A DNA stretch of 64,000 nt, taken from positions 1 through 64,000 of the forward strand of contig CATJXY010000050.1 of assembly GCA_949744505.1 (NCBI GenBank), read 5' to 3'. This DNA is from an uncultured Erysipelotrichaceae bacterium (GTDB taxonomy: Bacteria > Bacillota_I > Bacilli_A > Erysipelotrichales > Erysipelotrichaceae). The notes under the pieces are model-generated. The model did not search any database and had not been told where the DNA came from. It was given only the letters and a program-made list of their open reading frames with translations. Shown here piece by piece: positions 1-64,000 of the stretch. The position numbers and the translations under genes were made by a program. Position 1 is the first letter of the stretch. Every line of letters starts with the position of its first letter.

Positions 1-19
1 CCAACTGCGCTAAGGGTCC
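1..19 (-). tRNA. 5' end of a tRNA cut by the window edge
   Basis: The minus strand reads GGACCCTTAGCGCAGTTGG and runs off the window start. It looks like a tRNA 5' acceptor strand followed by a D-arm (AGCGCAGTTGG). It lies just downstream of three other minus-strand tRNAs, as expected for a tRNA cluster. The anticodon is outside the window, so the identity is unknown. Confidence 0.6.
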
Positions 20-45
20 AAACGAATTCTACAAGATTGATTAAA

Positions 46-122
46 TGGTGGCGAGGGTGGGACTCGAACCCACGACCTTTCGGGTATGAACCGAATGCTC
101 TAGCCAACTAAGCTACCTAGCC
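46..122 (-). tRNA. tRNA-Met(CAT), elongator type
   Basis: The minus strand folds as a cloverleaf. The anticodon stem TTCGG/CCGAA encloses loop TTCATAC (anticodon CAT), the T-arm is GTGGG-TTCGAGT-CCCAC, and CCA is encoded at 46-48. G1:C72 pairs and the anticodon stem lacks the three G:C pairs of an initiator, so this is an elongator Met tRNA. A tRNA-Ile2 cannot be fully excluded. The acceptor stem GGCTAGG/CCTCGCC has one mismatch (T4 opposite C69). Confidence 0.92.
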
Positions 123-132
123 AAATTTAATA

Positions 133-209
133 TGGTCGGGATGGCAGGATTCGAACCTGTGACCCCTTGATCCCAAATCAAGTGCACTACCAAGCTGTGC
201 TACATCCCG
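133..209 (-). tRNA. tRNA-Pro(TGG)
   Basis: The minus strand begins CGGGATG and ends CATCCCG-A-CCA, with CCA encoded at 133-135. The anticodon stem CTTGA/TCAAG holds loop TTTGGGA, giving anticodon TGG. It lies 10 bp from tRNA-Met and 8 bp from tRNA-Arg, so the three are probably one transcript. Confidence 0.95.
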
Positions 210-217
210 TAAAATAT

Positions 218-294
218 TGGCGCGCCCAGTAGGAATCGAACCCGCAACCTTTTGATCCGTAGTCAAACGCTCTATCCAGTTGAGCTATGGGCGC
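218..294 (-). tRNA. tRNA-Arg(ACG)
   Basis: The minus strand acceptor stem is GCGCCCA/TGGGCGC with discriminator G and encoded CCA (218-220). The anticodon stem TTTGA/TCAAA encloses CTACGGA, giving anticodon ACG. A34 would be edited to inosine by TadA. It is the promoter-proximal gene of the cluster. Confidence 0.95.
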
Positions 295-326
295 ATATTT
301 TGCTATCACCTTGACAGCGCTATATA

Positions 327-355
327 ATAATAGCACTGAGTTTAGAAAAAATCAA
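327..355 (-). promoter_or_regulatory. Promoter of the tRNA cluster
   Basis: On the minus strand the -35 TTGATT (350-355) and -10 TATTAT (327-332) are separated by exactly 17 bp. The predicted start lies about 25 bp before tRNA-Arg. Confidence 0.75.
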
Positions 356-453
356 CAACAAATTTATTATTTTTAAATAAAAGTCAAATTCTTTAATTTC
401 CAAAAAGGTTTTTTATACAATTTAAAAAGAATCAAGAACCTGTTTTTAAAATG

Positions 454-489
454 AAAATAGTCACTTCAAATATGAAGTGACTATTTTTT
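454..489 (-). terminator. Intrinsic terminator after clpB
   Basis: A 15-bp perfect stem (454-468 with 473-487) closes a 4-nt loop and overlaps the end of clpB. It has U-rich flanks on both strands, so it may act in both directions. It separates clpB from the tRNA cluster. Confidence 0.8.
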
Positions 490-3040
490 ACTTAACAAGA
501 ATAGTAAACTGTTTATTCTCATCACAATCTACATAAATTGTACTTCCTGTTGGTACATCTTCTTCAATCAACTTTTTAGCAATTAATGTTTCTATACTTC
601 TTTGTATCATTCTTTTCATTGGTCGTGCCCCAAATACCGAATCAGAACCTTCAGCAATAATTTGATTCATTGCCAAATCTGATACTGATAAATGAATATC
701 TTTCTTTTCCAGTCTTGTTGCCAACTGTGAAATAAATTTATTCGCAATCTTCTTAAATACAGCCTCATCCAAAGAATTGAATACAATAATTTCATCAATA
801 CGATTAACAAATTCCGGTTTAAAGTATTTACCTACTTCTTCTCGATAATGTTTATCTCTTTCAACAGTATTTTTTTCAAATGCATATTGAGATCCCAAAT
901 TGCTTGTCATGATTATCAATGTATTTTTAAAATCTACAGTAACTCCTTTTGAATCAGTAATACGACCATCATCTAAGATTTGTAAAAGAACATTGAATAC
1001 ATCGGGATGTGCCTTTTCCACCTCATCAAGGAGAACTATAGAATATGGTTTCTTTCTTACAGCTTCTGTTAATTGTCCGCCTTCTTCAAATCCAACATAT
1101 CCCGGAGGAGCTCCTATCAATCTTGCCACACTATGTTTTTCCATATATTCACTCATATCTATACGAATGATCTTATTTTCACTATCAAACAATTGTTCGG
1201 CAAGAGCTTTTGCAACCTCAGTTTTACCAACACCGGTAGGACCTAAGAACAAGAAAGATCCAATAGGTCTATTCTCATCTTGAATTTGTGCTTTAGAACG
1301 AAGAATCGCATCTGAAACCATCTTCAATGCTTCGTCTTGCCCCATAACTCTTTGAGAAAGAATTTCATTCAAATGAATTAATTTCTGCCTTTCTGTTGCA
1401 ATTAATTTGGTTACTTCAATATGAGTCCACCTTGAAACAATTTTTGCGATTCTCTCTTCATCAACAACTTCCTGTAGAATTGTATTTTTAGTTTCTTCTG
1501 ATTCCCGAATTTTTTTCTCTAAAGAAGGAATCGTATCATATTGAAGCTTTGCTGCCGCTTCATATCTTGCTTCATTCTGAGCTCTTGTAAATTCCAATCT
1601 GGCTTCTTCTAATTGTTTTTTATAGTTTTTAGAAGATTCAACTTTTTGTTTTTCTTCTTGCCACTTTGAAGTTAAAATCTCATTTTCCTCTTTCAAATTC
1701 GCAAGTTCCTTCTGTATTTCATTTAATCGTTCTTTTGTTTTTGAATCGGTTTCCTTTTTCAATGAAACTTCTTCAATTTCCAATTGCATGATTTTTCTCT
1801 TTAATTCATCTAACGCCTCCGGCATAGAGTCAATTTCAACTCGAATCATTGCACATGCTTCATCGATTAAATCAATTGCTTTATCAGGAAGAAAACGATC
1901 CGTAATATATCTGTTGCTAAGCACAGCCGCTGCGATGATAGCCTCATCTTTAATCTGAACACCATGATGAGTTTCAAAACGGTCCTTCAATCCTCGTAAA
2001 ATAGAAATCGTTTCTTCTACACTCGGCTCATCTACCAAAATTTTTTGGAATCTTCTTTCCAACGCTTTATCTTTTTCTATATATAAACGATATTCATCAT
2101 AAGTTGTAGCACCGATACATTTTAGTTCTCCTCTTGCCAACATCGGTTTTAATAAATTTGCCGCATCCATAGAACCTTCTGTTTTTCCTGCACCAACAAG
2201 GTTGTGAATCTCATCGATAAAAAGAATAATATTCCCATCAGCTTCTTTCACTTCATTCAAAACTGTCTTTAATCGTTCTTCAAATTCCCCACGATATTTT
2301 GCCCCGGCAATTAAAGCCCCCATATCTAATTCTATAAGACGTTTCTCTTTTAATCCGAAAGGAACATCCCCTTTCATGATACGCCACGCCAAACCCTCTG
2401 CAATGGCCGTTTTTCCCACTCCCGGATCACCAATTAATATCGGGTTATTTTTTGTTTTACGAGATAAGATTTCAATGACACGCCGGATTTCATCATCCCT
2501 TCCAATTACCGGGTCAATCTTATTGTTTTTAACATCTTCGACTAAATCTCGACCGTATTTTTCTAATGCATCTAATTGATTTTCTGAATTTGCTTCATTC
2601 ATCTTCTTATCACCCCTTCTTTCCATTTCTGCTTTTTCAAGCTGTTTTTTTGTGATATTTGTTACTTTCAGCAATTCATTACATATCGAATCTTGATTAA
2701 ATAAAAGTCCAATCAAGAAAGCAACCGAAGTCATGTAGGTTTCTTCATGAACTTGTGACCATGAAGTTGCATCTTGAAATGCTTTTACTACATAACGACT
2801 CAAATTGGGTTCATCATGATTCGAAACTTTAGGTAATCTTTCCAATTCTTTATTAATAAGAAATAAGCATTCTTTCTTATTAATTCCACAACGTTTAAAT
2901 AATCCATCACATCCATCATCTTCAAAAAGTATTTTTAAACAATGCGCAGATGTTATTTCAGGATTATTTTGATCTTTTGTCAACATCACTGCCTTTTGGA
3001 TCACATTTTGTAATCGCTCACTCATTTTATCAAAATTCAT
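488..3040 (-). CDS. clpB: ATP-dependent chaperone ClpB (Hsp100 disaggregase)
   Basis: An 850-residue Hsp100 protein that, with DnaK/DnaJ/GrpE, pulls aggregated polypeptides through a hexameric pore in the cytoplasm. Order of domains: Clp-N double repeat (about 1-145), first AAA+ module with Walker A GDPGVGKTA near residue 200 and Walker B LFIDEIHNL, a coiled-coil M domain (about 395-530), and a second AAA+ module with GPTGVGKTE near 600 and VLLDEVEKA. The coiled-coil M domain and family length separate it from ClpC/ClpA. The start at 3040 is chosen because AGGAGG lies 6 nt upstream; a start at 3061 would lie inside the CIRCE operator. It follows dnaJ and is controlled by its own CIRCE, so HrcA rather than CtsR is the likely repressor. 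Confidence 0.97.
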   Translation of the reverse strand: MNFDKMSERLQNVIQKAVMLTKDQNNPEITSAHCLKILFEDDGCDGLFKRCGINKKECLFLINKELERLPKVSNHDEPNLSRYVVKAFQDATSWSQVHEETYMTSVAFLIGLLFNQDSICNELLKVTNITKKQLEKAEMERRGDKKMNEANSENQLDALEKYGRDLVEDVKNNKIDPVIGRDDEIRRVIEILSRKTKNNPILIGDPGVGKTAIAEGLAWRIMKGDVPFGLKEKRLIELDMGALIAGAKYRGEFEERLKTVLNEVKEADGNIILFIDEIHNLVGAGKTEGSMDAANLLKPMLARGELKCIGATTYDEYRLYIEKDKALERRFQKILVDEPSVEETISILRGLKDRFETHHGVQIKDEAIIAAAVLSNRYITDRFLPDKAIDLIDEACAMIRVEIDSMPEALDELKRKIMQLEIEEVSLKKETDSKTKERLNEIQKELANLKEENEILTSKWQEEKQKVESSKNYKKQLEEARLEFTRAQNEARYEAAAKLQYDTIPSLEKKIRESEETKNTILQEVVDEERIAKIVSRWTHIEVTKLIATERQKLIHLNEILSQRVMGQDEALKMVSDAILRSKAQIQDENRPIGSFLFLGPTGVGKTEVAKALAEQLFDSENKIIRIDMSEYMEKHSVARLIGAPPGYVGFEEGGQLTEAVRKKPYSIVLLDEVEKAHPDVFNVLLQILDDGRITDSKGVTVDFKNTLIIMTSNLGSQYAFEKNTVERDKHYREEVGKYFKPEFVNRIDEIIVFNSLDEAVFKKIANKFISQLATRLEKKDIHLSVSDLAMNQIIAEGSDSVFGARPMKRMIQRSIETLIAKKLIEEDVPTGSTIYVDCDENKQFTILVK

Positions 3041-3054
3041 AAACGCCCTCCTTT

Positions 3055-3081
3055 TTAGCACTTAAATAGTTTGAGTGCTAA
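3055..3081 (-). promoter_or_regulatory. CIRCE operator of clpB
   Basis: TTAGCACTT, 9 nt, GAGTGCTAA. This is the HrcA-binding inverted repeat with a single departure from TTAGCACTC-N9-GAGTGCTAA. It lies just upstream of the clpB Shine-Dalgarno, in the 5' leader. Confidence 0.93.
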
Positions 3082-3095
3082 TACATGTTTTTTTT

Positions 3096-3119
3096 AAAAG
3101 TAACAGAAAACTGTTACTT
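3096..3119 (-). terminator. Hairpin at the dnaJ 3' end (weak terminator)
   Basis: Perfect 9-bp stem AAGTAACAG/CTGTTACTT with a 4-nt loop, spanning the dnaJ stop codon. On the minus strand it is followed by only four U residues and then A residues. I read it as a partial terminator that allows some read-through into clpB. Confidence 0.55.
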
Positions 3120-4241
3120 AAATGCTTTTTTAAATTTTCCAAATACAGATTCATTTTGTTTTGATTGAATCTTCTTTAGTTTTTCATACAATTCTTTCTC
3201 TTCTTTAGAAAGCTTCTTAGGAATCTCGACTGTTACGGTAACAATCTGATCCCCATCCAGTGAATCTCGACTTCCTTTTACTCCTTTTGATCGCATACGA
3301 AGTTTTTGACCAGATTGTATTCCTGCTGGGATCGTTAATTCTGCATCCCCATATACAGTTGGTACATCCACTTTACATCCAAGTGCCGCATCGACATCAG
3401 AAATCGGAACATCAATATAGATATTGTTGTTTTCTCTTCTGAAATACTCATGTTTTAACACTAGTACTTCAATAATCAAATCACCATTAGGTCCACCATT
3501 ACTTCCCCGTTCTCCTTTGCCACTCACTCGAATTTGTTGACCCGATAAAATTCCTGCCGGGATACTGACTGTTAAATTAACACGTTTATGCTCATATCCC
3601 TGTCCATTACACTTTGTACATTTTCGTGTAACCTTTTTACCTGTCCCATGACACTCAGAACATACACTTTGGCTTTGAAATACTCCAAAAGCAGTTCTTT
3701 GCTGTGTAGTTACCCTACCGGTACCATTACATCGTGTGCAAACTTTGATATCATCTTTGCTGTACGCCCCTGTTCCACCACAACTTGAACATTGTTCATC
3801 GACATCGATTACAATATCTTCTTTTTTACCAAATATTGCATCCATGAAATCTATTCGAAGCTGCATATAGCGATCCTGACCTTTTCTAGGGCCATTGCTT
3901 TGACGACTGCTACCGCTAAATCCACCAAAGCCACCGCCAAAAAACGATCCGAATAAATCACTCAAATCATCAAAACCGCCTGTTCCTTGGAACCCGGAAC
4001 CAAATCCGGAATTCGGATCAACACCGGCAAAACCATATTGATCATAAGCCGCTTTTTTCTGTGGATCACTTAACACTTCGTAAGCTTCGTTAATTTCTTT
4101 GAATTTATCAGCTGCATCCGGTTCTTTATTTACATCCGGATGATATTTTTTTGCCATCTGACGATAAGCTTTTTTGATTGCTGCTTCATCAGCGCTTTTA
4201 CTAATTCCTAATACTTCATAATAATCTCTTTTATTGCTCAT
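3114..4241 (-). CDS. dnaJ: Chaperone DnaJ (Hsp40)
   Basis: A 375-residue type I Hsp40 that stimulates the DnaK ATPase and delivers substrates. The J domain (1-70) carries HPD within KYHPDVNKE. A Gly/Phe-rich linker follows (about 75-110). The zinc-binding centre has all four repeats: CSSCGGTG, CTRCNGTG, CSECHGTG and CTKCNGQG. The C-terminal substrate-binding and dimerisation domains are complete. The start has an AAGGGA ribosome site. It lies 116 bp after dnaK in the same direction and is expected to be cotranscribed from the hrcA promoter. Confidence 0.97.
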   Translation of the reverse strand: MSNKRDYYEVLGISKSADEAAIKKAYRQMAKKYHPDVNKEPDAADKFKEINEAYEVLSDPQKKAAYDQYGFAGVDPNSGFGSGFQGTGGFDDLSDLFGSFFGGGFGGFSGSSRQSNGPRKGQDRYMQLRIDFMDAIFGKKEDIVIDVDEQCSSCGGTGAYSKDDIKVCTRCNGTGRVTTQQRTAFGVFQSQSVCSECHGTGKKVTRKCTKCNGQGYEHKRVNLTVSIPAGILSGQQIRVSGKGERGSNGGPNGDLIIEVLVLKHEYFRRENNNIYIDVPISDVDAALGCKVDVPTVYGDAELTIPAGIQSGQKLRMRSKGVKGSRDSLDGDQIVTVTVEIPKKLSKEEKELYEKLKKIQSKQNESVFGKFKKAFK

Positions 4242-4321
4242 GTTATATCCCTTCTATCCAATTCACAGTTTACCTTACCAAAAATCGGATTCTGGTTCAG
4301 CATAGGTCAATCGCACACAAA

Positions 4322-4339
4322 TCCTAGAAATTTCTAGGA
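4322..4339. repeat. 18-bp perfect palindrome between dnaK and dnaJ
   Basis: TCCTAGAAATTTCTAGGA reads the same on both strands and is followed on the minus strand by a U/G-rich stretch (ATTTGTGTG). It is the only notable structure in the 116-bp dnaK-dnaJ gap. It could be a weak attenuator, an RNA-processing site or a protein-binding site. Confidence 0.6.
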
Positions 4340-4357
4340 CTTGCGGCAAATTCAATT

Positions 4358-6178
<1,821 letters not shown>

Positions 6179-6183
6179 TTATT

Positions 6184-6726
6184 TTACTCGCTGACCTTAA
6201 CCATGGCAGCTCTTAATAAACGATCTTTAAGCTTATATCCCTTTTGGAATACTTGCAATACTTGATTTGATTCCACACCATCAACAGCCTCACTCATAAT
6301 TGCTTGATGGAAATTGGCATCAAACTCTTTTCCTTCTGCTTCCACTTCCTCAACCCCCTCTTTATTCAGGGCATGGACAAGCTGAGCATAAATCATTTCA
6401 ACTCCTTTTCGGTATGAATTCTCTTCCTCTGATGGAGCAGCAAGTGCTCTTTCAAGATTATCAAGTACCGGAAGGATATCTAAAGCGAAACTTTGAATTC
6501 GATATTTCTTATTCATTTCAAATTCGCTTTGGAGTCTTTTTTTCATATTTTCTGTATCTGCATATGCTTTCAAATAATCATTTTTTAATTTCAAATTAGA
6601 AGTTTCTAATTCTTCAATTTTTTCTTTGAGAAGTTCCACTTCGGTTTTTTCAGTTAACTCTTCTTTTTCCTCAGTTTCTTCCAATGGATTTTTTTCTAAT
6701 TCATCTTTAACTTCGTTCTCGTTCAT
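6184..6726 (-). CDS. grpE: Nucleotide exchange factor GrpE
   Basis: A 180-residue GrpE, the exchange factor that releases ADP from DnaK. The N-terminus is a highly charged Glu/Lys coiled coil, followed by the conserved core (KKRLQSEFEMNKKYRIQSFA, DILPVLDNLERAL, GVEMIYAQL) and the C-terminal beta domain (QVLQVFQKGYKLKDRLLRAA). Two tandem ATG codons exist. The first, at 6729, overlaps the hrcA stop as ATGA. The second, at 6726, is better spaced (6 nt) from AGGAGG and is preferred here. Either way it is translationally coupled to hrcA. Confidence 0.95.
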   Translation of the reverse strand: MNENEVKDELEKNPLEETEEKEELTEKTEVELLKEKIEELETSNLKLKNDYLKAYADTENMKKRLQSEFEMNKKYRIQSFALDILPVLDNLERALAAPSEEENSYRKGVEMIYAQLVHALNKEGVEEVEAEGKEFDANFHQAIMSEAVDGVESNQVLQVFQKGYKLKDRLLRAAMVKVSE

Positions 6727-7742
6727 CATGATCCTCCTTTTTTATATAAATTTTCAATAGCTTCTGACATATAGTCAAGTATTGATACTACCTTATCATA
6801 ATTCATCCTAGATGGACCGACAACCATCAATTGTCCTTCCTCTCCTTGGCGAATTGTAAATTTGCTAGTAACAACTGCCATATCATCAATCCACATCAAT
6901 TCACCTTTATTACCGACCTTAATTGCGGTATCATTCTTGTTATTCTGAAAATCTCGCCATACGGAGTGATTTTCCAAGAGATTCATAAACGCTCTCAATT
7001 TTTCAATATCGGCAAATTCCGGTTGATACAACATTTTATTTTGTCCACTAAAATAAACATTATCACTGGCAAACTTGACAAAAGCTTGAACAAACGCTCT
7101 AAATAACATTTCATGATGAACGACTGCATTTTCTAAGATTGGGCGAATCTGATTCATCTTTTCAACCACATCTTTAATTAAAGTTCCTTTTAAACGGTCA
7201 TTAAGGATTACGCAACAGTTTTCAATATCTTCAACTGTACAATCCGTATCAAAATTAAAAATACTATTTTCGGTATAACCCGTATTAGTAATAAAGACCG
7301 CCACCGCACTTCTTTCGTTGATCGGAAATAATTTTACATGTTCCAATCTTTGATCTGAAGCATCCGGGCCTAAAGCTCCCGAAGCAAGATTTGTCATCTT
7401 TGCTAAAACATCACAGCTATGTTTAATTACTTCATTTAAATTCATAGATGAAGTTTCAAAGGTTTGTTTCAGTGCAATTTCCAATTGTTCATCTAGTTTA
7501 TTTTCTAAAAGATGTTCGACATAAAACTTATATCCGGTAGTACTCGGAACTCTTCCGCTAGAAGTATGTGTTTTTTCAAGAAACCCCATTTCTTCCAATA
7601 CAACCATATCATTTCTGATAGTAGCACTCGAATATGGAAGGTCGTACTTTTTCATCAAAGTAATTGATCCAACCGGCTCCGCAGTTTTTATAAACTCATC
7701 CACGATTGCCTTAAATATTCTTACTCTTCTTTCTGTCAGCAT
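6726..7742 (-). CDS. hrcA: Heat-inducible transcription repressor HrcA
   Basis: A 338-residue repressor that binds CIRCE and is kept active by GroE. It has an N-terminal winged helix (about 1-75, LTERRVRIFKAIVDEF...AEPVGS...SSATIRNDM), a GAF-like regulatory domain and a dimerisation region. The AAGGAGG ribosome site is followed by GTGGAAGG and ATG. It is the first gene of the heat-shock operon and is autoregulated: two CIRCE repeats surround its promoter. Confidence 0.97.
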   Translation of the reverse strand: MLTERRVRIFKAIVDEFIKTAEPVGSITLMKKYDLPYSSATIRNDMVVLEEMGFLEKTHTSSGRVPSTTGYKFYVEHLLENKLDEQLEIALKQTFETSSMNLNEVIKHSCDVLAKMTNLASGALGPDASDQRLEHVKLFPINERSAVAVFITNTGYTENSIFNFDTDCTVEDIENCCVILNDRLKGTLIKDVVEKMNQIRPILENAVVHHEMLFRAFVQAFVKFASDNVYFSGQNKMLYQPEFADIEKLRAFMNLLENHSVWRDFQNNKNDTAIKVGNKGELMWIDDMAVVTSKFTIRQGEEGQLMVVGPSRMNYDKVVSILDYMSEAIENLYKKGGS

Positions 7743-7754
7743 CCTTCCACCTCC

Positions 7755-7781
7755 TTAGCACTCTGTTTCTATGTCTGCTAA
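7755..7781 (-). promoter_or_regulatory. CIRCE operator downstream of the hrcA -10
   Basis: TTAGCACTC, 9 nt, GTCTGCTAA; two mismatches in one arm. It begins two bases beyond the -10 hexamer and covers the probable transcription start and early leader of hrcA. Confidence 0.85.
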
Positions 7782-7782
7782 T

Positions 7783-7811
7783 AGTATACGATAAAAAATT
7801 AGCACTGTCAA
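7783..7811 (-). promoter_or_regulatory. Promoter of hrcA-grpE-dnaK-dnaJ
   Basis: On the minus strand, -35 TTGACA (7806-7811) and -10 TATACT (7783-7788) are 17 bp apart. This is a near-consensus vegetative promoter embedded between two CIRCE repeats. Confidence 0.92.
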
Positions 7812-7825
7812 CAAATAAGTGCTAA
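7799..7825 (-). promoter_or_regulatory. CIRCE operator over the hrcA -35
   Basis: TTAGCACTG, 9 nt, AAGTGCTAA. This second CIRCE copy contains the -35 hexamer, so HrcA binding here would occlude RNA polymerase directly. Confidence 0.9.
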
Positions 7826-7845
7826 TTTTTTCATTCTTTTCGCAT

Positions 7846-8787
7846 TTAATGTGATGGCTTATAAAAAGCTCTGTTTTCCAACGAGAAAATCCTTGATGTA
7901 AACTTCCCCGCTTCTGTTTGAGATAAACTTTTATCAAGCATATTTAATCGAGCATCTAAGTTATCAATAAAATTTAAAACTTCCGCTTCTTGAATCATCG
8001 GCAAAACCGGTGATCCGTATTCATATTCACCATGGTGCGAAAGAACCATATGTCTCAATAAGATTGTATATTCTTCATCTTGAAGATTTAATTTTTCCGC
8101 GGTACTTGCTATCATAGCTTGAACTAACGAAATATGACCAATCAGCTTTCCTTTTAATGTATATTCAGTGATGATAGGCCCGGAAAGTTCTTCAAGTTTT
8201 CCGACATCATGTAAAATAATTCCCGCAAACAACAAATCACGATTTAATTGCGGATACAACTCACAAAGTGCAGCACCGATATCAAGCATACCACATGTAT
8301 GAGTTGCTAGTCCCGCAACCATATTATGATGATTTTTTGCGGCAGCTGGATATTGGTAAAACATATCCCCTATTTCATTTATAATGGTAGAGACAAGTTG
8401 ATATAAAACCTCATTATCCAATGATTTAATCGTTAATTCAATTTTATCTTTCAATTTATTTTTTGGTATCGGACTCTCTGGAACAAAATCACCATAATCA
8501 ATTCCTTTTTCATCAACCAATGAGATACTGTGAATTCGAAGTTGGAGCGAATTTCTATACATCAGCACTTCCGCATTTACCAGTCCAATTCTACCACAAC
8601 TGATTTGCTCCGCTTGCTCAGGTTTTACATCCCAGATTTTCCCCTCAATTGTTCCACTTTTATCTTGCAATGTAATAGACAGGTATGGAGCTCCCGTTGT
8701 AGTCACTCCGTTTGTCACTGCTTTAATCAAAAGCTCAGTTTTTATTGATTCTTTTTCTTTAAACTCTGAAATATATTTTTTATTCAT
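7846..8787 (-). CDS. yhaM: 3'-5' exoribonuclease, YhaM/CBF1 family
   Basis: A 313-residue protein with an N-terminal OB fold (about 12-95, LSITLQDKSGTIEGKIWDV) and a C-terminal HD phosphohydrolase domain. The metal-binding HD motif is in GIILHDVGKLEEL, with further histidines in ATHTCGM and HMVLSHHGEYEYG. The family is a Firmicutes 3'-to-5' exonuclease that trims RNA ends (and ssDNA). The chosen ATG overlaps the stop of the upstream glycosyltransferase-RecX gene and has GGAG 7 nt upstream. No terminator separates it from the hrcA promoter, so read-through into hrcA is possible. Confidence 0.9.
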   Translation of the reverse strand: MNKKYISEFKEKESIKTELLIKAVTNGVTTTGAPYLSITLQDKSGTIEGKIWDVKPEQAEQISCGRIGLVNAEVLMYRNSLQLRIHSISLVDEKGIDYGDFVPESPIPKNKLKDKIELTIKSLDNEVLYQLVSTIINEIGDMFYQYPAAAKNHHNMVAGLATHTCGMLDIGAALCELYPQLNRDLLFAGIILHDVGKLEELSGPIITEYTLKGKLIGHISLVQAMIASTAEKLNLQDEEYTILLRHMVLSHHGEYEYGSPVLPMIQEAEVLNFIDNLDARLNMLDKSLSQTEAGKFTSRIFSLENRAFYKPSH

Positions 8788-10765
8788 CTTCCCACTCCAT
8801 TTCACTCAGTACGAAGTAAATATCTTCCTGCTTGAACCCTTGCGAAGCACAATAACGATAAACTGTATTCCTTAATTTCGTTCCGGAATAACGGTTCATG
8901 TATCTTTTCTTAGCTTTATTGGCCACTTTACGAAGATTATCTAATTCTGCACTTTCTTCTGCGGAAAAGCTTAGCTGTTCCATAACTTGATTTATTATAT
9001 CATAATTGTATCCTTGTGCACTCAATTTATTTCGCATTGCATATTTTTTCATCTTTACGGATTTGTCTTTAATAGTAGGTTGAATCTTTAAAGCCCACTT
9101 TAAAGCATTCGATACTTCATCATCACTATCCATCGTATCAAATAAATGCTCTATAATTTCATAAGGAACACCTTTTTTTCTAAGATTATATATGATTTTA
9201 TTCCTTCCCATTAACAAACCTTTTACACTATCAAGATAGCTATATGCATATCTTTCATCATCTAAAAGACCTCTTTTTTCCAATTTAAGAATTAAATCAT
9301 TAATTTCTCCTATGCTACAATCCGTTTTCATAGTAAGCCAATCGTACATTTCTTTCTTTGTGCGATCTTTCGTAACAAGCTTCTTAATACATCCTAAATA
9401 CGCAAGCATTACTTTCTGCTTTTGTAATAATTCATCTAGACATTCCTGTGTTATCTTAGATCCTTTTCTTAAACCATACTCAACATAAGTATCTAAATCC
9501 ACAAGAACTTTAATCGTTTCTATTTTAGACTCTACCGTTAGTTCAACACAATCTTCTTTGGTTTTAATTTTTTCAATTGAAAACAATTTTGCAAAATGAT
9601 GTATCGCAGATTCATAAACTTGTTCTACACTTTTTCCGAAAGCAGCCGAATCATATTTCATTGCGGTAACTCTGGCACATTGAGCAATTTCCTCTTTTTG
9701 ATCTTGATTTAAAGATAAAAAACTTTCAACTTTTTGAGCAAACTCTTCTGCATCATTGAAATAAAAACCTGTTTTTCCTTCGTATACCAAATCATCCAAA
9801 ACATCATCCGGCCTTGCGAATACCGGTGTACTGGAAGCTAAAGCCTCAACAAAAGTCATCCCCTGTGTCTCACTTAAAGAAGCAGAAACAAATCCATCTG
9901 CTGCATGATAATAAAGTGGAACTTCTGAAGCAGGCTTTTTACCCATAAAATAAACCCAATCATTCAAATCCAAATCTTGTACTTGTTTTTTTAATTCATG
10001 GATACCCGGACCATCACCAACTATGACAAATTTTGCATTTGCATTTCTTTTCTTTAACACATTAAATCCATCGATTACTAGATCAATACTTTTTTCTTTC
10101 GCTATCCTGCCAACAAAGACAATCATAGCTTCATCTTCTTTTACATGACATTCTTCACGACATTTTAATATATCTTCTTTAGATGAATGCGATTTATCAA
10201 AGCGATCTAGGTCTAACCCGGTTGGAATAACATGAATTCTTCCTTTTGAGCCATATTTCAACAATAACTCTTTTGTTTTTGAACTCGGTGCAATTACTTC
10301 CACAGAAGTATCCGCTAAAAGTTTTGAAAATTGAGCTATTGCTTTTTTACTTACTGTATCAATCGCTTTCAAATCTAAAAAATTAATGTAGTGTGTATAA
10401 TCTTCATACTGGGTATGATATGTTGATACAAGCGGTATTCCCAATGTTTTTGCCACAATGCGAGCAAACATTCCCACACCGAACTCTGTCTGTACATGAA
10501 TTACATCAAGATTCCATTCTTTAATTTGATTTAAAGCAATAAGATGAATCGGTTGTGTAATAACATAACCATAAAAATTTTTCAGTTCTACTCCCGACAA
10601 TCTCATAATGTGCGTAGAATCTTCCTCAACCGGTTTATTGGGCATCGTAGCCACAACATAAACTTCATGTCCGAGTTTTTCAAGCTCGGACTTCAAAGTT
10701 ACTATAGATGAAACAACACCATTTATATCAGGAACATAACAATCAGAAAATAATCCTACTCGCAT
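8780..10765 (-). CDS. GT4 glycosyltransferase fused to a RecX-like domain
   Basis: A 661-residue two-part protein. Residues 1-390 form a GT-B fold glycosyltransferase (GT4) resembling diacylglycerol glucosyltransferases: MRVGLFSDCYVPDINGVVSS at the N-terminus, a conserved donor-site segment VFVGRIAKEKSIDLVI, and the E-x7-E motif ETQGMTFVE. After a linker, residues about 450-660 match RecX, the small helical modulator of RecA: RTKKEMYDWLTMKT, then LEKRGLLDDERYAYSYLDSV, MGRNKIIYNLRKKGV and a second set of similar repeats. No frameshift or stop lies between the parts. It overlaps the upstream flippase gene by 10 bp and the downstream yhaM by 8 bp. The glycosyltransferase role is probably glycolipid head-group synthesis; the RecX part may act separately on RecA. 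Confidence 0.88.
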   Translation of the reverse strand: MRVGLFSDCYVPDINGVVSSIVTLKSELEKLGHEVYVVATMPNKPVEEDSTHIMRLSGVELKNFYGYVITQPIHLIALNQIKEWNLDVIHVQTEFGVGMFARIVAKTLGIPLVSTYHTQYEDYTHYINFLDLKAIDTVSKKAIAQFSKLLADTSVEVIAPSSKTKELLLKYGSKGRIHVIPTGLDLDRFDKSHSSKEDILKCREECHVKEDEAMIVFVGRIAKEKSIDLVIDGFNVLKKRNANAKFVIVGDGPGIHELKKQVQDLDLNDWVYFMGKKPASEVPLYYHAADGFVSASLSETQGMTFVEALASSTPVFARPDDVLDDLVYEGKTGFYFNDAEEFAQKVESFLSLNQDQKEEIAQCARVTAMKYDSAAFGKSVEQVYESAIHHFAKLFSIEKIKTKEDCVELTVESKIETIKVLVDLDTYVEYGLRKGSKITQECLDELLQKQKVMLAYLGCIKKLVTKDRTKKEMYDWLTMKTDCSIGEINDLILKLEKRGLLDDERYAYSYLDSVKGLLMGRNKIIYNLRKKGVPYEIIEHLFDTMDSDDEVSNALKWALKIQPTIKDKSVKMKKYAMRNKLSAQGYNYDIINQVMEQLSFSAEESAELDNLRKVANKAKKRYMNRYSGTKLRNTVYRYCASQGFKQEDIYFVLSEMEWEDE

Positions 10766-11823
10766 AATGAATCTCCTTTATTTTTTTTCTTACCATATTT
10801 TACACCAATAAAGCTAACAATGCCAAGTATTAGTACAAAATAGAAAGAGATCAATCGCCATAGAAACATTGTGCTGACAGCTTGATAGTTTCCAAGTGGA
10901 TATGAAAACATAACAAGATACATCGCTTCCATTCCTCCACTTGCTCCGGGAAGTGGGTTAAATGCATTGATAAGAGATACGAAAGATGCTAATACAATCA
11001 TATCTATATATAATTCAAATGTTAAATCAATTTTAAGTAACAGAGCGCATATAGCAGGAATGCTATAATAAAATAACAAACGTAACACATTTAAAATTAT
11101 CAAACGAAGAATTAATTTTCCATTTGATTTTAATCGATTGATTCCTTTTTCAAATTCTGCCAATTTACCATCTAATTTTTTAATAGAATTTTCCTTGTCT
11201 TTAACAATTCTCATTTTTACAAGCAAATCTATTCCTTGGTGTGAAATCCATCTATAAACTGATGGAACAAGAACCATTAACATTAATGAAACGATTACAG
11301 AACCATTAATAATAAATCCAATAATCACAAGTCCCATGTATTCTCGATATGTTCCGATAAAATATTGAAATTTAAATAAGATCATGAGTAATGTAAATGC
11401 TACAAAAGTTGATTGATAAACAATAAAATCTAACCACAGTATTCCGGCCGAATCACTAAAATCAATTCCATGCTTCTTGAATACATAGACTTGGGCAAAT
11501 TGCCCCCCTGTTGCACTCGGTGTAATTCCTTGAAATAATCCGGCAACAGTTGCATTAACAAACCCTTGAAACAAACTATAATCCTTCTTTACTGTTCTAC
11601 TTAACTCTGTTATGATTTTTCCAATAATTAATTGGTAAAAGATTGCACAAAAAATCATGACAAAAACTGAAAAAGTGTCTAGTCGCTTAATCATCAAAAG
11701 AATCTGTGGTCCATTGTCTTTCAATACAATTCGCGATACTAAGTAACTAATCAACATGACTAAAGCAAAGTTAAACACATAATTATTAAATAGTTTTTTC
11801 ATTAATCGCAAGAACTCTGTCAT
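10756..11823 (-). CDS. Flippase-like integral membrane protein (LPG synthase TM/UPF0104 family)
   Basis: A 355-residue polytopic membrane protein with about eight hydrophobic segments. It matches the lysylphosphatidylglycerol-synthase transmembrane (MprF N-terminal, YbhN-like) family: VNATVAGLFQGITPSATGGQFAQVYVFKKHG and the later NAFNPLPGASGGMEAMY motif are characteristic. The aminoacyl-transferase domain of MprF is absent. Sandwiched between two glycosyltransferases with overlapping ends (38 bp upstream, 10 bp downstream), it is probably involved in translocating or supplying glycolipids. The start is uncertain: no strong Shine-Dalgarno precedes either 11823 or the internal Met at 11802, consistent with translational coupling. 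Confidence 0.85.
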   Translation of the reverse strand: MTEFLRLMKKLFNNYVFNFALVMLISYLVSRIVLKDNGPQILLMIKRLDTFSVFVMIFCAIFYQLIIGKIITELSRTVKKDYSLFQGFVNATVAGLFQGITPSATGGQFAQVYVFKKHGIDFSDSAGILWLDFIVYQSTFVAFTLLMILFKFQYFIGTYREYMGLVIIGFIINGSVIVSLMLMVLVPSVYRWISHQGIDLLVKMRIVKDKENSIKKLDGKLAEFEKGINRLKSNGKLILRLIILNVLRLLFYYSIPAICALLLKIDLTFELYIDMIVLASFVSLINAFNPLPGASGGMEAMYLVMFSYPLGNYQAVSTMFLWRLISFYFVLILGIVSFIGVKYGKKKNKGDSLCE

Positions 11824-12802
11824 AAACTTTTTTTAACTGCTCTCCCACTTTTTCAAAGCTTCGCTGTTCAGCAGTTTTTCTCCCTTCAATCTTTGTTTCA
11901 GGGCATCTTTTTTCCACTATATCTTCAAGTAATGAAACAAATTCGTCAATATTTTTACCTTTATAACAATTCACCCCATGAATCATCCACGGATCAAATG
12001 CACCAATGTCTCTAATAAGAATATTTTGATAAGAAGCTAAGGCTTCTAAAACAACAATACCTTCTGTTTCCTCATAACTCGGGAAAAAGAATGCATCTGA
12101 TCCAGCATACGCTCCTTGTATGATCGGACCACTGACATACCCCGGGAAAATCACATTAGCCGGATAATTTATTGTAGCATCTCTTATCTCTTTGGGAATA
12201 GAAAGAGACGGTGTATGCCCAAACCAAATGAATTTGTACTGAGGGCATCTCTTTGCAACTTCTATGAAATCAAGAATTCCTTTTCTTTTGAAAAAAAGCC
12301 CAACTGACAAAACTACTTTATCCTCTTCTTTCAAAGAAAAATAATCACGAAAAGCCTTAATTTTTTCTTCATCCGGGCTAAATCGACTTAAATCCACTCC
12401 ATTTGAAATAGCTGTAATCGGTACAGTTATCCCATAACTTTCTAAAATTTTTTTTGAATATGGTGTTGGCGTAATGATCTCATCTGCACTTGAATAAAGA
12501 GAAATTAAACGTTGCTTGAATAAAGGTGCCAACTGATTGGATAATATAAAACTGTTTTTAAAATCCTCTTCTGTTGAATGAGCATGGTACACGACTGGAA
12601 TATTTCTAGAACGAGCATGCTTGATAACAGCTTCACTTCCAACATAAATCGTATTGATATGCAAAATGTCATAATCATCATCAGGATCAGTCGTTGTTTC
12701 AATCCCTTGTGTATTCAATGCTGCGATTTGATGTTTCAATGCTCTTCCAATTCCCGAAGTAGCAATCATTTTTTCTCCTTCAAAATATAAACAAACCTTC
12801 AT
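11786..12802 (-). CDS. GT4 family glycosyltransferase
   Basis: A 338-residue GT-B glycosyltransferase. The N-terminal acceptor domain begins MKVCLYFEGEKMIATSGIGRALKHQ. The donor domain contains LSVGLFFKRKGILDFIEVA and the E-x7-E segment EETEGIVVLE. The start at 12802 has AAGGAG 7 nt upstream; a longer reading frame to 12826 would run over this site. It resembles the first glycosyltransferase of Gram-positive glycolipid pathways (the alpha-glucosyl-diacylglycerol route), and is the first gene of the operon with the flippase-like protein and the second glycosyltransferase. The exact sugar and acceptor cannot be read from sequence. Confidence 0.88.
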   Translation of the reverse strand: MKVCLYFEGEKMIATSGIGRALKHQIAALNTQGIETTTDPDDDYDILHINTIYVGSEAVIKHARSRNIPVVYHAHSTEEDFKNSFILSNQLAPLFKQRLISLYSSADEIITPTPYSKKILESYGITVPITAISNGVDLSRFSPDEEKIKAFRDYFSLKEEDKVVLSVGLFFKRKGILDFIEVAKRCPQYKFIWFGHTPSLSIPKEIRDATINYPANVIFPGYVSGPIIQGAYAGSDAFFFPSYEETEGIVVLEALASYQNILIRDIGAFDPWMIHGVNCYKGKNIDEFVSLLEDIVEKRCPETKIEGRKTAEQRSFEKVGEQLKKVYDRVLAINEKTI

Positions 12803-12941
12803 ATTATTACTCCTTACAGATTTCAACTTAATTTAAGCAAAAACAGCACATGTATTTTGTCATTTTGCGTAGCTTTCACTAATAATCATTTTAACACACA
12901 AACCTTAAATTTTTTTTAAGCAAAACTTAAACAACAACTAA

Positions 12942-12970
12942 ATTATATCGTTTTCTTCCCTAGATGAAAA
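12942..12970 (-). promoter_or_regulatory. Probable promoter of the glycosyltransferase operon
   Basis: The minus strand has TTTTCA (12965-12970), 17 bp, then TATAAT (12942-12947). The leader to the first start codon would be about 130 nt. Confidence 0.55.
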
Positions 12971-13033
12971 CAATATTTTTAGAATTCGCTCAATTAAAGA
13001 TTTCTTTACTTCTTCTCACATTATAAATTGAAC

Positions 13034-13063
13034 TAAAAAAAGAGAGAGGATTAAACCTCTCTC
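13034..13063 (-). terminator. Intrinsic terminator after PFOR
   Basis: Stem GAGAGAGG/CCTCTCTC (13042-13049 with 13056-13063), 6-nt loop, followed on the minus strand by seven T residues. Confidence 0.92.
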
Positions 13064-13085
13064 AATTTGTTCTAATATTAAATTC

Positions 13086-16000
13086 TTAGTCTTGAGCTAA
13101 TTTAACTAAACGTGCATAACGCTTTTGAGCATCTTTCAATGTCTTAGCATAAGCAGCTTCTGCCGCTTCTTCACCTTTTAGTTTAATCAATTGACTATAA
13201 CGGTTTTCGTTCATCAAGAATGCATGGAAATTATCCCAATTTGGTTCTTTAGAATCAATTGTAAGTGGTTGTTCTTTACGTGGATCAAAACGATATAGTG
13301 TTGTATAACCACATTCAACAGCAGCTTTTTGAACTTTCTGATGATTGCTCAAACCACCTTTGATACCATGCTGATCACATGGTGCATAAGCCAAGATCAA
13401 GGATGGTCCGTTATAGCTTTCAGCCTCTTTCATAGCCTTAATTGTTTGTGCAGGATTTGCTCCCATAGAAACACTAGCCACATAAACATGACCATAAGCC
13501 ATTGCAATCTGTCCTAAGTCCTTCTTAGCAGTTGTCTTACCACCAGCTGCAAATTTAGCGATAGCAGCAGATTGAGAAGCCTTAGAAGCTTGTCCTCCTG
13601 TATTAGAATACATTTCTGTATCCAAAACAAGAATATTAACATTCAAGTCATTTGCGATAACATGATCTAATCCACCGTAACCGATATCATAAGCCCATCC
13701 GTCACCACCAACGATCCATACTGATTTACCGACAAGATCTCTTTCATAATCCAAAAGTTCTTTTACAGCTTCATTGCTGCTTGCTTTTACAGCAGCAACA
13801 ACTTCATCTTTGCATGCACGTTGAGCATCACGATCATTTCCAGCTGCTAAATATTTTGTGAATGCTTCTTTGCAATCACCTTCTAAATTAGCTTCCATGA
13901 TACTTAAGATACGTGCTTCTTTAAAGTTTTGAGCTAATGCCATACCATAACCGTATTCAGCATTATCTTCAAATAAGCTGTTAGCCCATGTCACACCATT
14001 TCCATCTTTATCTGTAACAAATGGTGTTGACGGAACTGCCGAACAATAAATCATAGAACATCCAGTTGCATTAGCAACCATCATATCTTTACCAAACAAC
14101 TGTGAAGCCAAACGATAATATGGTGTTTCACCACATCCCGGACAGCTTCCTGATACTTCAAAGTAAGGCATCATGAACTGAGCACCCTTGACCATATCAG
14201 TATTGAAGTACTGAGTCTTATATTCGACATTTTTATATAGATAATCTGCCAATACTTCTTCTTTTTCAGCTTCTTCTTCAACATTCGGAACCATCTTCAA
14301 TGCTTTTTGTCCGGCTTTACCTAAGCATTCAGTTACACATAGACCACATCCAACACAGTTCATTGGAGAAACTTGTACACGATATTGAAGTCCGGCAACG
14401 CTTTGAGGTCCCAAAGCTTTAATTGTTGTAAGTTCAGCCGGTGCAGCAGCAACCTCTTCTTCTGTCAATAAGAATGAACGAACTGTTGCATGAGGACATA
14501 CCATGACACACTGACCACACTGGATACAGTTATCAGGATTCCATTGAGGAACTGCTGTTGCAATATTTCTCTTTTCTCTAAAGGAAACATCATTGTGAAT
14601 AGATCCATCAAGAATTCCATATTTTGTAAAGTGAGAAACAGGCAAATCATAGCCATTCAAATTATTGATTTCCATCAAATGTTCATCAAAGTAAGCATCT
14701 CCTGTTTTCTTACTTGCATTAATTGTTAAATTCTTCCACTCAGGTTTAACTTCAACTTGTACATATCCATCCTTACCTGCATCGATAGCTTTGTAGTTAA
14801 GCTGTACGATTTCATCACCCTTCTTAGAATATGATTTCTTAGCCATATACTTCATCAATTCCACTGATTGAGAAAGAGGCATAATCTGTTCATTCAACGC
14901 AAAGAATGCAGACTGTAAAATTGTATTTGTACGACGTCCCATACCAACTTCAGCAGCAATCTTTGTAGCATTGATAACATAGAATTTAGCTTCTTTTTCA
15001 GCTAAGCCCTTCAACATTCTGTTTGGCAAATGCTTTTCAATTTCTTCCGGTGCAATTGTTGTATTCAAAAGGAATGTTCCACCCTTCTTCAAATTGCGAA
15101 CCATATCAAATTTATAGCAATAGCTATCTAATGAACAAGAAACGAAGTCTGCTTGATCAATGTAATAAGTAGAACGAATTGGTGAAGGTCCGAATCTCAA
15201 GTGTGAACGAGTAACACCACCGGCCTTCTTAGAGTCGTATGCATAATATCCTTGTGCATAAAGGTCTGTATTATCACCGATAATCTTAATTGATGACTTA
15301 TTTGCAGATACTGTACCATCTGAACCAAGACCATAGAACAAGCATGAAGAATAATCATAATTCAACTGATAATCAGGATCCGCTGCTAGGCTTAAACCTG
15401 TCATATCATCTTCAATACCAATTGTAAATTCATTCTTTGGAGCATCTTTAGCAAGTTCATCATAAACGGCTTTGATATGCTTTGGTTGTGTATCATGAGA
15501 ACCCAATCCATAACGTCCACCGATAACTGTGATCTCTCTATCTTTTAATGCATCAACAACATCAAGATATAATGGTTCTCTTGCACCCATTTCTTTAGAA
15601 CGATCCAATACAGCAATCTTCTTAACTGTTTCAGGAAGAACTGCTGTCAAATATTTAACAGAGAAAGGACGGAACAAATGAACTTTGATAACACCGACTT
15701 TTTCTCCTTTTGCAACTAGATCATCTACAGTTTCTTTAATTGTTTCAGTAACAGAACCCATTGCAATAACAACACGTTCAGCATCTTTAGCACCATAATA
15801 AGTAAATGGAGCATACTCACGGCCTGTATGTTCGCTAATTGCTTTCATATATTTTGCAACGATATCCGGAATTGCTTCATAATGTTTATTCTGGGCTTCA
15901 ACTCCTTGGAAGAAGATATCATCGTTTTCGTTTCCACCACGAGTAATTGGGTTTGTATGTGGATTCATTGCATTTGCTTTAAATCTTTCTACAGCCTTCC

Positions 16001-16589
16001 AATCCAAAAGGCTTGCCATAAATTCTTGATCCATTACTTCAATTTTCTGAACTTCATGAGAAGTACGGAATCCATCAAAGAAATGCATAAATGGAACTGA
16101 ACCTTCGATTGCTACTAAATGAGCAACTCCAGCAAGATCCATTGCTTCTTGTACAGAATGTGAACTCAACATGCATACACCTGTTTGACGTGCTGCATAA
16201 ACATCTTGATGATCACCAAAAATATTTAAAGAACGCTTTGCTAATGAACGGGCAGCAACATGAATCACTCCCGGCAATAATTCTCCAGCCATTTTATAAA
16301 TATTTGGAATCATCAACAATAATCCCTGAGAAGCAGTAAATGTAGTTGATAAAGCCCCTCCCTGCAAGGCACCATGAACTGCACCGGCAGCTCCTCCTTC
16401 AGCCTGTAATTCAGCAACTTTTACAGTTGTACCAAACACATTTTTGCGACCCTGAGTAGACCACTGATCGACAACTTCAGCCATCGGAGAAGATGGTGTA
16501 ATTGGATAGATTGCAGCAACTTCAGTAAACATATAGGCAACTGTAGCGGCAGCAGTATTACCATCCATTGACATAAAATTTTTTGCCAT
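13086..16589 (-). CDS. nifJ: Pyruvate:ferredoxin (flavodoxin) oxidoreductase
   Basis: A 1167-residue single-chain PFOR. It oxidises pyruvate with CoA to acetyl-CoA and CO2 and reduces ferredoxin or flavodoxin, the typical pyruvate-dissimilating step in anaerobes. The domain order is complete: pyrimidine-binding domain with AAIYPITPSSPMAEVVDQW; transketolase C-like domain II; gamma domain; a two-cluster ferredoxin domain with CIQCGQCVMVCPH and CVGCGLCVTECLGKAG; and the thiamine diphosphate domain with SCPGCGETPY and WIVGGDGWAYDIGYGG. It stands alone between its own promoter and a strong terminator. AGGAGGG precedes the ATG. Confidence 0.97.
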   Translation of the reverse strand: MAKNFMSMDGNTAAATVAYMFTEVAAIYPITPSSPMAEVVDQWSTQGRKNVFGTTVKVAELQAEGGAAGAVHGALQGGALSTTFTASQGLLLMIPNIYKMAGELLPGVIHVAARSLAKRSLNIFGDHQDVYAARQTGVCMLSSHSVQEAMDLAGVAHLVAIEGSVPFMHFFDGFRTSHEVQKIEVMDQEFMASLLDWKAVERFKANAMNPHTNPITRGGNENDDIFFQGVEAQNKHYEAIPDIVAKYMKAISEHTGREYAPFTYYGAKDAERVVIAMGSVTETIKETVDDLVAKGEKVGVIKVHLFRPFSVKYLTAVLPETVKKIAVLDRSKEMGAREPLYLDVVDALKDREITVIGGRYGLGSHDTQPKHIKAVYDELAKDAPKNEFTIGIEDDMTGLSLAADPDYQLNYDYSSCLFYGLGSDGTVSANKSSIKIIGDNTDLYAQGYYAYDSKKAGGVTRSHLRFGPSPIRSTYYIDQADFVSCSLDSYCYKFDMVRNLKKGGTFLLNTTIAPEEIEKHLPNRMLKGLAEKEAKFYVINATKIAAEVGMGRRTNTILQSAFFALNEQIMPLSQSVELMKYMAKKSYSKKGDEIVQLNYKAIDAGKDGYVQVEVKPEWKNLTINASKKTGDAYFDEHLMEINNLNGYDLPVSHFTKYGILDGSIHNDVSFREKRNIATAVPQWNPDNCIQCGQCVMVCPHATVRSFLLTEEEVAAAPAELTTIKALGPQSVAGLQYRVQVSPMNCVGCGLCVTECLGKAGQKALKMVPNVEEEAEKEEVLADYLYKNVEYKTQYFNTDMVKGAQFMMPYFEVSGSCPGCGETPYYRLASQLFGKDMMVANATGCSMIYCSAVPSTPFVTDKDGNGVTWANSLFEDNAEYGYGMALAQNFKEARILSIMEANLEGDCKEAFTKYLAAGNDRDAQRACKDEVVAAVKASSNEAVKELLDYERDLVGKSVWIVGGDGWAYDIGYGGLDHVIANDLNVNILVLDTEMYSNTGGQASKASQSAAIAKFAAGGKTTAKKDLGQIAMAYGHVYVASVSMGANPAQTIKAMKEAESYNGPSLILAYAPCDQHGIKGGLSNHQKVQKAAVECGYTTLYRFDPRKEQPLTIDSKEPNWDNFHAFLMNENRYSQLIKLKGEEAAEAAYAKTLKDAQKRYARLVKLAQD

Positions 16590-16627
16590 GATTAAAAATC
16601 CCTCCTAGTTTTCTTTTAACCATTCTA

Positions 16628-16655
16628 ATTATAGCCCATATTCTTTTATTTTGAA
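16628..16655 (-). promoter_or_regulatory. Probable promoter of PFOR
   Basis: A perfect -10 TATAAT (16628-16633, minus strand) preceded at 16 bp by TTCAAA. The -35 match is only moderate. The predicted start lies about 30 bp before the coding region. Confidence 0.55.
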
Positions 16656-16796
16656 ACAAAAATTACTTAATTTTATCCAATTTAATTAGGTCTTTCTTCT
16701 CTTTTTTCCTAACTTTTGGAATAATTCATATAAAATTAAAAATACCCCAACAAGAATTTCACTCATTTGAGTAAACTCTCATTGAAGTATAATTTC

Positions 16797-17828
16797 TTAT
16801 TCCGTCAAATATGCCTTTAATAGCTTTAATGTATTTTCAACTGCTTGCTTGTGTGTTCTTTCCATACCATGGCTCGCACAAACACCCGGTCCAATCAAAG
16901 CTCCTTTAATATTATTTCCTCCAGAAAGCGCTGCACCGACATCACTTCCATAATAAGGATAGATATCCACTGCATATTGAAGTTCATGTTTTTTTGCCAA
17001 CTCGATCAATCGAGAAGTCATTTGATAATCATACGGTCCTCTTGAATCTTTCGCACAAATTGAAACATCATATTCCGTACACGATAAATCGGTTCCGATA
17101 CATCCCATATCTACTGCTAAAAGCTCAGTTATATCTTCCGGAATTGAGCTCATTCCATGCCCTACTTCTTCATAAGTAGAAAACATAAAATATGTTTTAT
17201 AATTCGGTAGAATATTTTCTCTTTTAAACATTTCTAATATTCCAAATAAAATAGCGACACTCATCTTATCATCCAGAAAGCGACTCTTAATAAATCCAGA
17301 TTCAGTTATAAGTGTTTTGGAATCATATGCAATGATATCCCCATTTTGAATTCCTAATGCTTTTACATCTTCAACACTTTTAACAATCTCATCCAGTCGA
17401 ACTTCCATTGTTTCATCATTTCGAGCAAGTGTTGATGCCTCTTTATAAACATGTGCAGCCGGTTGAATACTTAAGATTGTTCCGGAATATCTTTTGTTAT
17501 CACGAGTAATAATTGTGCAATATTCTCCATCTAAAGTTGGCATAAGCGGTCCACCAAGCTTAGTTATTGCAAGATATCCATTTGATTTGATTGATCTCAC
17601 CATTAATCCAAGTGTATCGACATGAGCGCACACACCTAGCACTTGATCATTATTTTTTCCTGCAACTTCTACAATTAGATTCCCTTTGACATTTCGAGAA
17701 CATTGATATCCCAAATTCTCCGCTTCATTTTGAAGGAAATCAATCGCAAAATGAGTATACCCACTTGGACTATCAATGGCCATGATTTTCTTCAAAAACT
17801 CATAAACATATTCCATATTCAAACTCAT
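16797..17828 (-). CDS. M42 family metallo-aminopeptidase
   Basis: A 343-residue cytoplasmic M42 (glutamyl/deblocking aminopeptidase) peptidase that trims peptides as a large oligomer. Expected metal ligands and catalytic residues are visible: CAHVDTLG, RFLDDKMSV, STYEEVGHG (EE pair), LAVDMGCIG, and CASHGMERTHK. Length is normal for the family. Its ATG overlaps the pyrR stop (ATGA) and has AAGGAG 7 nt upstream, so it is coupled to pyrR. The pairing with pyrR probably reflects a shared transcript rather than a shared pathway. Confidence 0.9.
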   Translation of the reverse strand: MSLNMEYVYEFLKKIMAIDSPSGYTHFAIDFLQNEAENLGYQCSRNVKGNLIVEVAGKNNDQVLGVCAHVDTLGLMVRSIKSNGYLAITKLGGPLMPTLDGEYCTIITRDNKRYSGTILSIQPAAHVYKEASTLARNDETMEVRLDEIVKSVEDVKALGIQNGDIIAYDSKTLITESGFIKSRFLDDKMSVAILFGILEMFKRENILPNYKTYFMFSTYEEVGHGMSSIPEDITELLAVDMGCIGTDLSCTEYDVSICAKDSRGPYDYQMTSRLIELAKKHELQYAVDIYPYYGSDVGAALSGGNNIKGALIGPGVCASHGMERTHKQAVENTLKLLKAYLTE

Positions 17829-18349
17829 AGCCGTTCTCCTTCTTGTAATAAAAATACCCCATCTTTTTCATCTATTTCTTTTGTCTGTACTTCCACTGAT
17901 TCGTTGGTAGAAGTCGGAATGTTTTTTCCTACATAATCAGCTCGAATCGGTAATTCACGATGTCCACGATCAATCAAAACCGCCAAATGAATTTCTTTTG
18001 CTCGCCCATAATACATAATACCATCCATTGCTGCACGAACCGTTCTCCCTTTATGCAATACATCATCAACCAAAACAACAACTTTATCTTGAACATTCAC
18101 ATCAATTTGCGGAATATTTTCATTTGAAAGCGGAATATCATCACGCCAAAAATGAATATCAATCGCTCCATATGGAACTTCTTCTTCAAACATAGAAATA
18201 AAAGTAGCCAATCGCTGAGCCAAAAAAGCACCTCTTGTTTTAATTCCAACTAACACAAGATCTTTTGTCCCTTTATTCTTCTCTATAATTTCATGTGCCA
18301 TTCTTGTCAAAGAACGCTTCATGGCACTTTCATCCATAATTTCCTTCAT
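17825..18349 (-). CDS. pyrR: PyrR: pyrimidine attenuation regulator / uracil phosphoribosyltransferase
   Basis: A 174-residue phosphoribosyltransferase-fold protein. PyrR binds pyr mRNA leaders in a UMP-dependent way and has weak uracil phosphoribosyltransferase activity. The PRPP-binding loop VVVLVDDVLHKGRTVRAAMD is intact, as are LVGIKTRGAFLAQRLA and VLIDRGHRELPIRADYVGK. GAGGTG precedes the ATG. No pyr biosynthesis genes are nearby; its neighbours are a uridine-kinase-like protein and uridine phosphorylase, so the local theme is pyrimidine salvage. Confidence 0.93.
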   Translation of the reverse strand: MKEIMDESAMKRSLTRMAHEIIEKNKGTKDLVLVGIKTRGAFLAQRLATFISMFEEEVPYGAIDIHFWRDDIPLSNENIPQIDVNVQDKVVVLVDDVLHKGRTVRAAMDGIMYYGRAKEIHLAVLIDRGHRELPIRADYVGKNIPTSTNESVEVQTKEIDEKDGVFLLQEGERL

Positions 18350-18380
18350 TCACAACACCTCATTTCACAAAATGATTATA

Positions 18381-19994
18381 TCAAAAGAAAATACTGTTTC
18401 CAACAAATTCTGCTAAAATCGAATTATTCGGAACATGGCTGATATCTCCATCAACAAAGTACTCTAATAAATGTTTCAGTCTATTTGCCTCTAAATATTC
18501 TTTTTCATCAATCCGTATGTCTTCTAAAAGAGGTAACGCGATTTTTTTCAAAACCGTCATTTCATACAACATGCTCGTATTGAAAATATAGTCTGCTTCC
18601 TCTTGGTATGGATAGATATATTTATCTTCTCCCTCTCTTACTTTTTTCCAAGTGTCAATTGTTTCTCTTGCGCTACGATTTCTGAATTGATAATCCCTTA
18701 CCATCCTTCGAATCATACGGTAGTCAGAAGTTGGAATCCGATTGTGATTATCATAGTTCAAATGTGTCAAAGCATTGATATACACTTTGAATTTAAATTC
18801 ATCTGCAATCAATTCCGAGCATCTTGGATTCAAACCATGAATCCCTTCTACTACAAGAACTTCATTTTCTTTAAGTGACTTGGGTTTGCTTTCCCATTTT
18901 CTGATTCCTTCCTTGAAATCATAAATCGGCATCAATACGCTTTCTCCATTTAACAGTTTATTCATTGTCTCATTAAAAAACTTTAAATCAATTGCTTCGA
19001 CATTTTCATAGTCATAACTTCCATCCGGAAGAAGAGGAGTTTTAACACGATCCACATAAAAATCATCTAATGAGATTACAAACGGACTTATTCCCAATAT
19101 TTTCAAGTGAACCGATAAGCGCTTGGAAAAAGTTGTTTTTCCCGCAGAACTCGGACCTGAAATAAGAACCATTTTCTTTTTCGGTCTAGAATCAACAATA
19201 ATTTTTGCAAGTTCCGACAACTTCTTCTCAATCATTGCTTCGCTCATTAAAATCATTTCATCTCTATCACTTTCAAGCACTCTTTTATTTAGCTCAGATA
19301 CAGTAGAAACACCAATCATCTTTCCCCAGCGTTCAAATTCTCGGCAAACTTTTAACAATTTAGGTTGAGGCTTAAATTCTTTTGCATCAGAAAGCCATAT
19401 TCCATCTTCAACCTTCTTTAAATTAAACTTTTTTATATAAGAACAGTCAATAACCATGACTCCATAAAAATAATCATCTATTTTTGCAAGAGTATAAATA
19501 CTACACAGCTTTTTATCACGTATTTTTAACAATTCAGCTTTATCATTCATCTTAAGATTCTCAAAGTGTTTTACCGCCTCTTCCTTACTTACTACATGTC
19601 GTATAATTGGCTCTTTGTCCTCAATCATTTTTTGCATTTTCCGACCAATATTATCAACAACTTCTTCAGTCACTTGTACATTTTCAACCGTACAGAACAA
19701 ACCGGCAGCATAAGAATGATCAATTTTTACCTCTGCATTAGAATAAAGTTGTTTGACAGCACTGATAAATAAAAAACTTAAGCTTCTTTCAAGCATTTGT
19801 TTTGCAACATCTTCCTCTCTTTCAATTAATCTAAGTTTCCCGGATTCTTTTATTTGATAATTCAAATCACGTATTTTCCCATTAAAAATAGCACCGACCG
19901 TATCTGCGGTAAAATTCAGTTCTTCAGCAAGATCCAAGATCTTTACTGGTCCTTCTTTTTCAATTTCTTTTGATTCTGTCATTATTTTTATCAT
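18381..19994 (-). CDS. Uridine kinase-like P-loop protein with an N-terminal ThrRS-like editing domain
   Basis: A 537-residue two-domain protein. The N-terminal half (about 1-260) resembles the TGS/second additional domain of threonyl-tRNA synthetase (a KIDHSYAAGLFCTVENV type segment). The C-terminal half is a uridine kinase/phosphoribulokinase-type P-loop kinase with Walker A LISGPSSAGKTTFSKRL, the substrate-loop VISLDDFYVDR and VVEGIHGLNP. This architecture is known in Firmicutes and Thermotogae as a 'uridine kinase-like' family, with no experimental function that I know. It sits between uridine phosphorylase and pyrR, which favours a nucleoside kinase role. AAGGAG precedes the chosen ATG. 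Confidence 0.82.
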   Translation of the reverse strand: MIKIMTESKEIEKEGPVKILDLAEELNFTADTVGAIFNGKIRDLNYQIKESGKLRLIEREEDVAKQMLERSLSFLFISAVKQLYSNAEVKIDHSYAAGLFCTVENVQVTEEVVDNIGRKMQKMIEDKEPIIRHVVSKEEAVKHFENLKMNDKAELLKIRDKKLCSIYTLAKIDDYFYGVMVIDCSYIKKFNLKKVEDGIWLSDAKEFKPQPKLLKVCREFERWGKMIGVSTVSELNKRVLESDRDEMILMSEAMIEKKLSELAKIIVDSRPKKKMVLISGPSSAGKTTFSKRLSVHLKILGISPFVISLDDFYVDRVKTPLLPDGSYDYENVEAIDLKFFNETMNKLLNGESVLMPIYDFKEGIRKWESKPKSLKENEVLVVEGIHGLNPRCSELIADEFKFKVYINALTHLNYDNHNRIPTSDYRMIRRMVRDYQFRNRSARETIDTWKKVREGEDKYIYPYQEEADYIFNTSMLYEMTVLKKIALPLLEDIRIDEKEYLEANRLKHLLEYFVDGDISHVPNNSILAEFVGNSIFF

Positions 19995-20017
19995 ATTTAC
20001 ACTCCTTTTTATGTCTT

Positions 20018-20046
20018 AAAACACGGCAGATTTCCTACCGTGCTTT
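20018..20046 (-). terminator. Hairpin spanning the udp stop codon
   Basis: On the minus strand AAAGCACGG pairs with CCGTGTTTT around an 11-nt loop that holds the udp stop codon. The U-tract is short. Probably a partial terminator before the kinase gene, which has no clear promoter of its own. Confidence 0.6.
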
Positions 20047-20820
20047 CTTTTTATCATTTTTGATCAATTCCCTTAATGCTTCAATCGCGATTTCAATTGC
20101 TCCGCTTGTATCATGTACTTGATCATTACTAAGTCCAGCTTTTGCCCTTTCTTGATTTGCAACAGCTAAAAATACAGAACCACAGCGAACTCGCAAATAA
20201 CTTGCTACCACAAACAAAGCAGCGCTTTCCATTTCAGAGGCAATAGCCCCACAACGAAGCCATGCATCCCATTTTCTTAAAAGTTCGGAATGATTTGGAA
20301 GTTCTTCTGGTTTGTGTTGTCCATAAAAGGCATCTTTACATTGAACAATTCCAGTATGATACCGTCTTTCTAATTTATCAGCAGCATGAACAAGTGCATT
20401 CACTACGTCTAAATTTGCAACAGCCGGAAACTCAATAGGTGCATATTCTTTACTTGTTCCTTCAAAGCGAATTGCACCGGTCGCAATAACCGCATCTCCA
20501 CCTAAAACCTCTATATCCATTCCCCCACATGTTCCAACACGAATGAATGTATCAGCACCGCATTGTACTAATTCTTCCATAGCAATAGAAGCAGAAGGAC
20601 CTCCAATACCGGTCGAAGTAACAGAAACCTTTACTCCATCTAATTCTCCTGTATAAGTAACATATTCTCTCGAATCAGCAACAAATACAGGATTATCAAA
20701 ATAACTGGCAATCAGCTTACAGCGCTTTGGATCCCCAGGAAGAATAACATATCGCCCAACTTCTCCTTTACCAACACCAATATGATACTGCTTTCCTGAT
20801 CCTTCTGTATAATCAATCAT
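20035..20820 (-). CDS. udp: Uridine phosphorylase
   Basis: A 261-residue nucleoside phosphorylase-I family protein that splits uridine with phosphate to uracil and ribose-1-phosphate. Visible motifs are [18 protein letters not shown], the phosphate-site [25 protein letters not shown], and [12 protein letters not shown] near the nucleoside site. The start at 20820 is preceded by AGGAGG at ideal spacing; an upstream in-frame Met at 20943 would lie ahead of the promoter. It is upstream of the uridine-kinase-like gene and pyrR. Confidence 0.93.
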
Positions 20821-20872
20821 AAATTTCCTCCTATCTGATATTAAAATTCTTATGTTCTTTTTGTAAGAGAAT

Positions 20873-20901
20873 ATTCTAACACAGTTTTTTATTTTTTTAA
20901 A
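20873..20901 (-). promoter_or_regulatory. Probable promoter of udp
   Basis: Minus strand TTTAAA (20896-20901), 17 bp, TAGAAT (20873-20878). The leader would be about 45 nt. Confidence 0.55.
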
Positions 20902-20979
20902 GTATATTATGTAAGCTCTTACACCTTTTGACATTAAATTCAATAACCTTATTCATCTATTTTAAATTCTATCTTTTTC

Positions 20980-21008
20980 TTTACAATAACATCTTATTGT
21001 GATAAACT
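20980..21008 (+). promoter_or_regulatory. Promoter of tRNA-Trp
   Basis: TTTACA (20980-20985), 17 bp, TAAACT (21003-21008), ending 18 bp before the tRNA. Confidence 0.75.
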
Positions 21009-21026
21009 ATTTAAGCAAGGAAAATT

Positions 21027-21100
21027 AGGGGTGTAGTACAATGGTAGTGCGGCGGTCTCCAAAACCGTTAATGGGAGTTCGATCCTCTCCACCCCTGCCA
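21027..21100 (+). tRNA. tRNA-Trp(CCA)
   Basis: Acceptor stem AGGGGTG/CACCCCT, discriminator G, encoded CCA. The anticodon stem GCGGT/ACCGT holds loop CTCCAAA, giving anticodon CCA. A single-gene transcript with its own promoter and terminator. Confidence 0.96.
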
Positions 21101-21139
21101 TTAAAAAAGATATATTCTATTTATATATAAAAGTAAAGT

Positions 21140-21170
21140 ACTTTGGTGTAATATTCATCAAAGTTTTTTT
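21140..21170 (+). terminator. Terminator of tRNA-Trp
   Basis: Stem ACTTTGGT/ATCAAAGT (one G-U pair) with an 8-nt loop, then seven T residues on the plus strand. It lies between convergent transcripts and may also stop the minus-strand surface-protein operon, although the U-tract there is weak. Confidence 0.8.
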
Positions 21171-21173
21171 ATG

Positions 21174-21959
21174 TTATTTAACATGTATTATGACAGATAA
21201 AGTTGCCCCATTACATGGAAAGTACTCACTCTCATCAATTGTAGATACTACAAAAGTTAATGCATGGTCTCCATTAGATAAATCATGATATGCATCCCAG
21301 TTTACTTTATTCGCAGGCTTTATATACCCTGTCTCATAAATCAATATATCTTCCTTCATTATTTCATATTTAAAAAGAACCGTATTTCCATTTGGGTTTC
21401 CCAATACTATTGATGGTTCACTTTCCGTAACATACAATTCATGATACCCTGGAATTTCGATTCGATCATCCTCAAAATCATTAACATTTCCTTCTTGATG
21501 TATTACTCCATTCCAATTATCTTCATCTTCAACAACAAAATCGGCATGTTCTTTTTGAGTAAAGCATGTTGCTTCCCAATCACCAATCACAAAAAAAATC
21601 AGGCAACTAAGAAATAGGACTCCAAGAAAAATAACAAACAAAAAATTCCATGAACGATATTCAATAAATTCATGTTCATTTAATTGAAAATAGCCTTTTA
21701 AAAATCCTTTTTCTTTTACTTTACCAAGATAAAATTCATTTTTATTTTTACAGTCAGAAAACGGTAATTCAATTAAAAAATCGGCTTTATATTCATTGCC
21801 TTCTGTCACTTTTTTTAATTGTGTTCCACCCACAACAACAATTTTTGAATATTTTTTCATCACTTGATTCATTTCTCTTTTAGAAATAAAGTATATACTT
21901 TCTTTTTGTTTTCTGACTTTTTTATTTCCAAATGATATCACTTTGCATTGCTTATTCAT
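21174..21959 (-). CDS. Membrane-anchored protein of unknown function, surface-locus companion
   Basis: A 261-residue protein I cannot assign to a named family. The first 105 residues are basic and probably cytoplasmic; one strong transmembrane segment follows (WNFLFVIFLGVLFLSCLIFF). The remaining 130 residues would be outside the cell and end in a beta-rich module (VLFKYEIMKEDILIYETGYI...NWDAYHDLSNGDHALTFVVS). Such exposed modules often accompany small secreted beta-sandwich proteins in gut Firmicutes. Only two bases separate it from the upstream gene, whose stop region supplies the ribosome site, so the two are cotranscribed. It may anchor or assemble the secreted products. Confidence 0.6.
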   Translation of the reverse strand: MNKQCKVISFGNKKVRKQKESIYFISKREMNQVMKKYSKIVVVGGTQLKKVTEGNEYKADFLIELPFSDCKNKNEFYLGKVKEKGFLKGYFQLNEHEFIEYRSWNFLFVIFLGVLFLSCLIFFVIGDWEATCFTQKEHADFVVEDEDNWNGVIHQEGNVNDFEDDRIEIPGYHELYVTESEPSIVLGNPNGNTVLFKYEIMKEDILIYETGYIKPANKVNWDAYHDLSNGDHALTFVVSTIDESEYFPCNGATLSVIIHVK

Positions 21960-21961
21960 AA

Positions 21962-23107
21962 TTAGCTCCCTTCTAATTCAATTGAAAATAGGAATTCTCC
22001 GGTATAACTACCTGCAATCGGAAATTTACATCGCTTCACAATTCCATTTAATTGAACGTTATATGTTTCTTCCGACAACTGCCTTCCATCTATATAAACT
22101 TCAAACATGTTTAAAAATTCATGTTCCAACCAATTCTCTCCATCAAGAAAAAAAACATTTGTAGAAGTATAAATATCTTGATGTTGTGTATGAAATAAGT
22201 CAAAGAAACCAAACTCATTAATTCCCTTTATCGAAACATGTAACAATTGTCCTCTCGGAATTGAGCCTTTAAATGCAACAACAAAATGTGAATCTTTTTC
22301 CCCTTTGCCATCTAAAGTGATTATTTTTGGAATACTAATATAAAACTCATTATTTTTAATATAAACTGCCTGTATTTCTGCGTCTTCATAAAATCTTATA
22401 TTTTCAAATTCTCTATCCCAACAATCAAATGTCCATCCCATTCTGCTTGGTTGTTTCGGTACATCTAAATACAATTTTGCAAGTTCTACATTGTCACACC
22501 ATGACATATCTTCTGCACAAACCCACTTCAACCGAGAAGTTGTTTCAAGTATTTGCGCATCTATCAAACTGCCATCCCAATCGATAAATCGGATAACAAC
22601 TTCAAGACGATCATCGTTTCCATCAGGAACATCAATTCTATTTGCTTCTCCTTCACCAATCTTATCTTGGATGATATAAATTACCAACCCGCTAATTCCT
22701 TCGTATCCACTTCCCACTAATGATAATGGCGGTAATGACATAAGTATATCATCAAATCCACCTATTGGAACAAAGATCCAATCAGTATTCCAATAACCAT
22801 ACCCAACAACTTTCCATCCATTTTCTATCTCTTCCTCTGTAAATAAGATTTGTGGAAAAATATCCTCTGTCACAAGTTTTTCACGTTCATTTTCAGGAAC
22901 GAGATATGTTTCAAACTCAAGAGTTCCTATATCCGTTTCTTTTGTATATCCATTCCCCCACTGCACGTAATCAAGCATTTCTGCCAAATGAAATTGAATT
23001 AAACATATTTCTTCTTGATAAGACGTTTCCTCTTCGGCATTGATTTTTATTAATAAAATACCCGAACAAATCAAAATAAACAAAAAAATCACTAAACTCT
23101 TTTTCAT
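21962..23107 (-). CDS. Secreted protein with InlB-type repeat and pilin-like beta-sandwich domain
   Basis: A 381-residue exported protein. A signal peptide is evident (KKSLVIFLFILICSGILLIKINA). The middle (about 180-255) matches an InlB-B/Listeria-Bacteroides repeat: VVIRFIDWDGSLIDAQIL ... GWTFDCWDREFENIRFYEDA ... IQAVYI. The C-terminal part (about 258-381) starts FYISIPKIITLDGKGEKDS, nearly the same as a segment in the neighbour at 23195-23848, and ends with an AGSYTGEFLFSIEL strand. No LPXTG or SLH anchor is visible. Function unknown; probably a surface or fibrillar component. Confidence 0.65.
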   Translation of the reverse strand: MKKSLVIFLFILICSGILLIKINAEEETSYQEEICLIQFHLAEMLDYVQWGNGYTKETDIGTLEFETYLVPENEREKLVTEDIFPQILFTEEEIENGWKVVGYGYWNTDWIFVPIGGFDDILMSLPPLSLVGSGYEGISGLVIYIIQDKIGEGEANRIDVPDGNDDRLEVVIRFIDWDGSLIDAQILETTSRLKWVCAEDMSWCDNVELAKLYLDVPKQPSRMGWTFDCWDREFENIRFYEDAEIQAVYIKNNEFYISIPKIITLDGKGEKDSHFVVAFKGSIPRGQLLHVSIKGINEFGFFDLFHTQHQDIYTSTNVFFLDGENWLEHEFLNMFEVYIDGRQLSEETYNVQLNGIVKRCKFPIAGSYTGEFLFSIELEGS

Positions 23108-23125
23108 TTCCTTACCTCTTTTTTT

Positions 23126-23165
23126 AAAAATAGAAGGATTGAAATCTTCATTGACCTCAATCCTT
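23126..23165 (-). terminator. Hairpin between the two secreted-protein genes
   Basis: Minus strand stem AAGGATTGA/TCAATCCTT (9 bp, 14-nt loop) followed by CTATTTTT. Likely a partial terminator that lowers expression of the two downstream genes relative to 23195-23848. Confidence 0.75.
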
Positions 23166-23194
23166 TTAATAACTTCAATTATAAAGGCGATTTT

Positions 23195-23848
23195 CTAATC
23201 CATTTCTAAACTTAAATCTATCAAATCGAAACAAATATTGAATGTTCCCGTATATGCTCCAGGCATCGGTGCCTTTTCATTTTCAATTATGTAATATCCC
23301 ATTCCATCACCATTGTATACATCTTGCGAAATAAGATTCCATCCATAAAATAAAGTCAATGAATCCGTATACGAACTAATGCTTGCATTAAACTTCTGCC
23401 GCTCGTCTCGGGTATTGATAAGTTCAAAATTTGAACTTGGAGTCGATGTGACTGCATAATTAGGAACCAGTGCTCCTTTTACACCTACTATAAATCCACT
23501 TTCTTTTTCTCCTGTTGCATCTAATGTGATAATTTTTGGTATACTGACAGTAAATTCCGACGCCAAAGAAGCATAAACCTCGACTTCATAAGATTCTTGA
23601 TACTCTGAAATATTAACAATTTGTGTAGCTTTTTTATCTTGAAATTCATCTGTTCCTTCTAATTCCACTTCATGAAGACTGTCATCAATAGAATTTCCAT
23701 CCCACGACTCACTTGGAGTTGAATTATTTTCATCACCCAAATAATGTTCTCCAAGTGTTTGAGCAAAAGCATTAATTCCCGTATTTCCTACCACTGTCAT
23801 TGCAACAATATTCCCCAGCACATAATTCACCATTTTTTTCTTCAACAT
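23195..23848 (-). CDS. Small secreted pilin-like/surface beta-sandwich protein
   Basis: A 217-residue protein with an export signal (KKKMVNYVLGNIVAMTVVGNTGINAFAQ). After an acidic linker, residues about 93-217 form one beta-rich domain opening with FTVSIPKIITLDATGEKES and closing with GAYTGTFNICFDLIDL. The same layout (IPK..TLD at the front, G.YTG.F at the end) is seen in the C-terminal part of the next gene. This type of short, anchorless secreted protein is frequent in anaerobic Firmicutes, but I know no established function. AGGAGG precedes the ATG. It is the first gene of the operon, behind an unusual leader. Confidence 0.65.
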   Translation of the reverse strand: MLKKKMVNYVLGNIVAMTVVGNTGINAFAQTLGEHYLGDENNSTPSESWDGNSIDDSLHEVELEGTDEFQDKKATQIVNISEYQESYEVEVYASLASEFTVSIPKIITLDATGEKESGFIVGVKGALVPNYAVTSTPSSNFELINTRDERQKFNASISSYTDSLTLFYGWNLISQDVYNGDGMGYYIIENEKAPMPGAYTGTFNICFDLIDLSLEMD

Positions 23849-23887
23849 ATTTTCCTCCTAGTAACTGAAAATTTTTCTATATTCCAA

Positions 23888-23916
23888 ATAAAAAACTTGA
23901 TTAGTTTCTAATCAAG
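23888..23916 (-). terminator. Leader terminator 3 ahead of the secreted-protein operon
   Basis: Perfect 9-bp stem CTTGATTAG/CTAATCAAG with a 3-nt loop, then six T residues on the minus strand. It lies 40 nt upstream of the start codon at 23848, between promoter and gene. Confidence 0.85.
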
Positions 23917-23956
23917 CAATAATTCAAGCAATGTAATCTTTTTCAATTTAAGGCTA

Positions 23957-23974
23957 TTAATACTCTACATTCAT
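23957..23974 (-). CDS. Putative 5-codon leader ORF (MNVEY)
   Basis: ATG-AAT-GTA-GAG-TAT-TAA follows GAGGTG at 7-nt spacing inside the leader, between terminator hairpins 2 and 3. It is too short to identify by homology. The position suggests a translated leader peptide that could couple ribosome movement to terminator 3. An overlapping 12-codon frame (23943-23981) has a badly spaced ribosome site and is less likely. Confidence 0.35.
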   Translation of the reverse strand: MNVEY

Positions 23975-23991
23975 TAAGCATCACCTCTTTC

Positions 23992-24019
23992 AAAATAAAA
24001 AGACAGTATAAAACTGCCT
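23992..24019 (-). terminator. Leader terminator 2
   Basis: Minus strand stem AGGCAGT/ACTGTCT (7 bp with one G-U), 5-nt loop, then TTTTATTTT. Confidence 0.7.
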
Positions 24020-24026
24020 TATACAT

Positions 24027-24052
24027 AAAAAAACACATGAAATTATTCATGT
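24027..24052 (-). terminator. Leader terminator 1
   Basis: Minus strand stem ACATGAA/TTCATGT (7 bp), 4-nt loop, then G and seven T residues. It begins about 20 nt after the predicted transcription start. Confidence 0.75.
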
Positions 24053-24077
24053 ATTTACATACTATTTGATATTAATT

Positions 24078-24106
24078 ATTTTATCATTTAACTTTTTCTT
24101 TGTAAA
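24078..24106 (-). promoter_or_regulatory. Promoter of the secreted-protein operon
   Basis: Minus strand TTTACA (24101-24106), 17 bp, TAAAAT (24078-24083). The leader from the start near 24071 to the first gene is about 220 nt. Just upstream, AAATCAG occurs twice on the plus strand (24121 and 24139, 18 bp apart), a possible activator site. Confidence 0.75.
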
Positions 24107-24377
24107 GAGAAAATGAGAGAAAATCAGATTTTGCTACGAAATCAGAATTTTATAATCTATATGTTTAGAAACAATAAAATTCAATATTTTTCAAGACCTT
24201 TCAAATAAAAATTTTCTTAAAAAACATAGATATCTTAATCACATAGAATCATTGAATCTTTTAGTTATTCTAACACACTATTCTATCCTCTCTATAGAAT
24301 GAGTAGTAAGCATTCTAAAATTAAAATATTTATTAGTTTATCCCATAAAGTTCTCATATGTTTTTATAAATATAAAA
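24107..24377. other. Non-coding AT-rich stretch
   Basis: The part of the 634-bp gap (23849-24482) that lies between the secreted-protein promoter and the lipoprotein terminator. Apart from the AAATCAG direct repeats at 24121 and 24139 I see no ORF with a ribosome site, no RNA fold and no convincing promoter. Confidence 0.5.
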
Positions 24378-24424
24378 GAGTCCAACTGAATTGAGGAATA
24401 TTATCCTCATTAATTGAACTCTCA
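24378..24424 (-). terminator. Terminator after the lipoprotein gene
   Basis: A long imperfect minus-strand hairpin: GAGTTCAATTAATGAGG opposite CCTCAATTCAGTTGGACTC, followed by TTTTATATTT. Confidence 0.75.
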
Positions 24425-24482
24425 TGATGTAATATCTTATATCAATTTAGACTTTCATCAATTACAATAACTATAGGTATTT

Positions 24483-25352
24483 CTATCCAATAGAATAAAC
24501 AGCTACAACTTTTGCACGAATAGCCATAGAATTTATACCAAAGGCTTCTTTATCAGCCTCACTTAATGCCTCATACTCAGCTAAAGTCATAGAAGGAGCT
24601 GTTTCTTCGCCATCTTTTTTAGTACCATTAACTTTTGTTAAATCTTTATCTATTTCACACTCAACACGTGCACCAGCATTTCTAGAGCCAACCCCCATCT
24701 TTAAAGAATTAGTTGGATCATATTCATAATAACTAACTAAAATTGGACTACCATTTAAAATATTGGATACAGTTTCTGTATAAGCCATAACGGTTCCAGA
24801 CAATAATACTTTGCTTGCATCATTTTCATCATTAACAAAATTCAAGCCAAAAACTGCTACATTTGGTTCACCCTCAGCATTTACAGTAACTAATGTTGTC
24901 GTCCCTAATGAATTTTTAGATTCTTTTATACTATATTTTTTTCCATCATTTGGAAATAAATCAGAAACAAATTCAGCTTTCTCAAGCTTTACAGCTTCTT
25001 CTAGAGTGCTAACACCTGCTTCATCTTCAACCCATTCATAAATCCAATATTTTTCTACCTTTCGATTAACTAAGTCTTGTGCTGTACGAATTGTAGGAGC
25101 AATACTGTCATTCACATAAAGTGGATCTCCACTGGCACCAGTTTGAATATCAAGGGTTGGATCTGTTGATTCAAATTCATAATTTTTTTCATTCGGATTT
25201 GTATAAGAGTATTCAATTCCTGCTAACTTAACTTGCTGTTCAAATGTTAAAGGTTCAATTGAAACAGGATTTGTTTCATTTGTTGAAGTGGTTGTGTTTG
25301 AGCATCCTGCCATCAAAAGCATAGCACACAAAATCATTAAAAGTTTTTTCAT
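24483..25352 (-). CDS. Lipoprotein of unknown function
   Basis: A 289-residue protein with a clear lipoprotein signal: basic start, hydrophobic core and lipobox LMAG-C at residues 13-17 (MKKLLMILCAMLLMAGCSN). A Ser/Thr/Asn-rich linker follows. I do not recognise the mature domain, which has no obvious catalytic motif and is moderately acidic. It would be tethered to the outer face of the membrane. It has its own strong promoter with a 170-nt leader and its own terminator, so it is a single-gene unit. GAGG precedes the ATG. Confidence 0.75.
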   Translation of the reverse strand: MKKLLMILCAMLLMAGCSNTTTSTNETNPVSIEPLTFEQQVKLAGIEYSYTNPNEKNYEFESTDPTLDIQTGASGDPLYVNDSIAPTIRTAQDLVNRKVEKYWIYEWVEDEAGVSTLEEAVKLEKAEFVSDLFPNDGKKYSIKESKNSLGTTTLVTVNAEGEPNVAVFGLNFVNDENDASKVLLSGTVMAYTETVSNILNGSPILVSYYEYDPTNSLKMGVGSRNAGARVECEIDKDLTKVNGTKKDGEETAPSMTLAEYEALSEADKEAFGINSMAIRAKVVAVYSIG

Positions 25353-25462
25353 TTTTTCCTCACTTTCTGCATTTGATTTAAAAAGAAATATGTTTAATCA
25401 TTGATTTATTGATTACGCAATACTTTTGTTGAAAAAACCAAAGTGTCAAACAGCATTCTCAA

Positions 25463-25518
25463 TTAGATTAAATCATCTAACTTTTTAAATTCATTAAATG
25501 CGAGATAATAAATATCTC
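25463..25518 (-). other. Two hairpins in the lipoprotein leader
   Basis: GAGATA/TATCTC (25502-25518) and TTAGAT/ATCTAA (25463-25480) lie in tandem in the 170-nt leader. Neither has a U-tract. They may affect stability or translation; I could not match them to a known riboswitch. Confidence 0.45.
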
Positions 25519-25528
25519 TACAAGATTA

Positions 25529-25557
25529 ATTATACCCATTTTTTAATACTATATCAA
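25529..25557 (-). promoter_or_regulatory. Promoter of the lipoprotein gene
   Basis: Minus strand TTGATA (25552-25557), 17 bp, TATAAT (25529-25534). It begins 17 bp after the Na/Pi cotransporter stop codon. Confidence 0.8.
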
Positions 25558-25574
25558 TGTTTATTAAATAAAAC

Positions 25575-27194
25575 TTAATTAAAATCTGCTTTCGCTGCTC
25601 TTGCAATTTGATAACAGTGATCGCCTACTTTTTCCATATCTGTTAACGCTTTAACATAAACCAGTCCGGATTCTGTCGAACACTTATTGTTTTGAAGACG
25701 AATAACATGATTTTTTTCCGATAATTCAGATAATTCACGAACATGTCTGAAACCTGATTTAATATTTTCATATTCTTCTTGAATAATCGGTTCGCGATTA
25801 AAAAATGCTTTTGTTGCTCGATCAAACAAGTCAAGATCTACTTGGTAAATCTCCGCCAGCTCACTTTTTGCCTCTTCAGAGTAAACAAGGTCATTATCTG
25901 TACAAAATTCTGCTTTTTCTATCATAAAAACAGAATAATCACCAATTCTTTCTAAATCTGAAATTACATGCATTGCTTTGTTTAAATACTTTGATGTTGT
26001 TGTATGAATTGCTTTCTTTGTCAGTTCTACAAGATAATCTGTCATCGCATGATTCAGATAATCAATCAACTTCTCATCTTCCTTTATTTGCTCCGCTTTA
26101 CTTAAGTCATGATTTAATAAACTATCTACAGCTGCTACATAATTAGCTCTTACTAATTGTGCCATTCGTTCCATTTCTTTCCCCAACTGTAACCACTCTA
26201 CTTCAGGCTTAGCATTTAGGTTTTTATCAATATATAGAAATCTGAATTCACTCTCATGCTCCTGCTTAGGAATAACTACATAAGCAAGATCAACTACTTT
26301 TTGAGTTAATGGTAGAAGAATGATTGCTGCTATCACTTTAAAGAAAATATGTAAAAATGATATCTGAAAAGCTGGATTTGGAATATATTGACTAATTAAA
26401 CTTGTATACGGAGTAAACATAGTTATCGGAACAAAAATCAGCGCTCCAACTACATTGAAGATAGTGTAGATACTTGCTGCTCTCTTCGCATTGTTTCGAG
26501 CATTAAGAGCCGATAAAATCGGAGGCATGCTGGATCCGATATTTATTCCGCAAACCAAAAAACTAGCAAAATAGATTGGCATTAATCCTTGCATTGCCAA
26601 TGCTTGAAGAACACCAACAGCTGCAGACGATGACTGAATAATCGCTGCCATCAAAATACCGATAATTAAACCTAAAAATGGATTTGAAGCCGAAATGATA
26701 AAGTTTTGAAAAGGTTCATATTCTTTCAAAAATGCCATCGCTCCACTCATTGTATGTAATCCTTGAAAAAGAATTCCAAATCCCAAAATTACTTGACCTA
26801 TTCTTTTTGTTCTGTTCTTTTTAGCATAAAGCATCATCACAGCTCCGATAAAGATACATGCCGGAGCAATTTCCGAAACATCCAAAGCAATTAAAATCGA
26901 AGTAATTGTTGTACCCAGGTTTGCTCCAAAAATAACACCCGTTGCTTGTGCAAGATCCATAATCGATGCATTGATAAAGCCCATAACCATAACTGTTGTC
27001 GCAGATGAAGACTGAATAACACAGGTAACCAACATTCCTAATAAAAACCCAATAAACCTATTTCGAGTTAATGCTTCCAAAAGATCACGCATCTTTTGTC
27101 CGGCTGCCTGTTCCAATCCCTCACCCATATACTTCATTCCAAACAGAAAGCACCCTAGTCCTCCTGCCAATGTCAGAATATTAGATAATTCCAT
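25575..27194 (-). CDS. Na+/phosphate cotransporter with C-terminal PhoU-like domain
   Basis: A 539-residue membrane protein of the Na/Pi-cotransporter (PF02690, NptA/YjbB-like) family. The two inverted repeats each carry the signature: QSSSATTVMVMGFIN and QSSSAAVGVLQALAM. About eight to nine membrane segments occupy residues 1-305. The C-terminal 200 residues are a helical PhoU-like regulatory domain (LEKVGDHCYQIARAA type helices). It imports or exports phosphate using the sodium gradient. GGGAG precedes the ATG. It has its own promoter with a large palindrome upstream, suggesting regulation. Confidence 0.9.
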   Translation of the reverse strand: MELSNILTLAGGLGCFLFGMKYMGEGLEQAAGQKMRDLLEALTRNRFIGFLLGMLVTCVIQSSSATTVMVMGFINASIMDLAQATGVIFGANLGTTITSILIALDVSEIAPACIFIGAVMMLYAKKNRTKRIGQVILGFGILFQGLHTMSGAMAFLKEYEPFQNFIISASNPFLGLIIGILMAAIIQSSSAAVGVLQALAMQGLMPIYFASFLVCGINIGSSMPPILSALNARNNAKRAASIYTIFNVVGALIFVPITMFTPYTSLISQYIPNPAFQISFLHIFFKVIAAIILLPLTQKVVDLAYVVIPKQEHESEFRFLYIDKNLNAKPEVEWLQLGKEMERMAQLVRANYVAAVDSLLNHDLSKAEQIKEDEKLIDYLNHAMTDYLVELTKKAIHTTTSKYLNKAMHVISDLERIGDYSVFMIEKAEFCTDNDLVYSEEAKSELAEIYQVDLDLFDRATKAFFNREPIIQEEYENIKSGFRHVRELSELSEKNHVIRLQNNKCSTESGLVYVKALTDMEKVGDHCYQIARAAKADFN

Positions 27195-27230
27195 ATGAGT
27201 TCTCCCTTTTAGTAAACTTAATTCAATATT

Positions 27231-27259
27231 ATTTTACCTATAAAAAAGGGATTTGTATA
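27231..27259 (-). promoter_or_regulatory. Probable promoter of the Na/Pi cotransporter gene
   Basis: Minus strand TATACA (27254-27259), 17 bp, TAAAAT (27231-27236). Confidence 0.6.
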
Positions 27260-27278
27260 GAACAATTTGATTGTAACC

Positions 27279-27318
27279 GCTTTAATTCTTTAAACTTTTT
27301 TTAAAGCATTATTAAAGC
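27279..27318. repeat. 40-bp imperfect palindrome upstream of the Na/Pi promoter
   Basis: Four related 8-mers are arranged as GCTTTAAT and CTTTAAAC in one direction and TTTAAAGC and ATTAAAGC in the other, centred near 27298. It lies 20 bp upstream of the -35 and has no U-tract, so it looks more like a regulator-binding array than a terminator. Confidence 0.7.
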
Positions 27319-27361
27319 AGTTTCATTCCCCAAAAATTAAAAATCTTTCTTTTCATAAATT

Positions 27362-28540
27362 CTATAAAAAAGGATTAATACTATAATAGCTAATACCATA
27401 TCTTCTATTACATCTTTTTTGAAAATCAATATCAATGCGTGCCCCGATATCTCGTATATTTTCTTCATTCGCACTAACACAAAGTACAAGATACTGATTT
27501 ATATTATATTTTGTATAAACATCTCCAATTCTTAAATGTGACTTAAAAGTTTCTTTAAGCTTTTCTCCTAAACGAAGACAACTGCTCTTATTTTCAATCG
27601 GGCTTCCATCTACTTTTACAAGATTACATACCAATACACAAAATTGAATATTTTCTCTGTCACTTAAGCGTTTCAAAATTCTAAAATAGTCTGTAAATCC
27701 AAGAAAAGAACAACAATATGCCCCCAAGGCTCCTTCTTCTTCATTCAAATTTTGATAAATTTTTTCAGGGCTTTCTCCATTAACCAACACATGATCTTCA
27801 ATTTCTTTAAGCCATTGTATTGTTTCGATTGAAGAGAAATTTTCGATTTGATTAACTTTCTTTACCAAATCCTGATAAAGATTCCCAACTTCTTGAAAAT
27901 GTCCTTGTGCAACCATACTATCAATAACCCAAATTTCCCAGCCCTCCAAAGGATACATTCTCATTGCACGTGAAGCATACTGTTCAATTTGACCATACGC
28001 CTTTTTACCTTTAAAATACTCAAGTAAAAATATCAGCATTTTTTTGTATTTTTCTTTATATTCATTTGCCCTACGCATTACCCATTGTTCACTAGCTAAT
28101 TGAGGAAGAAACTCTCCTTTATATAAATCACAAGCTTGTTTACAGCATTCCGCTCTCTTATAGAGATCCTGTTCTTTCTCAAAATCCTTCTCTAAACAAT
28201 CAAATTCCCAAACATCAGAAATCACTTCTACCGGTCCATCAAAACGAATCGTTCCACCTTTCACAATAAAATATTCACCTTTAGGAAGAGGTGATTTTTT
28301 AAGATATTGACGAAGTCGAAAAATTGTACTATTTAAACTATCATTCGGATTTTCAATTTCATCTGCCTCATACATATTATGGATAAGTGTTCGCTTGCTG
28401 AAATCTTGTTTTGGTCTTGTCATCAACAATTGAAAAAGCTGACTGAATTTCGAATTATTTTGTTTACCAAATGTCAAAGCTGTTTCACCATAATAAGCAC
28501 TGAATCCTCCGAAAAGATTGACATTTAATTTTGACTGCAT
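27362..28540 (-). CDS. SARP/BTAD-like regulator with a degenerate GGDEF-type C-terminal domain
   Basis: A 392-residue putative transcription regulator. Residues 1-100 look like a winged helix of the OmpR/SARP type (LNVNLFGGFSAYYGE...FRLRQYLKKS), followed by a helical bacterial transcriptional activator-like region (about 110-255). The C-terminal 130 residues align with the second domain of the next gene: RIGDVYTKYNINQYLVLC versus RMGDVYTRYTSCQYLILA. There the GGDEF signature is replaced, so it is not an active cyclase and may only bind a nucleotide or partner. No sensor or membrane part is seen. It is 18 bp after the diguanylate cyclase gene, probably in the same transcript. Confidence 0.75.
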   Translation of the reverse strand: MQSKLNVNLFGGFSAYYGETALTFGKQNNSKFSQLFQLLMTRPKQDFSKRTLIHNMYEADEIENPNDSLNSTIFRLRQYLKKSPLPKGEYFIVKGGTIRFDGPVEVISDVWEFDCLEKDFEKEQDLYKRAECCKQACDLYKGEFLPQLASEQWVMRRANEYKEKYKKMLIFLLEYFKGKKAYGQIEQYASRAMRMYPLEGWEIWVIDSMVAQGHFQEVGNLYQDLVKKVNQIENFSSIETIQWLKEIEDHVLVNGESPEKIYQNLNEEEGALGAYCCSFLGFTDYFRILKRLSDRENIQFCVLVCNLVKVDGSPIENKSSCLRLGEKLKETFKSHLRIGDVYTKYNINQYLVLCVSANEENIRDIGARIDIDFQKRCNRRYGISYYSINPFL

Positions 28541-28558
28541 ATTTTATACCCCTTTCAA

Positions 28559-29482
28559 TTATTTTTCAATAATTTTTGCAGATTGGAGTTCATAACAATT
28601 ATAAACCAATAAATTGTGCTGATTTCCTCCTGTTGTCAAATAATAATTTTTTATTCGTTCTGCAATTCGCTCTGCCAAAATTTCAGTTGTATCAATTGCT
28701 AGAATCAAATATTGACAACTCGTATAACGCGTATAAACATCTCCCATACGAAGTGTATTCTGAATAACTTCTCCAAGATGTTCCATCTGCGAATCTTTCT
28801 CATCAGGCAAAACCATATTTCCAATAGAATCTACGATAGTCAATAAAATCACACAAACTTTTTGATTACTGCGTATCATTCCTCTTTCAAGAAATCGATA
28901 TATACTCTTAAATGTTTCATAATTCTGACAATATGCACCGGGTTTTCGAATTTGTTCCATCAAATCATTTTTAACCTGCTTTGCATCTTTCCAATAATTA
29001 TCTTTTACTTCTTCTGACAATTTGTGGAAATTATGAAGTTCATTTTTACTAAGCCGAAGATTATCCCATGCTTTTTTTAAAAGATCATTATAATTATCTC
29101 CTCTTTCATACACAGAATAGCCTATAGAGACAGATAATCCAATACCTTTATTTTCTTTTCGTCGATCACTATGGAACCGTTCTTCAATTCGTAACTTGAA
29201 GTTTTCTGCATGATTCAGCTCAATTGCTCCCGGCATGAAAATAACGAATTCATCTCCCCCTATTCTTCCTAAAATATCATTTTTTCGTATCATAAATCCA
29301 AGCGTGCGCGCAGTCTGTTTTAAGCACTCATCTCCGGCCAAATGACCAAACTGATCATTTACTCGTCGAAAATGGTCAATATCACATACAAACAATGCTC
29401 CACCATTCATAAGAACATTAGAAATTCTTTTTTCTACAGAATTTTTACTTAATACCCCTGTCAAATTATCTAACTCTTGCAT
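28559..29482 (-). CDS. Diguanylate cyclase with a second, degenerate GGDEF domain
   Basis: A 307-residue soluble protein. The first GGDEF domain (about 1-150) is intact: LTGVLSKNS, CDIDHFRRVNDQFGHLAGDECL, and RIGGDEFVIFMPG. An RxxD inhibitory site (RKND) stands exactly five residues before GGDEF. Such enzymes make cyclic di-GMP. The second domain (about 165-300) keeps the fold-like pattern but has TSCQY in place of GGDEF and should be inactive. The start at 29482 is preferred because a promoter at 29511-29539 would begin transcription near 29504, which excludes an upstream in-frame TTG at 29524. AGAAGGG precedes it. No membrane or sensor domain is present. Confidence 0.87.
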   Translation of the reverse strand: MQELDNLTGVLSKNSVEKRISNVLMNGGALFVCDIDHFRRVNDQFGHLAGDECLKQTARTLGFMIRKNDILGRIGGDEFVIFMPGAIELNHAENFKLRIEERFHSDRRKENKGIGLSVSIGYSVYERGDNYNDLLKKAWDNLRLSKNELHNFHKLSEEVKDNYWKDAKQVKNDLMEQIRKPGAYCQNYETFKSIYRFLERGMIRSNQKVCVILLTIVDSIGNMVLPDEKDSQMEHLGEVIQNTLRMGDVYTRYTSCQYLILAIDTTEILAERIAERIKNYYLTTGGNQHNLLVYNCYELQSAKIIEK

Positions 29483-29510
29483 TGTTAATTTCCCTTCTAC
29501 TTTATTTTTA

Positions 29511-29539
29511 ATTTTATCACGCAAGCTTTATTAAGTAAA
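29511..29539 (-). promoter_or_regulatory. Promoter of the GGDEF operon
   Basis: Minus strand TTTACT (29534-29539), 17 bp, TAAAAT (29511-29516). Confidence 0.7.
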
Positions 29540-29690
29540 ATAAGTTTTTATCTTTTCAAGCAATAAATATTTATGCAGTTCTTAATACATCTCTATTTCT
29601 CTTTTTCCTAATCTATATTCACCTTAGATTATAATATCAAATATCATAATAATTAAAACTCCATAAATACAATAGAAACTTTTTTAGCAG

Positions 29691-29719
29691 TTGCATTTAT
29701 TGAATAAATTATCTAAAAT
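29691..29719 (+). promoter_or_regulatory. Probable promoter of the AAA/CYTH-like gene
   Basis: TTGCAT (29691-29696), 17 bp, TAAAAT (29714-29719). Divergent from the GGDEF promoter. Confidence 0.55.
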
Positions 29720-29751
29720 AAACTTATATAAAAGATTTGGAAAGAGGAACT

Positions 29752-30864
29752 ATGAGCATAAACAAGCAAATTAAAAGAATTGTATGTACCGGTGGTCCAT
29801 GTGCCGGAAAAAGTACTTTTATGTCTAGGGCTGAAGAAATTTTTCAAGAAAGAGGCTATAAGGTCATGATTGTTCATGAAACAGCGACTGAATTAATAAC
29901 AGGAGGAATAAGTCCGGCTCCGGATAATATGGGGATGTATGAATTTCAAAAATATGCAATCGGATTACAATTAAGAAAAGAAGAATTATATGAAATGGCT
30001 GCAAATCAAATCAACGCAAACAATGTTCTTATTTTCTATGATCGTGGTATTCTCGACGACAAAGGTTATGTCAGTCCTGACGAATTTACTGAGTTGTTAA
30101 GCCAATTTGATATTACTGAGGAGGAAGCTAGAAATAAATATGATATGGTCATTCATATGGTTACGGCTGCAAAAGGTGCAGAGGAAGCTTATACCCTTTC
30201 AAATAATGCCGCTCGATATGAAGGAATAGAGGAAGCTCGACATGTTGATGATACCATTTTAGAGAGTTGGAAAGATCATCCGAATCGCATTATTATTGGT
30301 AACGACTATGACTTTGAGACCAAAATTCGCAAATCAATTCAAGCTATTTTCACTTATTTGGGGGAAGAAAAACCAATTGAAGTATTTAAGAAATACCTCA
30401 TTGAAGTAGACCCTCAACTTATCAATAACCTCAAATCTATCAATGCTTCTGAAACAAGAATTTTTCAACACTATTTAAAAAGCCAATCAGGAACTGAACG
30501 AAGGATCAGAAAAAAAGAAAAAAATGGAAATACACTTTACTATTATTCAGAAGCCACCATGCTTACCCCTTCTACACGCATAAAAAAAGACCGCATTATC
30601 TCAAGCGGACAATATGGGGATTACAGCTCAGAAGTCGATCCAAATCTTCATGTAATTGATAAAAAACGCTATAGCTTCTACTATAATGGTTTATTTTTCA
30701 AACTGGATATATTCGATTTTGATACATCAAAAGCTCTTTTAGGTGTTCAAGTTCCTGACAATAAAGAAAAAATAAGTCTTCCTGATTTCATCCACATCAT
30801 CAAAGATGTATCCGATATTCTAAATTACAAAAACTATTATCTTGCCAAAATACAAAAATTTTAA
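29752..30864 (+). CDS. AAA_28-type P-loop NTPase with C-terminal CYTH-like domain
   Basis: A 370-residue soluble protein. The N-terminal part (1-190) is a nucleotide kinase-like P-loop domain: Walker A CTGGPCAGKSTFMSRA, then IFYDRGILDDKGYV as the Walker B region. The C-terminal part (about 205-365) looks like a CYTH/triphosphate tunnel domain: EVDPQLINNL, ERRIRKKEKNGNTLYYYSE, and STRIKKDRIIS resemble the charged strands of that fold. Bacterial members of this pairing have no firmly established role that I know; they may act on a phosphorylated small molecule. The start at 29752 is set by GAAAGAGG. Single-gene unit with promoter and terminator. Confidence 0.75.
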   Translation: MSINKQIKRIVCTGGPCAGKSTFMSRAEEIFQERGYKVMIVHETATELITGGISPAPDNMGMYEFQKYAIGLQLRKEELYEMAANQINANNVLIFYDRGILDDKGYVSPDEFTELLSQFDITEEEARNKYDMVIHMVTAAKGAEEAYTLSNNAARYEGIEEARHVDDTILESWKDHPNRIIIGNDYDFETKIRKSIQAIFTYLGEEKPIEVFKKYLIEVDPQLINNLKSINASETRIFQHYLKSQSGTERRIRKKEKNGNTLYYYSEATMLTPSTRIKKDRIISSGQYGDYSSEVDPNLHVIDKKRYSFYYNGLFFKLDIFDFDTSKALLGVQVPDNKEKISLPDFIHIIKDVSDILNYKNYYLAKIQKF

Positions 30865-30886
30865 GGAATCTCTAGATTCCTTTTTA
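30863..30886 (+). terminator. Terminator of the AAA/CYTH-like gene
   Basis: Stem AAGGAATC/GATTCCTT around TCTA, followed by T residues. Confidence 0.85.
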
Positions 30887-30905
30887 TATATAATAAATAT
30901 CTGAT

Positions 30906-31433
30906 TCAATTATCTTCATAAGATAAATAACTTCCTTTATAGATTTCATGAAATCCATTTAAATTTTCAAAGTCTTTTGGTTTAATCAAACAATTTGGCT
31001 TATCAAAATGATAAATATTGGCTTTATCCAATAATTCCGCTATGAAATAACTGCAAACATATCTATTTTTTAAGGTAAAAGGAATGTGAAAAAAGCGAGG
31101 AATGATTCCGATAAAATCATATTTATAATCATCAATAGTCTTTTCCATTTCATCAAGAGTTTTTTTGATGAAATCATATGCCTCTTTATTGACTTCAGTT
31201 TCAAAAATACAACAAACCGTTTTATTAAACTTATTAAAAAATTCTCCATGCTTGTGTTCAATAGATAATCCACCATTTAAGATTGTATTAACATGTCTTC
31301 TACCAAAACTGTATATAATATCGCAATTTCTATTTAATGAAATTCCTACATGACTGTATTCATACCTAGTAAATAATTTTACTAATTTCGATGGAATTGT
31401 ATTTGTATGCATCAATAATAGATATATTTTCAT
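30906..31433 (-). CDS. Permuted NlpC/P60 (YiiX-like) papain-fold protein
   Basis: A 175-residue protein without a signal peptide. The pattern YEYSHVGISLN (candidate catalytic His) followed by NRYVCSYFIAELLDKANI (candidate catalytic Cys) is typical of circularly permuted NlpC/P60 proteins such as YiiX, which are thought to be cysteine amidases or peptidases, or to act on lipids. The substrate is not known. The gene is monocistronic and flanked by an ABC-transporter gene pair and the AAA/CYTH-like gene. Confidence 0.65.
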   Translation of the reverse strand: MKIYLLLMHTNTIPSKLVKLFTRYEYSHVGISLNRNCDIIYSFGRRHVNTILNGGLSIEHKHGEFFNKFNKTVCCIFETEVNKEAYDFIKKTLDEMEKTIDDYKYDFIGIIPRFFHIPFTLKNRYVCSYFIAELLDKANIYHFDKPNCLIKPKDFENLNGFHEIYKGSYLSYEDN

Positions 31434-31524
31434 AGCTTTCCCCGCTCATTAATAAACTTTTTCAAATATATCATATCTAGTAGTAAAATTCAATTAACTT
31501 TCCTTTTTTATCGACCATCATGTT

Positions 31525-31547
31525 ATAAAAAAGCCGGAATTACTCCG
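31525..31547 (-). terminator. Terminator of the ABC exporter pair
   Basis: Minus strand GTCGGA/TCCGGC with one U-G pair, 5-nt loop, then six T residues. Confidence 0.75.
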
Positions 31548-31558
31548 ACATTTTTGCA

Positions 31559-33319
31559 TTAATTTTCAAATTGACTATTATATAGAGATGCATAAAATCC
31601 CTTCTTTTTTAGAAGTGATTCGTGATTTCCTTGTTCAATAATATCACCGTCTTTTAACACTAAAATCAAATCAGCATGTTGAATTGTAGACAAACGATGG
31701 GCAATTACAAAACAAGTTTTCCCTTCCATCAACTTAAGCATTGCATTTTGTATCAACATTTCTGTTCGACTGTCTACGTTTGATGTTGCTTCATCTAAAA
31801 TCAACATATTGGCATCTGCCAGCATAGCCCGAGCGATGGTTAAAAGTTGCTTTTGTCCTTTTGAAATATTAACCCCATCATCATTAAGCGCTGTATCATA
31901 TCCTTGTGGAAGCTGTTCAATATAATTGTGAATATGTGCAGCTTTAGCACATTCTATAACTTGTTCATAGGTGGCATTATTACTTCCATAAGAAATATTT
32001 TCATAAATCGTTCCACCAAATAACCATGTATCTTGTAAGACCATTGCATAGGACTTACGAAGACTTTTACGTGTCAGATTACGAACATCATGCTTATCAA
32101 CACAAATTACCCCACTATTAACATCATAGAATCTCATCAATAAATTAATAATCGTCGTTTTTCCTGCACCGGTCGGTCCAACAATAGCAACAGTTTTTCC
32201 GGATAATGCTTCAAAATTTAAATCATGAATTATCAGTTTATCGACATCATATCCAAATTGAACATGCTCTGCCGTGACATTTCCTTTTGTATTTTCAAGA
32301 TTTATTGCAGATTCTTTATCTTTAATTTCTATCGGTTCATCCAATAATTTAAATACACGTTCAGCAGCTGCAAGTGCAGATTGTAGTTCACTCATAATAT
32401 TAGCCGTTTCATTAATGGGACCGGAAAACTTTCTTGAGTACAAAACAAATGAAGAAATATTTCCAAGTGAGATGGAAGAAGCCAAATATAGCAAAGCACC
32501 AAAAACACTTACCAAAGAAAGAGAAAGATTATTGACAAAATTCACAGATGGACCAATCATACTTCCTTGATAGTCGGCTTCATAATAAGCTTGCATCGCA
32601 TCTTTATTTTTTTCATCAAAACGGCGAAGAATTTCTTCTTCCTGGTTGTATGCTTTAATTGTTTTCTGTCCAGATAGCATTTCTTCACTAAATCCATTTA
32701 ACTCCCCCAATTTTTTTGATCGATTTCGAAACAACGGACGAATTTTAGTTGTTTTATAACGAGCAAATGCAATAGAAATCGGCACAGTAATGACAAATAC
32801 TAAAGTTAATTGCCATGATAAAGTAATCATCATCCACAATGATCCGATCACTGTAATGGAACCGGTTATAATCTGTAAAAGATCATTCGATAATGAAGTA
32901 TTAATTGTATCAATATCATAAGAAATTCTGGAAATCAGTTCTCCAATCTGAGTATCATTAAAATATCCAACAGGAAGATCTAACAAATGATCAAATACCG
33001 ACTGTCTCATTTTATAGGTAATCTTTTGACTCAAACGAATCATGCTGACACTAAGCGTATAGCTCAATATAGAAGAAATAACATAAACTCCAATCATTAA
33101 GAGACAATACTTATATACTTCTGAAAAATTGACTTGTCCAATATTTTCCCCAATTGCATCAATAGCCTGCCCGGAAAGTTTTGGTCCAATAAGTGCTAAT
33201 GTATTAGCGCCAATCATCAAAACAAGTGCAATTATAAGATGAATTTTATGCTCAAATAATATTTTTGTAAGCCTTAATAAAGTTCCTCTTTTTTCTTTTA
33301 TTAATTTTGGTTTAGTCAA
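31559..33319 (-). CDS. ABC exporter half-transporter, second subunit
   Basis: A 586-residue type IV ABC half-transporter: six membrane segments (about 25-310) and a C-terminal nucleotide-binding domain with Walker A VGPTGAGKTTII, signature VNISKGQKQLLT (ISKGQ rather than LSGGQ), Walker B MLILDEATSNVDSRT and IAHRLSTIQHAD. With the preceding gene it would form a heterodimeric multidrug- or peptide-type exporter. The best start is TTG at 33319, because GGGAGGTG lies 7 nt upstream and the codon overlaps the end of the partner gene; no ATG with a ribosome site exists nearby. Confidence 0.88.
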   Translation of the reverse strand: MTKPKLIKEKRGTLLRLTKILFEHKIHLIIALVLMIGANTLALIGPKLSGQAIDAIGENIGQVNFSEVYKYCLLMIGVYVISSILSYTLSVSMIRLSQKITYKMRQSVFDHLLDLPVGYFNDTQIGELISRISYDIDTINTSLSNDLLQIITGSITVIGSLWMMITLSWQLTLVFVITVPISIAFARYKTTKIRPLFRNRSKKLGELNGFSEEMLSGQKTIKAYNQEEEILRRFDEKNKDAMQAYYEADYQGSMIGPSVNFVNNLSLSLVSVFGALLYLASSISLGNISSFVLYSRKFSGPINETANIMSELQSALAAAERVFKLLDEPIEIKDKESAINLENTKGNVTAEHVQFGYDVDKLIIHDLNFEALSGKTVAIVGPTGAGKTTIINLLMRFYDVNSGVICVDKHDVRNLTRKSLRKSYAMVLQDTWLFGGTIYENISYGSNNATYEQVIECAKAAHIHNYIEQLPQGYDTALNDDGVNISKGQKQLLTIARAMLADANMLILDEATSNVDSRTEMLIQNAMLKLMEGKTCFVIAHRLSTIQHADLILVLKDGDIIEQGNHESLLKKKGFYASLYNSQFEN

Positions 33320-35030
33320 CGAAAGCACCTCCCATCTGTGTACTTTCAATCATCTTATATAATTCACAATTTTTAATTAGTTCATCATGAGTTCCATCAC
33401 CGATAATTTTTCCCTCTTCTAATACAAGGATACGATCCGCATGCATGATCGAACTGATTCTTTGAGCTACGATAATTGTTGTCGTATCTTTAAAACACTC
33501 TTTGATTGCTTTACGAAGATTCGCATCAGTTTTATAGTCCAAGGCACTGCTTGAATCATCTAAGATTAATATTTCAGGATTAGCAGCAAATGCTCTTGAT
33601 AAGAGAATTCTTTGCTTTTGCCCTCCAGAAATATTTGTTCCCCTAGATGTCAAAATATGATCTGTTCCTTTTTCAAGATTCGATATAAATTCTTCTGCTT
33701 GTGCAACTTTAATCGCCTGATTAATTTGTTCATCTGATAAATCCCGCCCAAATCGAATGTTTTCCTTGATTGAATCAGCATATAAAAAATCATTTTGCAT
33801 CACAATTCCAAAAAGTTTACGAAGTTCTTTATTGTTCATAGATCGAATATCTTTACCATTGATACGAATCGATCCTTCCTTCACATCGTAAAACCGCAAT
33901 AGCAATTGTAAAATTGTGGTTTTGCCACACCCGGTCGCTCCAAGAATACCTAAAGTCTGTCCTTTATCAATTCTGAAATTTATATTTTCTAAGTTATTTT
34001 TCACACCATTATAGCTAAATGAAACATGATCAAATATAATGCTTCCTTCTTCCCGTTTAAATTCTTTTTCATCCAAAACAATAAGATCAGCAGGAATATT
34101 TAAAATTTCACCAATACGATCAGCACTTGCAATTCCTTTTGATATTTCAACAAAAATTCTTGAAATAGACATCATCGCATTAGAAATAAGGGTAAAATAT
34201 GTCATAAATGCAATTATTTTACCTGTTTCACTAAGTCCCATATTAACACGATATGCTCCTGCTAAAATAACTCCCGTCAAACCCAAATTTAAAAATAAAT
34301 TCATCAATGGATTGGTTACTGCCATCGCAATACCGGCCTGTTTCTCTTTATCCACAAGTTTTCTATTAATCCTATCATAGCGATTTTTTTCATAATCTAC
34401 TTTTGATAAAGCTTTGATTACACGTATACCTGCCACATTCTCCCTAACAACACGTATCATATCATCTGTGGCAGTTTGAACCTTTGTATAAAGCGGGATT
34501 CCTTTTGTCGCCTTACGATATACAATCGCTGTAATAAATGGAAGTGTTGCTACAAGTACTAATGTAAGATAAGGTTCCATTATAAAAGTAATGATAATTC
34601 CACCTAATAATAAAATTGGCGCTCGAACACCCATTCGTTGAATCATTCCGATCATCCGATGAACATTATATGTATCCGTAGTCAAACGAGACTCTAAACT
34701 CGGAATTGTGACCCTATCAACCTGTTTAGAGGAAAGATACGATATTTTTTCAAAAAGATCATGCCGGATTTTTTCAGAACTATCTTTAGCTACTTTACTA
34801 GCCATACGATTCGCAGTAATGTTCCCCCAAACTCCTATTATCGAACAAATAATCATCATTCCGCCCCAAAATAATATCAAAGATTTATCTTATTGAGGGA
34901 CAATATCATCAATCATCATTGCCAAAATATAGGGAAGACATAGTTCCATAATCGTTCCGCATGCTTTAATACAAAAGCCTAAACTCATACTTTTAATAAA
35001 GGGTTTTAAATATGTAAGTATCGTTTTCAT
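33312..35030 (-). pseudogene. ABC exporter half-transporter interrupted by an in-frame TAA
   Basis: From ATG 35030 (GAGG 7 nt upstream) the frame reads 46 residues of a normal exporter N-terminus (MKTILTYLKPFIKSM ... LPYILAMMIDDIVPQ), then TAA at 34890-34892. It continues in the same frame, without indel, for another 525 codons: the remaining membrane segments and a complete nucleotide-binding domain (Walker A ILGATGCGKTTILQ, signature TNISGGQKQRIL, Walker B ILILDDSSSALD with a D in place of the catalytic E). Joined, the length is 571 residues, normal for the family. Re-initiation at TTG 34880 would give a 522-residue protein lacking the first membrane segment. The gap holds one changed codon only, so the mutation is recent, a read-through site, or a sequencing error. 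Confidence 0.8.
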
Positions 35031-35053
35031 TCCATCACCTCAACCCTTGTTTA

Positions 35054-35082
35054 AGTATACTATGTTTTTCTTGAACTTTCAA
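35054..35082 (-). promoter_or_regulatory. Promoter of the ABC exporter pair
   Basis: Minus strand TTGAAA (35077-35082), 17 bp, TATACT (35054-35059). It is placed just before the full-length ATG at 35030, supporting that start. Confidence 0.8.
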
Positions 35083-35117
35083 AAAAGTGCATTTTCTTTT
35101 TTTGAAAACACACTTTT
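35083..35117 (-). terminator. Terminator of the MoxR-DUF58-DUF4129 operon
   Basis: A 14-bp minus-strand stem (AAAAGTGTGTTTTC with GAAAATGCACTTTT, two wobble pairs) around a 7-A loop, ending in a U-rich stem side. Confidence 0.8.
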
Positions 35118-36365
35118 CTAATTTCCTTTTTTATATCTAGTAATATTATATTCTTCGGTCAATTCATCTAAACCGTGTTCCTTTGATAATTTTTGATTCT
35201 GCATTGAAACGAACTTTAAATATTCGTTAGGAGTCATCCCCTTTTCCATTTCATATCCTTTATGAATCAACCCATTGACAGTTTTCAAATATTTTTTTCT
35301 AATTGGATCTAATAAATCTCTGCCTAATAATTTATTAATTTTTTTCTTCATGGAATCTTTCCATTCCTCTTTGGAAAAAACAAATGTTTTCTCTTCAAAA
35401 TCTCCCACATTTTCATATAATACTGTTTTTATTTTTCTGTAACTCAAATAAGCCATCCCAGCAAAGCAACATAATATTAAAATAACTACCAATATTTTTA
35501 TTTCTTCATAATGCTCCACGGCGCCTTGAATATTTTCCAAATCAGTCGGTAAAGATTCTTCTTCGAGAATCAGTTCTTCAACTGAGCTCTTTAAAGCTTC
35601 TTCTCCATCTTTCGTGTAACCGGTAGGATGAATTTTCAATGAAATTGACAAAATTGCTTGCAAGCCCCAATTAATCACTGTCCAAATATGCTTTAGTAAT
35701 TCTATTAATCCCATCATAGCTCCTAAAAACAGATACGGAAGCCATGTAACAATATTCTTTTGTAAGAAGATAAAAATTAAAGCAATAAAAAGGGAAAGTA
35801 AATTTACAAAAACAATATTGGAATGACTATTTACTTCTACTGACGAAACTTTATATTCTCTTATCAGATTCATTCTTACAAGATAAATAAGAGAAAATAT
35901 ACAGTAAAAAGTTGCAGTACTATTGATTGCTTCAAGATATTCCCCATTTCTTAAATACATGGTTATAAACCCGCTTAGAAAAAGAATGATAAGAAGTTTC
36001 TTTAATTCTTCCGGTAAATAGCTCTCTTTTTCCGATTTGATCCAAGCATAAAACCCACACCCTGTAAAATAAACACTTCCTAATAAAATAAAAACGATAT
36101 CTTCTCCATAAAGAAGCGTATAAGAAAGGATTCCGGATATCATAAAAATAATAAAAAAGAATATAGCTTTAGCTTGTTGATGCATCTTAGTTCTGAAAAA
36201 GAATATCTTAAGAACTAAGATGTAAATAATTGTTACCGGAAGGAAAATATTTAATAATCTGCCACAGAAAAAGTTCAACATACATACAATAAAAACAAAA
36301 TAAAGTGTCAAAGACTCATAAATAGATTCTATCAAAATTCCTAAGATATTATTGATATGATTCAT
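35118..36365 (-). CDS. Polytopic membrane protein with DUF4129-like C-terminus
   Basis: A 415-residue membrane protein with about eight hydrophobic segments in the first 235 residues, an acidic external loop (about 250-290), one more membrane segment (ILVVILILCCFAGMAYLSY) and a cytoplasmic C-terminus of DUF4129 type (RKKYLKTVNGLIHKGYEMEKGMTPNEYLKFV). In MoxR-DUF58 operons this place is usually taken by a transglutaminase-like membrane protein whose C-terminus is DUF4129; here no Cys-His-Asp transglutaminase core is visible, so that catalytic domain seems lost. It overlaps the DUF58 gene by 17 bp. Probably part of a cell-envelope complex. Confidence 0.7.
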   Translation of the reverse strand: MNHINNILGILIESIYESLTLYFVFIVCMLNFFCGRLLNIFLPVTIIYILVLKIFFFRTKMHQQAKAIFFFIIFMISGILSYTLLYGEDIVFILLGSVYFTGCGFYAWIKSEKESYLPEELKKLLIILFLSGFITMYLRNGEYLEAINSTATFYCIFSLIYLVRMNLIREYKVSSVEVNSHSNIVFVNLLSLFIALIFIFLQKNIVTWLPYLFLGAMMGLIELLKHIWTVINWGLQAILSISLKIHPTGYTKDGEEALKSSVEELILEEESLPTDLENIQGAVEHYEEIKILVVILILCCFAGMAYLSYRKIKTVLYENVGDFEEKTFVFSKEEWKDSMKKKINKLLGRDLLDPIRKKYLKTVNGLIHKGYEMEKGMTPNEYLKFVSMQNQKLSKEHGLDELTEEYNITRYKKGN

Positions 36366-37494
36366 TTGTATTCTTCTCCCCTTTCAATTTGTATAATTCG
36401 ATTGAACTATGAAGCAAAACTGTACAAGACCGATATACAAAAATTTTTATTTTATATCCAAATTTAGCTAATTGATTAAGCATTTTACTATACGGCTCAT
36501 TAATTTCGTAAATGAACATTATAAAAATTCGATTTTTCTTTTCAAATGAAGAAAAATTAGTCTTCATATAATCTATCGGGGAATATCCCGCATAATCAGA
36601 GATACAACTTAGAAAATCAAAAAGTTGGATCATATGAAGTTTTCCGGACGTCACTTCACATAAATCATTCATTTTGTTCTTCATTGTCAGATTTGTTGCC
36701 ATACCAAAAGGAATTTGATAACGATATGCTTCCTTTATCATAAACGCAATCATTTCAATAGAATTTTCAACAAATTCATCATAATCATGCTGAAAACGAT
36801 CTTTATATTCAGCAAAAAGAAATGCAACAATTTCCGTATCTGAAGTAGCATCATATTTTTTAACTAATAATCGATTAGACTTTGCACTGGCTTTCCAATC
36901 AATATCCTTCATGCTATCTCTTTGATCATATTCACGAACTCCCGAATAAAATATTGGGTCTTGAAGTATCCAACGAGATATAATTTGATTTCCTTGAAAA
37001 GAATTGGAATCAACAAAAGAAGATACTTCTTTATTTCCTCTTGGATGTACAAGGATCACTGTTTCTTGATTTTCAATCAAAGAAACATTTCTTATTCCAA
37101 CGAAATCTAAAAGTCGAACACTAACACGCAAAAGATAATAACCTCTTTTTCGGGGAATAAACTTAATTCTTTTTTTCACTTTTTGATAACTCAAAAGAGA
37201 CGTTGTAATTGTATAAACATATGTTGTTTGATCAATTTTCTCGGCTTGTACTATTTTTTTATCTGTTTCAATTTCAAAAGATGTAGGTAAAGTAAAAATA
37301 ATTTTGATAACGGGAAGAATCAACAATTTTTTATTCGTAATCTCAAAAGAATAAACAAGCGGATTTTCTATGCTGACTCTTTGTTTGTCAATACTGCTTT
37401 TTACTTCAACTTTATCACAACAATGCTTAGTAAAATAGTTTGCGAATAAAAGCACTGCGCCAAGAAATAAAAGTGCTGTACTAAATATTTGCAT
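36349..37494 (-). CDS. DUF58 domain protein (MoxR-associated)
   Basis: A 381-residue protein with an N-terminal hydrophobic segment (IFSTALLFLGAVLLFANYF), a beta-rich region and the DUF58 signature GVREYDQRDSMKDIDWKASAKSNRLLVKKYD split around residues 190-220, within a von Willebrand A-like fold. DUF58 proteins act with MoxR AAA+ ATPases, possibly in complex assembly or activation at the envelope. It starts 3 bp after the moxR stop. Confidence 0.85.
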   Translation of the reverse strand: MQIFSTALLFLGAVLLFANYFTKHCCDKVEVKSSIDKQRVSIENPLVYSFEITNKKLLILPVIKIIFTLPTSFEIETDKKIVQAEKIDQTTYVYTITTSLLSYQKVKKRIKFIPRKRGYYLLRVSVRLLDFVGIRNVSLIENQETVILVHPRGNKEVSSFVDSNSFQGNQIISRWILQDPIFYSGVREYDQRDSMKDIDWKASAKSNRLLVKKYDATSDTEIVAFLFAEYKDRFQHDYDEFVENSIEMIAFMIKEAYRYQIPFGMATNLTMKNKMNDLCEVTSGKLHMIQLFDFLSCISDYAGYSPIDYMKTNFSSFEKKNRIFIMFIYEINEPYSKMLNQLAKFGYKIKIFVYRSCTVLLHSSIELYKLKGEKNTNESYQ

Positions 37495-37496
37495 CC

Positions 37497-38447
37497 TTAT
37501 TGCCCTTTAAAGTCTTCTGTAGGAGCTTTAACATCCTTTAAAATTTCCTCTATAATTGAAGAAGGATTATTTTCATCAGAAAAAGTTAAATGATTTAAGA
37601 CAATGCGATGAGAAAACACATACGGTGCCAACAATTTAACATCATCCGGAAGTATATAAGAACGTCCTTTGATTGCTGCATATGCTTTCAAGCATTTAAC
37701 CATTTGTAGCGAAGCACGTGCACTGACTCCCAATGAAACAGCGGAATGATTTCTTGTTGCCTGGGCAAGATCAACAACATATGAATAAATTGCATCACTC
37801 ACAATCACGTTTTCTACTTCTTTTTTCAACATTTCTAAATCGTTCACTTCAATAACACATTGAATTTCATCAATCACATTTCTTGAACTATGATTTTTCA
37901 AAAGGCGAATTTCATCCTCTTTGCTTTGATACCCCAAACTCATTTTGATCATAAAACGATCAAGTTGTGCTTCCGGAAGAGGAAAAGTCCCTGTATTTTC
38001 TACCGGATTTTCTGTTGCCATAACAAAAAACGGTGAATTCAATTTTAATGTTGTTCCGTCAATACTTATTTGTCTTTCTTCCATTGCTTCAAGAAGTGCA
38101 GATTGGGTACGAGGAGCTGCACGGTTAATTTCATCTGCTAAAATCATTTGAGAAAAAAGCGGTCCTTTTCTAAATTCAAAATCTCCCTTAACTTGGTTAT
38201 AAAAATTTATTCCAATTAAATCACTTGGTATTAAATCAGGTGTAAATTGAATTCGCTTAAATTCCACATTCAAACTTTTAGCAATTGTTTTTGCCAACAT
38301 TGTTTTTCCTGTACCCGGAACATCTTCCAATAAAACATGCCCTTCTGACAAAAGACACATAAAAATTAAATCACTTGCTTGTTCGCATCCAACCATCACT
38401 TGGCTTACATTATTTCTTAATTTTTCTGATAATTCACAAACTCTCAT
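37497..38447 (-). CDS. MoxR-family AAA+ ATPase
   Basis: A 316-residue AAA+ chaperone-like ATPase with Walker A EDVPGTGKTMLAK, Walker B MILADEINRAAPRTQSALLEAMEE and sensor 1 FFVMATENPVE, ending in the lid helix domain. MoxR proteins remodel or activate partner complexes, here presumably the DUF58 and DUF4129 proteins encoded next. GAGAGG precedes the ATG; it is the first gene of the operon. Confidence 0.92.
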   Translation of the reverse strand: MRVCELSEKLRNNVSQVMVGCEQASDLIFMCLLSEGHVLLEDVPGTGKTMLAKTIAKSLNVEFKRIQFTPDLIPSDLIGINFYNQVKGDFEFRKGPLFSQMILADEINRAAPRTQSALLEAMEERQISIDGTTLKLNSPFFVMATENPVENTGTFPLPEAQLDRFMIKMSLGYQSKEDEIRLLKNHSSRNVIDEIQCVIEVNDLEMLKKEVENVIVSDAIYSYVVDLAQATRNHSAVSLGVSARASLQMVKCLKAYAAIKGRSYILPDDVKLLAPYVFSHRIVLNHLTFSDENNPSSIIEEILKDVKAPTEDFKGQ

Positions 38448-38501
38448 AAAAAACCTCTCTTTGTTTTATAAATTTTATCACTTTTTACAAGATAAATGTA
38501 T

Positions 38502-38525
38502 AAAAAAAGGAGTTTTTACTCCTTT
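38502..38525 (-). terminator. Terminator of the yqeH-mtnN operon
   Basis: Minus strand AAAGGAGT/ACTCCTTT around AAAA, followed by T residues. It includes the stop codon of the last gene. Confidence 0.88.
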
Positions 38526-39100
38526 ATCTTAAATTGAAAATCAAAATTTCTTTTTATCAAAAGAAAAATAGCAAGCATAATTCCTATAAAAATCCATCCC
38601 TGCCAACTATTGCTAAAACGATATCCCATAACATTGAAAAAAACAATGATAAAAATAAAAATTATTTTTGCAACAGGAATAAGTTTAAAAAATGAAGATA
38701 TTTTAAAATCCGAAAAACCTAGTATAACATTAAATAAATTTCCCGGTGCAAACGGACAACAATAAATCAGAAAAACATTAAATTCATTTAAAACAGGAAT
38801 ACGTTTTTTAGAAATTTGAGTAGACTTTTTAGTTTTTAAAAATATAGGTTTAATAATTTTTCTAACAATCACAAATACCAATAAGTTTCCAAGCGTTGTT
38901 CCAATCCATGAAGCAATCGTTCCTTTTACAATCCCGTAAACCGCTAAATTAAATGTAATAATAGCCAACAATGGTAATACCGGAAAAAAAGATTCAAGAC
39001 ATGCAAGACATAATGGTGCCAACAAGCCAAAACTTCTAAGTTGTTCAAGGACATTAAGCCAAAATTCAATTGAGCTTATATCCATCAACAAATCTCTCAT
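38516..39100 (-). CDS. TVP38/TMEM64 (VTT/DedA-like) membrane protein
   Basis: A 194-residue membrane protein with about five hydrophobic segments and the VTT-domain pattern: LACLESFFPVLPLLAIITFN, IASWIGTTLGNLLVFVIVRK, and FLIYCCPFAPGNLFNVILGFS. Related proteins are implicated in lipid scrambling or membrane homeostasis. The start overlaps the mtnN stop. Its specific role is not evident. Confidence 0.78.
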   Translation of the reverse strand: MRDLLMDISSIEFWLNVLEQLRSFGLLAPLCLACLESFFPVLPLLAIITFNLAVYGIVKGTIASWIGTTLGNLLVFVIVRKIIKPIFLKTKKSTQISKKRIPVLNEFNVFLIYCCPFAPGNLFNVILGFSDFKISSFFKLIPVAKIIFIFIIVFFNVMGYRFSNSWQGWIFIGIMLAIFLLIKRNFDFQFKIKE

Positions 39101-39801
39101 TAAATAGTATCAAATCCCTCTAATTGATCAACAACTTTATAGCACCATTCCGCACTTCTCTTTGACGCAATAACAACATATTCATCAAAAGCCAAATCAT
39201 TATTTTCTCTGAGTGTGATATCAGAAAGAGATCGTATAATAACAAACGGTTTATTAAAGTGTGTAGCTACTTGAGCCACTGCTGCCGCTTCCATTTCCGC
39301 ACAAAGTGCCTCAGGATAATATTTTAAAATTTCTGAAACTTGTTTTTCATTATAAATAAAACTATCTCCGGATACCATCGGCCCCACCCAAACTCTGTCT
39401 TTACTATTTATAACACTTTTAATTGCTTTCACATATCGTTCATCAGCACAATAACATGTCTTCGTTTGATCAAACCCTCTTGGCCAATTAAACGGAGTCA
39501 CATCTACATCATGATGAGCTACTTTCGTGGATACAACAACATCCAAAACTTCCTCATCATCTTTTAATCCTCCCGCTGTACCGATATTAATCAATCCCTT
39601 TACATCATAATGTTCACACAGTACGGTTGTCGTCATCGCAGCAGCGACTTTAGCGACTCCGCTTTTCATAATTACAACCGGGGTATGATTCATAATTCCT
39701 TCATAAAAATCAATGTTGTGGTATCGATTATGCTTCACATTCTTTGTAACATTCAGTATTTCCTGAATTTCTTCATCCATGGCGCCTATTATTCCGATCA
39801 T
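39100..39801 (-). CDS. mtnN: 5'-methylthioadenosine/S-adenosylhomocysteine nucleosidase
   Basis: A 233-residue enzyme that removes adenine from MTA and SAH, recycling products of SAM-dependent reactions. MIGIIGAMDEEIQEIL contains the general acid Glu12; NIGTAGGL, CAEMEAAAVAQVA and SLSDIT supply the other active-site residues. GGAGG precedes the ATG. It lies just after a SAM-dependent methyltransferase (yqeM), a fitting partner since that enzyme produces SAH. Confidence 0.95.
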   Translation of the reverse strand: MIGIIGAMDEEIQEILNVTKNVKHNRYHNIDFYEGIMNHTPVVIMKSGVAKVAAAMTTTVLCEHYDVKGLINIGTAGGLKDDEEVLDVVVSTKVAHHDVDVTPFNWPRGFDQTKTCYCADERYVKAIKSVINSKDRVWVGPMVSGDSFIYNEKQVSEILKYYPEALCAEMEAAAVAQVATHFNKPFVIIRSLSDITLRENNDLAFDEYVVIASKRSAEWCYKVVDQLEGFDTI

Positions 39802-40505
39802 TATTTTTTCCTCCCTACTATAAAAATCTTTTCTCCGCTAGTAATCCCTTCTTTATCAAAATCTGTTTTACATTCCACGGCAAAACCGATTTTTTCCATC
39901 ATTTTGATGATTTCTAACGGATCAAAAACCATTTGAAGATGTTCTTCTTCCTCAAGACCATTCGGTGTATAAAATGCAAGATGCTGATAAATTTTATTAT
40001 CTTCACTATTTATTGTCCATTGATAGCCGACTTCATCATCAAGCATCCCTTCTTCAATATATTCATCTTCAAATTCTTTCAGTCTATCTAATGAATGCAT
40101 ATCAAATAAAAATACACCTTTTTCATGAAGATGACTGTAAACATTTTCAAATAAAAGAGCCACTTCTTCATAGCTTTCGAGATAATTAAAACTATCGCAA
40201 TAACAACAAATTGTATCAAATTTTTTATCTGTCGTAAAATTTAACATATTCATGACTTCAAAAGAAAGATTCGGTAATACAGGTCTCTTGTTTGCTTCTT
40301 CAATCATCTTTTCAGATAAATCCGTTGCCATAACATTTTTACCATTCTCAGCAAGTTTATAAGCAAGATCTCCGCAACCACAAGCTAATTCTAAGAATTC
40401 ATTTCCTCTACAATGTTCCATTGTAAAGTCAAACCATCTTAAAACCGCTTCTTCTTCTTGAATCAAAGTTTCATAATACTTGGCAAGTGCATCATATCGA
40501 CTCAT
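39801..40505 (-). CDS. yqeM: SAM-dependent methyltransferase, YqeM-like
   Basis: A 234-residue class I methyltransferase. Motif I is FLELACGCGDLAYKLAENG, followed by VMATDLSEKMIEEANKR and the acidic FDTICCYCDSFNYL region. The substrate is unknown. Position after rsfS in the yqeH-yqeI-yqeK-rsfS-yqeM order is conserved in Firmicutes. The ATG overlaps the rsfS stop. Confidence 0.85.
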   Translation of the reverse strand: MSRYDALAKYYETLIQEEEAVLRWFDFTMEHCRGNEFLELACGCGDLAYKLAENGKNVMATDLSEKMIEEANKRPVLPNLSFEVMNMLNFTTDKKFDTICCYCDSFNYLESYEEVALLFENVYSHLHEKGVFLFDMHSLDRLKEFEDEYIEEGMLDDEVGYQWTINSEDNKIYQHLAFYTPNGLEEEEHLQMVFDPLEIIKMMEKIGFAVECKTDFDKEGITSGEKIFIVGRKK

Positions 40506-40837
40506 TGTAATCCCCTAATTCTTTTGACATCGCCCCATAAAGTTTCTAAATCATAAATACTTCTCTCTTCTGCCACAAATAAATGAACAATGACATCATA
40601 ACAATCAAGTAAGATCCAACGAGAATCTTTTCCTTCTATACTTTTTAATTTATATCCAGCTTTATAAACAGCTTCTTCAATATATTCAGCCAAGGCATTA
40701 TTCAGTCTTAAATTGCTCGCAGTTGCAATAACAAAATAGTCTGTTATTGGATTTTTATTTTCGAAATCTAAAACAACAATATCTTCTTCTTGCTTTGAAT
40801 TTAAATTACTTAAAATAATTTGTAATAATTCGTTCAC
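40502..40837 (-). CDS. rsfS: Ribosomal silencing factor RsfS
   Basis: A 111-residue RsfS/Iojap protein that binds L14 of the 50S subunit and blocks subunit joining in slow growth. Typical motifs: ENKNPITDYFVIATASN, RWILLDCYDVIVHLFV and YDLETLWGD. The start codon is GTG and overlaps the yqeK stop (GTGA), so translation is coupled. Confidence 0.94.
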   Translation of the reverse strand: MNELLQIILSNLNSKQEEDIVVLDFENKNPITDYFVIATASNLRLNNALAEYIEEAVYKAGYKLKSIEGKDSRWILLDCYDVIVHLFVAEERSIYDLETLWGDVKRIRGLQ

Positions 40838-41649
40838 ACTTTTTCTCCTTTTAAAAATTTTTGTTGATTGCTTTTAACATCGATTGCACCTTCTTTTAAA
40901 CTTCTTTTGGCAATCGCAAGTTGATCATCAATATTATACCCTCTGCCCGGATCAATCTTATCCGCAATAAAAATAATTCTGCTTAAATTTCCTTTATGAT
41001 CTCCCAATACATGATGTCTTACCGCATTGATAACTTTTTTATCTCTCAATCGCATGATATGCTTTAATACATATTCAGCTGTAAATTGGTGCCAAATCTT
41101 CGGGGAAAGCGAAATATATTGCGGATAAAAGAATTTCATAATTTGTTTTGCAGCTTCTTCCTCCATATTCTTACATAAATCATGAAGCATTCCGGCTTGC
41201 TCTGCTTTTTTCTCGTCTACATGATGAATAACGGCTAATTCTTTAGCTAACTTAGTCATAGAACGTACATGTGCTGCTCTTTTTTCAATACACCAAGCAT
41301 CAACAATCTGATCTAAATATAAAATATGATTATTTAAATAAAAATTCACACTGTTACAAGTTTTATTAAAGTGACCCTCACGCACCAACTTTTCATCATT
41401 TTCTTCAATAGGAATGATTTGTATTTCATCTTTATTAAATTTACAATCACATAAAAGTTTCATTTTTCGATACGGTTTAATTGCCAGTTTAACCATTTCA
41501 ACACGATCTTTATAAGAAGCAATTCCTTTTTCATCCACTCTAAAAAAAACAATTTGAAACTTTTTATTTTTTAAAAATTTTTTCGCAAGTTCTATATGCT
41601 GATTTGTAATTGGATCGAAAGAACCCTTTAAACAAACCGCTTTAATCAT
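40834..41649 (-). CDS. yqeK: YqeK-type HD hydrolase with a shortened NadD-like N-terminal domain
   Basis: A 271-residue protein. The last 160 residues form an HD phosphohydrolase of the YqeK (Ap4A-hydrolysing) family: HVRSMTKLAKELA, AGMLHDLCKNM and RHHVLGDHKGN. The first 105 residues resemble nicotinate mononucleotide adenylyltransferase: KGSFDPITNQHIELAKKF matches GSFDPIHxGH, but the domain is shortened and the ISSTxIR motif is not visible (ENDEKLVREGHF stands in its place). NadD activity is therefore doubtful. The start at 41649 has GAGG 6 nt upstream and overlaps the yqeI end. Confidence 0.82.
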   Translation of the reverse strand: MIKAVCLKGSFDPITNQHIELAKKFLKNKKFQIVFFRVDEKGIASYKDRVEMVKLAIKPYRKMKLLCDCKFNKDEIQIIPIEENDEKLVREGHFNKTCNSVNFYLNNHILYLDQIVDAWCIEKRAAHVRSMTKLAKELAVIHHVDEKKAEQAGMLHDLCKNMEEEAAKQIMKFFYPQYISLSPKIWHQFTAEYVLKHIMRLRDKKVINAVRHHVLGDHKGNLSRIIFIADKIDPGRGYNIDDQLAIAKRSLKEGAIDVKSNQQKFLKGEKV

Positions 41650-41938
41650 TTGGTACCTCAATGACATGATGCTTTTTACTTGGACGATATAGAAGAATGG
41701 TTCTTCCGATTACTTGAACAACTTCACTATGCGTATTTGCTGCCAAATCAAAGGTTAACTCTTCAAAATCTTCAACGCATGACTTTAAAACATTTACCTT
41801 TACTAATTCGTGTGCTTCCAATGAATCACTCACTGTGTTAAATAAATTATAAGAAAGTCCATCTTTTCCGATTTGAAATAACGATTTCTTCTTATTTCCG
41901 ATAGCTCTTAAATATTTTTTTTGTTTATTTGTTAACAT
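41642..41938 (-). CDS. yhbY: YhbY/YqeI ribosome-assembly RNA-binding protein
   Basis: A 98-residue CRS1-YhbY domain: LTNKQKKYLRAIGNKKKSLF, IGKDGLS at the usual place, and VQVIGRTILLYRPSK at the end. These proteins associate with pre-50S ribosomes. It is 1 bp after yqeH. Confidence 0.93.
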   Translation of the reverse strand: MLTNKQKKYLRAIGNKKKSLFQIGKDGLSYNLFNTVSDSLEAHELVKVNVLKSCVEDFEELTFDLAANTHSEVVQVIGRTILLYRPSKKHHVIEVPND

Positions 41939-41939
41939 A

Positions 41940-42998
41940 TTATATCATCGCCTTTCTAATTTCTACCCTTACATTTTCAGGAACATATAGTTCAATTGAT
42001 TTTACTGTTCCACTTATCGAACACCATCCCAAACCATGAATAACAAGATCAAATTTTTCTTTCATTGGTTTGAATGTTACTTTTCTAAAATGATGAAAAT
42101 CAGATTTTGAACATGGTTTCAGCATTTCTCCATAATGATTCTCCCATAATAAATCGGCATTTTCTATTTTACCACGATGAATTTGAAGCTGATTGCTCAT
42201 AAAGAATACAGCACTTCCTTTGATTCTTTCAAGATCAATCCTTGCCAATCCCCCAATTGCAAAACTTTGATTACCATAAACTTGAAAAATAATAGGTTTC
42301 ACACTCTTAGCGCAAATAATCGTTTTTAAATCTTTATCTGCCACTTCATTCAACATACTGCCTTTATTTTCAAGCCCTGGTGTGTCATAAAATACATATT
42401 CACTAGACTCAATTTTATTTAAGTTCAATGTTGTACCGGGATAACGAGAAACAGTTAGAATTCGTTCATTCCCCAACAATGCATTTATTAAAGTACTTTT
42501 CCCTGCATTCGCTTTTCCAACAAAAACAACATGATTTCCTTTTTTATATTTGGTGATGGAATCCAATACTTGTTCTCTTCCATCTTTTCCAAATGATCCT
42601 GTAATTACTAAATCTTGAATCCGAATATTCAATTCATCACATCTTCTTAAGACAAATTCCTTAATTTTTTGTAAAGACATCGTATCTGGTAAAATATCTC
42701 TTTTTGTTCCCACCATTAATACAGGATACTTTTTCAATTTTTCTTGCAATGCTACTATCATATTGGATTCGAAATCAAATAAATCTACTACCCAAACAAT
42801 CAAAGCATTTTCGAGTTTATCAATCTCATTCAAGCTCGTTTCATCGTCTATTCCCTGTGTCATTGAAATTGTTAAATCATCATAATGTGTAATTCTATAA
42901 CATCTTTGACAATAATCACTATTTTCTTTTGGGGTATATCCTATTTTTTTTGGTTCATCATATTGTAGTTCCACACCACAACCAATACATTTTTTCAT
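41940..42998 (-). CDS. yqeH: Ribosome biogenesis GTPase YqeH
   Basis: A 352-residue circularly permuted GTPase needed for 30S assembly. The N-terminal zinc site is CIGCGVELQY...YCQRCYRITHY. G4 (VGTKRDIL) precedes G1 (VGKANAGKSTLINALLG) and G3 (DTPGLE), the permuted order. The RNA-binding C-terminus follows. First gene of the operon, with its own promoter. Confidence 0.95.
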   Translation of the reverse strand: MKKCIGCGVELQYDEPKKIGYTPKENSDYCQRCYRITHYDDLTISMTQGIDDETSLNEIDKLENALIVWVVDLFDFESNMIVALQEKLKKYPVLMVGTKRDILPDTMSLQKIKEFVLRRCDELNIRIQDLVITGSFGKDGREQVLDSITKYKKGNHVVFVGKANAGKSTLINALLGNERILTVSRYPGTTLNLNKIESSEYVFYDTPGLENKGSMLNEVADKDLKTIICAKSVKPIIFQVYGNQSFAIGGLARIDLERIKGSAVFFMSNQLQIHRGKIENADLLWENHYGEMLKPCSKSDFHHFRKVTFKPMKEKFDLVIHGLGWCSISGTVKSIELYVPENVRVEIRKAMI

Positions 42999-43069
42999 AT
43001 TTTCCTCTAGTTTTGTTTGATAAAATCAAATCAACCAAACCATTTCTTTCTCTTCATTTATTCTTCTTT

Positions 43070-43098
43070 ATTATAGTGGAAGGAGTCTTTTTTTACAA
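43070..43098 (-). promoter_or_regulatory. Promoter of the yqeH operon
   Basis: Minus strand TTGTAA (43093-43098), 17 bp, TATAAT (43070-43075). A divergent TATAAT for the plus-strand gene lies at 43136-43141. Confidence 0.7.
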
Positions 43099-43135
43099 TT
43101 ATAAAGTTTTATGGTTCAAAATATAAGTTCTTTGT

Positions 43136-43141
43136 TATAAT
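43136..43141 (+). promoter_or_regulatory. Probable -10 of the FAD-dependent dehydrogenase gene
   Basis: A perfect TATAAT with only a weak -35 region. The predicted start is about 43148, immediately before the GGTG ribosome site, so the leader would be very short. Confidence 0.45.
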
Positions 43142-43157
43142 AAATGCGGTGATAAAA

Positions 43158-44735
43158 ATGATTAAAATTACGCAATTAAAATGTCCTTTAGATACACCAA
43201 CGAGTGAATTGAATACTCTTGTTGCAAAGAAATTAAAAATAAGTATTCAAGAAATCCAAAGGTTAATTATATTAAAAGAGTCAATTGATGCCAGAAAAGA
43301 AAATTGTTTTTTTGTTTATTCAATTGCTTGTGAAATAAAAAATGAAGAAAAGATTTTAAGAAAAAAAATCGCGAATGTTTCTCGCTATATTCCACAAACT
43401 TATGAATTACCAACAGTAAATGCCACACAGTTTACTAATCGGCCTATCGTTGTCGGATTTGGTCCTTGTGGAATTTTTGCCGCATTGATTCTTGCCGAAG
43501 CCGGATTAAGCCCTTTAATTTTCGAACGCGGCTCTTCTATGGATAAACGTATTGAACAAGTAGAAGAGTTTTGGAAAACAGGGATATTGAATGAAGAATG
43601 TAATGTTCAATTTGGTGAAGGGGGTGCAGGAACTTTTTCAGATGGAAAACTGACCACACGAGTCAAAGATCCACGAATCATTAAAGTAAATGAAGAATTA
43701 ATCGAAGCCGGTGCTGATGAAGAAATTCGTTATAGTGCTTACCCCCATATTGGAACGGATCATCTGCGTAGAATTGTAAAGAACCTGCGTAGAAAAATCG
43801 AATTGCTTGGTGGTGAAATTATTTTTGATACTCCTGTAGAAGATTTTGTTATCAGTCATGATGAAATTATGGCTATAAAAGTTAAAGATCAACTCATCTA
43901 TAGCAATCATGTTATTTTAGCAATCGGCCATAGTGCTCAAGATACATTTATCACTTTGAACAATCGCCATGTCAATATGCAAGCAAAAAATTTTGCAGTA
44001 GGTGTCCGTGTAGAACATCATCAAACATTAATCAATAAAAGTCAGTATGGAGAATTTGCAGATCATCCTCGTTTAAAATCTGCCGAATATCACTTGAGTC
44101 ATACTTCGTCTAAAGGTCGTGGTGTTTATTCATTTTGTATGTGTCCAGGAGGCCTCGTTGTTCCAAGCAGTTCAGAAAAGAATCATCTTGTGATTAATGG
44201 TATGAGCTATAAAGCTAGAGATAAAGAAAATGCTAATAGTGCCATCCTAGTACAAGTAACAACTGATGACTTTGGTAATGGTGTTTTAGATGGACTGAAT
44301 TATCAAAGATCTTTAGAGAAAAAAGCTTACGAGTTAGGTGGTGGAAATTTCGTAGCACCTATTCAAACTGTTTCTGATTTTTTAGATCATCGTTGCTCAG
44401 ATCATTTAGGAAATATTAAGCCAACCTATTCATTAGGTACAAAATTTGTAGATTTACATACTTGTTTCAGCAAAGACATCTGTCTCAGTTTGGAAGAAGG
44501 ATTAAAAAACTTTGATAAAAAAATCCCCGGCTTTGCCAGCAAAGATGCAGTTATGACCGCAATTGAATCACGAAGCAGTTCTCCAATCCGTATCAATCGT
44601 AATGAGAATTGTCAAAGCACAAATGTTAAAGGATTGTTTCCTGCCGGAGAAGGTGCAGGATATGCCGGGGGAATCGTATCTAGTGCCATTGATGGAATTA
44701 GATGTGCAGAAGCATTAATTAAATCATTAAAGTAA
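43158..44735 (+). CDS. FAD-dependent dehydrogenase (COG2509 type)
   Basis: A 525-residue flavoprotein. A small N-terminal domain (about 1-85) precedes the FAD-binding Rossmann motif VVGFGPCGIFAALILAEAG. GEGGAGTFSDGKLTTRVKD and the C-terminal FPAGEGAGYAGGIVSSAIDG are typical of the COG2509 'uncharacterised FAD-dependent dehydrogenase' group. Substrate and partner are unknown. The ATG at 43158 is chosen for its GGTG spacing; GTG at 43149 is possible. Confidence 0.85.
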   Translation: MIKITQLKCPLDTPTSELNTLVAKKLKISIQEIQRLIILKESIDARKENCFFVYSIACEIKNEEKILRKKIANVSRYIPQTYELPTVNATQFTNRPIVVGFGPCGIFAALILAEAGLSPLIFERGSSMDKRIEQVEEFWKTGILNEECNVQFGEGGAGTFSDGKLTTRVKDPRIIKVNEELIEAGADEEIRYSAYPHIGTDHLRRIVKNLRRKIELLGGEIIFDTPVEDFVISHDEIMAIKVKDQLIYSNHVILAIGHSAQDTFITLNNRHVNMQAKNFAVGVRVEHHQTLINKSQYGEFADHPRLKSAEYHLSHTSSKGRGVYSFCMCPGGLVVPSSSEKNHLVINGMSYKARDKENANSAILVQVTTDDFGNGVLDGLNYQRSLEKKAYELGGGNFVAPIQTVSDFLDHRCSDHLGNIKPTYSLGTKFVDLHTCFSKDICLSLEEGLKNFDKKIPGFASKDAVMTAIESRSSSPIRINRNENCQSTNVKGLFPAGEGAGYAGGIVSSAIDGIRCAEALIKSLK

Positions 44736-44763
44736 AAAAGGAAGTTTCATCTTCCTTTTTCAT
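44735..44763. terminator. Bidirectional terminator
   Basis: Stem AAAAAGGAAG/CTTCCTTTTT (10 bp, 6-nt loop) between convergent genes, with U-rich ends on both strands. Confidence 0.88.
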
Positions 44764-44808
44764 TTTGATATACTATTTATCAAAAAGATAAATAAACCAA
44801 TCTTTAAT

Positions 44809-47235
44809 CTATGGCTCTCGAATTATCCATAATGCAGGACGAACTGCTCGAAAAGCATATCTAAAACTTTCTCCCCAATAATCGATTTGACCATCTTTAT
44901 CAACATCTATTGCATATTCTTGATCATAACCAGGTGTTCGTAACCACCAATCACAATATAAATCGTCACTTATCCTCAATTCATTACAATATGGGGTAGC
45001 TTTACATTTTCTTGATGAAATTGAATCAAAATATTGTCGCACTTCTGTTTCGCTGAGCAAAAATATTTTATCATAAGTTGCATTACCCGGATCAGTCTCA
45101 TATTTTGGATTTTTATCATTATAAACTAATGTTAATGCTATTTTTTTCTGTTCTTCTTCAGAAAATGCAGTATCCAAAAATGTTTTGTTTAACCATGTAC
45201 GAAGATTACACTGCTCCCATGTACTTTCTTTTAAAGCGTATTCTTTGTAATCCAGTGCATATTTACTAATAATTAACAATTTCCCATCTCGTTCATCTAA
45301 CACAATCCATTCAATATCTTCTTTATCAGCATATCGATAACCATCTTGCTCATAAGAACCAAAATAAATACACTCTCCTACTTTTGCAACCTTGAACTTT
45401 TCAATTTTATACTCTTCAAAAACTTGCTTTGCTTTTTCCGCACTATCGCGATAATTCCCTAAAGCGATAAGTTCTTCATATCCAGTCACAATATTATTTC
45501 CTTCACTTATCATAGCAACGGCTTTATTATATCTGTCATTCTTGATTATTTCATTCAATCCCAATGAAGATATAATCATTACTACTATAAATATCGTACA
45601 AATGAAAATGATTTTTTTCTTTCGTTTTAAAGCAACCTGTGCTTTTTCAGCTTTAAGTTGTTCTTCAATTTTTAATTCCTCAATACGGTTCTTACAAATA
45701 GTAATTCCATCCTCAGAATCTTTCCACTCTGAAATAGACGAGTAGATTTCAATTGCGCCTTCTAATGAAGCAATTGTATCCTTTTCTTGGTTTTCTATTG
45801 CCAATGAATAAAGTGCATCTTTTCGAATGATTTCAGCTTTTTCAAGACATTCTTTCATTTTTATATTTGCATCTTCAAAATCGTTGATACTTTTAAAGAT
45901 TTCAGCAAGTGTTTTAAAATCTTCTTCTGTGGTGGCAGATTGCATTTGCTTTGTAGCATCTTTATAAATTTTTATTTGACGAGTTTTTTCATTACGATCA
46001 TTAATATATTCTATATACCTATCTAATTTCTTTTTGAATTGTTCATCACCAAAACGAATTGCTTTAAGATAATTTTTTTTATTATCAAAAGGCCTATCTA
46101 GATTTTTTAAATCATCAATTTTTCGACATTTCATTTCTATCATTAATTTATAAAGATAGACCTGAGCATTTTCCGGATCTCGATCTAGTATCTTTTCACA
46201 ATATTCATTAGCCTCTTTCCACTCTTCATACTCTAAAAAGATTTCGATCCTCTTCATCAGTGCCTCCACTGATATATTACTGTCCTCTACTACTGTCGTT
46301 GATTGTACTACCTTGACTTCCTTACCTTCCTCTTTCTCTTCACTCGCTATCTTCTTGATCCCTCTTACCAAATCTTGCATGAATCCTAACTTGCTCATGT
46401 CTTGTGCTTGTAAATGCGAGAACTCCTCAGGCAAATCATATGGATCCATCTCACTATATGCAGGGATCAATACTTTCTTCTCCCCTTGCTTAATTAACTC
46501 TAAGTATCGGCTCCATTCATTCTTTACCCATACTGAATTTAAGTATTCTGCTTTTGTTCCGATGACGACCATTACTTTTGATGTATGCAATGCTGAAAAG
46601 ATACAGGATTCATAGTTCTCTCCTAACTTATTTTCTAAGCTGATCCGTGAGAAAAATACTTTATACCCTTCTTCTTTTAACTCATGATACAGCTCATTTG
46701 CCAAGACCGAATCTCTTGTCCTTTTTCCTTCTTTATCTGTCTCTTTATAACAGATAAACACATCATACGGTTCTTCTTTTTGCGATAAGCTCCATATCTG
46801 TCTTCTGATTTCTTCTATCTCTTTCCCTGATTCTTCATACAGCTCTTTGGATCTCTCATCTGCTTTTTCTATTGCCTTTTGATAATCATGATCTTCCAAG
46901 AGCGATTCTGCTTGCAATCGGTGGATTGTCGGTATCCTTCTTTTTGTATCCGGATCTTCTACATATTCTACTCCATATCGACATAAGACAAGTGACCAAT
47001 AGATTTCTGCATCTTCTGTATCTTCACTCAAGATCTGTTCATACAGATTCATGGCTCGATCATATTCATGATGTCTAAAAAAGTGATTCGCTCGATCAAG
47101 TAGATTTGTTTTTCTTTCATTATCATTTAATTTAGGAAGAGTTTGCTTTGTTCCGCAACTGTCACAAACTCCGATTGTTTCTCCTTCTTTGAATTCCAAT
47201 TTCCCACCACATATTTTGCATTTAAATGATGACAT
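44809..47235 (-). CDS. Zinc ribbon-TPR-TIR-TM-DUF6273 protein
   Basis: An 808-residue multidomain protein. Order: zinc ribbon (residues 6-28, CKIC...CDSC); a TPR-like helical segment (about 40-150); a TIR domain (about 157-290) with YDVFICYKETD at the first strand, SRISLENKLG, and WVKNEWSRY, whose Glu240 matches the catalytic glutamate of TIR NADases; more TPR-like helices (about 310-545); a basic stop followed by one membrane segment (about 567-585, IIFICTIFIVVMIISSLGL); and a DUF6273 domain (about 645-805, YFGSYEQDGYR...IEWIVLDERDGKLLIISKYALD, LRTWLN, FLLSETEV, WWLRTPG). Such combinations are known in gut Clostridia and relatives, but their role is unknown. GGGAG precedes the ATG at 47235. 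Confidence 0.85.
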   Translation of the reverse strand: MSSFKCKICGGKLEFKEGETIGVCDSCGTKQTLPKLNDNERKTNLLDRANHFFRHHEYDRAMNLYEQILSEDTEDAEIYWSLVLCRYGVEYVEDPDTKRRIPTIHRLQAESLLEDHDYQKAIEKADERSKELYEESGKEIEEIRRQIWSLSQKEEPYDVFICYKETDKEGKRTRDSVLANELYHELKEEGYKVFFSRISLENKLGENYESCIFSALHTSKVMVVIGTKAEYLNSVWVKNEWSRYLELIKQGEKKVLIPAYSEMDPYDLPEEFSHLQAQDMSKLGFMQDLVRGIKKIASEEKEEGKEVKVVQSTTVVEDSNISVEALMKRIEIFLEYEEWKEANEYCEKILDRDPENAQVYLYKLMIEMKCRKIDDLKNLDRPFDNKKNYLKAIRFGDEQFKKKLDRYIEYINDRNEKTRQIKIYKDATKQMQSATTEEDFKTLAEIFKSINDFEDANIKMKECLEKAEIIRKDALYSLAIENQEKDTIASLEGAIEIYSSISEWKDSEDGITICKNRIEELKIEEQLKAEKAQVALKRKKKIIFICTIFIVVMIISSLGLNEIIKNDRYNKAVAMISEGNNIVTGYEELIALGNYRDSAEKAKQVFEEYKIEKFKVAKVGECIYFGSYEQDGYRYADKEDIEWIVLDERDGKLLIISKYALDYKEYALKESTWEQCNLRTWLNKTFLDTAFSEEEQKKIALTLVYNDKNPKYETDPGNATYDKIFLLSETEVRQYFDSISSRKCKATPYCNELRISDDLYCDWWLRTPGYDQEYAIDVDKDGQIDYWGESFRYAFRAVRPALWIIREP

Positions 47236-47319
47236 TATTTCCACTCCCTTTTTGATACAAATTAAAAATCAAAAGATTCAGACTCATTAAAAAACATTAA
47301 ATTATTAAATAACTACATA

Positions 47320-47351
47320 GAGAGGACTCAATGAGAAAGCCCTCTCTTATT
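47320..47351. terminator. Hairpin between fusA-like and TIR genes
   Basis: AGAGAGG/CCTCTCT with a long loop. A T-run (TATTTTTT) follows only on the plus strand, so it would best stop plus-strand transcription; a minus-strand role after the GTPase gene is less certain. Confidence 0.45.
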
Positions 47352-47393
47352 TTTTAGCTATCAATTCTAATTATAAAACTATCTGTTAGACAA

Positions 47394-49463
47394 TTAGTCT
47401 TCTTCCTCTTCTTTCACAGCCTCTTTGATTACCTTATCAGCAACATGTCCCGGTGCTTGTTCATAACGATCAAATTCAATAATGAATTGACCTCTTCCCT
47501 GTGTCATTGAGCGAAGTTCAGTAGCATATTTCTGCATTTCAGCCATTGGAACTTCCGCAGAAATCTTTTGTTCATTCTCATGAAGATCCATGCCCATGAT
47601 AATACCACGTCGCTTATTGAAATCACCGATAATCGTTCCTGTATACTCTTCCGGAATCACTACTTCAACCTTTCCGATTGGCTCTAATAATACCGGAGAT
47701 GCTTTTGGCATTGCTGCTTTATAAGCTAAACGAGCAGCTGCTTTAAATGCGATTTCTTTAGAATCAACCGGATGGTATGATCCATCATAAAGTGTTGCTT
47801 TGACGCCAACAACTTTATATCCGGCCAATACACCTTTTTCCATGCATTCTCTTAATCCTGCTTCAACAGCCGGGAAGAAATTTCTTGGTACTGCACCACC
47901 GAATACATCTTCTTCAAAAATCATTTCTTCTGTTTCCGCCGGTTCAAATCTTACCCATACATCTCCAAACTGCCCGGCACCACCGGTTTGTTTTTTATGA
48001 CGTCCTTGTGCCTCAACAGTCTTTTTGATCGTTTCACGATACTGAACTTTCGGAACAGTTGTCGTAACTTCAACTTTATATTTTGCTTTCAACTTGTTCA
48101 AGGTAACATCGATATGTTGATCTCCCAATCCATAAAGAACGCTTTCTCTTGTTTCGGTATTTTTGATTAATTTTAATGTATAATCTTCTTCAAGGATTTT
48201 TTGTAGACCAAAACTCATCTTATCTTCGTCATTTTTACTCTTCGGCCAAATCGCAACACCTAACATTGGACGTGGATAAGCAATTTCTTCATAATGAACC
48301 GGTTTTACCTTAGTGGCTAAAGTATCATTGGTTTCTGTATATTGGAGTTTTACAATTGCACCAATATCTCCGGTAAACAGTTTTCCAACCGCTTCCTGAT
48401 ATTTTCCTTTAACGATATAAACTTGATTGATTTTTTCAGGTTTATCTTCACGAACATTAATTACCTGAGAATCAGAAGTCAACACCCCAGTCATAACTTT
48501 CAAATATGAAATCTTTCCGACAAATGGGTCAACGATGGTTTTAAACACTTGTGCTGAAAATTCTTCTTTTTCATTTGTCTCCAATAACACAGGCTCATTA
48601 TTCGCATCTAACGCTTCAACAACACCTTTTTCACCATAACTCGGGAAGTATTCCGTTATCAAGTCCATTAGACGCTCAACACCTGTTTGTTGTACTGCAC
48701 TTCCACAATATACAGGACGAATCTCACCATTTCTTACACCAATACGTAATCCTTTAGCCATTTCTTTTTCATCAAATGGTTCACCACTGAAATATTTCTC
48801 CATAAGTTCATCATCTGTCATTGCAATTGCTTCAGCTATTTGATCATAATACATCGCAACTTCATCTTTCATAGAATCAGGAACTTCTTTTGCAGTCGTA
48901 CGATCATTATAATACCATGCTTTATTACGTAAAATATTTACTGACCCCACTACTTTTCTACCTTCCATAATCGGTACTTCAAATGGAATTACAGATTTTC
49001 CGAATCGTTCATGAAGGCTTTCATAAGTTGACTGGAATACAGCGTTTTCATCATCCATTTTATTAATAAAGAAAATCGTCGGCATTTTTCTTTGTGTAAC
49101 AAGTTTCCATGCTTTTTCTGTTGTTGGCTGAATCCCTTCTTTTGCATCAACGACAATCAATGCATTATCTCCAACCGCAAATCCACTGACCATTTCTCCT
49201 TCAAAGTCAAGATATCCCGGAGTATCAATAAAATTAATTTTGCAATCTTTCCATTCTATCGGTTCAATTGCTGTATATACAGACATTCCACGTTTGATTT
49301 CTTCTGCATCGAAATCCAATGAACTATTTCCATCTACCGTTTTTCCCATTCGATCTGTAACTTTAGTAAAATAAAGCATAGATTCTACAACACTTGTTTT
49401 ACCTGCTTGGCTATGCCCTAACAATACGATATTTCTAACTTCACTTGCTAAATAGTCTCTCAT
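47394..49463 (-). CDS. EF-G-like translation factor GTPase (second EF-G family)
   Basis: A 689-residue protein with the five-domain layout of elongation factor G. It is not canonical EF-G: the P-loop is GHSQAGKTS instead of GHIDAGKTT, and the switch region differs. G3 DTPGYLDF and G4 INKMD are intact. Domain IV (GGAGQFGDVWVRFEP) and V are present. It belongs to the EF-G2-like group often kept beside fusA in Firmicutes and Thermus, whose function is unclear. It is 9 bp after an ankyrin-repeat gene and likely coexpressed. Confidence 0.9.
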   Translation of the reverse strand: MRDYLASEVRNIVLLGHSQAGKTSVVESMLYFTKVTDRMGKTVDGNSSLDFDAEEIKRGMSVYTAIEPIEWKDCKINFIDTPGYLDFEGEMVSGFAVGDNALIVVDAKEGIQPTTEKAWKLVTQRKMPTIFFINKMDDENAVFQSTYESLHERFGKSVIPFEVPIMEGRKVVGSVNILRNKAWYYNDRTTAKEVPDSMKDEVAMYYDQIAEAIAMTDDELMEKYFSGEPFDEKEMAKGLRIGVRNGEIRPVYCGSAVQQTGVERLMDLITEYFPSYGEKGVVEALDANNEPVLLETNEKEEFSAQVFKTIVDPFVGKISYLKVMTGVLTSDSQVINVREDKPEKINQVYIVKGKYQEAVGKLFTGDIGAIVKLQYTETNDTLATKVKPVHYEEIAYPRPMLGVAIWPKSKNDEDKMSFGLQKILEEDYTLKLIKNTETRESVLYGLGDQHIDVTLNKLKAKYKVEVTTTVPKVQYRETIKKTVEAQGRHKKQTGGAGQFGDVWVRFEPAETEEMIFEEDVFGGAVPRNFFPAVEAGLRECMEKGVLAGYKVVGVKATLYDGSYHPVDSKEIAFKAAARLAYKAAMPKASPVLLEPIGKVEVVIPEEYTGTIIGDFNKRRGIIMGMDLHENEQKISAEVPMAEMQKYATELRSMTQGRGQFIIEFDRYEQAPGHVADKVIKEAVKEEEED

Positions 49464-49472
49464 AATATCACC

Positions 49473-50141
49473 CTACTTCAAAAGGTCCTTCAAGCCTTCA
49501 AAATTATACTGAATTACATAATGGATTGCTTTATTAGCATTATTATCTAAAATTTCTTTATCAGCTCCATTTGAAAGAAGATATTCAATTAATTCTCTAT
49601 GACCGCTGTATGCAGCTCTCATCAGTGCTGTACACCCTTCATTATCTTGGGCATTGACATCCGCACCTGCTTCTACCAAAAGCTTTACCACATCAGCCTT
49701 ATAAGCATTAACTGCTTCCATTAAAGCCGTCCTTCCTTTGCTATCTTTCATATTCAAATCCACTTTATTTTGAATTAAATATTCTACTACGTCACTTTGT
49801 CCTAAAAATGCAGCTCTCATCAATGCTGTCCTACCATTATTATCTTTTGCATTTACATTTGAGTTTGCTTCGACAAGCATCTTAACAATCTCCAAATGTC
49901 CTTTTTTTGCAGCTCCCATTAGGGCTGTTTTATTATTGAAATCTCGTGCTCTAACATCTGCGCCATTATCCAACAAAAATTGAACAATTTCTTTATGTCC
50001 TCTTTTACTGGCTCTCATCAATGCTGTTCTTTCATCACCATTGGCAATATTTACATCTGCCCCTCGGTTTACAGCCGAACATACCTTTGCGAAATCTCCG
50101 GCTGCCGCTGCATCGAAAAATTCTTTGTTTGTCTGGTTCAT
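49473..50141 (-). CDS. Ankyrin-repeat protein
   Basis: A 222-residue soluble protein built almost wholly of about six ankyrin repeats, with TALMRA or TALMGA/TALMEA at the start of each helix pair and GADVN-type turns (AVNRGADVN, DNGADVRARD, EAGADVNAQD, SNGADKEI). No signal peptide or catalytic domain. It is presumably a protein-interaction scaffold. AAGGAGGAGG precedes the ATG. Upstream is a small-peptide gene with its own terminator; downstream is the EF-G-like GTPase, which might be a partner. Confidence 0.9.
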   Translation of the reverse strand: MNQTNKEFFDAAAAGDFAKVCSAVNRGADVNIANGDERTALMRASKRGHKEIVQFLLDNGADVRARDFNNKTALMGAAKKGHLEIVKMLVEANSNVNAKDNNGRTALMRAAFLGQSDVVEYLIQNKVDLNMKDSKGRTALMEAVNAYKADVVKLLVEAGADVNAQDNEGCTALMRAAYSGHRELIEYLLSNGADKEILDNNANKAIHYVIQYNFEGLKDLLK

Positions 50142-50173
50142 ATTTATGTCCTCCTCCTTGACAATATAATGTT

Positions 50174-50205
50174 GAAAAAAAGATGGCGCACATTCGCTCC
50201 ATCTT
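50174..50205 (-). terminator. Terminator of the small-peptide gene
   Basis: Minus strand stem AAGATGG/CCATCTT, with additional inner pairs, then seven T residues. It starts right at the stop codon of the 33-codon ORF. Confidence 0.88.
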
Positions 50206-50305
50206 AAAAATTCAACATATTTAACCCGAAAACGCAGTTCAAAGCTGGAACATCCCCACGAGATACCCCATTTTGGTTTGGGATTTGGATTACTCCTGCT
50301 TTCAT
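50204..50305 (-). CDS. Predicted 33-residue peptide gene, not recognised
   Basis: ATG at 50305 follows AAAGGAG with 8-nt spacing and the frame ends TAA at 50204. The product begins MKAGVIQIPN, continues with a polar middle (QNGVSRGDVP) and ends in a more hydrophobic part containing the only cysteine (NCVFGLNMLNF). There is no signal peptide and no membrane segment. A promoter, an operator-like inverted repeat and a terminator that starts at the stop codon frame it exactly, which is strong evidence for expression. No processing enzyme is adjacent. It could be a regulatory or signalling peptide, a RiPP precursor, or a leader; I cannot assign a function. Confidence 0.65.
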   Translation of the reverse strand: MKAGVIQIPNQNGVSRGDVPALNCVFGLNMLNF

Positions 50306-50321
50306 TATACTCACTCCTTTG

Positions 50322-50347
50322 GGTTAACTTATATTATAATTTTAACC
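50322..50347. promoter_or_regulatory. Operator-like inverted repeat at the small-peptide promoter
   Basis: GGTTAA and TTAACC arms separated by 14 bp, covering the -10 and the probable start site. Confidence 0.55.
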
Positions 50348-50366
50348 TAACTGAAGAAATTGACAA
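50339..50366 (-). promoter_or_regulatory. Promoter of the small-peptide gene
   Basis: Minus strand TTGTCA (50361-50366), 16 bp, TAAAAT (50339-50344). A perfect TATAAT at 50333-50338 is also present but badly spaced. Confidence 0.65.
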
Positions 50367-50412
50367 GTCCTTTTCGAAATAAAAAAGGAGAAAAGTCAAT
50401 TTTTTTTCGCCA

Positions 50413-50432
50413 AAATGAAAACGTTTTCATTT
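50413..50432. promoter_or_regulatory. Perfect cre-like palindrome
   Basis: AAATGAAAACGTTTTCATTT is a perfect 20-bp palindrome matching the CcpA cre consensus (WTGNAANCGNWNNCW). It lies 2 bp after the stop of the M15-like gene and about 47 bp upstream of the small-peptide -35. Confidence 0.7.
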
Positions 50433-50434
50433 AT

Positions 50435-51097
50435 TTATACAAGCGGAACAGTTTGAAAAATTTTCTCATATAATTTTATCCAAGTTTCTCGATCAGCTAT
50501 TCCATTTTCCTTCAACGCGTTTCTCCGTTGAAATTTTTTAATAGAGTTTTCTAATTCTTGATCAAAAACTCCGGTTATTTCATCAATTGGATATCCAATA
50601 AATTTCATAGCATCTTGTAAAACAGCCACATCCGTGAGTACCATTCCTTTTTTCACTTCAGAAAACGGAAGCAGATCTCCACTAGAAGGACGTGATTGAT
50701 GAATATGAATAAATCTTGATATCAAAGCAAGTTGACTAACAAAATCAAATAATTCCGAATTCTCAGCAGCTTTGGCAATATTATTCAAAGCGACAGGATT
50801 TAAAGAGATTCCGATATCTAATGCTGTTCCTAATTGATGATGCAAAAAACCATCTGCAACTCTTTCCCATGACCTTGAAAATCCGGAATGAATTGGGATT
50901 TTTCTTTTAAAATGTGATGCAAAGCATTCATAATCTTTCAAAAACTTTTTTGATGTCCATGCAAAATCATTACTTCTTCTTGTATTAAAATCTTGAACTG
51001 TCAGTTTTCTGTTCGTCGTATAAGGCATATCCATTGAATCTTCTAATTCAAAAGTTTCTGTTTTCTTTAATTCTTCATCAATTACAAGTAATTTCAT
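50435..51097 (-). CDS. M15-like peptidase with C-terminal peptidoglycan-binding domain
   Basis: A 220-residue protein. Residues about 25-145 look like an M15A (YcbK/DD-carboxypeptidase-like) fold: SGFSRSWERVADGFLHHQLG, with TALDIG giving the H-x6-D type metal pair, and the later FIHIHQSRPS. Residues about 155-215 are a PG_binding_1 domain (LQDAMKFIGYPIDEITGVFD...IKKFQRRNAL...GIADRETWIKL). No signal peptide is visible, which is odd for a wall-active enzyme. It is divergent from a second PG-binding protein at 51208. Confidence 0.72.
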   Translation of the reverse strand: MKLLVIDEELKKTETFELEDSMDMPYTTNRKLTVQDFNTRRSNDFAWTSKKFLKDYECFASHFKRKIPIHSGFSRSWERVADGFLHHQLGTALDIGISLNPVALNNIAKAAENSELFDFVSQLALISRFIHIHQSRPSSGDLLPFSEVKKGMVLTDVAVLQDAMKFIGYPIDEITGVFDQELENSIKKFQRRNALKENGIADRETWIKLYEKIFQTVPLV

Positions 51098-51122
51098 AAT
51101 TTACCTCCCACTTTATTCTATG

Positions 51123-51144
51123 AAAGAAACCTTAAATTCTTTCA
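51123..51144. repeat. Inverted repeat in the divergent intergenic region
   Basis: GAAAGAA and TTCTTTC separated by 8 bp between the two PG-binding genes; possible shared operator. Confidence 0.45.
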
Positions 51145-51207
51145 GGGCATCTACCCGATTCCAAAAATATTTCATCCATATACTACTCAAGTAAGGAGGG
51201 CTATATT

Positions 51208-51690
51208 ATGGCATATGTTATTAGAAGAGGATATACCGGAATTGCTGTGGCAAAATTACAAAATTATCTTAACAATCTTCGCTCTTTATATAGTTCTATC
51301 CCTGTTCTTTCTGAGGATGGAATATTTGGTGGTAGAACAGAGGAAGCAGTTCGTATTTTTCAACAGAATACCGGATTAACATCAGATGGTATCATCGGTA
51401 CTTTAACTTGGGATAAAATTCTATCCAAATACAAAACAATCAGTAAACCAACTCCAAGTTTTCCGTCAAGATATCAATCCCCATTAGAATATGGTTCAAG
51501 CGGACTTGATGTTCAGAAAATGCAAGGTTATTTAAATCAATTAACAGCTCCGACTACCCCTGTTAAAGTTGATGGCCAATATGGAGCAGCAACACACGCT
51601 AAAGTTGTTTATTATCAAAAATTAAATAATTTGATCCAAGATGGGCGAATCGGATCAAACACATGGGATAGCATTATTGAGAGTCTTTAA
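51208..51690 (+). CDS. Protein of two tandem peptidoglycan-binding domains
   Basis: A 160-residue protein consisting of two PG_binding_1 repeats (about 5-75 and 92-158): VAKLQNYLNNLRSLY...EDGIFGGRTEEAVRIFQQNTGLTSDGIIGTLTWDKI, and VQKMQGYLNQL...VDGQYGAATHAKVVYYQKLNNL...GRIGSNTWDSI, quoted in pieces. No signal peptide and no catalytic domain. AAGGAGG precedes the ATG; TATACT at 51179-51184 is a plausible -10. It may bind wall material if exported by another route, or serve a spore/lysis role. Confidence 0.8.
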   Translation: MAYVIRRGYTGIAVAKLQNYLNNLRSLYSSIPVLSEDGIFGGRTEEAVRIFQQNTGLTSDGIIGTLTWDKILSKYKTISKPTPSFPSRYQSPLEYGSSGLDVQKMQGYLNQLTAPTTPVKVDGQYGAATHAKVVYYQKLNNLIQDGRIGSNTWDSIIESL

Positions 51691-51736
51691 TAATCTTAAA
51701 TAGAAAACGGATTAAAACACTCTGAATTCATTTACC

Positions 51737-51781
51737 AAAAAAAGGTTGACTTCTACATTATATAGAAGTCAGCCTTTTTTA
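51737..51781. terminator. Strong bidirectional terminator
   Basis: A long stem (AAAAAAGGTTGACTTCTA with TAGAAGTCAGCCTTTTTT) between convergent genes, with U-tracts on both strands. Confidence 0.9.
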
Positions 51782-51799
51782 AGTACCATCCTTACTTAA

Positions 51800-52468
51800 T
51801 TATTTTAACAAAGCATGTATTTGTTTGTAGTTTGGCATATGGTTTTCTATAATTTGATAGAATCGCCCAGAATGATTTGGCACAATCAAATGCACATATT
51901 CATGAAGTAACACTGCATCGATGCACTCTATCGGATAATGCATTAGCATCACATTTAATACGATCAATTTTTTAGCCGGTGTACACGATCCCCATCGGCT
52001 TTTCATTTTTTTGATTTGAAAATTTGGATAAGGTAAATGATAATCATCCAACATTTGATTCCATCGATTCTTTTTTTCATCAACAATTTGCATCATCATC
52101 CCTGCCAATTTTTTATAAAAAACTGCCTGAATTCGCTGATCCTGCATGGCTGTTACAGTAATGAGTACACTATTTTCTTTAACCGAGCATGAATCTTTTA
52201 TACCTTGGTTTATGATAAGAACATACTCTTTTCCAAGTATTTTCACAAAGTTTCCTTTTTTTGTTTTTTCTTCACGATTTTTAATTTTATTTTCAATCCA
52301 TTTCTGCTTAGAGTAAATAAAGTCTTCTATCTGCTTATCGGAAATTCGATAGTTACATGTAATATACAAACACAAATCTTCATTAATGCGCATGTACATA
52401 TTTTTAATAGCTTTTCGCTCAATAATTAACGGATATTTTTTTCCATTGATTTCAATTACTTTCATCAT
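51800..52468 (-). CDS. YgjP-like (DUF45/M48-type) zinc metallopeptidase
   Basis: A 222-residue protein of the DUF45/YgjP family. The zinc motif HEYVH with the third ligand in VPNHSGRFY is intact, as is the family segment KMKSRWGSCTPAKKLIVLN. The family shares the metallopeptidase fold; its substrate is unclear. It has no visible Shine-Dalgarno: the ATG-ATG start lies directly downstream of the degV terminator hairpin. Confidence 0.85.
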   Translation of the reverse strand: MMKVIEINGKKYPLIIERKAIKNMYMRINEDLCLYITCNYRISDKQIEDFIYSKQKWIENKIKNREEKTKKGNFVKILGKEYVLIINQGIKDSCSVKENSVLITVTAMQDQRIQAVFYKKLAGMMMQIVDEKKNRWNQMLDDYHLPYPNFQIKKMKSRWGSCTPAKKLIVLNVMLMHYPIECIDAVLLHEYVHLIVPNHSGRFYQIIENHMPNYKQIHALLK

Positions 52469-52472
52469 GACA

Positions 52473-52496
52473 TAAAAAATCAGCTTACGCTGATTT
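52473..52496 (-). terminator. Terminator of degV
   Basis: Minus strand AAATCAGC/GCTGATTT around GTAA, followed by T residues. It ends only five bases before the YgjP-like start codon. Confidence 0.85.
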
Positions 52497-53337
52497 ATCC
52501 TTTCAATTTTTTTGCATAACCAAAAGCAATTGTATCCGGTCCTGTATGCGCCATAATGGTAGAATACATAGGAACTACTTTAACTTCTCTATGCAATCTC
52601 GCTTCCATTTCTTTTGCATATTCTTTTGCCTCATCTTCCATTTCCGCTTCTACAATATAAAAATTGAAATCATCCGGATTTTCTATTTGGCATACCACAT
52701 CCATTGCGATTTGAATTGCTTTCTTAAATGTGCGTACTTTATCATGAACTGTTATACTACCGTTTTCCACTTTTAAAATCGGTACTATCTTTAATAAATT
52801 TCCAAGTGCCGCCGCTGCCGGAGAAATCCGTCCTCCTCGCTTTAAATAAACAAGATCTTTAGGAAGTAATGCTGCCCACATATAAGTTTCATTTTCAATT
52901 TTATCTTTTAATGTTTGGCAATCATATCCTTTTTCTATAAGTAGTTTAACTTCTTCAAGCATTCCTTGAAGCGGATAACATGCAAATTTTGCATCAACAA
53001 CCGTAACCCGTCCATTATAATTTTTAGATAAAGTTGCAGCAACCTCATAGGAACCACTCAAACCGGAAGAAATCGGTACATATAAAATTTCATCATATTC
53101 CTCTAATACTTTTTCCCAAGTAGAAATCAACGTTCCCAATACCGCTTGAGATGTTTTTATAACATCACCGTTTCTCATTCTCTGAGCTAATTCCTTTTTG
53201 GTTATAGTTTCTTCTTCAATAAATTCTTCTTCATCATTAATCGTTAAAGGTAGGCGGATGACAAACAATCCTTTTCTTTCGGCATCTTCAACAGAAATAT
53301 CAGCTGATGAATCAGTCATTAAAGCAATTTTTTTCAT
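52495..53337 (-). CDS. DegV family fatty acid-binding protein
   Basis: A 280-residue DegV protein. These bind a fatty acid and serve as the B subunit of the FakAB fatty-acid kinase. TDSSADIS at the N-terminus, the PISSGLSGSYEVAATL loop, and LKRGGRISPAAAALG are signature segments. The start at 53337 has GGTGAG upstream; a longer frame upstream would cross the promoter. No fakA is in the window. Confidence 0.9.
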   Translation of the reverse strand: MKKIALMTDSSADISVEDAERKGLFVIRLPLTINDEEEFIEEETITKKELAQRMRNGDVIKTSQAVLGTLISTWEKVLEEYDEILYVPISSGLSGSYEVAATLSKNYNGRVTVVDAKFACYPLQGMLEEVKLLIEKGYDCQTLKDKIENETYMWAALLPKDLVYLKRGGRISPAAAALGNLLKIVPILKVENGSITVHDKVRTFKKAIQIAMDVVCQIENPDDFNFYIVEAEMEDEAKEYAKEMEARLHREVKVVPMYSTIMAHTGPDTIAFGYAKKLKG

Positions 53338-53385
53338 TTCTCTCACCCCGCGACTACCATTATAACATAGTTTTTTAAAAAAGGC

Positions 53386-53414
53386 TTTACAAATCCATAA
53401 TAATACGATAAAAT
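53386..53414 (+). promoter_or_regulatory. Promoter of tRNA-His
   Basis: TTTACA (53386-53391), 17 bp, TAAAAT (53409-53414). Confidence 0.8.
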
Positions 53415-53432
53415 AATTAAGCACTTAATTAT

Positions 53433-53510
53433 GGCGGTTGTGGCGAAGTTGGTTAACGCACCGGATTGTGGCTCCGGCATTCGCGAGTTCAAGTCTCGTC
53501 AATCGCCCCA
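53433..53510 (+). tRNA. tRNA-His(GTG)
   Basis: The anticodon stem CCGGA/TCCGG holds loop TTGTGGC (anticodon GTG). The acceptor stem GCGGTTG/CAATCGC has the extra G at -1 paired with C73, as required for His, and CCA is encoded. Confidence 0.96.
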
Positions 53511-53545
53511 TATTTTCAAATTAGGTCTATACCTTATATATTCAA

Positions 53546-53569
53546 AAAAGCCTTTCTTGAGGCTTTTTT
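53546..53569 (+). terminator. Terminator of tRNA-His
   Basis: AAAAGCCT/AGGCTTTT around a 6-nt loop, followed by TTG. Confidence 0.85.
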
Positions 53570-53639
53570 GTTTGTTTTGATCATTATCAATGAAGTATGT
53601 TTGATATTATTCTTAAATTTCATTTTTTGAATGTCCGAT

Positions 53640-53668
53640 TTTACTTTTATCATCAATTTAGATATAAT
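53640..53668 (+). promoter_or_regulatory. Promoter of the deaminase gene
   Basis: TTTACT (53640-53645), 17 bp, TATAAT (53663-53668). It precedes the chosen ATG at 53694. Confidence 0.75.
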
Positions 53669-53693
53669 AAATACATATATTAGGAGAAGGTTT

Positions 53694-54182
53694 ATGGAAA
53701 GAAGAGACAAAATAAATTACTATCTTGATTTAGCAGAAATTGTATCTCAAAGAGGAACTTGCTTGCGAAGAAATTACGGGGCTGTTATTGTTAAAAACGA
53801 TGAAGTAATTTCAACTGGATACGTTGGTGCCCCTCGTGGTAGAAAGAACTGTACAGATATGGGAATTTGCATTCGCGAGAAAATGTGCATTCCTAGAGGC
53901 GAACGATATGAATTGTGTAGGAGTGTCCATGCTGAGGCAAACGCTATTATCAGTGCTCCAAGAGATAAAATGTTAGGCAGTTCTCTATACTTGGTGGGTA
54001 TCGATTGTGCTACAAAAAATTATGTAACAAACTCCAACAGTTGTTCCATGTGTAAACGAATGATTATCAATGCCGGAATTTCCACAGTCTATATACGGGA
54101 TACAAAGCAAGATTATCGTATTGTGTCAGTTGATGAATGGATTCAAGACGATGAATCTCTTGAAGGAGTTTTAGGTTATTAA
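53694..54182 (+). CDS. ComEB/dCMP deaminase-like protein
   Basis: A 162-residue cytidine/deoxycytidylate deaminase family protein. The zinc site is complete: SVHAEANAII supplies His and the catalytic Glu, and NSCSMCKRMI supplies two cysteines. Additional cysteines (CTDMGICIREKMC, RGERYELCRS) match the ComEB/dCMP deaminase type. The probable reaction is dCMP to dUMP for dTTP synthesis. AGGAGAAGG precedes the ATG. A terminator separates it from the helicase gene. Confidence 0.88.
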   Translation: MERRDKINYYLDLAEIVSQRGTCLRRNYGAVIVKNDEVISTGYVGAPRGRKNCTDMGICIREKMCIPRGERYELCRSVHAEANAIISAPRDKMLGSSLYLVGIDCATKNYVTNSNSCSMCKRMIINAGISTVYIRDTKQDYRIVSVDEWIQDDESLEGVLGY

Positions 54183-54212
54183 AGGGATCTTTGATAAAAA
54201 GTTCCCTTTTTT
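54181..54212 (+). terminator. Terminator of the deaminase gene
   Basis: AAAGGGA/TCCCTTT with a long loop, then T residues. Confidence 0.75.
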
Positions 54213-54272
54213 CATTAAAAGCCAAGATTTATTTGACTTAATAATATATAATTGTTTTTAGGAGATGGTTTA

Positions 54273-57200
54273 ATGTATTCAGTTGCTTCAGAAATATCAC
54301 GTTCAATTAAAGAAGGAAAGTGGTTATATATTGAATATAACAATACTTCTGAAAAGCGAATCACATATTTTTGGGCTGCTGTTTTAGACATTGATCCCAA
54401 TAATAAAAAATTAAAAGTAGATCTTTTCAATCAAGACAAAGGATGGGATGTATTAACCGGAACATTATATTTCACTCAAATACTAAAAGCAGAAGTCATT
54501 GAAGGAACACACTATACAATTCAAAAAGAATTGATTAACAAGATTATTCATAATTATACTCAATTTGATTTTCTAGAATACTCAGGAATTAATGAAAGGA
54601 TTCTGCATTATTACCGTGAATGCTACGAAAATGATCGTGATGGAATTATAAAAAAATATACTTTAGTCAATGGGATAGACGCAGATATATTTAAGGGGCA
54701 GAATTTCCCTTTAAATCCTGAGCAATTTGAACAATTCGTAAAGTATTTGAAGCTCAAACATAAAAAAAGTAACATCTCCTCTCAGGCTCAACTCATCACC
54801 ATGGCAATAAATGTACTCTCAATAACTGATTCTAAAGGACTTTATCCGCTTGTTTACAAAGATCTTTTATTAGACATTCGAAAAAAAGAACTCACTGTAT
54901 CTACAGAAAATCACTTTAATTTACGTATAAAAGATATGAATGATTCTACTAAGTTTGATTTAAAAAATATTTATGACGGAGATATAAATGATTTCATTAT
55001 TAATTATGATAAAAATAAAGAATTATACATATCTGATTTAATCATCAATCTAAAAAGAGATCAAAAAGTCGATGAGAGACCTTATGTGTTTAAGTTTGAA
55101 CGATATTTACCTATCAATATTCGTAATGAATATAATCAAATTGAAAAACATTTTACTGATGGAACGCTCTGTGCGCCCCTAAAAACATTTTTTGGCATGA
55201 TTGAAAAAAAGAGAAAAAGAAAAGGAAAAAGTATTCTAATAGAAAACTCAAATATCAATCTTGATCAAATACGTACAATCTTCAATGCTATGGTCAATGA
55301 CATTACCTTTGTTCAAGGTCCACCGGGAACCGGAAAAACACAAACAATCATAAATGTCATCCTTTCTTCTTTGCTCAACCACTCCACCTGCCTTATTACA
55401 TCAAATAACAACGAAGCAATAAATAACATTGTCAGAAAATGTTTTTCTTTCACGTATCAAGGAAGAAAGATTCCATTCAATCTACTTCGTTTAGGAAGTA
55501 ATCGGCACATTAAAGAAACACTCAAATTTTTAAAGCAAAGCCTAGATGAGTTCCAAAAGCAAAATATTAAAATTGAAAAAAATGAGATCAAAAACTTGGA
55601 ATCGGAATTTATGAATTGGTTTTCTTTTATTCAATCCTCAATTGAAAACTATGAGCAAGCAGCTGAATTAAAAGAGCAACTGGATTCATTAAATGAAGTC
55701 ATTCATGAGATTGAAGGAAATAAAAACAGTGATGAAGTTTCACAAAGCATGGCACTTTTAGGCATTAAAGACCAGATTTTTCAAATTGAATCACAGTTAA
55801 AAAAATTACCAAATTTCAAATGGGATAACAATTCTCTAAATCTAAATCAAGAAAAAATAATGCGTTATATTTATCTTCGTTCTATGGAATCTTATCAAAA
55901 ACTGAACACAAGTTCCAAACAGGATTTAAAAGCCATTCTAGAAATAAACGATACAGAGGAACAATTACAAAGTTTCAGACATTATATTGGGCAAGAAACA
56001 AATTTAAAAAAATTGCTTGATTGTTTCCCTTTTATTATTTCAACAAATATTTCATGTGCCAAATTAGGTCCTGCAAATCCTTCTTTTGATCTCCTAATTA
56101 TGGATGAAGCCTCTCAGTGTTCAAATTCGGTTGCTTTACTAGCCATGGCAAGATGTAAACGTGCGCTATTTGTCGGAGATCAAAATCAATTGCAACCTGT
56201 TTCGGTGATAAGTGAAACCAAGAATGAAATGCTGATTCGATCTTATGATATTCCCGAACATTATAATTATAAGAAAAATTCTATATTAAGTACTCTACTG
56301 AAAATAGATCCGATTTCAAAGTTTATTCTTCTCCATCAACACTACCGTTGTCATAATAAAATCATCGGTTTTTCCAACAAAAAATATTATGGGAATGAAT
56401 TAGAGTTATGTAGTGCTTTAAAGAATAGAGATGCTTTAAAACTAATACAAGTAGATTCATCAAAGAATAATGATAAGAATACAAGTAAAGAAGAAGTTCA
56501 AGCAATTATTGAGGAAATCAAACAGTCTTCTAATCCAGACATTGCGGTGATATCCCCCTTTTATAAACAGGCCTCACTATTGGAAGAAGAATTGGAAAAA
56601 AATCATTTGAATCATGTGAAGGTTGGAACGGTTCACACTTTTCAAGGAAATGAAAATACTAAAGTTATTCTTAGTAGTGGCATCAGTAAAGCAACACATC
56701 CATCTAGCTATCATTGGTTAAAAAACAATCAAGAGCTTTTAAATGTAGCCACAACAAGGGCGAAAGAAAATCTAGTCTTGGTAACAGACACGGATGTTGT
56801 TGAAAAACTTTCGAAAGAGCCAAATGATTTTTTAGATTTAGTTCATTATATTCAAAAAGACGGTGAAGTTCAAATTCAATCTCATCAAAATGATTTATTT
56901 ACTTCAAAAGTTAAAAACTTCAAATATTTCAATACCCAAGCTGAGGAAGAATTTTTGAAAACATTAATGCATTTAAAGTCGATTTACGGTCAATTAAATG
57001 TCCATGCAAAAGTCAAAGTAAGTGATGTATTACAATTAGATCCTCAACAACATCAATTATTTAAATACGGAAATCAGGCTCACTTTGACTTTGTTATTTA
57101 TGACCTTGAGCAAGCACCTCTTGTTGCTATCGAAGTGATGGGTGCTGAACATTACAGTCATCAAAAAGTAATCGAAAGAGATAAGAAAAAACAATTAATA

Positions 57201-57299
57201 TGTAAAAATCATAACCTTGCTTTGATAACTATTAAAAATGATTATGTTCGCAGATATTCTTTTATCAAAGAAACAATTATGAATACCATAAAAAAATAA
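54273..57299 (+). CDS. SF1 (Upf1/DNA2-like) helicase with C-terminal DUF2726 nuclease-like domain
   Basis: A 1008-residue protein. An N-terminal region of unknown fold (1-330) precedes a split superfamily 1 helicase core: Walker A FVQGPPGTGKTQTIINV, Walker B LLIMDEASQCSNS, motif III GDQNQLQPVS, motif IV-V HQHYRCHNKIIGFSN and GTVHTFQGNENTKVI, and motif VI NVATTRAKENLVLV. A coiled-coil insert of about 170 residues follows the first motifs. The last 110 residues look like a DUF2726/PD-(D/E)XK-type domain (HFDFVIYD, LVAIEVMGAEHY, RDKKKQLICKNHNL). Such helicase-nuclease fusions occur in DNA repair and in defence systems. AGGAGA precedes the ATG. It is a single-gene unit. Confidence 0.83.
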   Translation: MYSVASEISRSIKEGKWLYIEYNNTSEKRITYFWAAVLDIDPNNKKLKVDLFNQDKGWDVLTGTLYFTQILKAEVIEGTHYTIQKELINKIIHNYTQFDFLEYSGINERILHYYRECYENDRDGIIKKYTLVNGIDADIFKGQNFPLNPEQFEQFVKYLKLKHKKSNISSQAQLITMAINVLSITDSKGLYPLVYKDLLLDIRKKELTVSTENHFNLRIKDMNDSTKFDLKNIYDGDINDFIINYDKNKELYISDLIINLKRDQKVDERPYVFKFERYLPINIRNEYNQIEKHFTDGTLCAPLKTFFGMIEKKRKRKGKSILIENSNINLDQIRTIFNAMVNDITFVQGPPGTGKTQTIINVILSSLLNHSTCLITSNNNEAINNIVRKCFSFTYQGRKIPFNLLRLGSNRHIKETLKFLKQSLDEFQKQNIKIEKNEIKNLESEFMNWFSFIQSSIENYEQAAELKEQLDSLNEVIHEIEGNKNSDEVSQSMALLGIKDQIFQIESQLKKLPNFKWDNNSLNLNQEKIMRYIYLRSMESYQKLNTSSKQDLKAILEINDTEEQLQSFRHYIGQETNLKKLLDCFPFIISTNISCAKLGPANPSFDLLIMDEASQCSNSVALLAMARCKRALFVGDQNQLQPVSVISETKNEMLIRSYDIPEHYNYKKNSILSTLLKIDPISKFILLHQHYRCHNKIIGFSNKKYYGNELELCSALKNRDALKLIQVDSSKNNDKNTSKEEVQAIIEEIKQSSNPDIAVISPFYKQASLLEEELEKNHLNHVKVGTVHTFQGNENTKVILSSGISKATHPSSYHWLKNNQELLNVATTRAKENLVLVTDTDVVEKLSKEPNDFLDLVHYIQKDGEVQIQSHQNDLFTSKVKNFKYFNTQAEEEFLKTLMHLKSIYGQLNVHAKVKVSDVLQLDPQQHQLFKYGNQAHFDFVIYDLEQAPLVAIEVMGAEHYSHQKVIERDKKKQLICKNHNLALITIKNDYVRRYSFIKETIMNTIKK

Positions 57300-57332
57300 G
57301 ACAGAATTTTCATTGAAAAACACTGTCTTATT
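57285..57332. terminator. Bidirectional terminator between helicase and histidine kinase genes
   Basis: A 10-bp stem AATAAGACAG/CTGTCTTATT with an 18-nt loop; the minus-strand side is followed by a strong T-run. Confidence 0.85.
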
Positions 57333-57346
57333 TCTATTGTAAAATC

Positions 57347-59230
57347 TTATTCTTCTACTTTATTAAACTTCAAAATCACTTTAAACAAATCTCCATCTAT
57401 AATTATATTCATAGTGCCTCCTAAGAGCTCTGTCAGACTCTTAGCAATAGATAATCCCAGTCCACTTCCTTCAGTATTTCGTGAACTATCCCCTCTTACA
57501 AACCGTTCCATTAAATCCTCGGCATTAATGTTCAGTCTCTCTTTAGAAATGTTTTTGATTGCTAATTCTACTGTTTTATCACTTTCAATTACATCCATAT
57601 AAACTCTTGTCTGAGGCAAACTGTATTTACATGCATTTGAAAGGATATTGTCAAAGATTCGATATAGCAATTTTCCATCTGCCAAAATATGAAGATCATT
57701 ATTTGATGAATTCACTTCTAAAGACAATTGATTTTTATCAAATCTATCTGCAAACTCAGCCGTTGTTTGCGTAATCATTTCACAAAGATTCGTTGTAATG
57801 AGATTTACCTTCACATTTCCTGTAGAAGCCTTAGATGCTTCAATTAAATCTTCTGTTAATTTTTTCAAACGCAAAGAATGGCGTTCTAAGATTTCAATAT
57901 ATTCTTTTCTTTTTTCTTCCGACTCCTCTTTCTTTAATAAATCAATATAGTTGATAATAGAAGTAAGAGGTGTTTTTAAATCATGAGAAACATTCGTAAC
58001 CAATTCTGTTTTAAGAAGTTCACTTTTCATCCGCTTTTCGACTTCTTCGTTCAATCCAATTTTAATTTGATTCAAATTTTCTCCAAACTCCTTGATATCC
58101 ATAATCATATCACTTGTATCCATTTGTTGATTCAAATCGCCTTGTGCAAGTTGTTTTGCGGTATCTTTTAGTTTTAACCAATCCAAAGATTGTTTGCATA
58201 AAAAGACAAGTATACTCAAATCTACCAAAATCCATAAAATCAGGAATACTATTACGAAAAAATCATTCCCAATCAAAATCATAAATATACAAAATAAATT
58301 GAAGAAGAAAACAAACGCAATGGAAACAATTACTTTCCAAACTAATGGAATCATCCCAATGATTTTGTTTAATCCAATTTTATAATTTTCAAATAAAATT
58401 TTTGATTTTTCAAACAAAAAATGTGCAATCTGTATAATTAAAGAATTTTTAATTAATATTCGATTCCTAATTTGAACATAAACAGAATAGAAATAATAAA
58501 TATTCACATAATATACTAACCAGAATAATGCTAAAACAAATAAAACATGAAATTTTCCACTTTGAAACGGAACATTATACATCATTTCTAAAAAGACGAT
58601 AAGTATACAAATATCAACTCCTGCAATTACAGCACTTAAAAAATCGATGGGTACACAATTTAATTTGCTACATTGTATCTTTCCCTCTTCATCATAGTTA
58701 TCTCCCTTTTTAATAAAATAGATCAATTGCATCAAGAAAAGAATAAAGAAAACAATACAACCCAAAATTTCCAAATTGCGATAACGATAAGTATTTTCAA
58801 GCAAAATACTTGTAAAATAAAAATCATCTTCTATTTTAATATCCCTTGGAATGGTTACCTTTACATAATAATTTTGACTATGTGACACGAAATTAAACAT
58901 AAATTCGCTTACATTTGAGCCGATTCTCTGCCGATTATTATAGATTTGGTTGTCATCTTCATCATAGACAATAATATTTGCATTGGTTGAATTATTCTCA
59001 AGACGTGATTGAACATCATAACTGTTAGTCCATCCGTCAATATAATCAATTGTTTCCTGAGCATAGTTATAAGCAATGATACGACTAAATGGAGTTTCTT
59101 TATAATCAAACGTATTTCGTGAATAATATCCTTCTACAGCATTGTAAAGGACCCCAAATCCGCAAATAATTGTTAAGAATAACGAAAGTCCCATCAAAAA
59201 AATTAAAACATGTTTTTTCAACTTAATCAT
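57347..59230 (-). CDS. Sensor histidine kinase
   Basis: A 627-residue membrane kinase. An N-terminal membrane segment is followed by an external region of about 115 residues, then several more membrane segments (about 150-350) and a HAMP-like stretch. The HisKA H-box is TNVSHDLKTPLTSIINY. The ATPase domain has the N-box NILSNACKYS and GLGLSIAKSL. The start at 59230 has GGGGGA upstream and overlaps the response regulator gene by 8 bp. The ligand is unknown. It phosphorylates the OmpR-type regulator encoded just before it. Confidence 0.92.
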   Translation of the reverse strand: MIKLKKHVLIFLMGLSLFLTIICGFGVLYNAVEGYYSRNTFDYKETPFSRIIAYNYAQETIDYIDGWTNSYDVQSRLENNSTNANIIVYDEDDNQIYNNRQRIGSNVSEFMFNFVSHSQNYYVKVTIPRDIKIEDDFYFTSILLENTYRYRNLEILGCIVFFILFLMQLIYFIKKGDNYDEEGKIQCSKLNCVPIDFLSAVIAGVDICILIVFLEMMYNVPFQSGKFHVLFVLALFWLVYYVNIYYFYSVYVQIRNRILIKNSLIIQIAHFLFEKSKILFENYKIGLNKIIGMIPLVWKVIVSIAFVFFFNLFCIFMILIGNDFFVIVFLILWILVDLSILVFLCKQSLDWLKLKDTAKQLAQGDLNQQMDTSDMIMDIKEFGENLNQIKIGLNEEVEKRMKSELLKTELVTNVSHDLKTPLTSIINYIDLLKKEESEEKRKEYIEILERHSLRLKKLTEDLIEASKASTGNVKVNLITTNLCEMITQTTAEFADRFDKNQLSLEVNSSNNDLHILADGKLLYRIFDNILSNACKYSLPQTRVYMDVIESDKTVELAIKNISKERLNINAEDLMERFVRGDSSRNTEGSGLGLSIAKSLTELLGGTMNIIIDGDLFKVILKFNKVEE

Positions 59231-59927
59231 TTCGTCGTCCCCCTTCAAACTTATAACCCAAACCCCATACTACCTTTAAATATCGAGGATCTGCCGGGTT
59301 AACCTCAATTTTTTCACGTAAATGTCGAATATGAACCGCAACCGTATTTTCTGCTCCATAGGAAGATTCATTCCATACATTTTCATAGATCTGAGCGGAA
59401 GAATATACCTTATCTTTATTGATCATCAAAAACTTTAGAATATTGAATTCACTTGGTGTGAGAGAAACTTCTTCTCCATCTACTATGACCTTCTTTTGAT
59501 CATCATCTATTTCGATTCCCCCAATTGATAAAATTGAAGATTCTTCTTTTTTCATGCCACCTAATTTTGCATATCTTCTCAACTGACTCTTGACCCTTGC
59601 TTTGACCTCAAGCGGATTAAATGGTTTTGTGATATAATCATCCGCCCCTATTTCCAAACCCAATACTTTATCATAATCTTCACTTTTAGCTGTAAGAAGA
59701 ATTATCGGGGTATTGGATATTTCTCTAATTTTGGAAGTTGCCGTAATTCCATCCATTAAAGGCATCATGATATCCATCAATACACAATGAATTTCATTTT
59801 TTTCAATAAGATCTAAAGCTTCTTTTCCTGTATAAGCTTCATAAATTTGATAATCGTCATTTTTTAAATAAATTTTTAGAGCGTTTACAATATCACGATC
59901 ATCATCACAAATCAATATATTAAACAT
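59223..59927 (-). CDS. OmpR-family response regulator
   Basis: A 234-residue regulator. Receiver domain with the acidic pocket DDD at the N-terminus, phospho-acceptor Asp in VLMDIMMPLMDG, and Lys in TKPFNPLEV. The C-terminal winged helix (SLTPSEFNILKFLM, VAVHIRHLREKIE) binds DNA. GAGGG precedes the ATG. Together with the kinase it forms a two-component system; the next gene downstream is on the other side of a terminator, and the M23 peptidase gene upstream may be a target, though this is only proximity. Confidence 0.94.
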   Translation of the reverse strand: MFNILICDDDRDIVNALKIYLKNDDYQIYEAYTGKEALDLIEKNEIHCVLMDIMMPLMDGITATSKIREISNTPIILLTAKSEDYDKVLGLEIGADDYITKPFNPLEVKARVKSQLRRYAKLGGMKKEESSILSIGGIEIDDDQKKVIVDGEEVSLTPSEFNILKFLMINKDKVYSSAQIYENVWNESSYGAENTVAVHIRHLREKIEVNPADPRYLKVVWGLGYKFEGGRRND

Positions 59928-60087
59928 GTTTATCCCTCATTTCTTCTTTATTTTACCATTTGATTTTTAAGATGCCTCTTAGTTCTCTTTAAGAATTTAT
60001 TAAGATTATTTCTTATATAGATATTTTCTATTTTACTTCTTTTCTGATTTCTTTGCATCTTTTTCTTCATATAAGGGATATCACTTC

Positions 60088-60906
60088 TTATTTTAAATTC
60101 AAAATATCTTCCGGTTTTTCACGACATGGTGCATCCTTTTTAACACTGCATCTGTTCTCAAACCCTTCTTTACCAAATCCAATATGAAAAGAAAGGTTTC
60201 CATCCCATTCATTTAAAAAATCACTCATTGTTTCTTCTTTCAGCCTGAAAATTTCAACATGAACATGCGGCCCCGATGAATTTCCGGAAGATCCTACTTC
60301 TGCAATCTTCTCACCTTGTTTCACTAAAGATCCGATTGATAATAATGAATCTTGTTTAAGATGAAGATATTTAACCACATAACAAGTATTTTCTACTTTA
60401 GTCAATAAATATAATTGATTTCCTCCTCCTTCTGTCCCCGGATATCCACACATATTTCTCAACTTTCCCACCGTAGGACATGCATTAGATTTACCGATAA
60501 TAACCCCATCAGCTACAGCTACTACCTCTGTTGAAATCGGTGCAGCAAAATCTACTCCCAAATGATATCTCCCATAATAAGAAGACCCATAATGCCAAGT
60601 ACCGGATGATATATTAAAACCCGATTTAATAGGCAAGCAGAAATCATTTGGCAGTTTATCACTACGCTGCTCAAGAAACTCTAATGTCATCCTTTTTAAT
60701 GTCTCATGTTCTCCATCGACAAGTGTTCCATCCATTGTTCCTTCTAAATTCATTTTTTGAAATATTTTTCTATCTTCTATTAATTCATCTGAATTTTTTG
60801 AATCCCTTGGGATTTCCTGGGATGCAAAAACCGGCACCTCATTTACATGCATTAAAAAAAATGAGATCATTAACCCAATCACTTGATTTCTTCTTTTTTT
60901 ATTCAC
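60088..60906 (-). CDS. Secreted M23 (LytM) peptidoglycan endopeptidase
   Basis: A 272-residue exported protein. The N-terminal signal (RRNQVIGLMISFFLMHVNEV...VFAS) is followed by a helical linker and the LytM domain: RYHLGVDFAAP carries the first His-x3-Asp pair and SGPHVHVEIF the His-x-His pair. Four cysteines (CPTV, CGYPG, CSVKK, CREKP) may form disulfides. The start is GTG with GGAG 7 nt upstream. It cleaves cross-links in peptidoglycan. Located upstream of the two-component operon, with a separate DUF1361 gene diverging from it. Confidence 0.87.
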   Translation of the reverse strand: MNKKRRNQVIGLMISFFLMHVNEVPVFASQEIPRDSKNSDELIEDRKIFQKMNLEGTMDGTLVDGEHETLKRMTLEFLEQRSDKLPNDFCLPIKSGFNISSGTWHYGSSYYGRYHLGVDFAAPISTEVVAVADGVIIGKSNACPTVGKLRNMCGYPGTEGGGNQLYLLTKVENTCYVVKYLHLKQDSLLSIGSLVKQGEKIAEVGSSGNSSGPHVHVEIFRLKEETMSDFLNEWDGNLSFHIGFGKEGFENRCSVKKDAPCREKPEDILNLK

Positions 60907-61097
60907 TATTTCACTCCTTTACCCTTTAAACTATACCGATGAATTATGGGATAAATTTGTGTATTATGTGAAAATTGCGTGTAGAATGGGACCAAATTCT
61001 GCCAATTGAATGCAAAATCACTTGATTTTAAGGAAATATTAAACAACTCTATCAAAATAAAATATATAATATAGTTAATTTTGATTGGAGCAACAAT

Positions 61098-61787
61098 ATG
61101 AGACACATAAAAAAAATCAATATTTTATTAAGTGGAATTTTATTACTTTATTTGTTTATAGGATTCTATACAAAAAAATATGGAGTTCCTATAAAATGGT
61201 TATATTGGAATCTTTTCTTAGCAATTATTCCATTTTATCTTGCTTTAATTGCTTTGCTTTTATCTAAGATAAAATATCTCAAATATATCATTGTTCCTAT
61301 ATTACTATTAGGATGGCTCTTATTTTTACCAAATTCTTTTTACTTGTTAACAGATCTTATACATCTGGATGCTTCTCATCTTGTAATTGATACTTCAATT
61401 GGACTGTATTCTTCAGATTTATCACAATGGGTTCGAATGCTTTATATTGCAACAGGAATACTAATAGGAGTTTTCTTAGGATTATATTCAACTTATATAA
61501 TTCACTTAATTATAGTTCCGGAAAAATCACATCGTTTTTGGACAGGATGCTATTTAACGATTATTAGTTCTTTAGTTGGATATGGAGTATATATAGGACG
61601 ATTTTTACGATTAAATACATGGGATATTCTTCATCCGAGAAGTCTTTTTCAAACCTTAATCATTAATTTTGACAAATTTACGATTAAATTTTCGTTTATA
61701 ATTGCTTTTATTTTCTTCATAAGTTATTTAGTAATTTCTTTTATGCTAGAAAATTCATTATTTAAAGCATCAAAAAAATCCTCATAA
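61098..61787 (+). CDS. DUF1361 integral membrane protein
   Basis: A 229-residue membrane protein with about six hydrophobic segments and the DUF1361 features LFLPNSFYLLTDLIHL and GRFLRLNTWDI. No function is established for the family. GGAG precedes the ATG. It converges on pgi over a shared terminator. Confidence 0.85.
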   Translation: MRHIKKINILLSGILLLYLFIGFYTKKYGVPIKWLYWNLFLAIIPFYLALIALLLSKIKYLKYIIVPILLLGWLLFLPNSFYLLTDLIHLDASHLVIDTSIGLYSSDLSQWVRMLYIATGILIGVFLGLYSTYIIHLIIVPEKSHRFWTGCYLTIISSLVGYGVYIGRFLRLNTWDILHPRSLFQTLIINFDKFTIKFSFIIAFIFFISYLVISFMLENSLFKASKKSS

Positions 61788-61799
61788 GAGGATTTTTTA
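61773..61799. terminator. Bidirectional terminator between DUF1361 and pgi
   Basis: AAAAAATCCTC/GAGGATTTTTT around ATAA, overlapping both stop codons. Confidence 0.9.
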
Positions 61800-63077
61800 A
61801 TAACCTTTCTTACCTAACAAGTGGAACATGTTTTTCTTATAAACTTCCACACCAGGCTGATTAAACGGATTAATATTAAGCATATAACAAGTCATTGCAC
61901 ATGAAATAAAGAAGAAATAACACATATAGCCGAATGTTCTTGAAGAACAATCAGGTAATGTAATCATTAAATTTGGTACTCCACCTGTTTCTTCATGGGC
62001 TTGTAAAGTACCTTGACAAGCCATTTTGTTTACCCAATCCAAGCTCTTTCCTTCTAAATAATTCAAGCCATCTAAATCGGCTTCATCATGAGGAACAATA
62101 CCGTCTATCATTGGCTTTTCTACAAGAAGCAATGTTTCATATAAAACTTTATTTCCTTCTTGAATAAACTGTCCTAATGAATGAAGATCGGTCGAGAAAG
62201 TTGCGGAATCAGGAAGAATTCCTTTTCCTTCTTTTCCTTCTGATTCACCGAATAATTGCTTCCACCATTCAGCAGTCATACTTAATGATGGCTCATATGT
62301 CACAAGCATCTCTACATTATAGCCTTTATTTTGTAACATACGTCTTGCGATAGCATAACGATACGCTTGATTTGTTAAGATATCATCAGAATTCAAATCT
62401 TGATATGCTTGTTTATAACCGGCCATCATTTCATCAATATCAACTCCTGCAATAGCCAAAGGTAAAAGTCCAACCGGTGTGATAACACTATATCGTCCAC
62501 CGATATCATCAGGAATAACAAATGTTTCATATCCTTCAATGGTTGCAAGCTCTTTCAAAGTACCACGTGCTTTATCGGTTGTCGCAATAATTCTTTCACG
62601 ACACTCTTCTTTACCATACTTATTTTCCATAAACTCTTTAAACATTCTAAATGCAATAGCCGTCTCAGTAGTTGTTCCTGATTTAGAAATTACATTCATT
62701 ACAACACTTTTGTTTTCAATATGTTTCAACACTTGTAAATGGTATGTACTGGAAAAAGTATTTCCGATAAAGATTACTTCTGTCTTACTGTCACTGTATA
62801 ATCCTTGAATTGCTTCTAAGGCAGCACGAGCACCGAGATAAGATCCACCAATACCGCAAACCAATAAAACTTCGGCTTTATTGCGGACTTTAGCAGCAAC
62901 TTTTTTCATTCTCTCAAACTCTTCTTTATCATAAGTTTCTGCCCAATTTACCCAACCAAGGAAATCATTTCCGGCACCTGTTTTCTCATGAATCATTTTG
63001 TGAATTCGTGATACTTCATACTGATAATCATTAAAATCTTCTGTTAAAAATGCATGGTCTGTATTTAATTTAATCAT
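61797..63077 (-). CDS. pgi: Glucose-6-phosphate isomerase
   Basis: A 426-residue glycolytic enzyme that interconverts glucose-6-phosphate and fructose-6-phosphate; it is of the short Gram-positive/Bacillus type. GIGGSYLGARAALEA, VISKSGTTTETAIAFRMF and the C-terminal QPGVEVYKKNMFHLLG hold the active-site residues. The start at 63077 has AGGAGAC upstream and overlaps the stop of the S1 gene (ATGA). Confidence 0.96.
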   Translation of the reverse strand: MIKLNTDHAFLTEDFNDYQYEVSRIHKMIHEKTGAGNDFLGWVNWAETYDKEEFERMKKVAAKVRNKAEVLLVCGIGGSYLGARAALEAIQGLYSDSKTEVIFIGNTFSSTYHLQVLKHIENKSVVMNVISKSGTTTETAIAFRMFKEFMENKYGKEECRERIIATTDKARGTLKELATIEGYETFVIPDDIGGRYSVITPVGLLPLAIAGVDIDEMMAGYKQAYQDLNSDDILTNQAYRYAIARRMLQNKGYNVEMLVTYEPSLSMTAEWWKQLFGESEGKEGKGILPDSATFSTDLHSLGQFIQEGNKVLYETLLLVEKPMIDGIVPHDEADLDGLNYLEGKSLDWVNKMACQGTLQAHEETGGVPNLMITLPDCSSRTFGYMCYFFFISCAMTCYMLNINPFNQPGVEVYKKNMFHLLGKKGY

Positions 63078-63433
63078 ATGTTGTCTCCTTTTTTTGCTTT
63101 TTCTATCCATTGATCCATTGAGTCCTGGATTGATTTAAACCCTAATTTCATCTCAGGTAAATAATCAATTTTTTTTCTCTTATCTGATCTTCGAGAGCGA
63201 TTTTGACATGCCTTCAATGAAAGCCGACATTGATGATTTTTTTCATCAATATCTAATACTTTCACTTGAACTACATCCGCAATGTGAATAAAATTTTCCA
63301 CATCTTTTACAAATCCATCCGATATTTCAGATATATGAATCAATCCGGTCCAATCCTCTTCTAACAAAACAAAAGCCCCATAGGGCTGTATACCGGTAAT
63401 TTTACCTGTTGTAATTTGTCCTATATTAATCAT
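63074..63433 (-). CDS. S1 RNA-binding domain protein (CvfD/YugI-like)
   Basis: A 119-residue protein with one S1 domain (about 1-75: GQITTGKITGIQPYGAFVLLEE, GLIHISEISDGFVKDV, VKVLDIDEKNHQCRLSLK) and a basic tail (NRSRRSDKRKK). In other Firmicutes such proteins (CvfD, general stress protein 13) affect ribosome-associated RNA regulation. It is translated with pgi. Confidence 0.85.
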   Translation of the reverse strand: MINIGQITTGKITGIQPYGAFVLLEEDWTGLIHISEISDGFVKDVENFIHIADVVQVKVLDIDEKNHQCRLSLKACQNRSRRSDKRKKIDYLPEMKLGFKSIQDSMDQWIEKAKKGDNI

Positions 63434-63458
63434 GGATCAGCCTCCAAACTAATTATAT

Positions 63459-63487
63459 TATAACACATCTTTAAAATTTGTGTTATA
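63459..63487. promoter_or_regulatory. Palindromic divergent promoter region
   Basis: TATAACACA and TGTGTTATA, 11 bp apart, are exact inverted repeats that embed a -10 for each direction (TATAAT minus at 63456-63461; TATACT plus at 63484-63489). Confidence 0.6.
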
Positions 63488-63514
63488 CTAATTAACGAAG
63501 GAGAGAGTTCTATT

Positions 63515-63976
63515 ATGTACCATTCGTTTTGGCCACTGATTGCTGCTGTAATTGCTAACTTAGCGGCTCAGGGATTAAAACCTTTCTATTCCTTCCTGAC
63601 TACACGTAAATGGGATTTTTCCTTAGTCTTTTCAAGTGGTGGATTTCCCAGTTCCCATTCATCTATGGTTTCTGCATTGACATTAATTGTCGGTCTTGAA
63701 GAAGGACTTGACTCTTCTGTTTTTGCGATTGCATTTATTGTAATGTTGATCATCATTTATGATGCGGCCAATGTTCGTTATTATGCTGGGAAAAATATTC
63801 AGATTACCCAGCAGTTAATACAGGATATTCAGGAATTAACACAAACAAAACTAAGCGACCCAATTTATTCGGCTAAAGTTAAACAAGTACTGGGTCATCG
63901 ATGGATTGAGGTTTTTGGCGGAATAGCTCATGGTTTAGTCGTTGGTGGAATTATTTATTATTTATTTATATTATGA
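63515..63976 (+). CDS. YuiD-like divergent PAP2 (DUF212) membrane protein
   Basis: A 153-residue membrane protein of the acid phosphatase/VPO-related YuiD family. SGGFPSSHSSMVSAL and VIYDAANVRYYAGK-like IIIYDAANVRYYAG are the typical motifs. Several membrane segments are present. AAGGAG precedes the ATG. Function not established. Confidence 0.87.
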   Translation: MYHSFWPLIAAVIANLAAQGLKPFYSFLTTRKWDFSLVFSSGGFPSSHSSMVSALTLIVGLEEGLDSSVFAIAFIVMLIIIYDAANVRYYAGKNIQITQQLIQDIQELTQTKLSDPIYSAKVKQVLGHRWIEVFGGIAHGLVVGGIIYYLFIL

Positions 63977-63986
63977 GAGGTAATTT

Positions 63987-64000
63987 ATGGAGAATATGAA
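63987..64000 (+). CDS. Start of a further gene, cut by the window end
   Basis: GAGAGG lies a few bases before ATG at 63987, which follows the YuiD-like stop by 11 bp. Only four codons (MENM) are inside the window, so the product is unknown. Confidence 0.5.

Follow-up and report, generated by a model that had tools for sequence, protein, structure and literature searches.

In LTA glycolipid-anchor systems, glycosyltransferases act serially on diacylglycerol. The alpha-monoglucosyldiacylglycerol synthases (MGS) characterised from A. laidlawii and S. pneumoniae are monotopic enzymes that require PG (PMC3916417), and the known model of this family, NF049988, describes a stand-alone protein of 398 positions. 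On the side of recombination, RecX of B. subtilis is YfhG, a protein of 264 aa (PMC3527212), while in E. coli the storage structures and bundles of RecA are found in association with anionic phospholipids (PMC6363387). In E. coli, a laboratory fusion of mNeonGreen to the N terminus of RecX leaves RecX active (PMC9252578). Here we describe a gene of an uncultured Erysipelotrichaceae bacterium (GCA_949744505.1) in which an MGS-like glycosyltransferase of family GT4 runs directly into RecX. We found no published account of this fusion in the open-access literature, and the arrangement is apparently undescribed so far.

The gene lies in a stretch of 64,000 nucleotides from contig CATJXY010000050.1, which we refer to as the window. 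An original prediction, made from the sequence alone, had placed a GT4 glycosyltransferase and a RecX-like module of about 200 residues in one open frame at 8780-10765. Profile matches to both domains bore out the frame and its position, but the coding strand is the minus one, stops crowding the plus strand there, and the RecX portion spans about 269 residues. Its features are as follows.

8780-10765, minus strand: GT4-RecX fusion gene, 661 aa, conserved across the order
9596-10765, minus strand: glycosyltransferase domain, residues 1-390, alpha-monoglucosyldiacylglycerol synthase-like; NF049988 305 bits (curated cut-off 400); GT-B fold by AlphaFold and Foldseek
9845-9871, minus strand: E-x7-E motif, E299-TQGMTFV-E307, with E299, T300, Q301, G302 and E307 invariant
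8783-9589, minus strand: RecX domain, residues 393-661, an N-terminal beta domain followed by helical repeats; NF010733 131 bits; PDB RecX structures retrieved by profile and by fold
10772-10777, minus strand: Shine-Dalgarno-like AGGAGA ahead of the start codon of the fusion; the junction between the two halves has no comparable site

The N-terminal half combines the GT-B fold with an E-x7-E motif, as expected for GT4, and a profile scan recovered both GT4 domains (PF13439, 2e-29; PF00534, 1.5e-32). The motif had been noted in the original prediction and proved invariant in 28 aligned fusions. Among the families scored, the MGlcDAG synthase profile NF049988 was best by a wide margin, matching across residues 1-390, and it covered the full glycosyltransferase domain in 21/21 domains scanned, with the catalytic residues kept. 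Because the score of the window's protein stays below the curated equivalog cut-off, we term this half MGS-like and do not file it as a member of the family. Sequence likeness to the A. laidlawii MGS family thus spans the whole domain and includes common catalytic residues, the difference being that the C terminus of the enzyme continues here into RecX. The product is most likely monoglucosyldiacylglycerol, the exact sugar and acceptor being less than certain at a sub-cut-off score. A cationic amphipathic stretch is located in the N-domain of this half (residues 132-150).

The C-terminal half resembles Firmicute RecX (YfhG; 3d5l, 3e3v) over its full length, with an N-terminal beta domain, helical repeats, a single copy per genome and recA present, and differs in being joined behind the C terminus of a glycosyltransferase. 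NF010733 aligned to residues 393-657 over positions 3-264 of 267 (4.7e-38); its curated cut-off of 240 bits was reached neither by the window's RecX nor by that of any sampled genome of the class. RecX_HTH3 exceeded its Pfam cut-off, while HTH1 and HTH2 fell just under theirs in the protein scan and HTH2 passed in the genome scan. PDB structures of RecX were also retrieved with a sequence profile search. Since a Foldseek search with the full-length model returned glycosyltransferase hits only, the RecX half was modelled separately (mean pLDDT 92), and its top six hits were RecX chains, including 3d5l, 3e3v, 3c1d and 3dfg (TM by target 0.79-0.85). In the full-length AlphaFold model (pLDDT 87, pTM 0.65), the last glycosyltransferase helix (373-392) runs without a linker into the RecX beta domain (395-423), and the junction is predicted to be well ordered (pLDDT 88-91).

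Fused RecX is divergent, with 21-51% identity to that of the window. Compared with stand-alone RecX, G, D, L and I of the core are kept, the GP proline and several further residues are not, and mean retention is 58% across 38 positions. The proline of the GP motif occurs in 27/27 outgroup RecX proteins examined but in only 4% of fused ones, with G520-R521 in the window's protein, so that contact with RecA could have changed. A partner at the N terminus does not necessarily inactivate RecX, as the activity of mNeonGreen-RecX indicates (PMC9252578); there, too, a folded partner sits at the RecX N terminus, although that construct is artificial, has a flexible linker and carries the E. coli protein.

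Profile searches for a second recX across the window's own genome found none, so that a separate recX elsewhere in that genome was rejected and the fusion is its only RecX. All readable genomes had a single full-length recA, and so did the genome of the window, where it is encoded on another contig (C43, 543 bits).

We then evaluated how widely the fusion occurs, using frame length as a proxy except where domains were checked, many of the genomes being drafts. Within the GTDB family of the window, RecX was found in 187/196 genomes, and most of the listed matches lay in frames of ~650-710 aa. Across 118 genomes of the order with completeness ≥90%, RecX was found in 114, for 107 of which the frame containing it reached 600 aa or more, and both families were represented. 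A domain search of 58 in-order loci identified 50 full-length fusions, all of 656-667 aa, the rest being contig-edge, broken, remnant or RecX-only loci. Named carriers include Erysipelothrix tonsillarum, Bulleidia extructa, Amedibacillus dolichus, Holdemanella porci, Faecalicoccus, Absicoccus, Breznakia, Traorella, Sharpea azabuensis, Thomasclavelia and [Clostridium] spiroforme. Outside the order, in a phylum-level sample that stayed within the same class, the listed RecX genes were stand-alone, save one weak match (19 bits) in a longer interrupted frame. Two nominally near-complete genomes (G016, G055) gave zero first-look candidates for any of RecX, glycosyltransferase and RecA, which probably reflects faulty data and not gene loss, and were left out.

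The original prediction had named four ways of checking it, namely a RecX profile search, a search for other recX genes, structure prediction and a taxonomic survey. All four bore out the fusion: the profile match is significant, the fusion is the sole recX, the model of the RecX half retrieves solved RecX structures first, and the fusion occurs order-wide rather than in one strain. Neither the lack of a RecX match nor a single-strain fusion was thus observed, and we conclude that the fusion is real and ancient.

Its neighbours in the window are listed below.

11786-12826, minus strand: IagA/BgsA-type glycolipid glycosyltransferase, first gene of the operon; NF053513 492 bits, passing the cut-off of 460
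10756-11823, minus strand: flippase-like membrane protein (LPG_synthase_TM, TIGR00374), overlapping the start of the fusion by 10 nt
7846-8805, minus strand: YhaM 3'-5' exoribonuclease; NF010007 368 bits, cut-off of 460 not reached
7799-7825, strand not given: CIRCE-like element upstream of hrcA, 2 mismatches
7755-7781, strand not given: second CIRCE-like element upstream of hrcA, 2 mismatches
13042-13063, minus strand: terminator-like hairpin after the pyruvate:ferredoxin oxidoreductase (PFOR) gene; the number of terminator-like hairpins in the window does not exceed that in shuffles

The NF053513 match begins at codon 9 of the IagA/BgsA-type gene, whose true start is probably near 12802, and the hairpin likely marks the upstream edge of the operon. 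YhaM, whose gene overlaps the end of the fusion by up to 26 nt, is constantly found next to RecX in the order. With an enzyme passing the IagA/BgsA-type profile, the operon resembles LTA glycolipid-anchor operons; it differs in adding the flippase-like protein, the fused RecX and YhaM. The glycolipid context and the exoribonuclease named in the original prediction were therefore found, but the proximity of the heat-shock operon does not indicate shared control. The hrcA-grpE-dnaK-dnaJ genes have their own promoter-like site, and the interval between yhaM and hrcA holds the two CIRCE elements; we therefore rejected shared regulation and regard the heat-shock operon as a neighbour with its own control. 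The window has three CIRCE-like sites where 0.02 would be expected; the third (3055-3081, 1 mismatch) lies between clpB and dnaJ, just upstream of clpB, and thus ClpB is apparently also under HrcA control. Elsewhere in the window (21962-23848), two adjacent predicted secreted proteins share the motif SIPKIITLD.xGEK and are probably paralogous surface proteins.

A glycosyltransferase adjoining recX is not a general feature of Bacilli: neither a glycosyltransferase gene nor yhaM was present within 1.5 kb of recX at 27 outgroup loci, and the association is limited to a few neighbouring lineages. In these (L193, L195, L205, L207, L189) the order is flippase-GT-recX-yhaM with the glycosyltransferase (GT) and recX as separate genes, the flippase of L207 not being seen on a contig that begins close by. 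At four of the five, the GTG start of recX overlaps the end of the glycosyltransferase gene by about two dozen bases. In the glycosyltransferase-domain tree, the fused and in-order split proteins form one supported clade (97/90), and the YhaM tree agrees except for L189, which falls weakly inside (88/76), the alternative not being rejected (p-AU 0.18). The operon with overlapping separate genes is likely the pre-fusion state. A single in-frame joining of these two genes on the stem of Erysipelotrichales would account for the fusion, most simply through a small frame-changing indel within the overlap.

The halves have since had different fates. In five or more genera the glycosyltransferase is gone or truncated while RecX remains beside yhaM: remnants of ~110 (G125) and ~190 residues (G015) persist, the glycolipid block is gone from a PFOR-recX-yhaM locus (G175), and a transposase-like ORF adjoins recX in G193. 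No close glycosyltransferase copy was found in the sampled members of g3, g16, g24 and g27, nor in G125 and G193 of g32. The IagA/BgsA-type partner was absent from 12/13 tested genomes having RecX without a fused glycosyltransferase, which indicates that the whole glycolipid pathway went while RecX stayed. A never-fused ancestry for in-family stand-alone RecX was rejected for L007, L019, L024 and L002 on the basis of yhaM/PFOR synteny and glycosyltransferase remnants. In two Erysipelothrix-like genomes (g33) and in L183, the gene has been re-split into overlapping frames, which would keep translation coupled; G122 may be split or may contain a sequencing error. Both halves are under purifying selection, with dN/dS (Nei-Gojobori) in most close pairs of about 0.05-0.18 for the glycosyltransferase and 0.02-0.14 for RecX.

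Several loci depart from these patterns. In one draft genome (L117, G034) the glycosyltransferase ends at the junction and RecX was not detected anywhere, the only case of a glycosyltransferase without RecX seen in the order. A relocated or acquired MGS-like glycosyltransferase, in a frame of 628 aa, lies beside an IagA-type enzyme in another (L121, G187; 780-2663), where RecX is stand-alone beside yhaM. In two uncultured 'Clostridia' (L202, 4842-7181; L203, 4869-7145), an MGS-like glycosyltransferase is contained in a frame of 760-780 aa, that of L203 also matching the IagA-type enzyme (400 bits), which suggests a fusion of both glycolipid glycosyltransferases.

We consider it fairly probable (about 0.65) that the fusion encodes a bifunctional protein, formed once on the stem of the order, whose halves are made 1:1 on one chain and have independent jobs. 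The N-terminal half would perform the first glycolipid step, and the neighbouring IagA/BgsA-type enzyme would extend its product; the C-terminal half, the cell's only RecX, most likely still binds and modulates RecA filaments, and we infer that no regulatory coupling connects the two. As a side effect, RecX would probably be carried on a membrane-peripheral enzyme, which is plausible given that characterised MGS enzymes are monotopic and need PG, that the glycosyltransferase has a cationic amphipathic stretch and that stores and bundles of E. coli RecA are found on anionic phospholipid membrane. The original prediction had left open whether the parts act independently or link envelope-lipid state to recombination. 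The former reading is favoured because the glycosyltransferase and its pathway were repeatedly lost with RecX kept, which speaks for independence of RecX from its partner, and because the gene was re-split. It is doubtful, in comparison, that the glycosyltransferase serves as a monotopic tether through which RecX acts on RecA at an anionic-lipid membrane or answers envelope-lipid state. The membrane association of E. coli RecA, the PG dependence of characterised MGS, the cationic stretch and the persistence of the fusion with a fixed junction are all consistent with such a tether, but RecX is retained alone in at least five genera, splits are tolerated, and a whole-chain pTM of 0.65 gives no support for a fixed interdomain arrangement.

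The divergence of fused RecX and the loss of most GP prolines could also suggest that the glycosyltransferase took over the RecX repeats as its scaffold or regulator and that these have ceased to act on RecA. This appears improbable, as RecX is retained where the glycosyltransferase is gone, fused genomes have no second recX though recA is present, and purifying selection on RecX equals or exceeds that on the glycosyltransferase in most close pairs. Release of free RecX by an internal translation start or by proteolysis would be in keeping with the overlapping separate genes of the likely ancestral operon; it is highly improbable, since a conserved internal start with its own Shine-Dalgarno site is lacking at the junction of 51 fused genes, the best such site in the window matches at 2 bases, compared with 5 for the true start, and the junction itself is predicted to be well ordered, helix passing into beta domain. 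Finally, the window's genome is a draft of 70 contigs, in which an assembly or frameshift artefact might have joined two genes, but the chance of this is negligible: the fusion recurs at near-constant length in 50 verified loci from dozens of independent genomes, isolate and single-contig genomes included, which excludes chance or assembly error.

Fusion proteins of ~660 aa are easily labelled 'glycosyltransferase' only, hiding recX from annotation, in an order where the fusion is fixed in nearly all sampled members and which includes common gut bacteria. Living lineages still show every stage: unfused operons with overlapping genes, the fusion, its partial decay and its re-splitting. That almost all genomes of two families keep the fusion, with a junction that has no linker and hardly varies, could mean that the physical link matters. 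It seems rather unlikely that a membrane-tied RecX would confine RecA filament control, or tune it by anionic or glycolipid state, across the order; if true, envelope composition would be physically and directly linked to recombination or the SOS response. With the sole RecX of the cell on a membrane-lipid enzyme, whether the membrane position of RecX matters for RecA becomes testable.

Follow-up and report, generated by a model that had tools for sequence, protein, structure and literature searches.

A 33-codon open reading frame (ORF) whose stop codon coincides with the start of an intrinsic terminator raises the question of what so short a gene does, and for which of its neighbors. It lies on the minus strand of a 64,000-nt stretch of DNA from an uncultured Erysipelotrichaceae bacterium (herein the window). 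A sequence-only reading had described it as an unannotated peptide gene with a complete expression cassette; its promoter, AAAGGAG site, 33-codon ORF, and terminator starting on the TAA are all confirmed on the minus strand. In the direction of transcription the locus comprises:

51097-50435, minus strand: peptidoglycan-binding protein gene, upstream neighbor of the 33-codon ORF
50430-50415, strand not applicable: cre-like (CcpA) palindrome ATGAAAACGTTTTCAT, 16 bp, 0 mismatches to WTGNNANCGNWNNCAW
50366-50361 and 50344-50339, minus strand: sigma-70-like promoter, TTGTCA and TAAAAT with a 16-nt spacer, 10/12 consensus positions
50320-50314, minus strand: Shine-Dalgarno (SD) sequence AAAGGAG of the leader ORF
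50305-50204, minus strand: 33-codon leader ORF MKAGVIQIPNQNGVSRGDVPALNCVFGLNMLNF, ATG at 50305, TAA at 50206-50204
50225..50233, minus strand: GTTTTCGGG, degenerate version of the T-tract element TTTTYNNYGGGGTT of related leaders, possible RNA polymerase pause element
50205-50180, minus strand: stem AAGATGGAGCGAATGTGCGCCATCTT of the intrinsic terminator, with U-run at 50181-50175; MFE -11.0 kcal/mol, position kept in relatives
50159-50153, minus strand: SD sequence AAGGAGG of the ankyrin gene
50141-49473, minus strand: ankyrin-repeat gene, 222 aa, Pfam Ank_2 E 6.8e-63, first gene of the operon
49463-47394, minus strand: EF-G paralogue of EFG II type, 689 aa, NF009381 902.8 bits, second gene of the operon

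As the stem starts at 50205 and the TAA occupies 50206-50204, the stop codon overlaps the stem base. The TTGTCA-16-TAAAAT promoter is present, but by itself the match is no more than chance would give, with 10 such sites in 3 kb against 12.3 expected; relatives carry a -10 such as TACAAT at the matching position. The GGTTAA/TTAACC repeat around the -10, also part of the sequence-only reading, exists in the window but is not recurrent in the relatives' sequences as read. The interval holding this repeat (50347-50221, minus strand) also has TTAACCC ahead of the SD, with its complement GGGTTAA close to the end of the ORF; the two may form a long helix confined to this species.

The Terminator Lies within an Ankyrin-EFG II Operon

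Two features had escaped the earlier description: the terminator sits inside the ankyrin-EF-G transcription unit, on the same strand, and the cre-like palindrome lies upstream of the ORF. Searched at the DNA level, 272 family genomes gave only short, weak matches, to the terminator half; some of these terminator-like matches were immediately upstream of ankyrin orthologues and thus pointed to the operon. An ankyrin orthologue is found in 237 of the 272 genomes, and in most genomes of the family the ankyrin gene adjoins the EF-G paralogue, typically ~10-50 bp apart (9 bp in the window); we infer that the family holding the operon is the Erysipelotrichaceae. A scan of genome contigs with the ankyrin returned mostly unrelated ankyrins.

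EFG II paralogues are widespread. The His of DTPGH is catalytic in translational GTPases; the DTPGH of canonical EF-G has become DTPGY in nearly all orthologues examined, and loss of the His suggests that GTP hydrolysis is altered. EFG II was defined by Margus et al. by loss of RGITI, with Ser at its fourth position, and retention of G1, G3, and G4 (PMC3150367). The window protein fits this class, with RGMSV in place of RGITI at G2 and the other G motifs kept (GHSQAGKT, DTPGY, and NKMD). Just downstream of the EFG II gene is a gene for an 811-aa protein with TIR_2, TPR-like repeats, and DUF6273 (44809-47244, minus strand), which weakly resembles ThcB4 of Thoeris type III.

A Leader ORF Ending at the Terminator Recurs across the Family

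We fetched 160 orthologous upstream regions, many from genomes that look like draft or metagenome assemblies, and applied to 161 regions a rule requiring an SD of at least 4 nt, an ORF of 15-50 codons, and a stop within -20 to +15 of a hairpin followed by a T-run. This layout is present in 149 of the 161 regions (146 with ATG; median length 30 codons), compared with 7 of 240 shuffled regions (3%) under the same rule. The recurring order is SD, ATG, a short ORF of divergent sequence, a stop at the intrinsic terminator, and the ankyrin SD. Several of the 12 remaining regions have a leader by eye or with a looser rule, or an uncertain ankyrin start; the leader is clearly absent, with the operon kept, in g11 (L095, L098) and G033 (L124). 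In Holdemania, three loci (L186, L188, and L189) have ~240 nt extra between leader terminator and ankyrin, which is not seen in other genera.

In 74 of the 149 loci, the window leader among them, the stop codon is placed at precisely -1 relative to the stem, vs. 0 of 240 shuffles; such loci typically end ...TTTTTAAGATGG, which makes Phe the last residue of the peptide. Because TAA or TAG is already part of the terminator consensus, we also shuffled the ORF alone, from ATG to stem. With the ATG kept, 28 of 146 shuffled frames would be expected to reach the terminator vs. 146 observed, in a set selected for reaching it, and a stop at -1 is expected 2.4 times and observed 72 times. When the stop position was left unlimited, 113 of 120 non-redundant leaders still ended within -20 to +15 of the stem, 50 of them exactly at -1. 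It is the arrangement, rather than the promoter motif, that exceeds chance.

These data bear on two other accounts of the region. A terminator standing between the ORF and the ankyrin gene could merely close a small upstream gene, with the ankyrin-EFG II operon using its own promoter past it. We consider this most improbable: terminator and ankyrin ATG are only ~38-40 nt apart, in the window and as the median of loci, the window gap contains no consensus promoter, and the ORF would lack a reason for being tied to the operon in ~55 genera. Alternatively, the region could encode a non-coding RNA or ligand-sensing riboswitch with a terminator, the ORF being accidental. The window leader segment folds better than shuffles (z -2.8) and leaders are structured locally on average (mean fold z -1.28), as such an RNA would be; however, the leader region has no Rfam family match, the terminator is the only shared structure, and an accidental frame would not be open to the terminator so far beyond expectation. 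This account, too, has very little probability.

The Frame Is Kept, the Peptide Is Not

The sequence-only reading had proposed a signalling, regulatory, or modified peptide, and of these the regulatory, translated ORF is supported, since ~55 genera share the start, SD, length, and stop position, and frames remain open far more often than shuffling predicts. The 33-aa peptide has no homologue in 60 relatives, plasmids, or phages and no Pfam domain, and peptides at the orthologous position are unrelated between genera, their sequences differing almost completely. Across 17 independent close pairs (the window's genus is represented by one species in the set), in-frame dN/dS is 0.66, mildly below 1. 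The two shifted frames give 0.90 and 0.95 and are interrupted by stops, with 33 and 41 codon pairs that contain one. Such a pattern is the signature of a frame in which translation has to reach a set end point and the demand on the amino acids is weak.

A signalling, modified, or otherwise trans-acting peptide could claim the complete expression signals, the single Cys, and the dN/dS below 1. Without a homologue, with unrelated peptides at the same place in relatives, and with immediate neighbors that include neither an export nor a modification gene, the signalling-peptide reading is not supported, and we give a trans-acting product almost no credence. It had also been suggested that a conserved hairpin without a conserved frame would indicate a non-coding RNA. 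The outcome of that test is intermediate: terminator and presence of the frame are both conserved while the amino acids are not, a pattern that fits a cis-acting leader peptide.

Composition was compared with that of shuffled leaders at ~120 non-redundant loci. Valine is enriched 1.9-fold, to 14% overall; Trp, Cys, and Ser are depleted. No run of codons for one amino acid was found in the leader peptide lists, and there is no conserved arrest peptide among the leaders.

A Ribosome at the Leader Stop May Block the Terminator

The 33-codon ORF and its terminator very probably form an attenuator of some kind for ankyrin-EFG II. As to how it works, direct occlusion of the terminator by a ribosome at the leader stop is the likely mechanism. 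A precedent is pil1 of Streptococcus gallolyticus, where the state is ON if the stop falls within the hairpin or 4 bp ahead of it and OFF if it falls 39-49 bp ahead, and where losing the leader start lowers expression (PMC3894217). There, as proposed here, the ribosome destabilises the hairpin when the stop is inside the terminator or shortly ahead of it, and no arrest peptide is needed. The stop touches the stem throughout the ankyrin-EFG II leaders and the pil1 geometry was shown by experiment; both favor direct occlusion. The two systems differ in that phase-variable repeats set the stop in pil1 and the genes encode pili, whereas the ankyrin-EFG II stop has a fixed position family-wide and the product is a translation factor.

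Under this mechanism, transcription would start upstream of the leader ORF. If no ribosome were at the leader end as polymerase passed, the terminator would fold and transcription would end before ankyrin; a ribosome still at the stop codon would cover the 5' arm of the stem and block the terminator, so that polymerase could enter the genes for ankyrin and the EF-G paralogue. The signal would be that the leader is being translated, not its peptide product.

In the main alternative, a ribosome stalled within the leader by a drug, uncharged tRNA, or slow translocation frees an antiterminator, as in trp, tlrB, vmlR, and hflXr. Drug-inducible ribosome-protection genes typically have a leader ORF and a terminator ahead of a gene for a translation factor (PMC6851288, PMC6310831), and the valine enrichment would be in keeping with stalling. 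The leaders, however, offer neither a conserved arrest peptide nor a single-codon run, the stop codon abuts the stem instead of lying well upstream, and an antiterminator signal is absent across 120 leaders and from the consensus fold of 30 leaders, which contains the terminator only. The leader pairs with the 5' arm of the terminator no more strongly than shuffled sequence does (mean z 0.06 +/- 0.09, n = 120). We therefore regard stalling as unlikely.

Several structures can be drawn for the window. A 1:2 / 2:3 / 3:4 attenuator was considered as a general mechanism and rejected, as the 2:3 pairing, a possible antiterminator of GUUCCAGCUU with AAGAUGGAGC, is not significant (z -1.1), is not shared, and is not significant across the 120 leaders either. 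An outer helix around the U-run reaches z -2.5 in the window vs. a family mean of 0.09 (not significant). The possible antiterminator and the long helix UUAACCC/GGGUUAA, both drawable in the window, count against direct occlusion, as do the degenerate pause-like element of the window and the few genomes with the operon but no leader. Together, the dN/dS below 1 and the leader structure leave room for sensing at the peptide or RNA level.

In some members of the family, two T-rich elements may make polymerase pause and let the ribosome catch up. TTTT tracts cluster at about -80 and -40 (67 vs. 19 and 51 vs. 13 expected); the signal is weaker among loci outside g32 with the stop at -1 (9 and 6 of 25, control 1). 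The nucleotide element NTTTTYNNYGGGGTT, ~40 nt before the stem, is common to leaders of genus g32 and of Holdemania-like loci (g36), and the TTTTYNNYGGG element at this distance occurs mainly in these two groups. In the peptide-selected set its codons are almost always NTT and GGG, other Leu/Val and Gly codons being available, and so nearly fixed a choice points to a constraint on the nucleic acid. The T-tract element resembles the TTNTTT at -11 to -6, Y at -1, and G at +1 of the NusG pause signature, which further calls for a hairpin 11-12 nt upstream (PMC12288461). The window version is degenerate, being shorter and ~10 nt nearer the terminator, so that pausing in the window is a guess.

What the switch reads is probably how long ribosomes remain at stop codons or, more generally, transcription-translation coupling under poor nutrition. 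Slow termination or recycling at stop codons is a tentative candidate, attractive because these steps involve factors of the EF-G class and because the layout is fixed at its stop codon. A fuller version, which we think rather doubtful, is a carbon-gated feedback loop, kept family-wide, in which the leader senses ribosomes lingering at stops, and the GTPase-altered EF-G paralogue and the ankyrin protein relieve them.

Cre-Like Boxes Suggest Carbon Control

Of 120 promoters in the family, 39 carry a perfect cre-like core, compared with 0.1 expected from shuffles. Catabolite control of the CcpA type, acting through this box, is probable for the operon. In the window this box lies ~90 bp upstream of the inferred start, an unusual place for repression. 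In the sister family, EFG II promoters have a perfect cre-like core in 9 of 19 cases vs. none in shuffles; promoters at loci L289-L307 often carry a cre-like box such as TGTAACCGTTTTCA. Read by eye, the sister-family EFG II genes have neither ankyrin nor leader. As the cre-like core is found there without either, leader and ankyrin appear to have arrived together in one family, and catabolite control appears to be older.

Relation to Known Systems

In the literature searched, mainly freely accessible journals, we found no description of an ankyrin-EFG II leader. Among described systems besides pil1, tlrB and vmlR of Bacillus subtilis share leader attenuation, an intrinsic terminator, a NusG pause, and a ribosome-acting target (PMC6851288, PMC9226507). 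tlrB also has a short leader ORF alongside its NusG pause, and its pausing synchronises polymerase and ribosome (PMC6851288). Unlike the ankyrin-EFG II leaders, in which none of these was recognised, tlrB and vmlR have a drug response and a conserved arrest motif, and tlrB has an SD-sequestering hairpin. The rli80-hflXr locus of Listeria likewise has an attenuator with a leader ORF, placed ahead of the gene for a translational GTPase linked to ribosome recycling (PMC6310831), but its ORF encodes 14 aa with an RLR motif, an antiterminator is predicted, and the GTPase is of the HflX family, not EF-G.

A divergent EF-G paralogue under carbon control is also known from Bacteroides thetaiotaomicron. 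Its fusA2 product, EF-G2, supports GTP-independent translation and is tied to carbon limitation (PMC6989115, PMC10294740); fusA2 differs in being activated by the regulator BT4338 and in belonging to a different phylum, and a leader peptide is unmentioned in that paper. The parallel suggests that nutrition-controlled alternative EF-Gs evolved separately. While the principle of leader attenuation is known, its family-wide use on an alternative translation factor would be new.

The survey reveals ~150 hidden leader ORFs of a kind that gene callers would tend to miss. It would place EFG II under a switch that reads translation and, likely, under a catabolite switch as well, in gut bacteria that can be cultured, Holdemania among them. 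If occlusion is true, the ribosome reading the leader decides whether the alternative translation factor is made.
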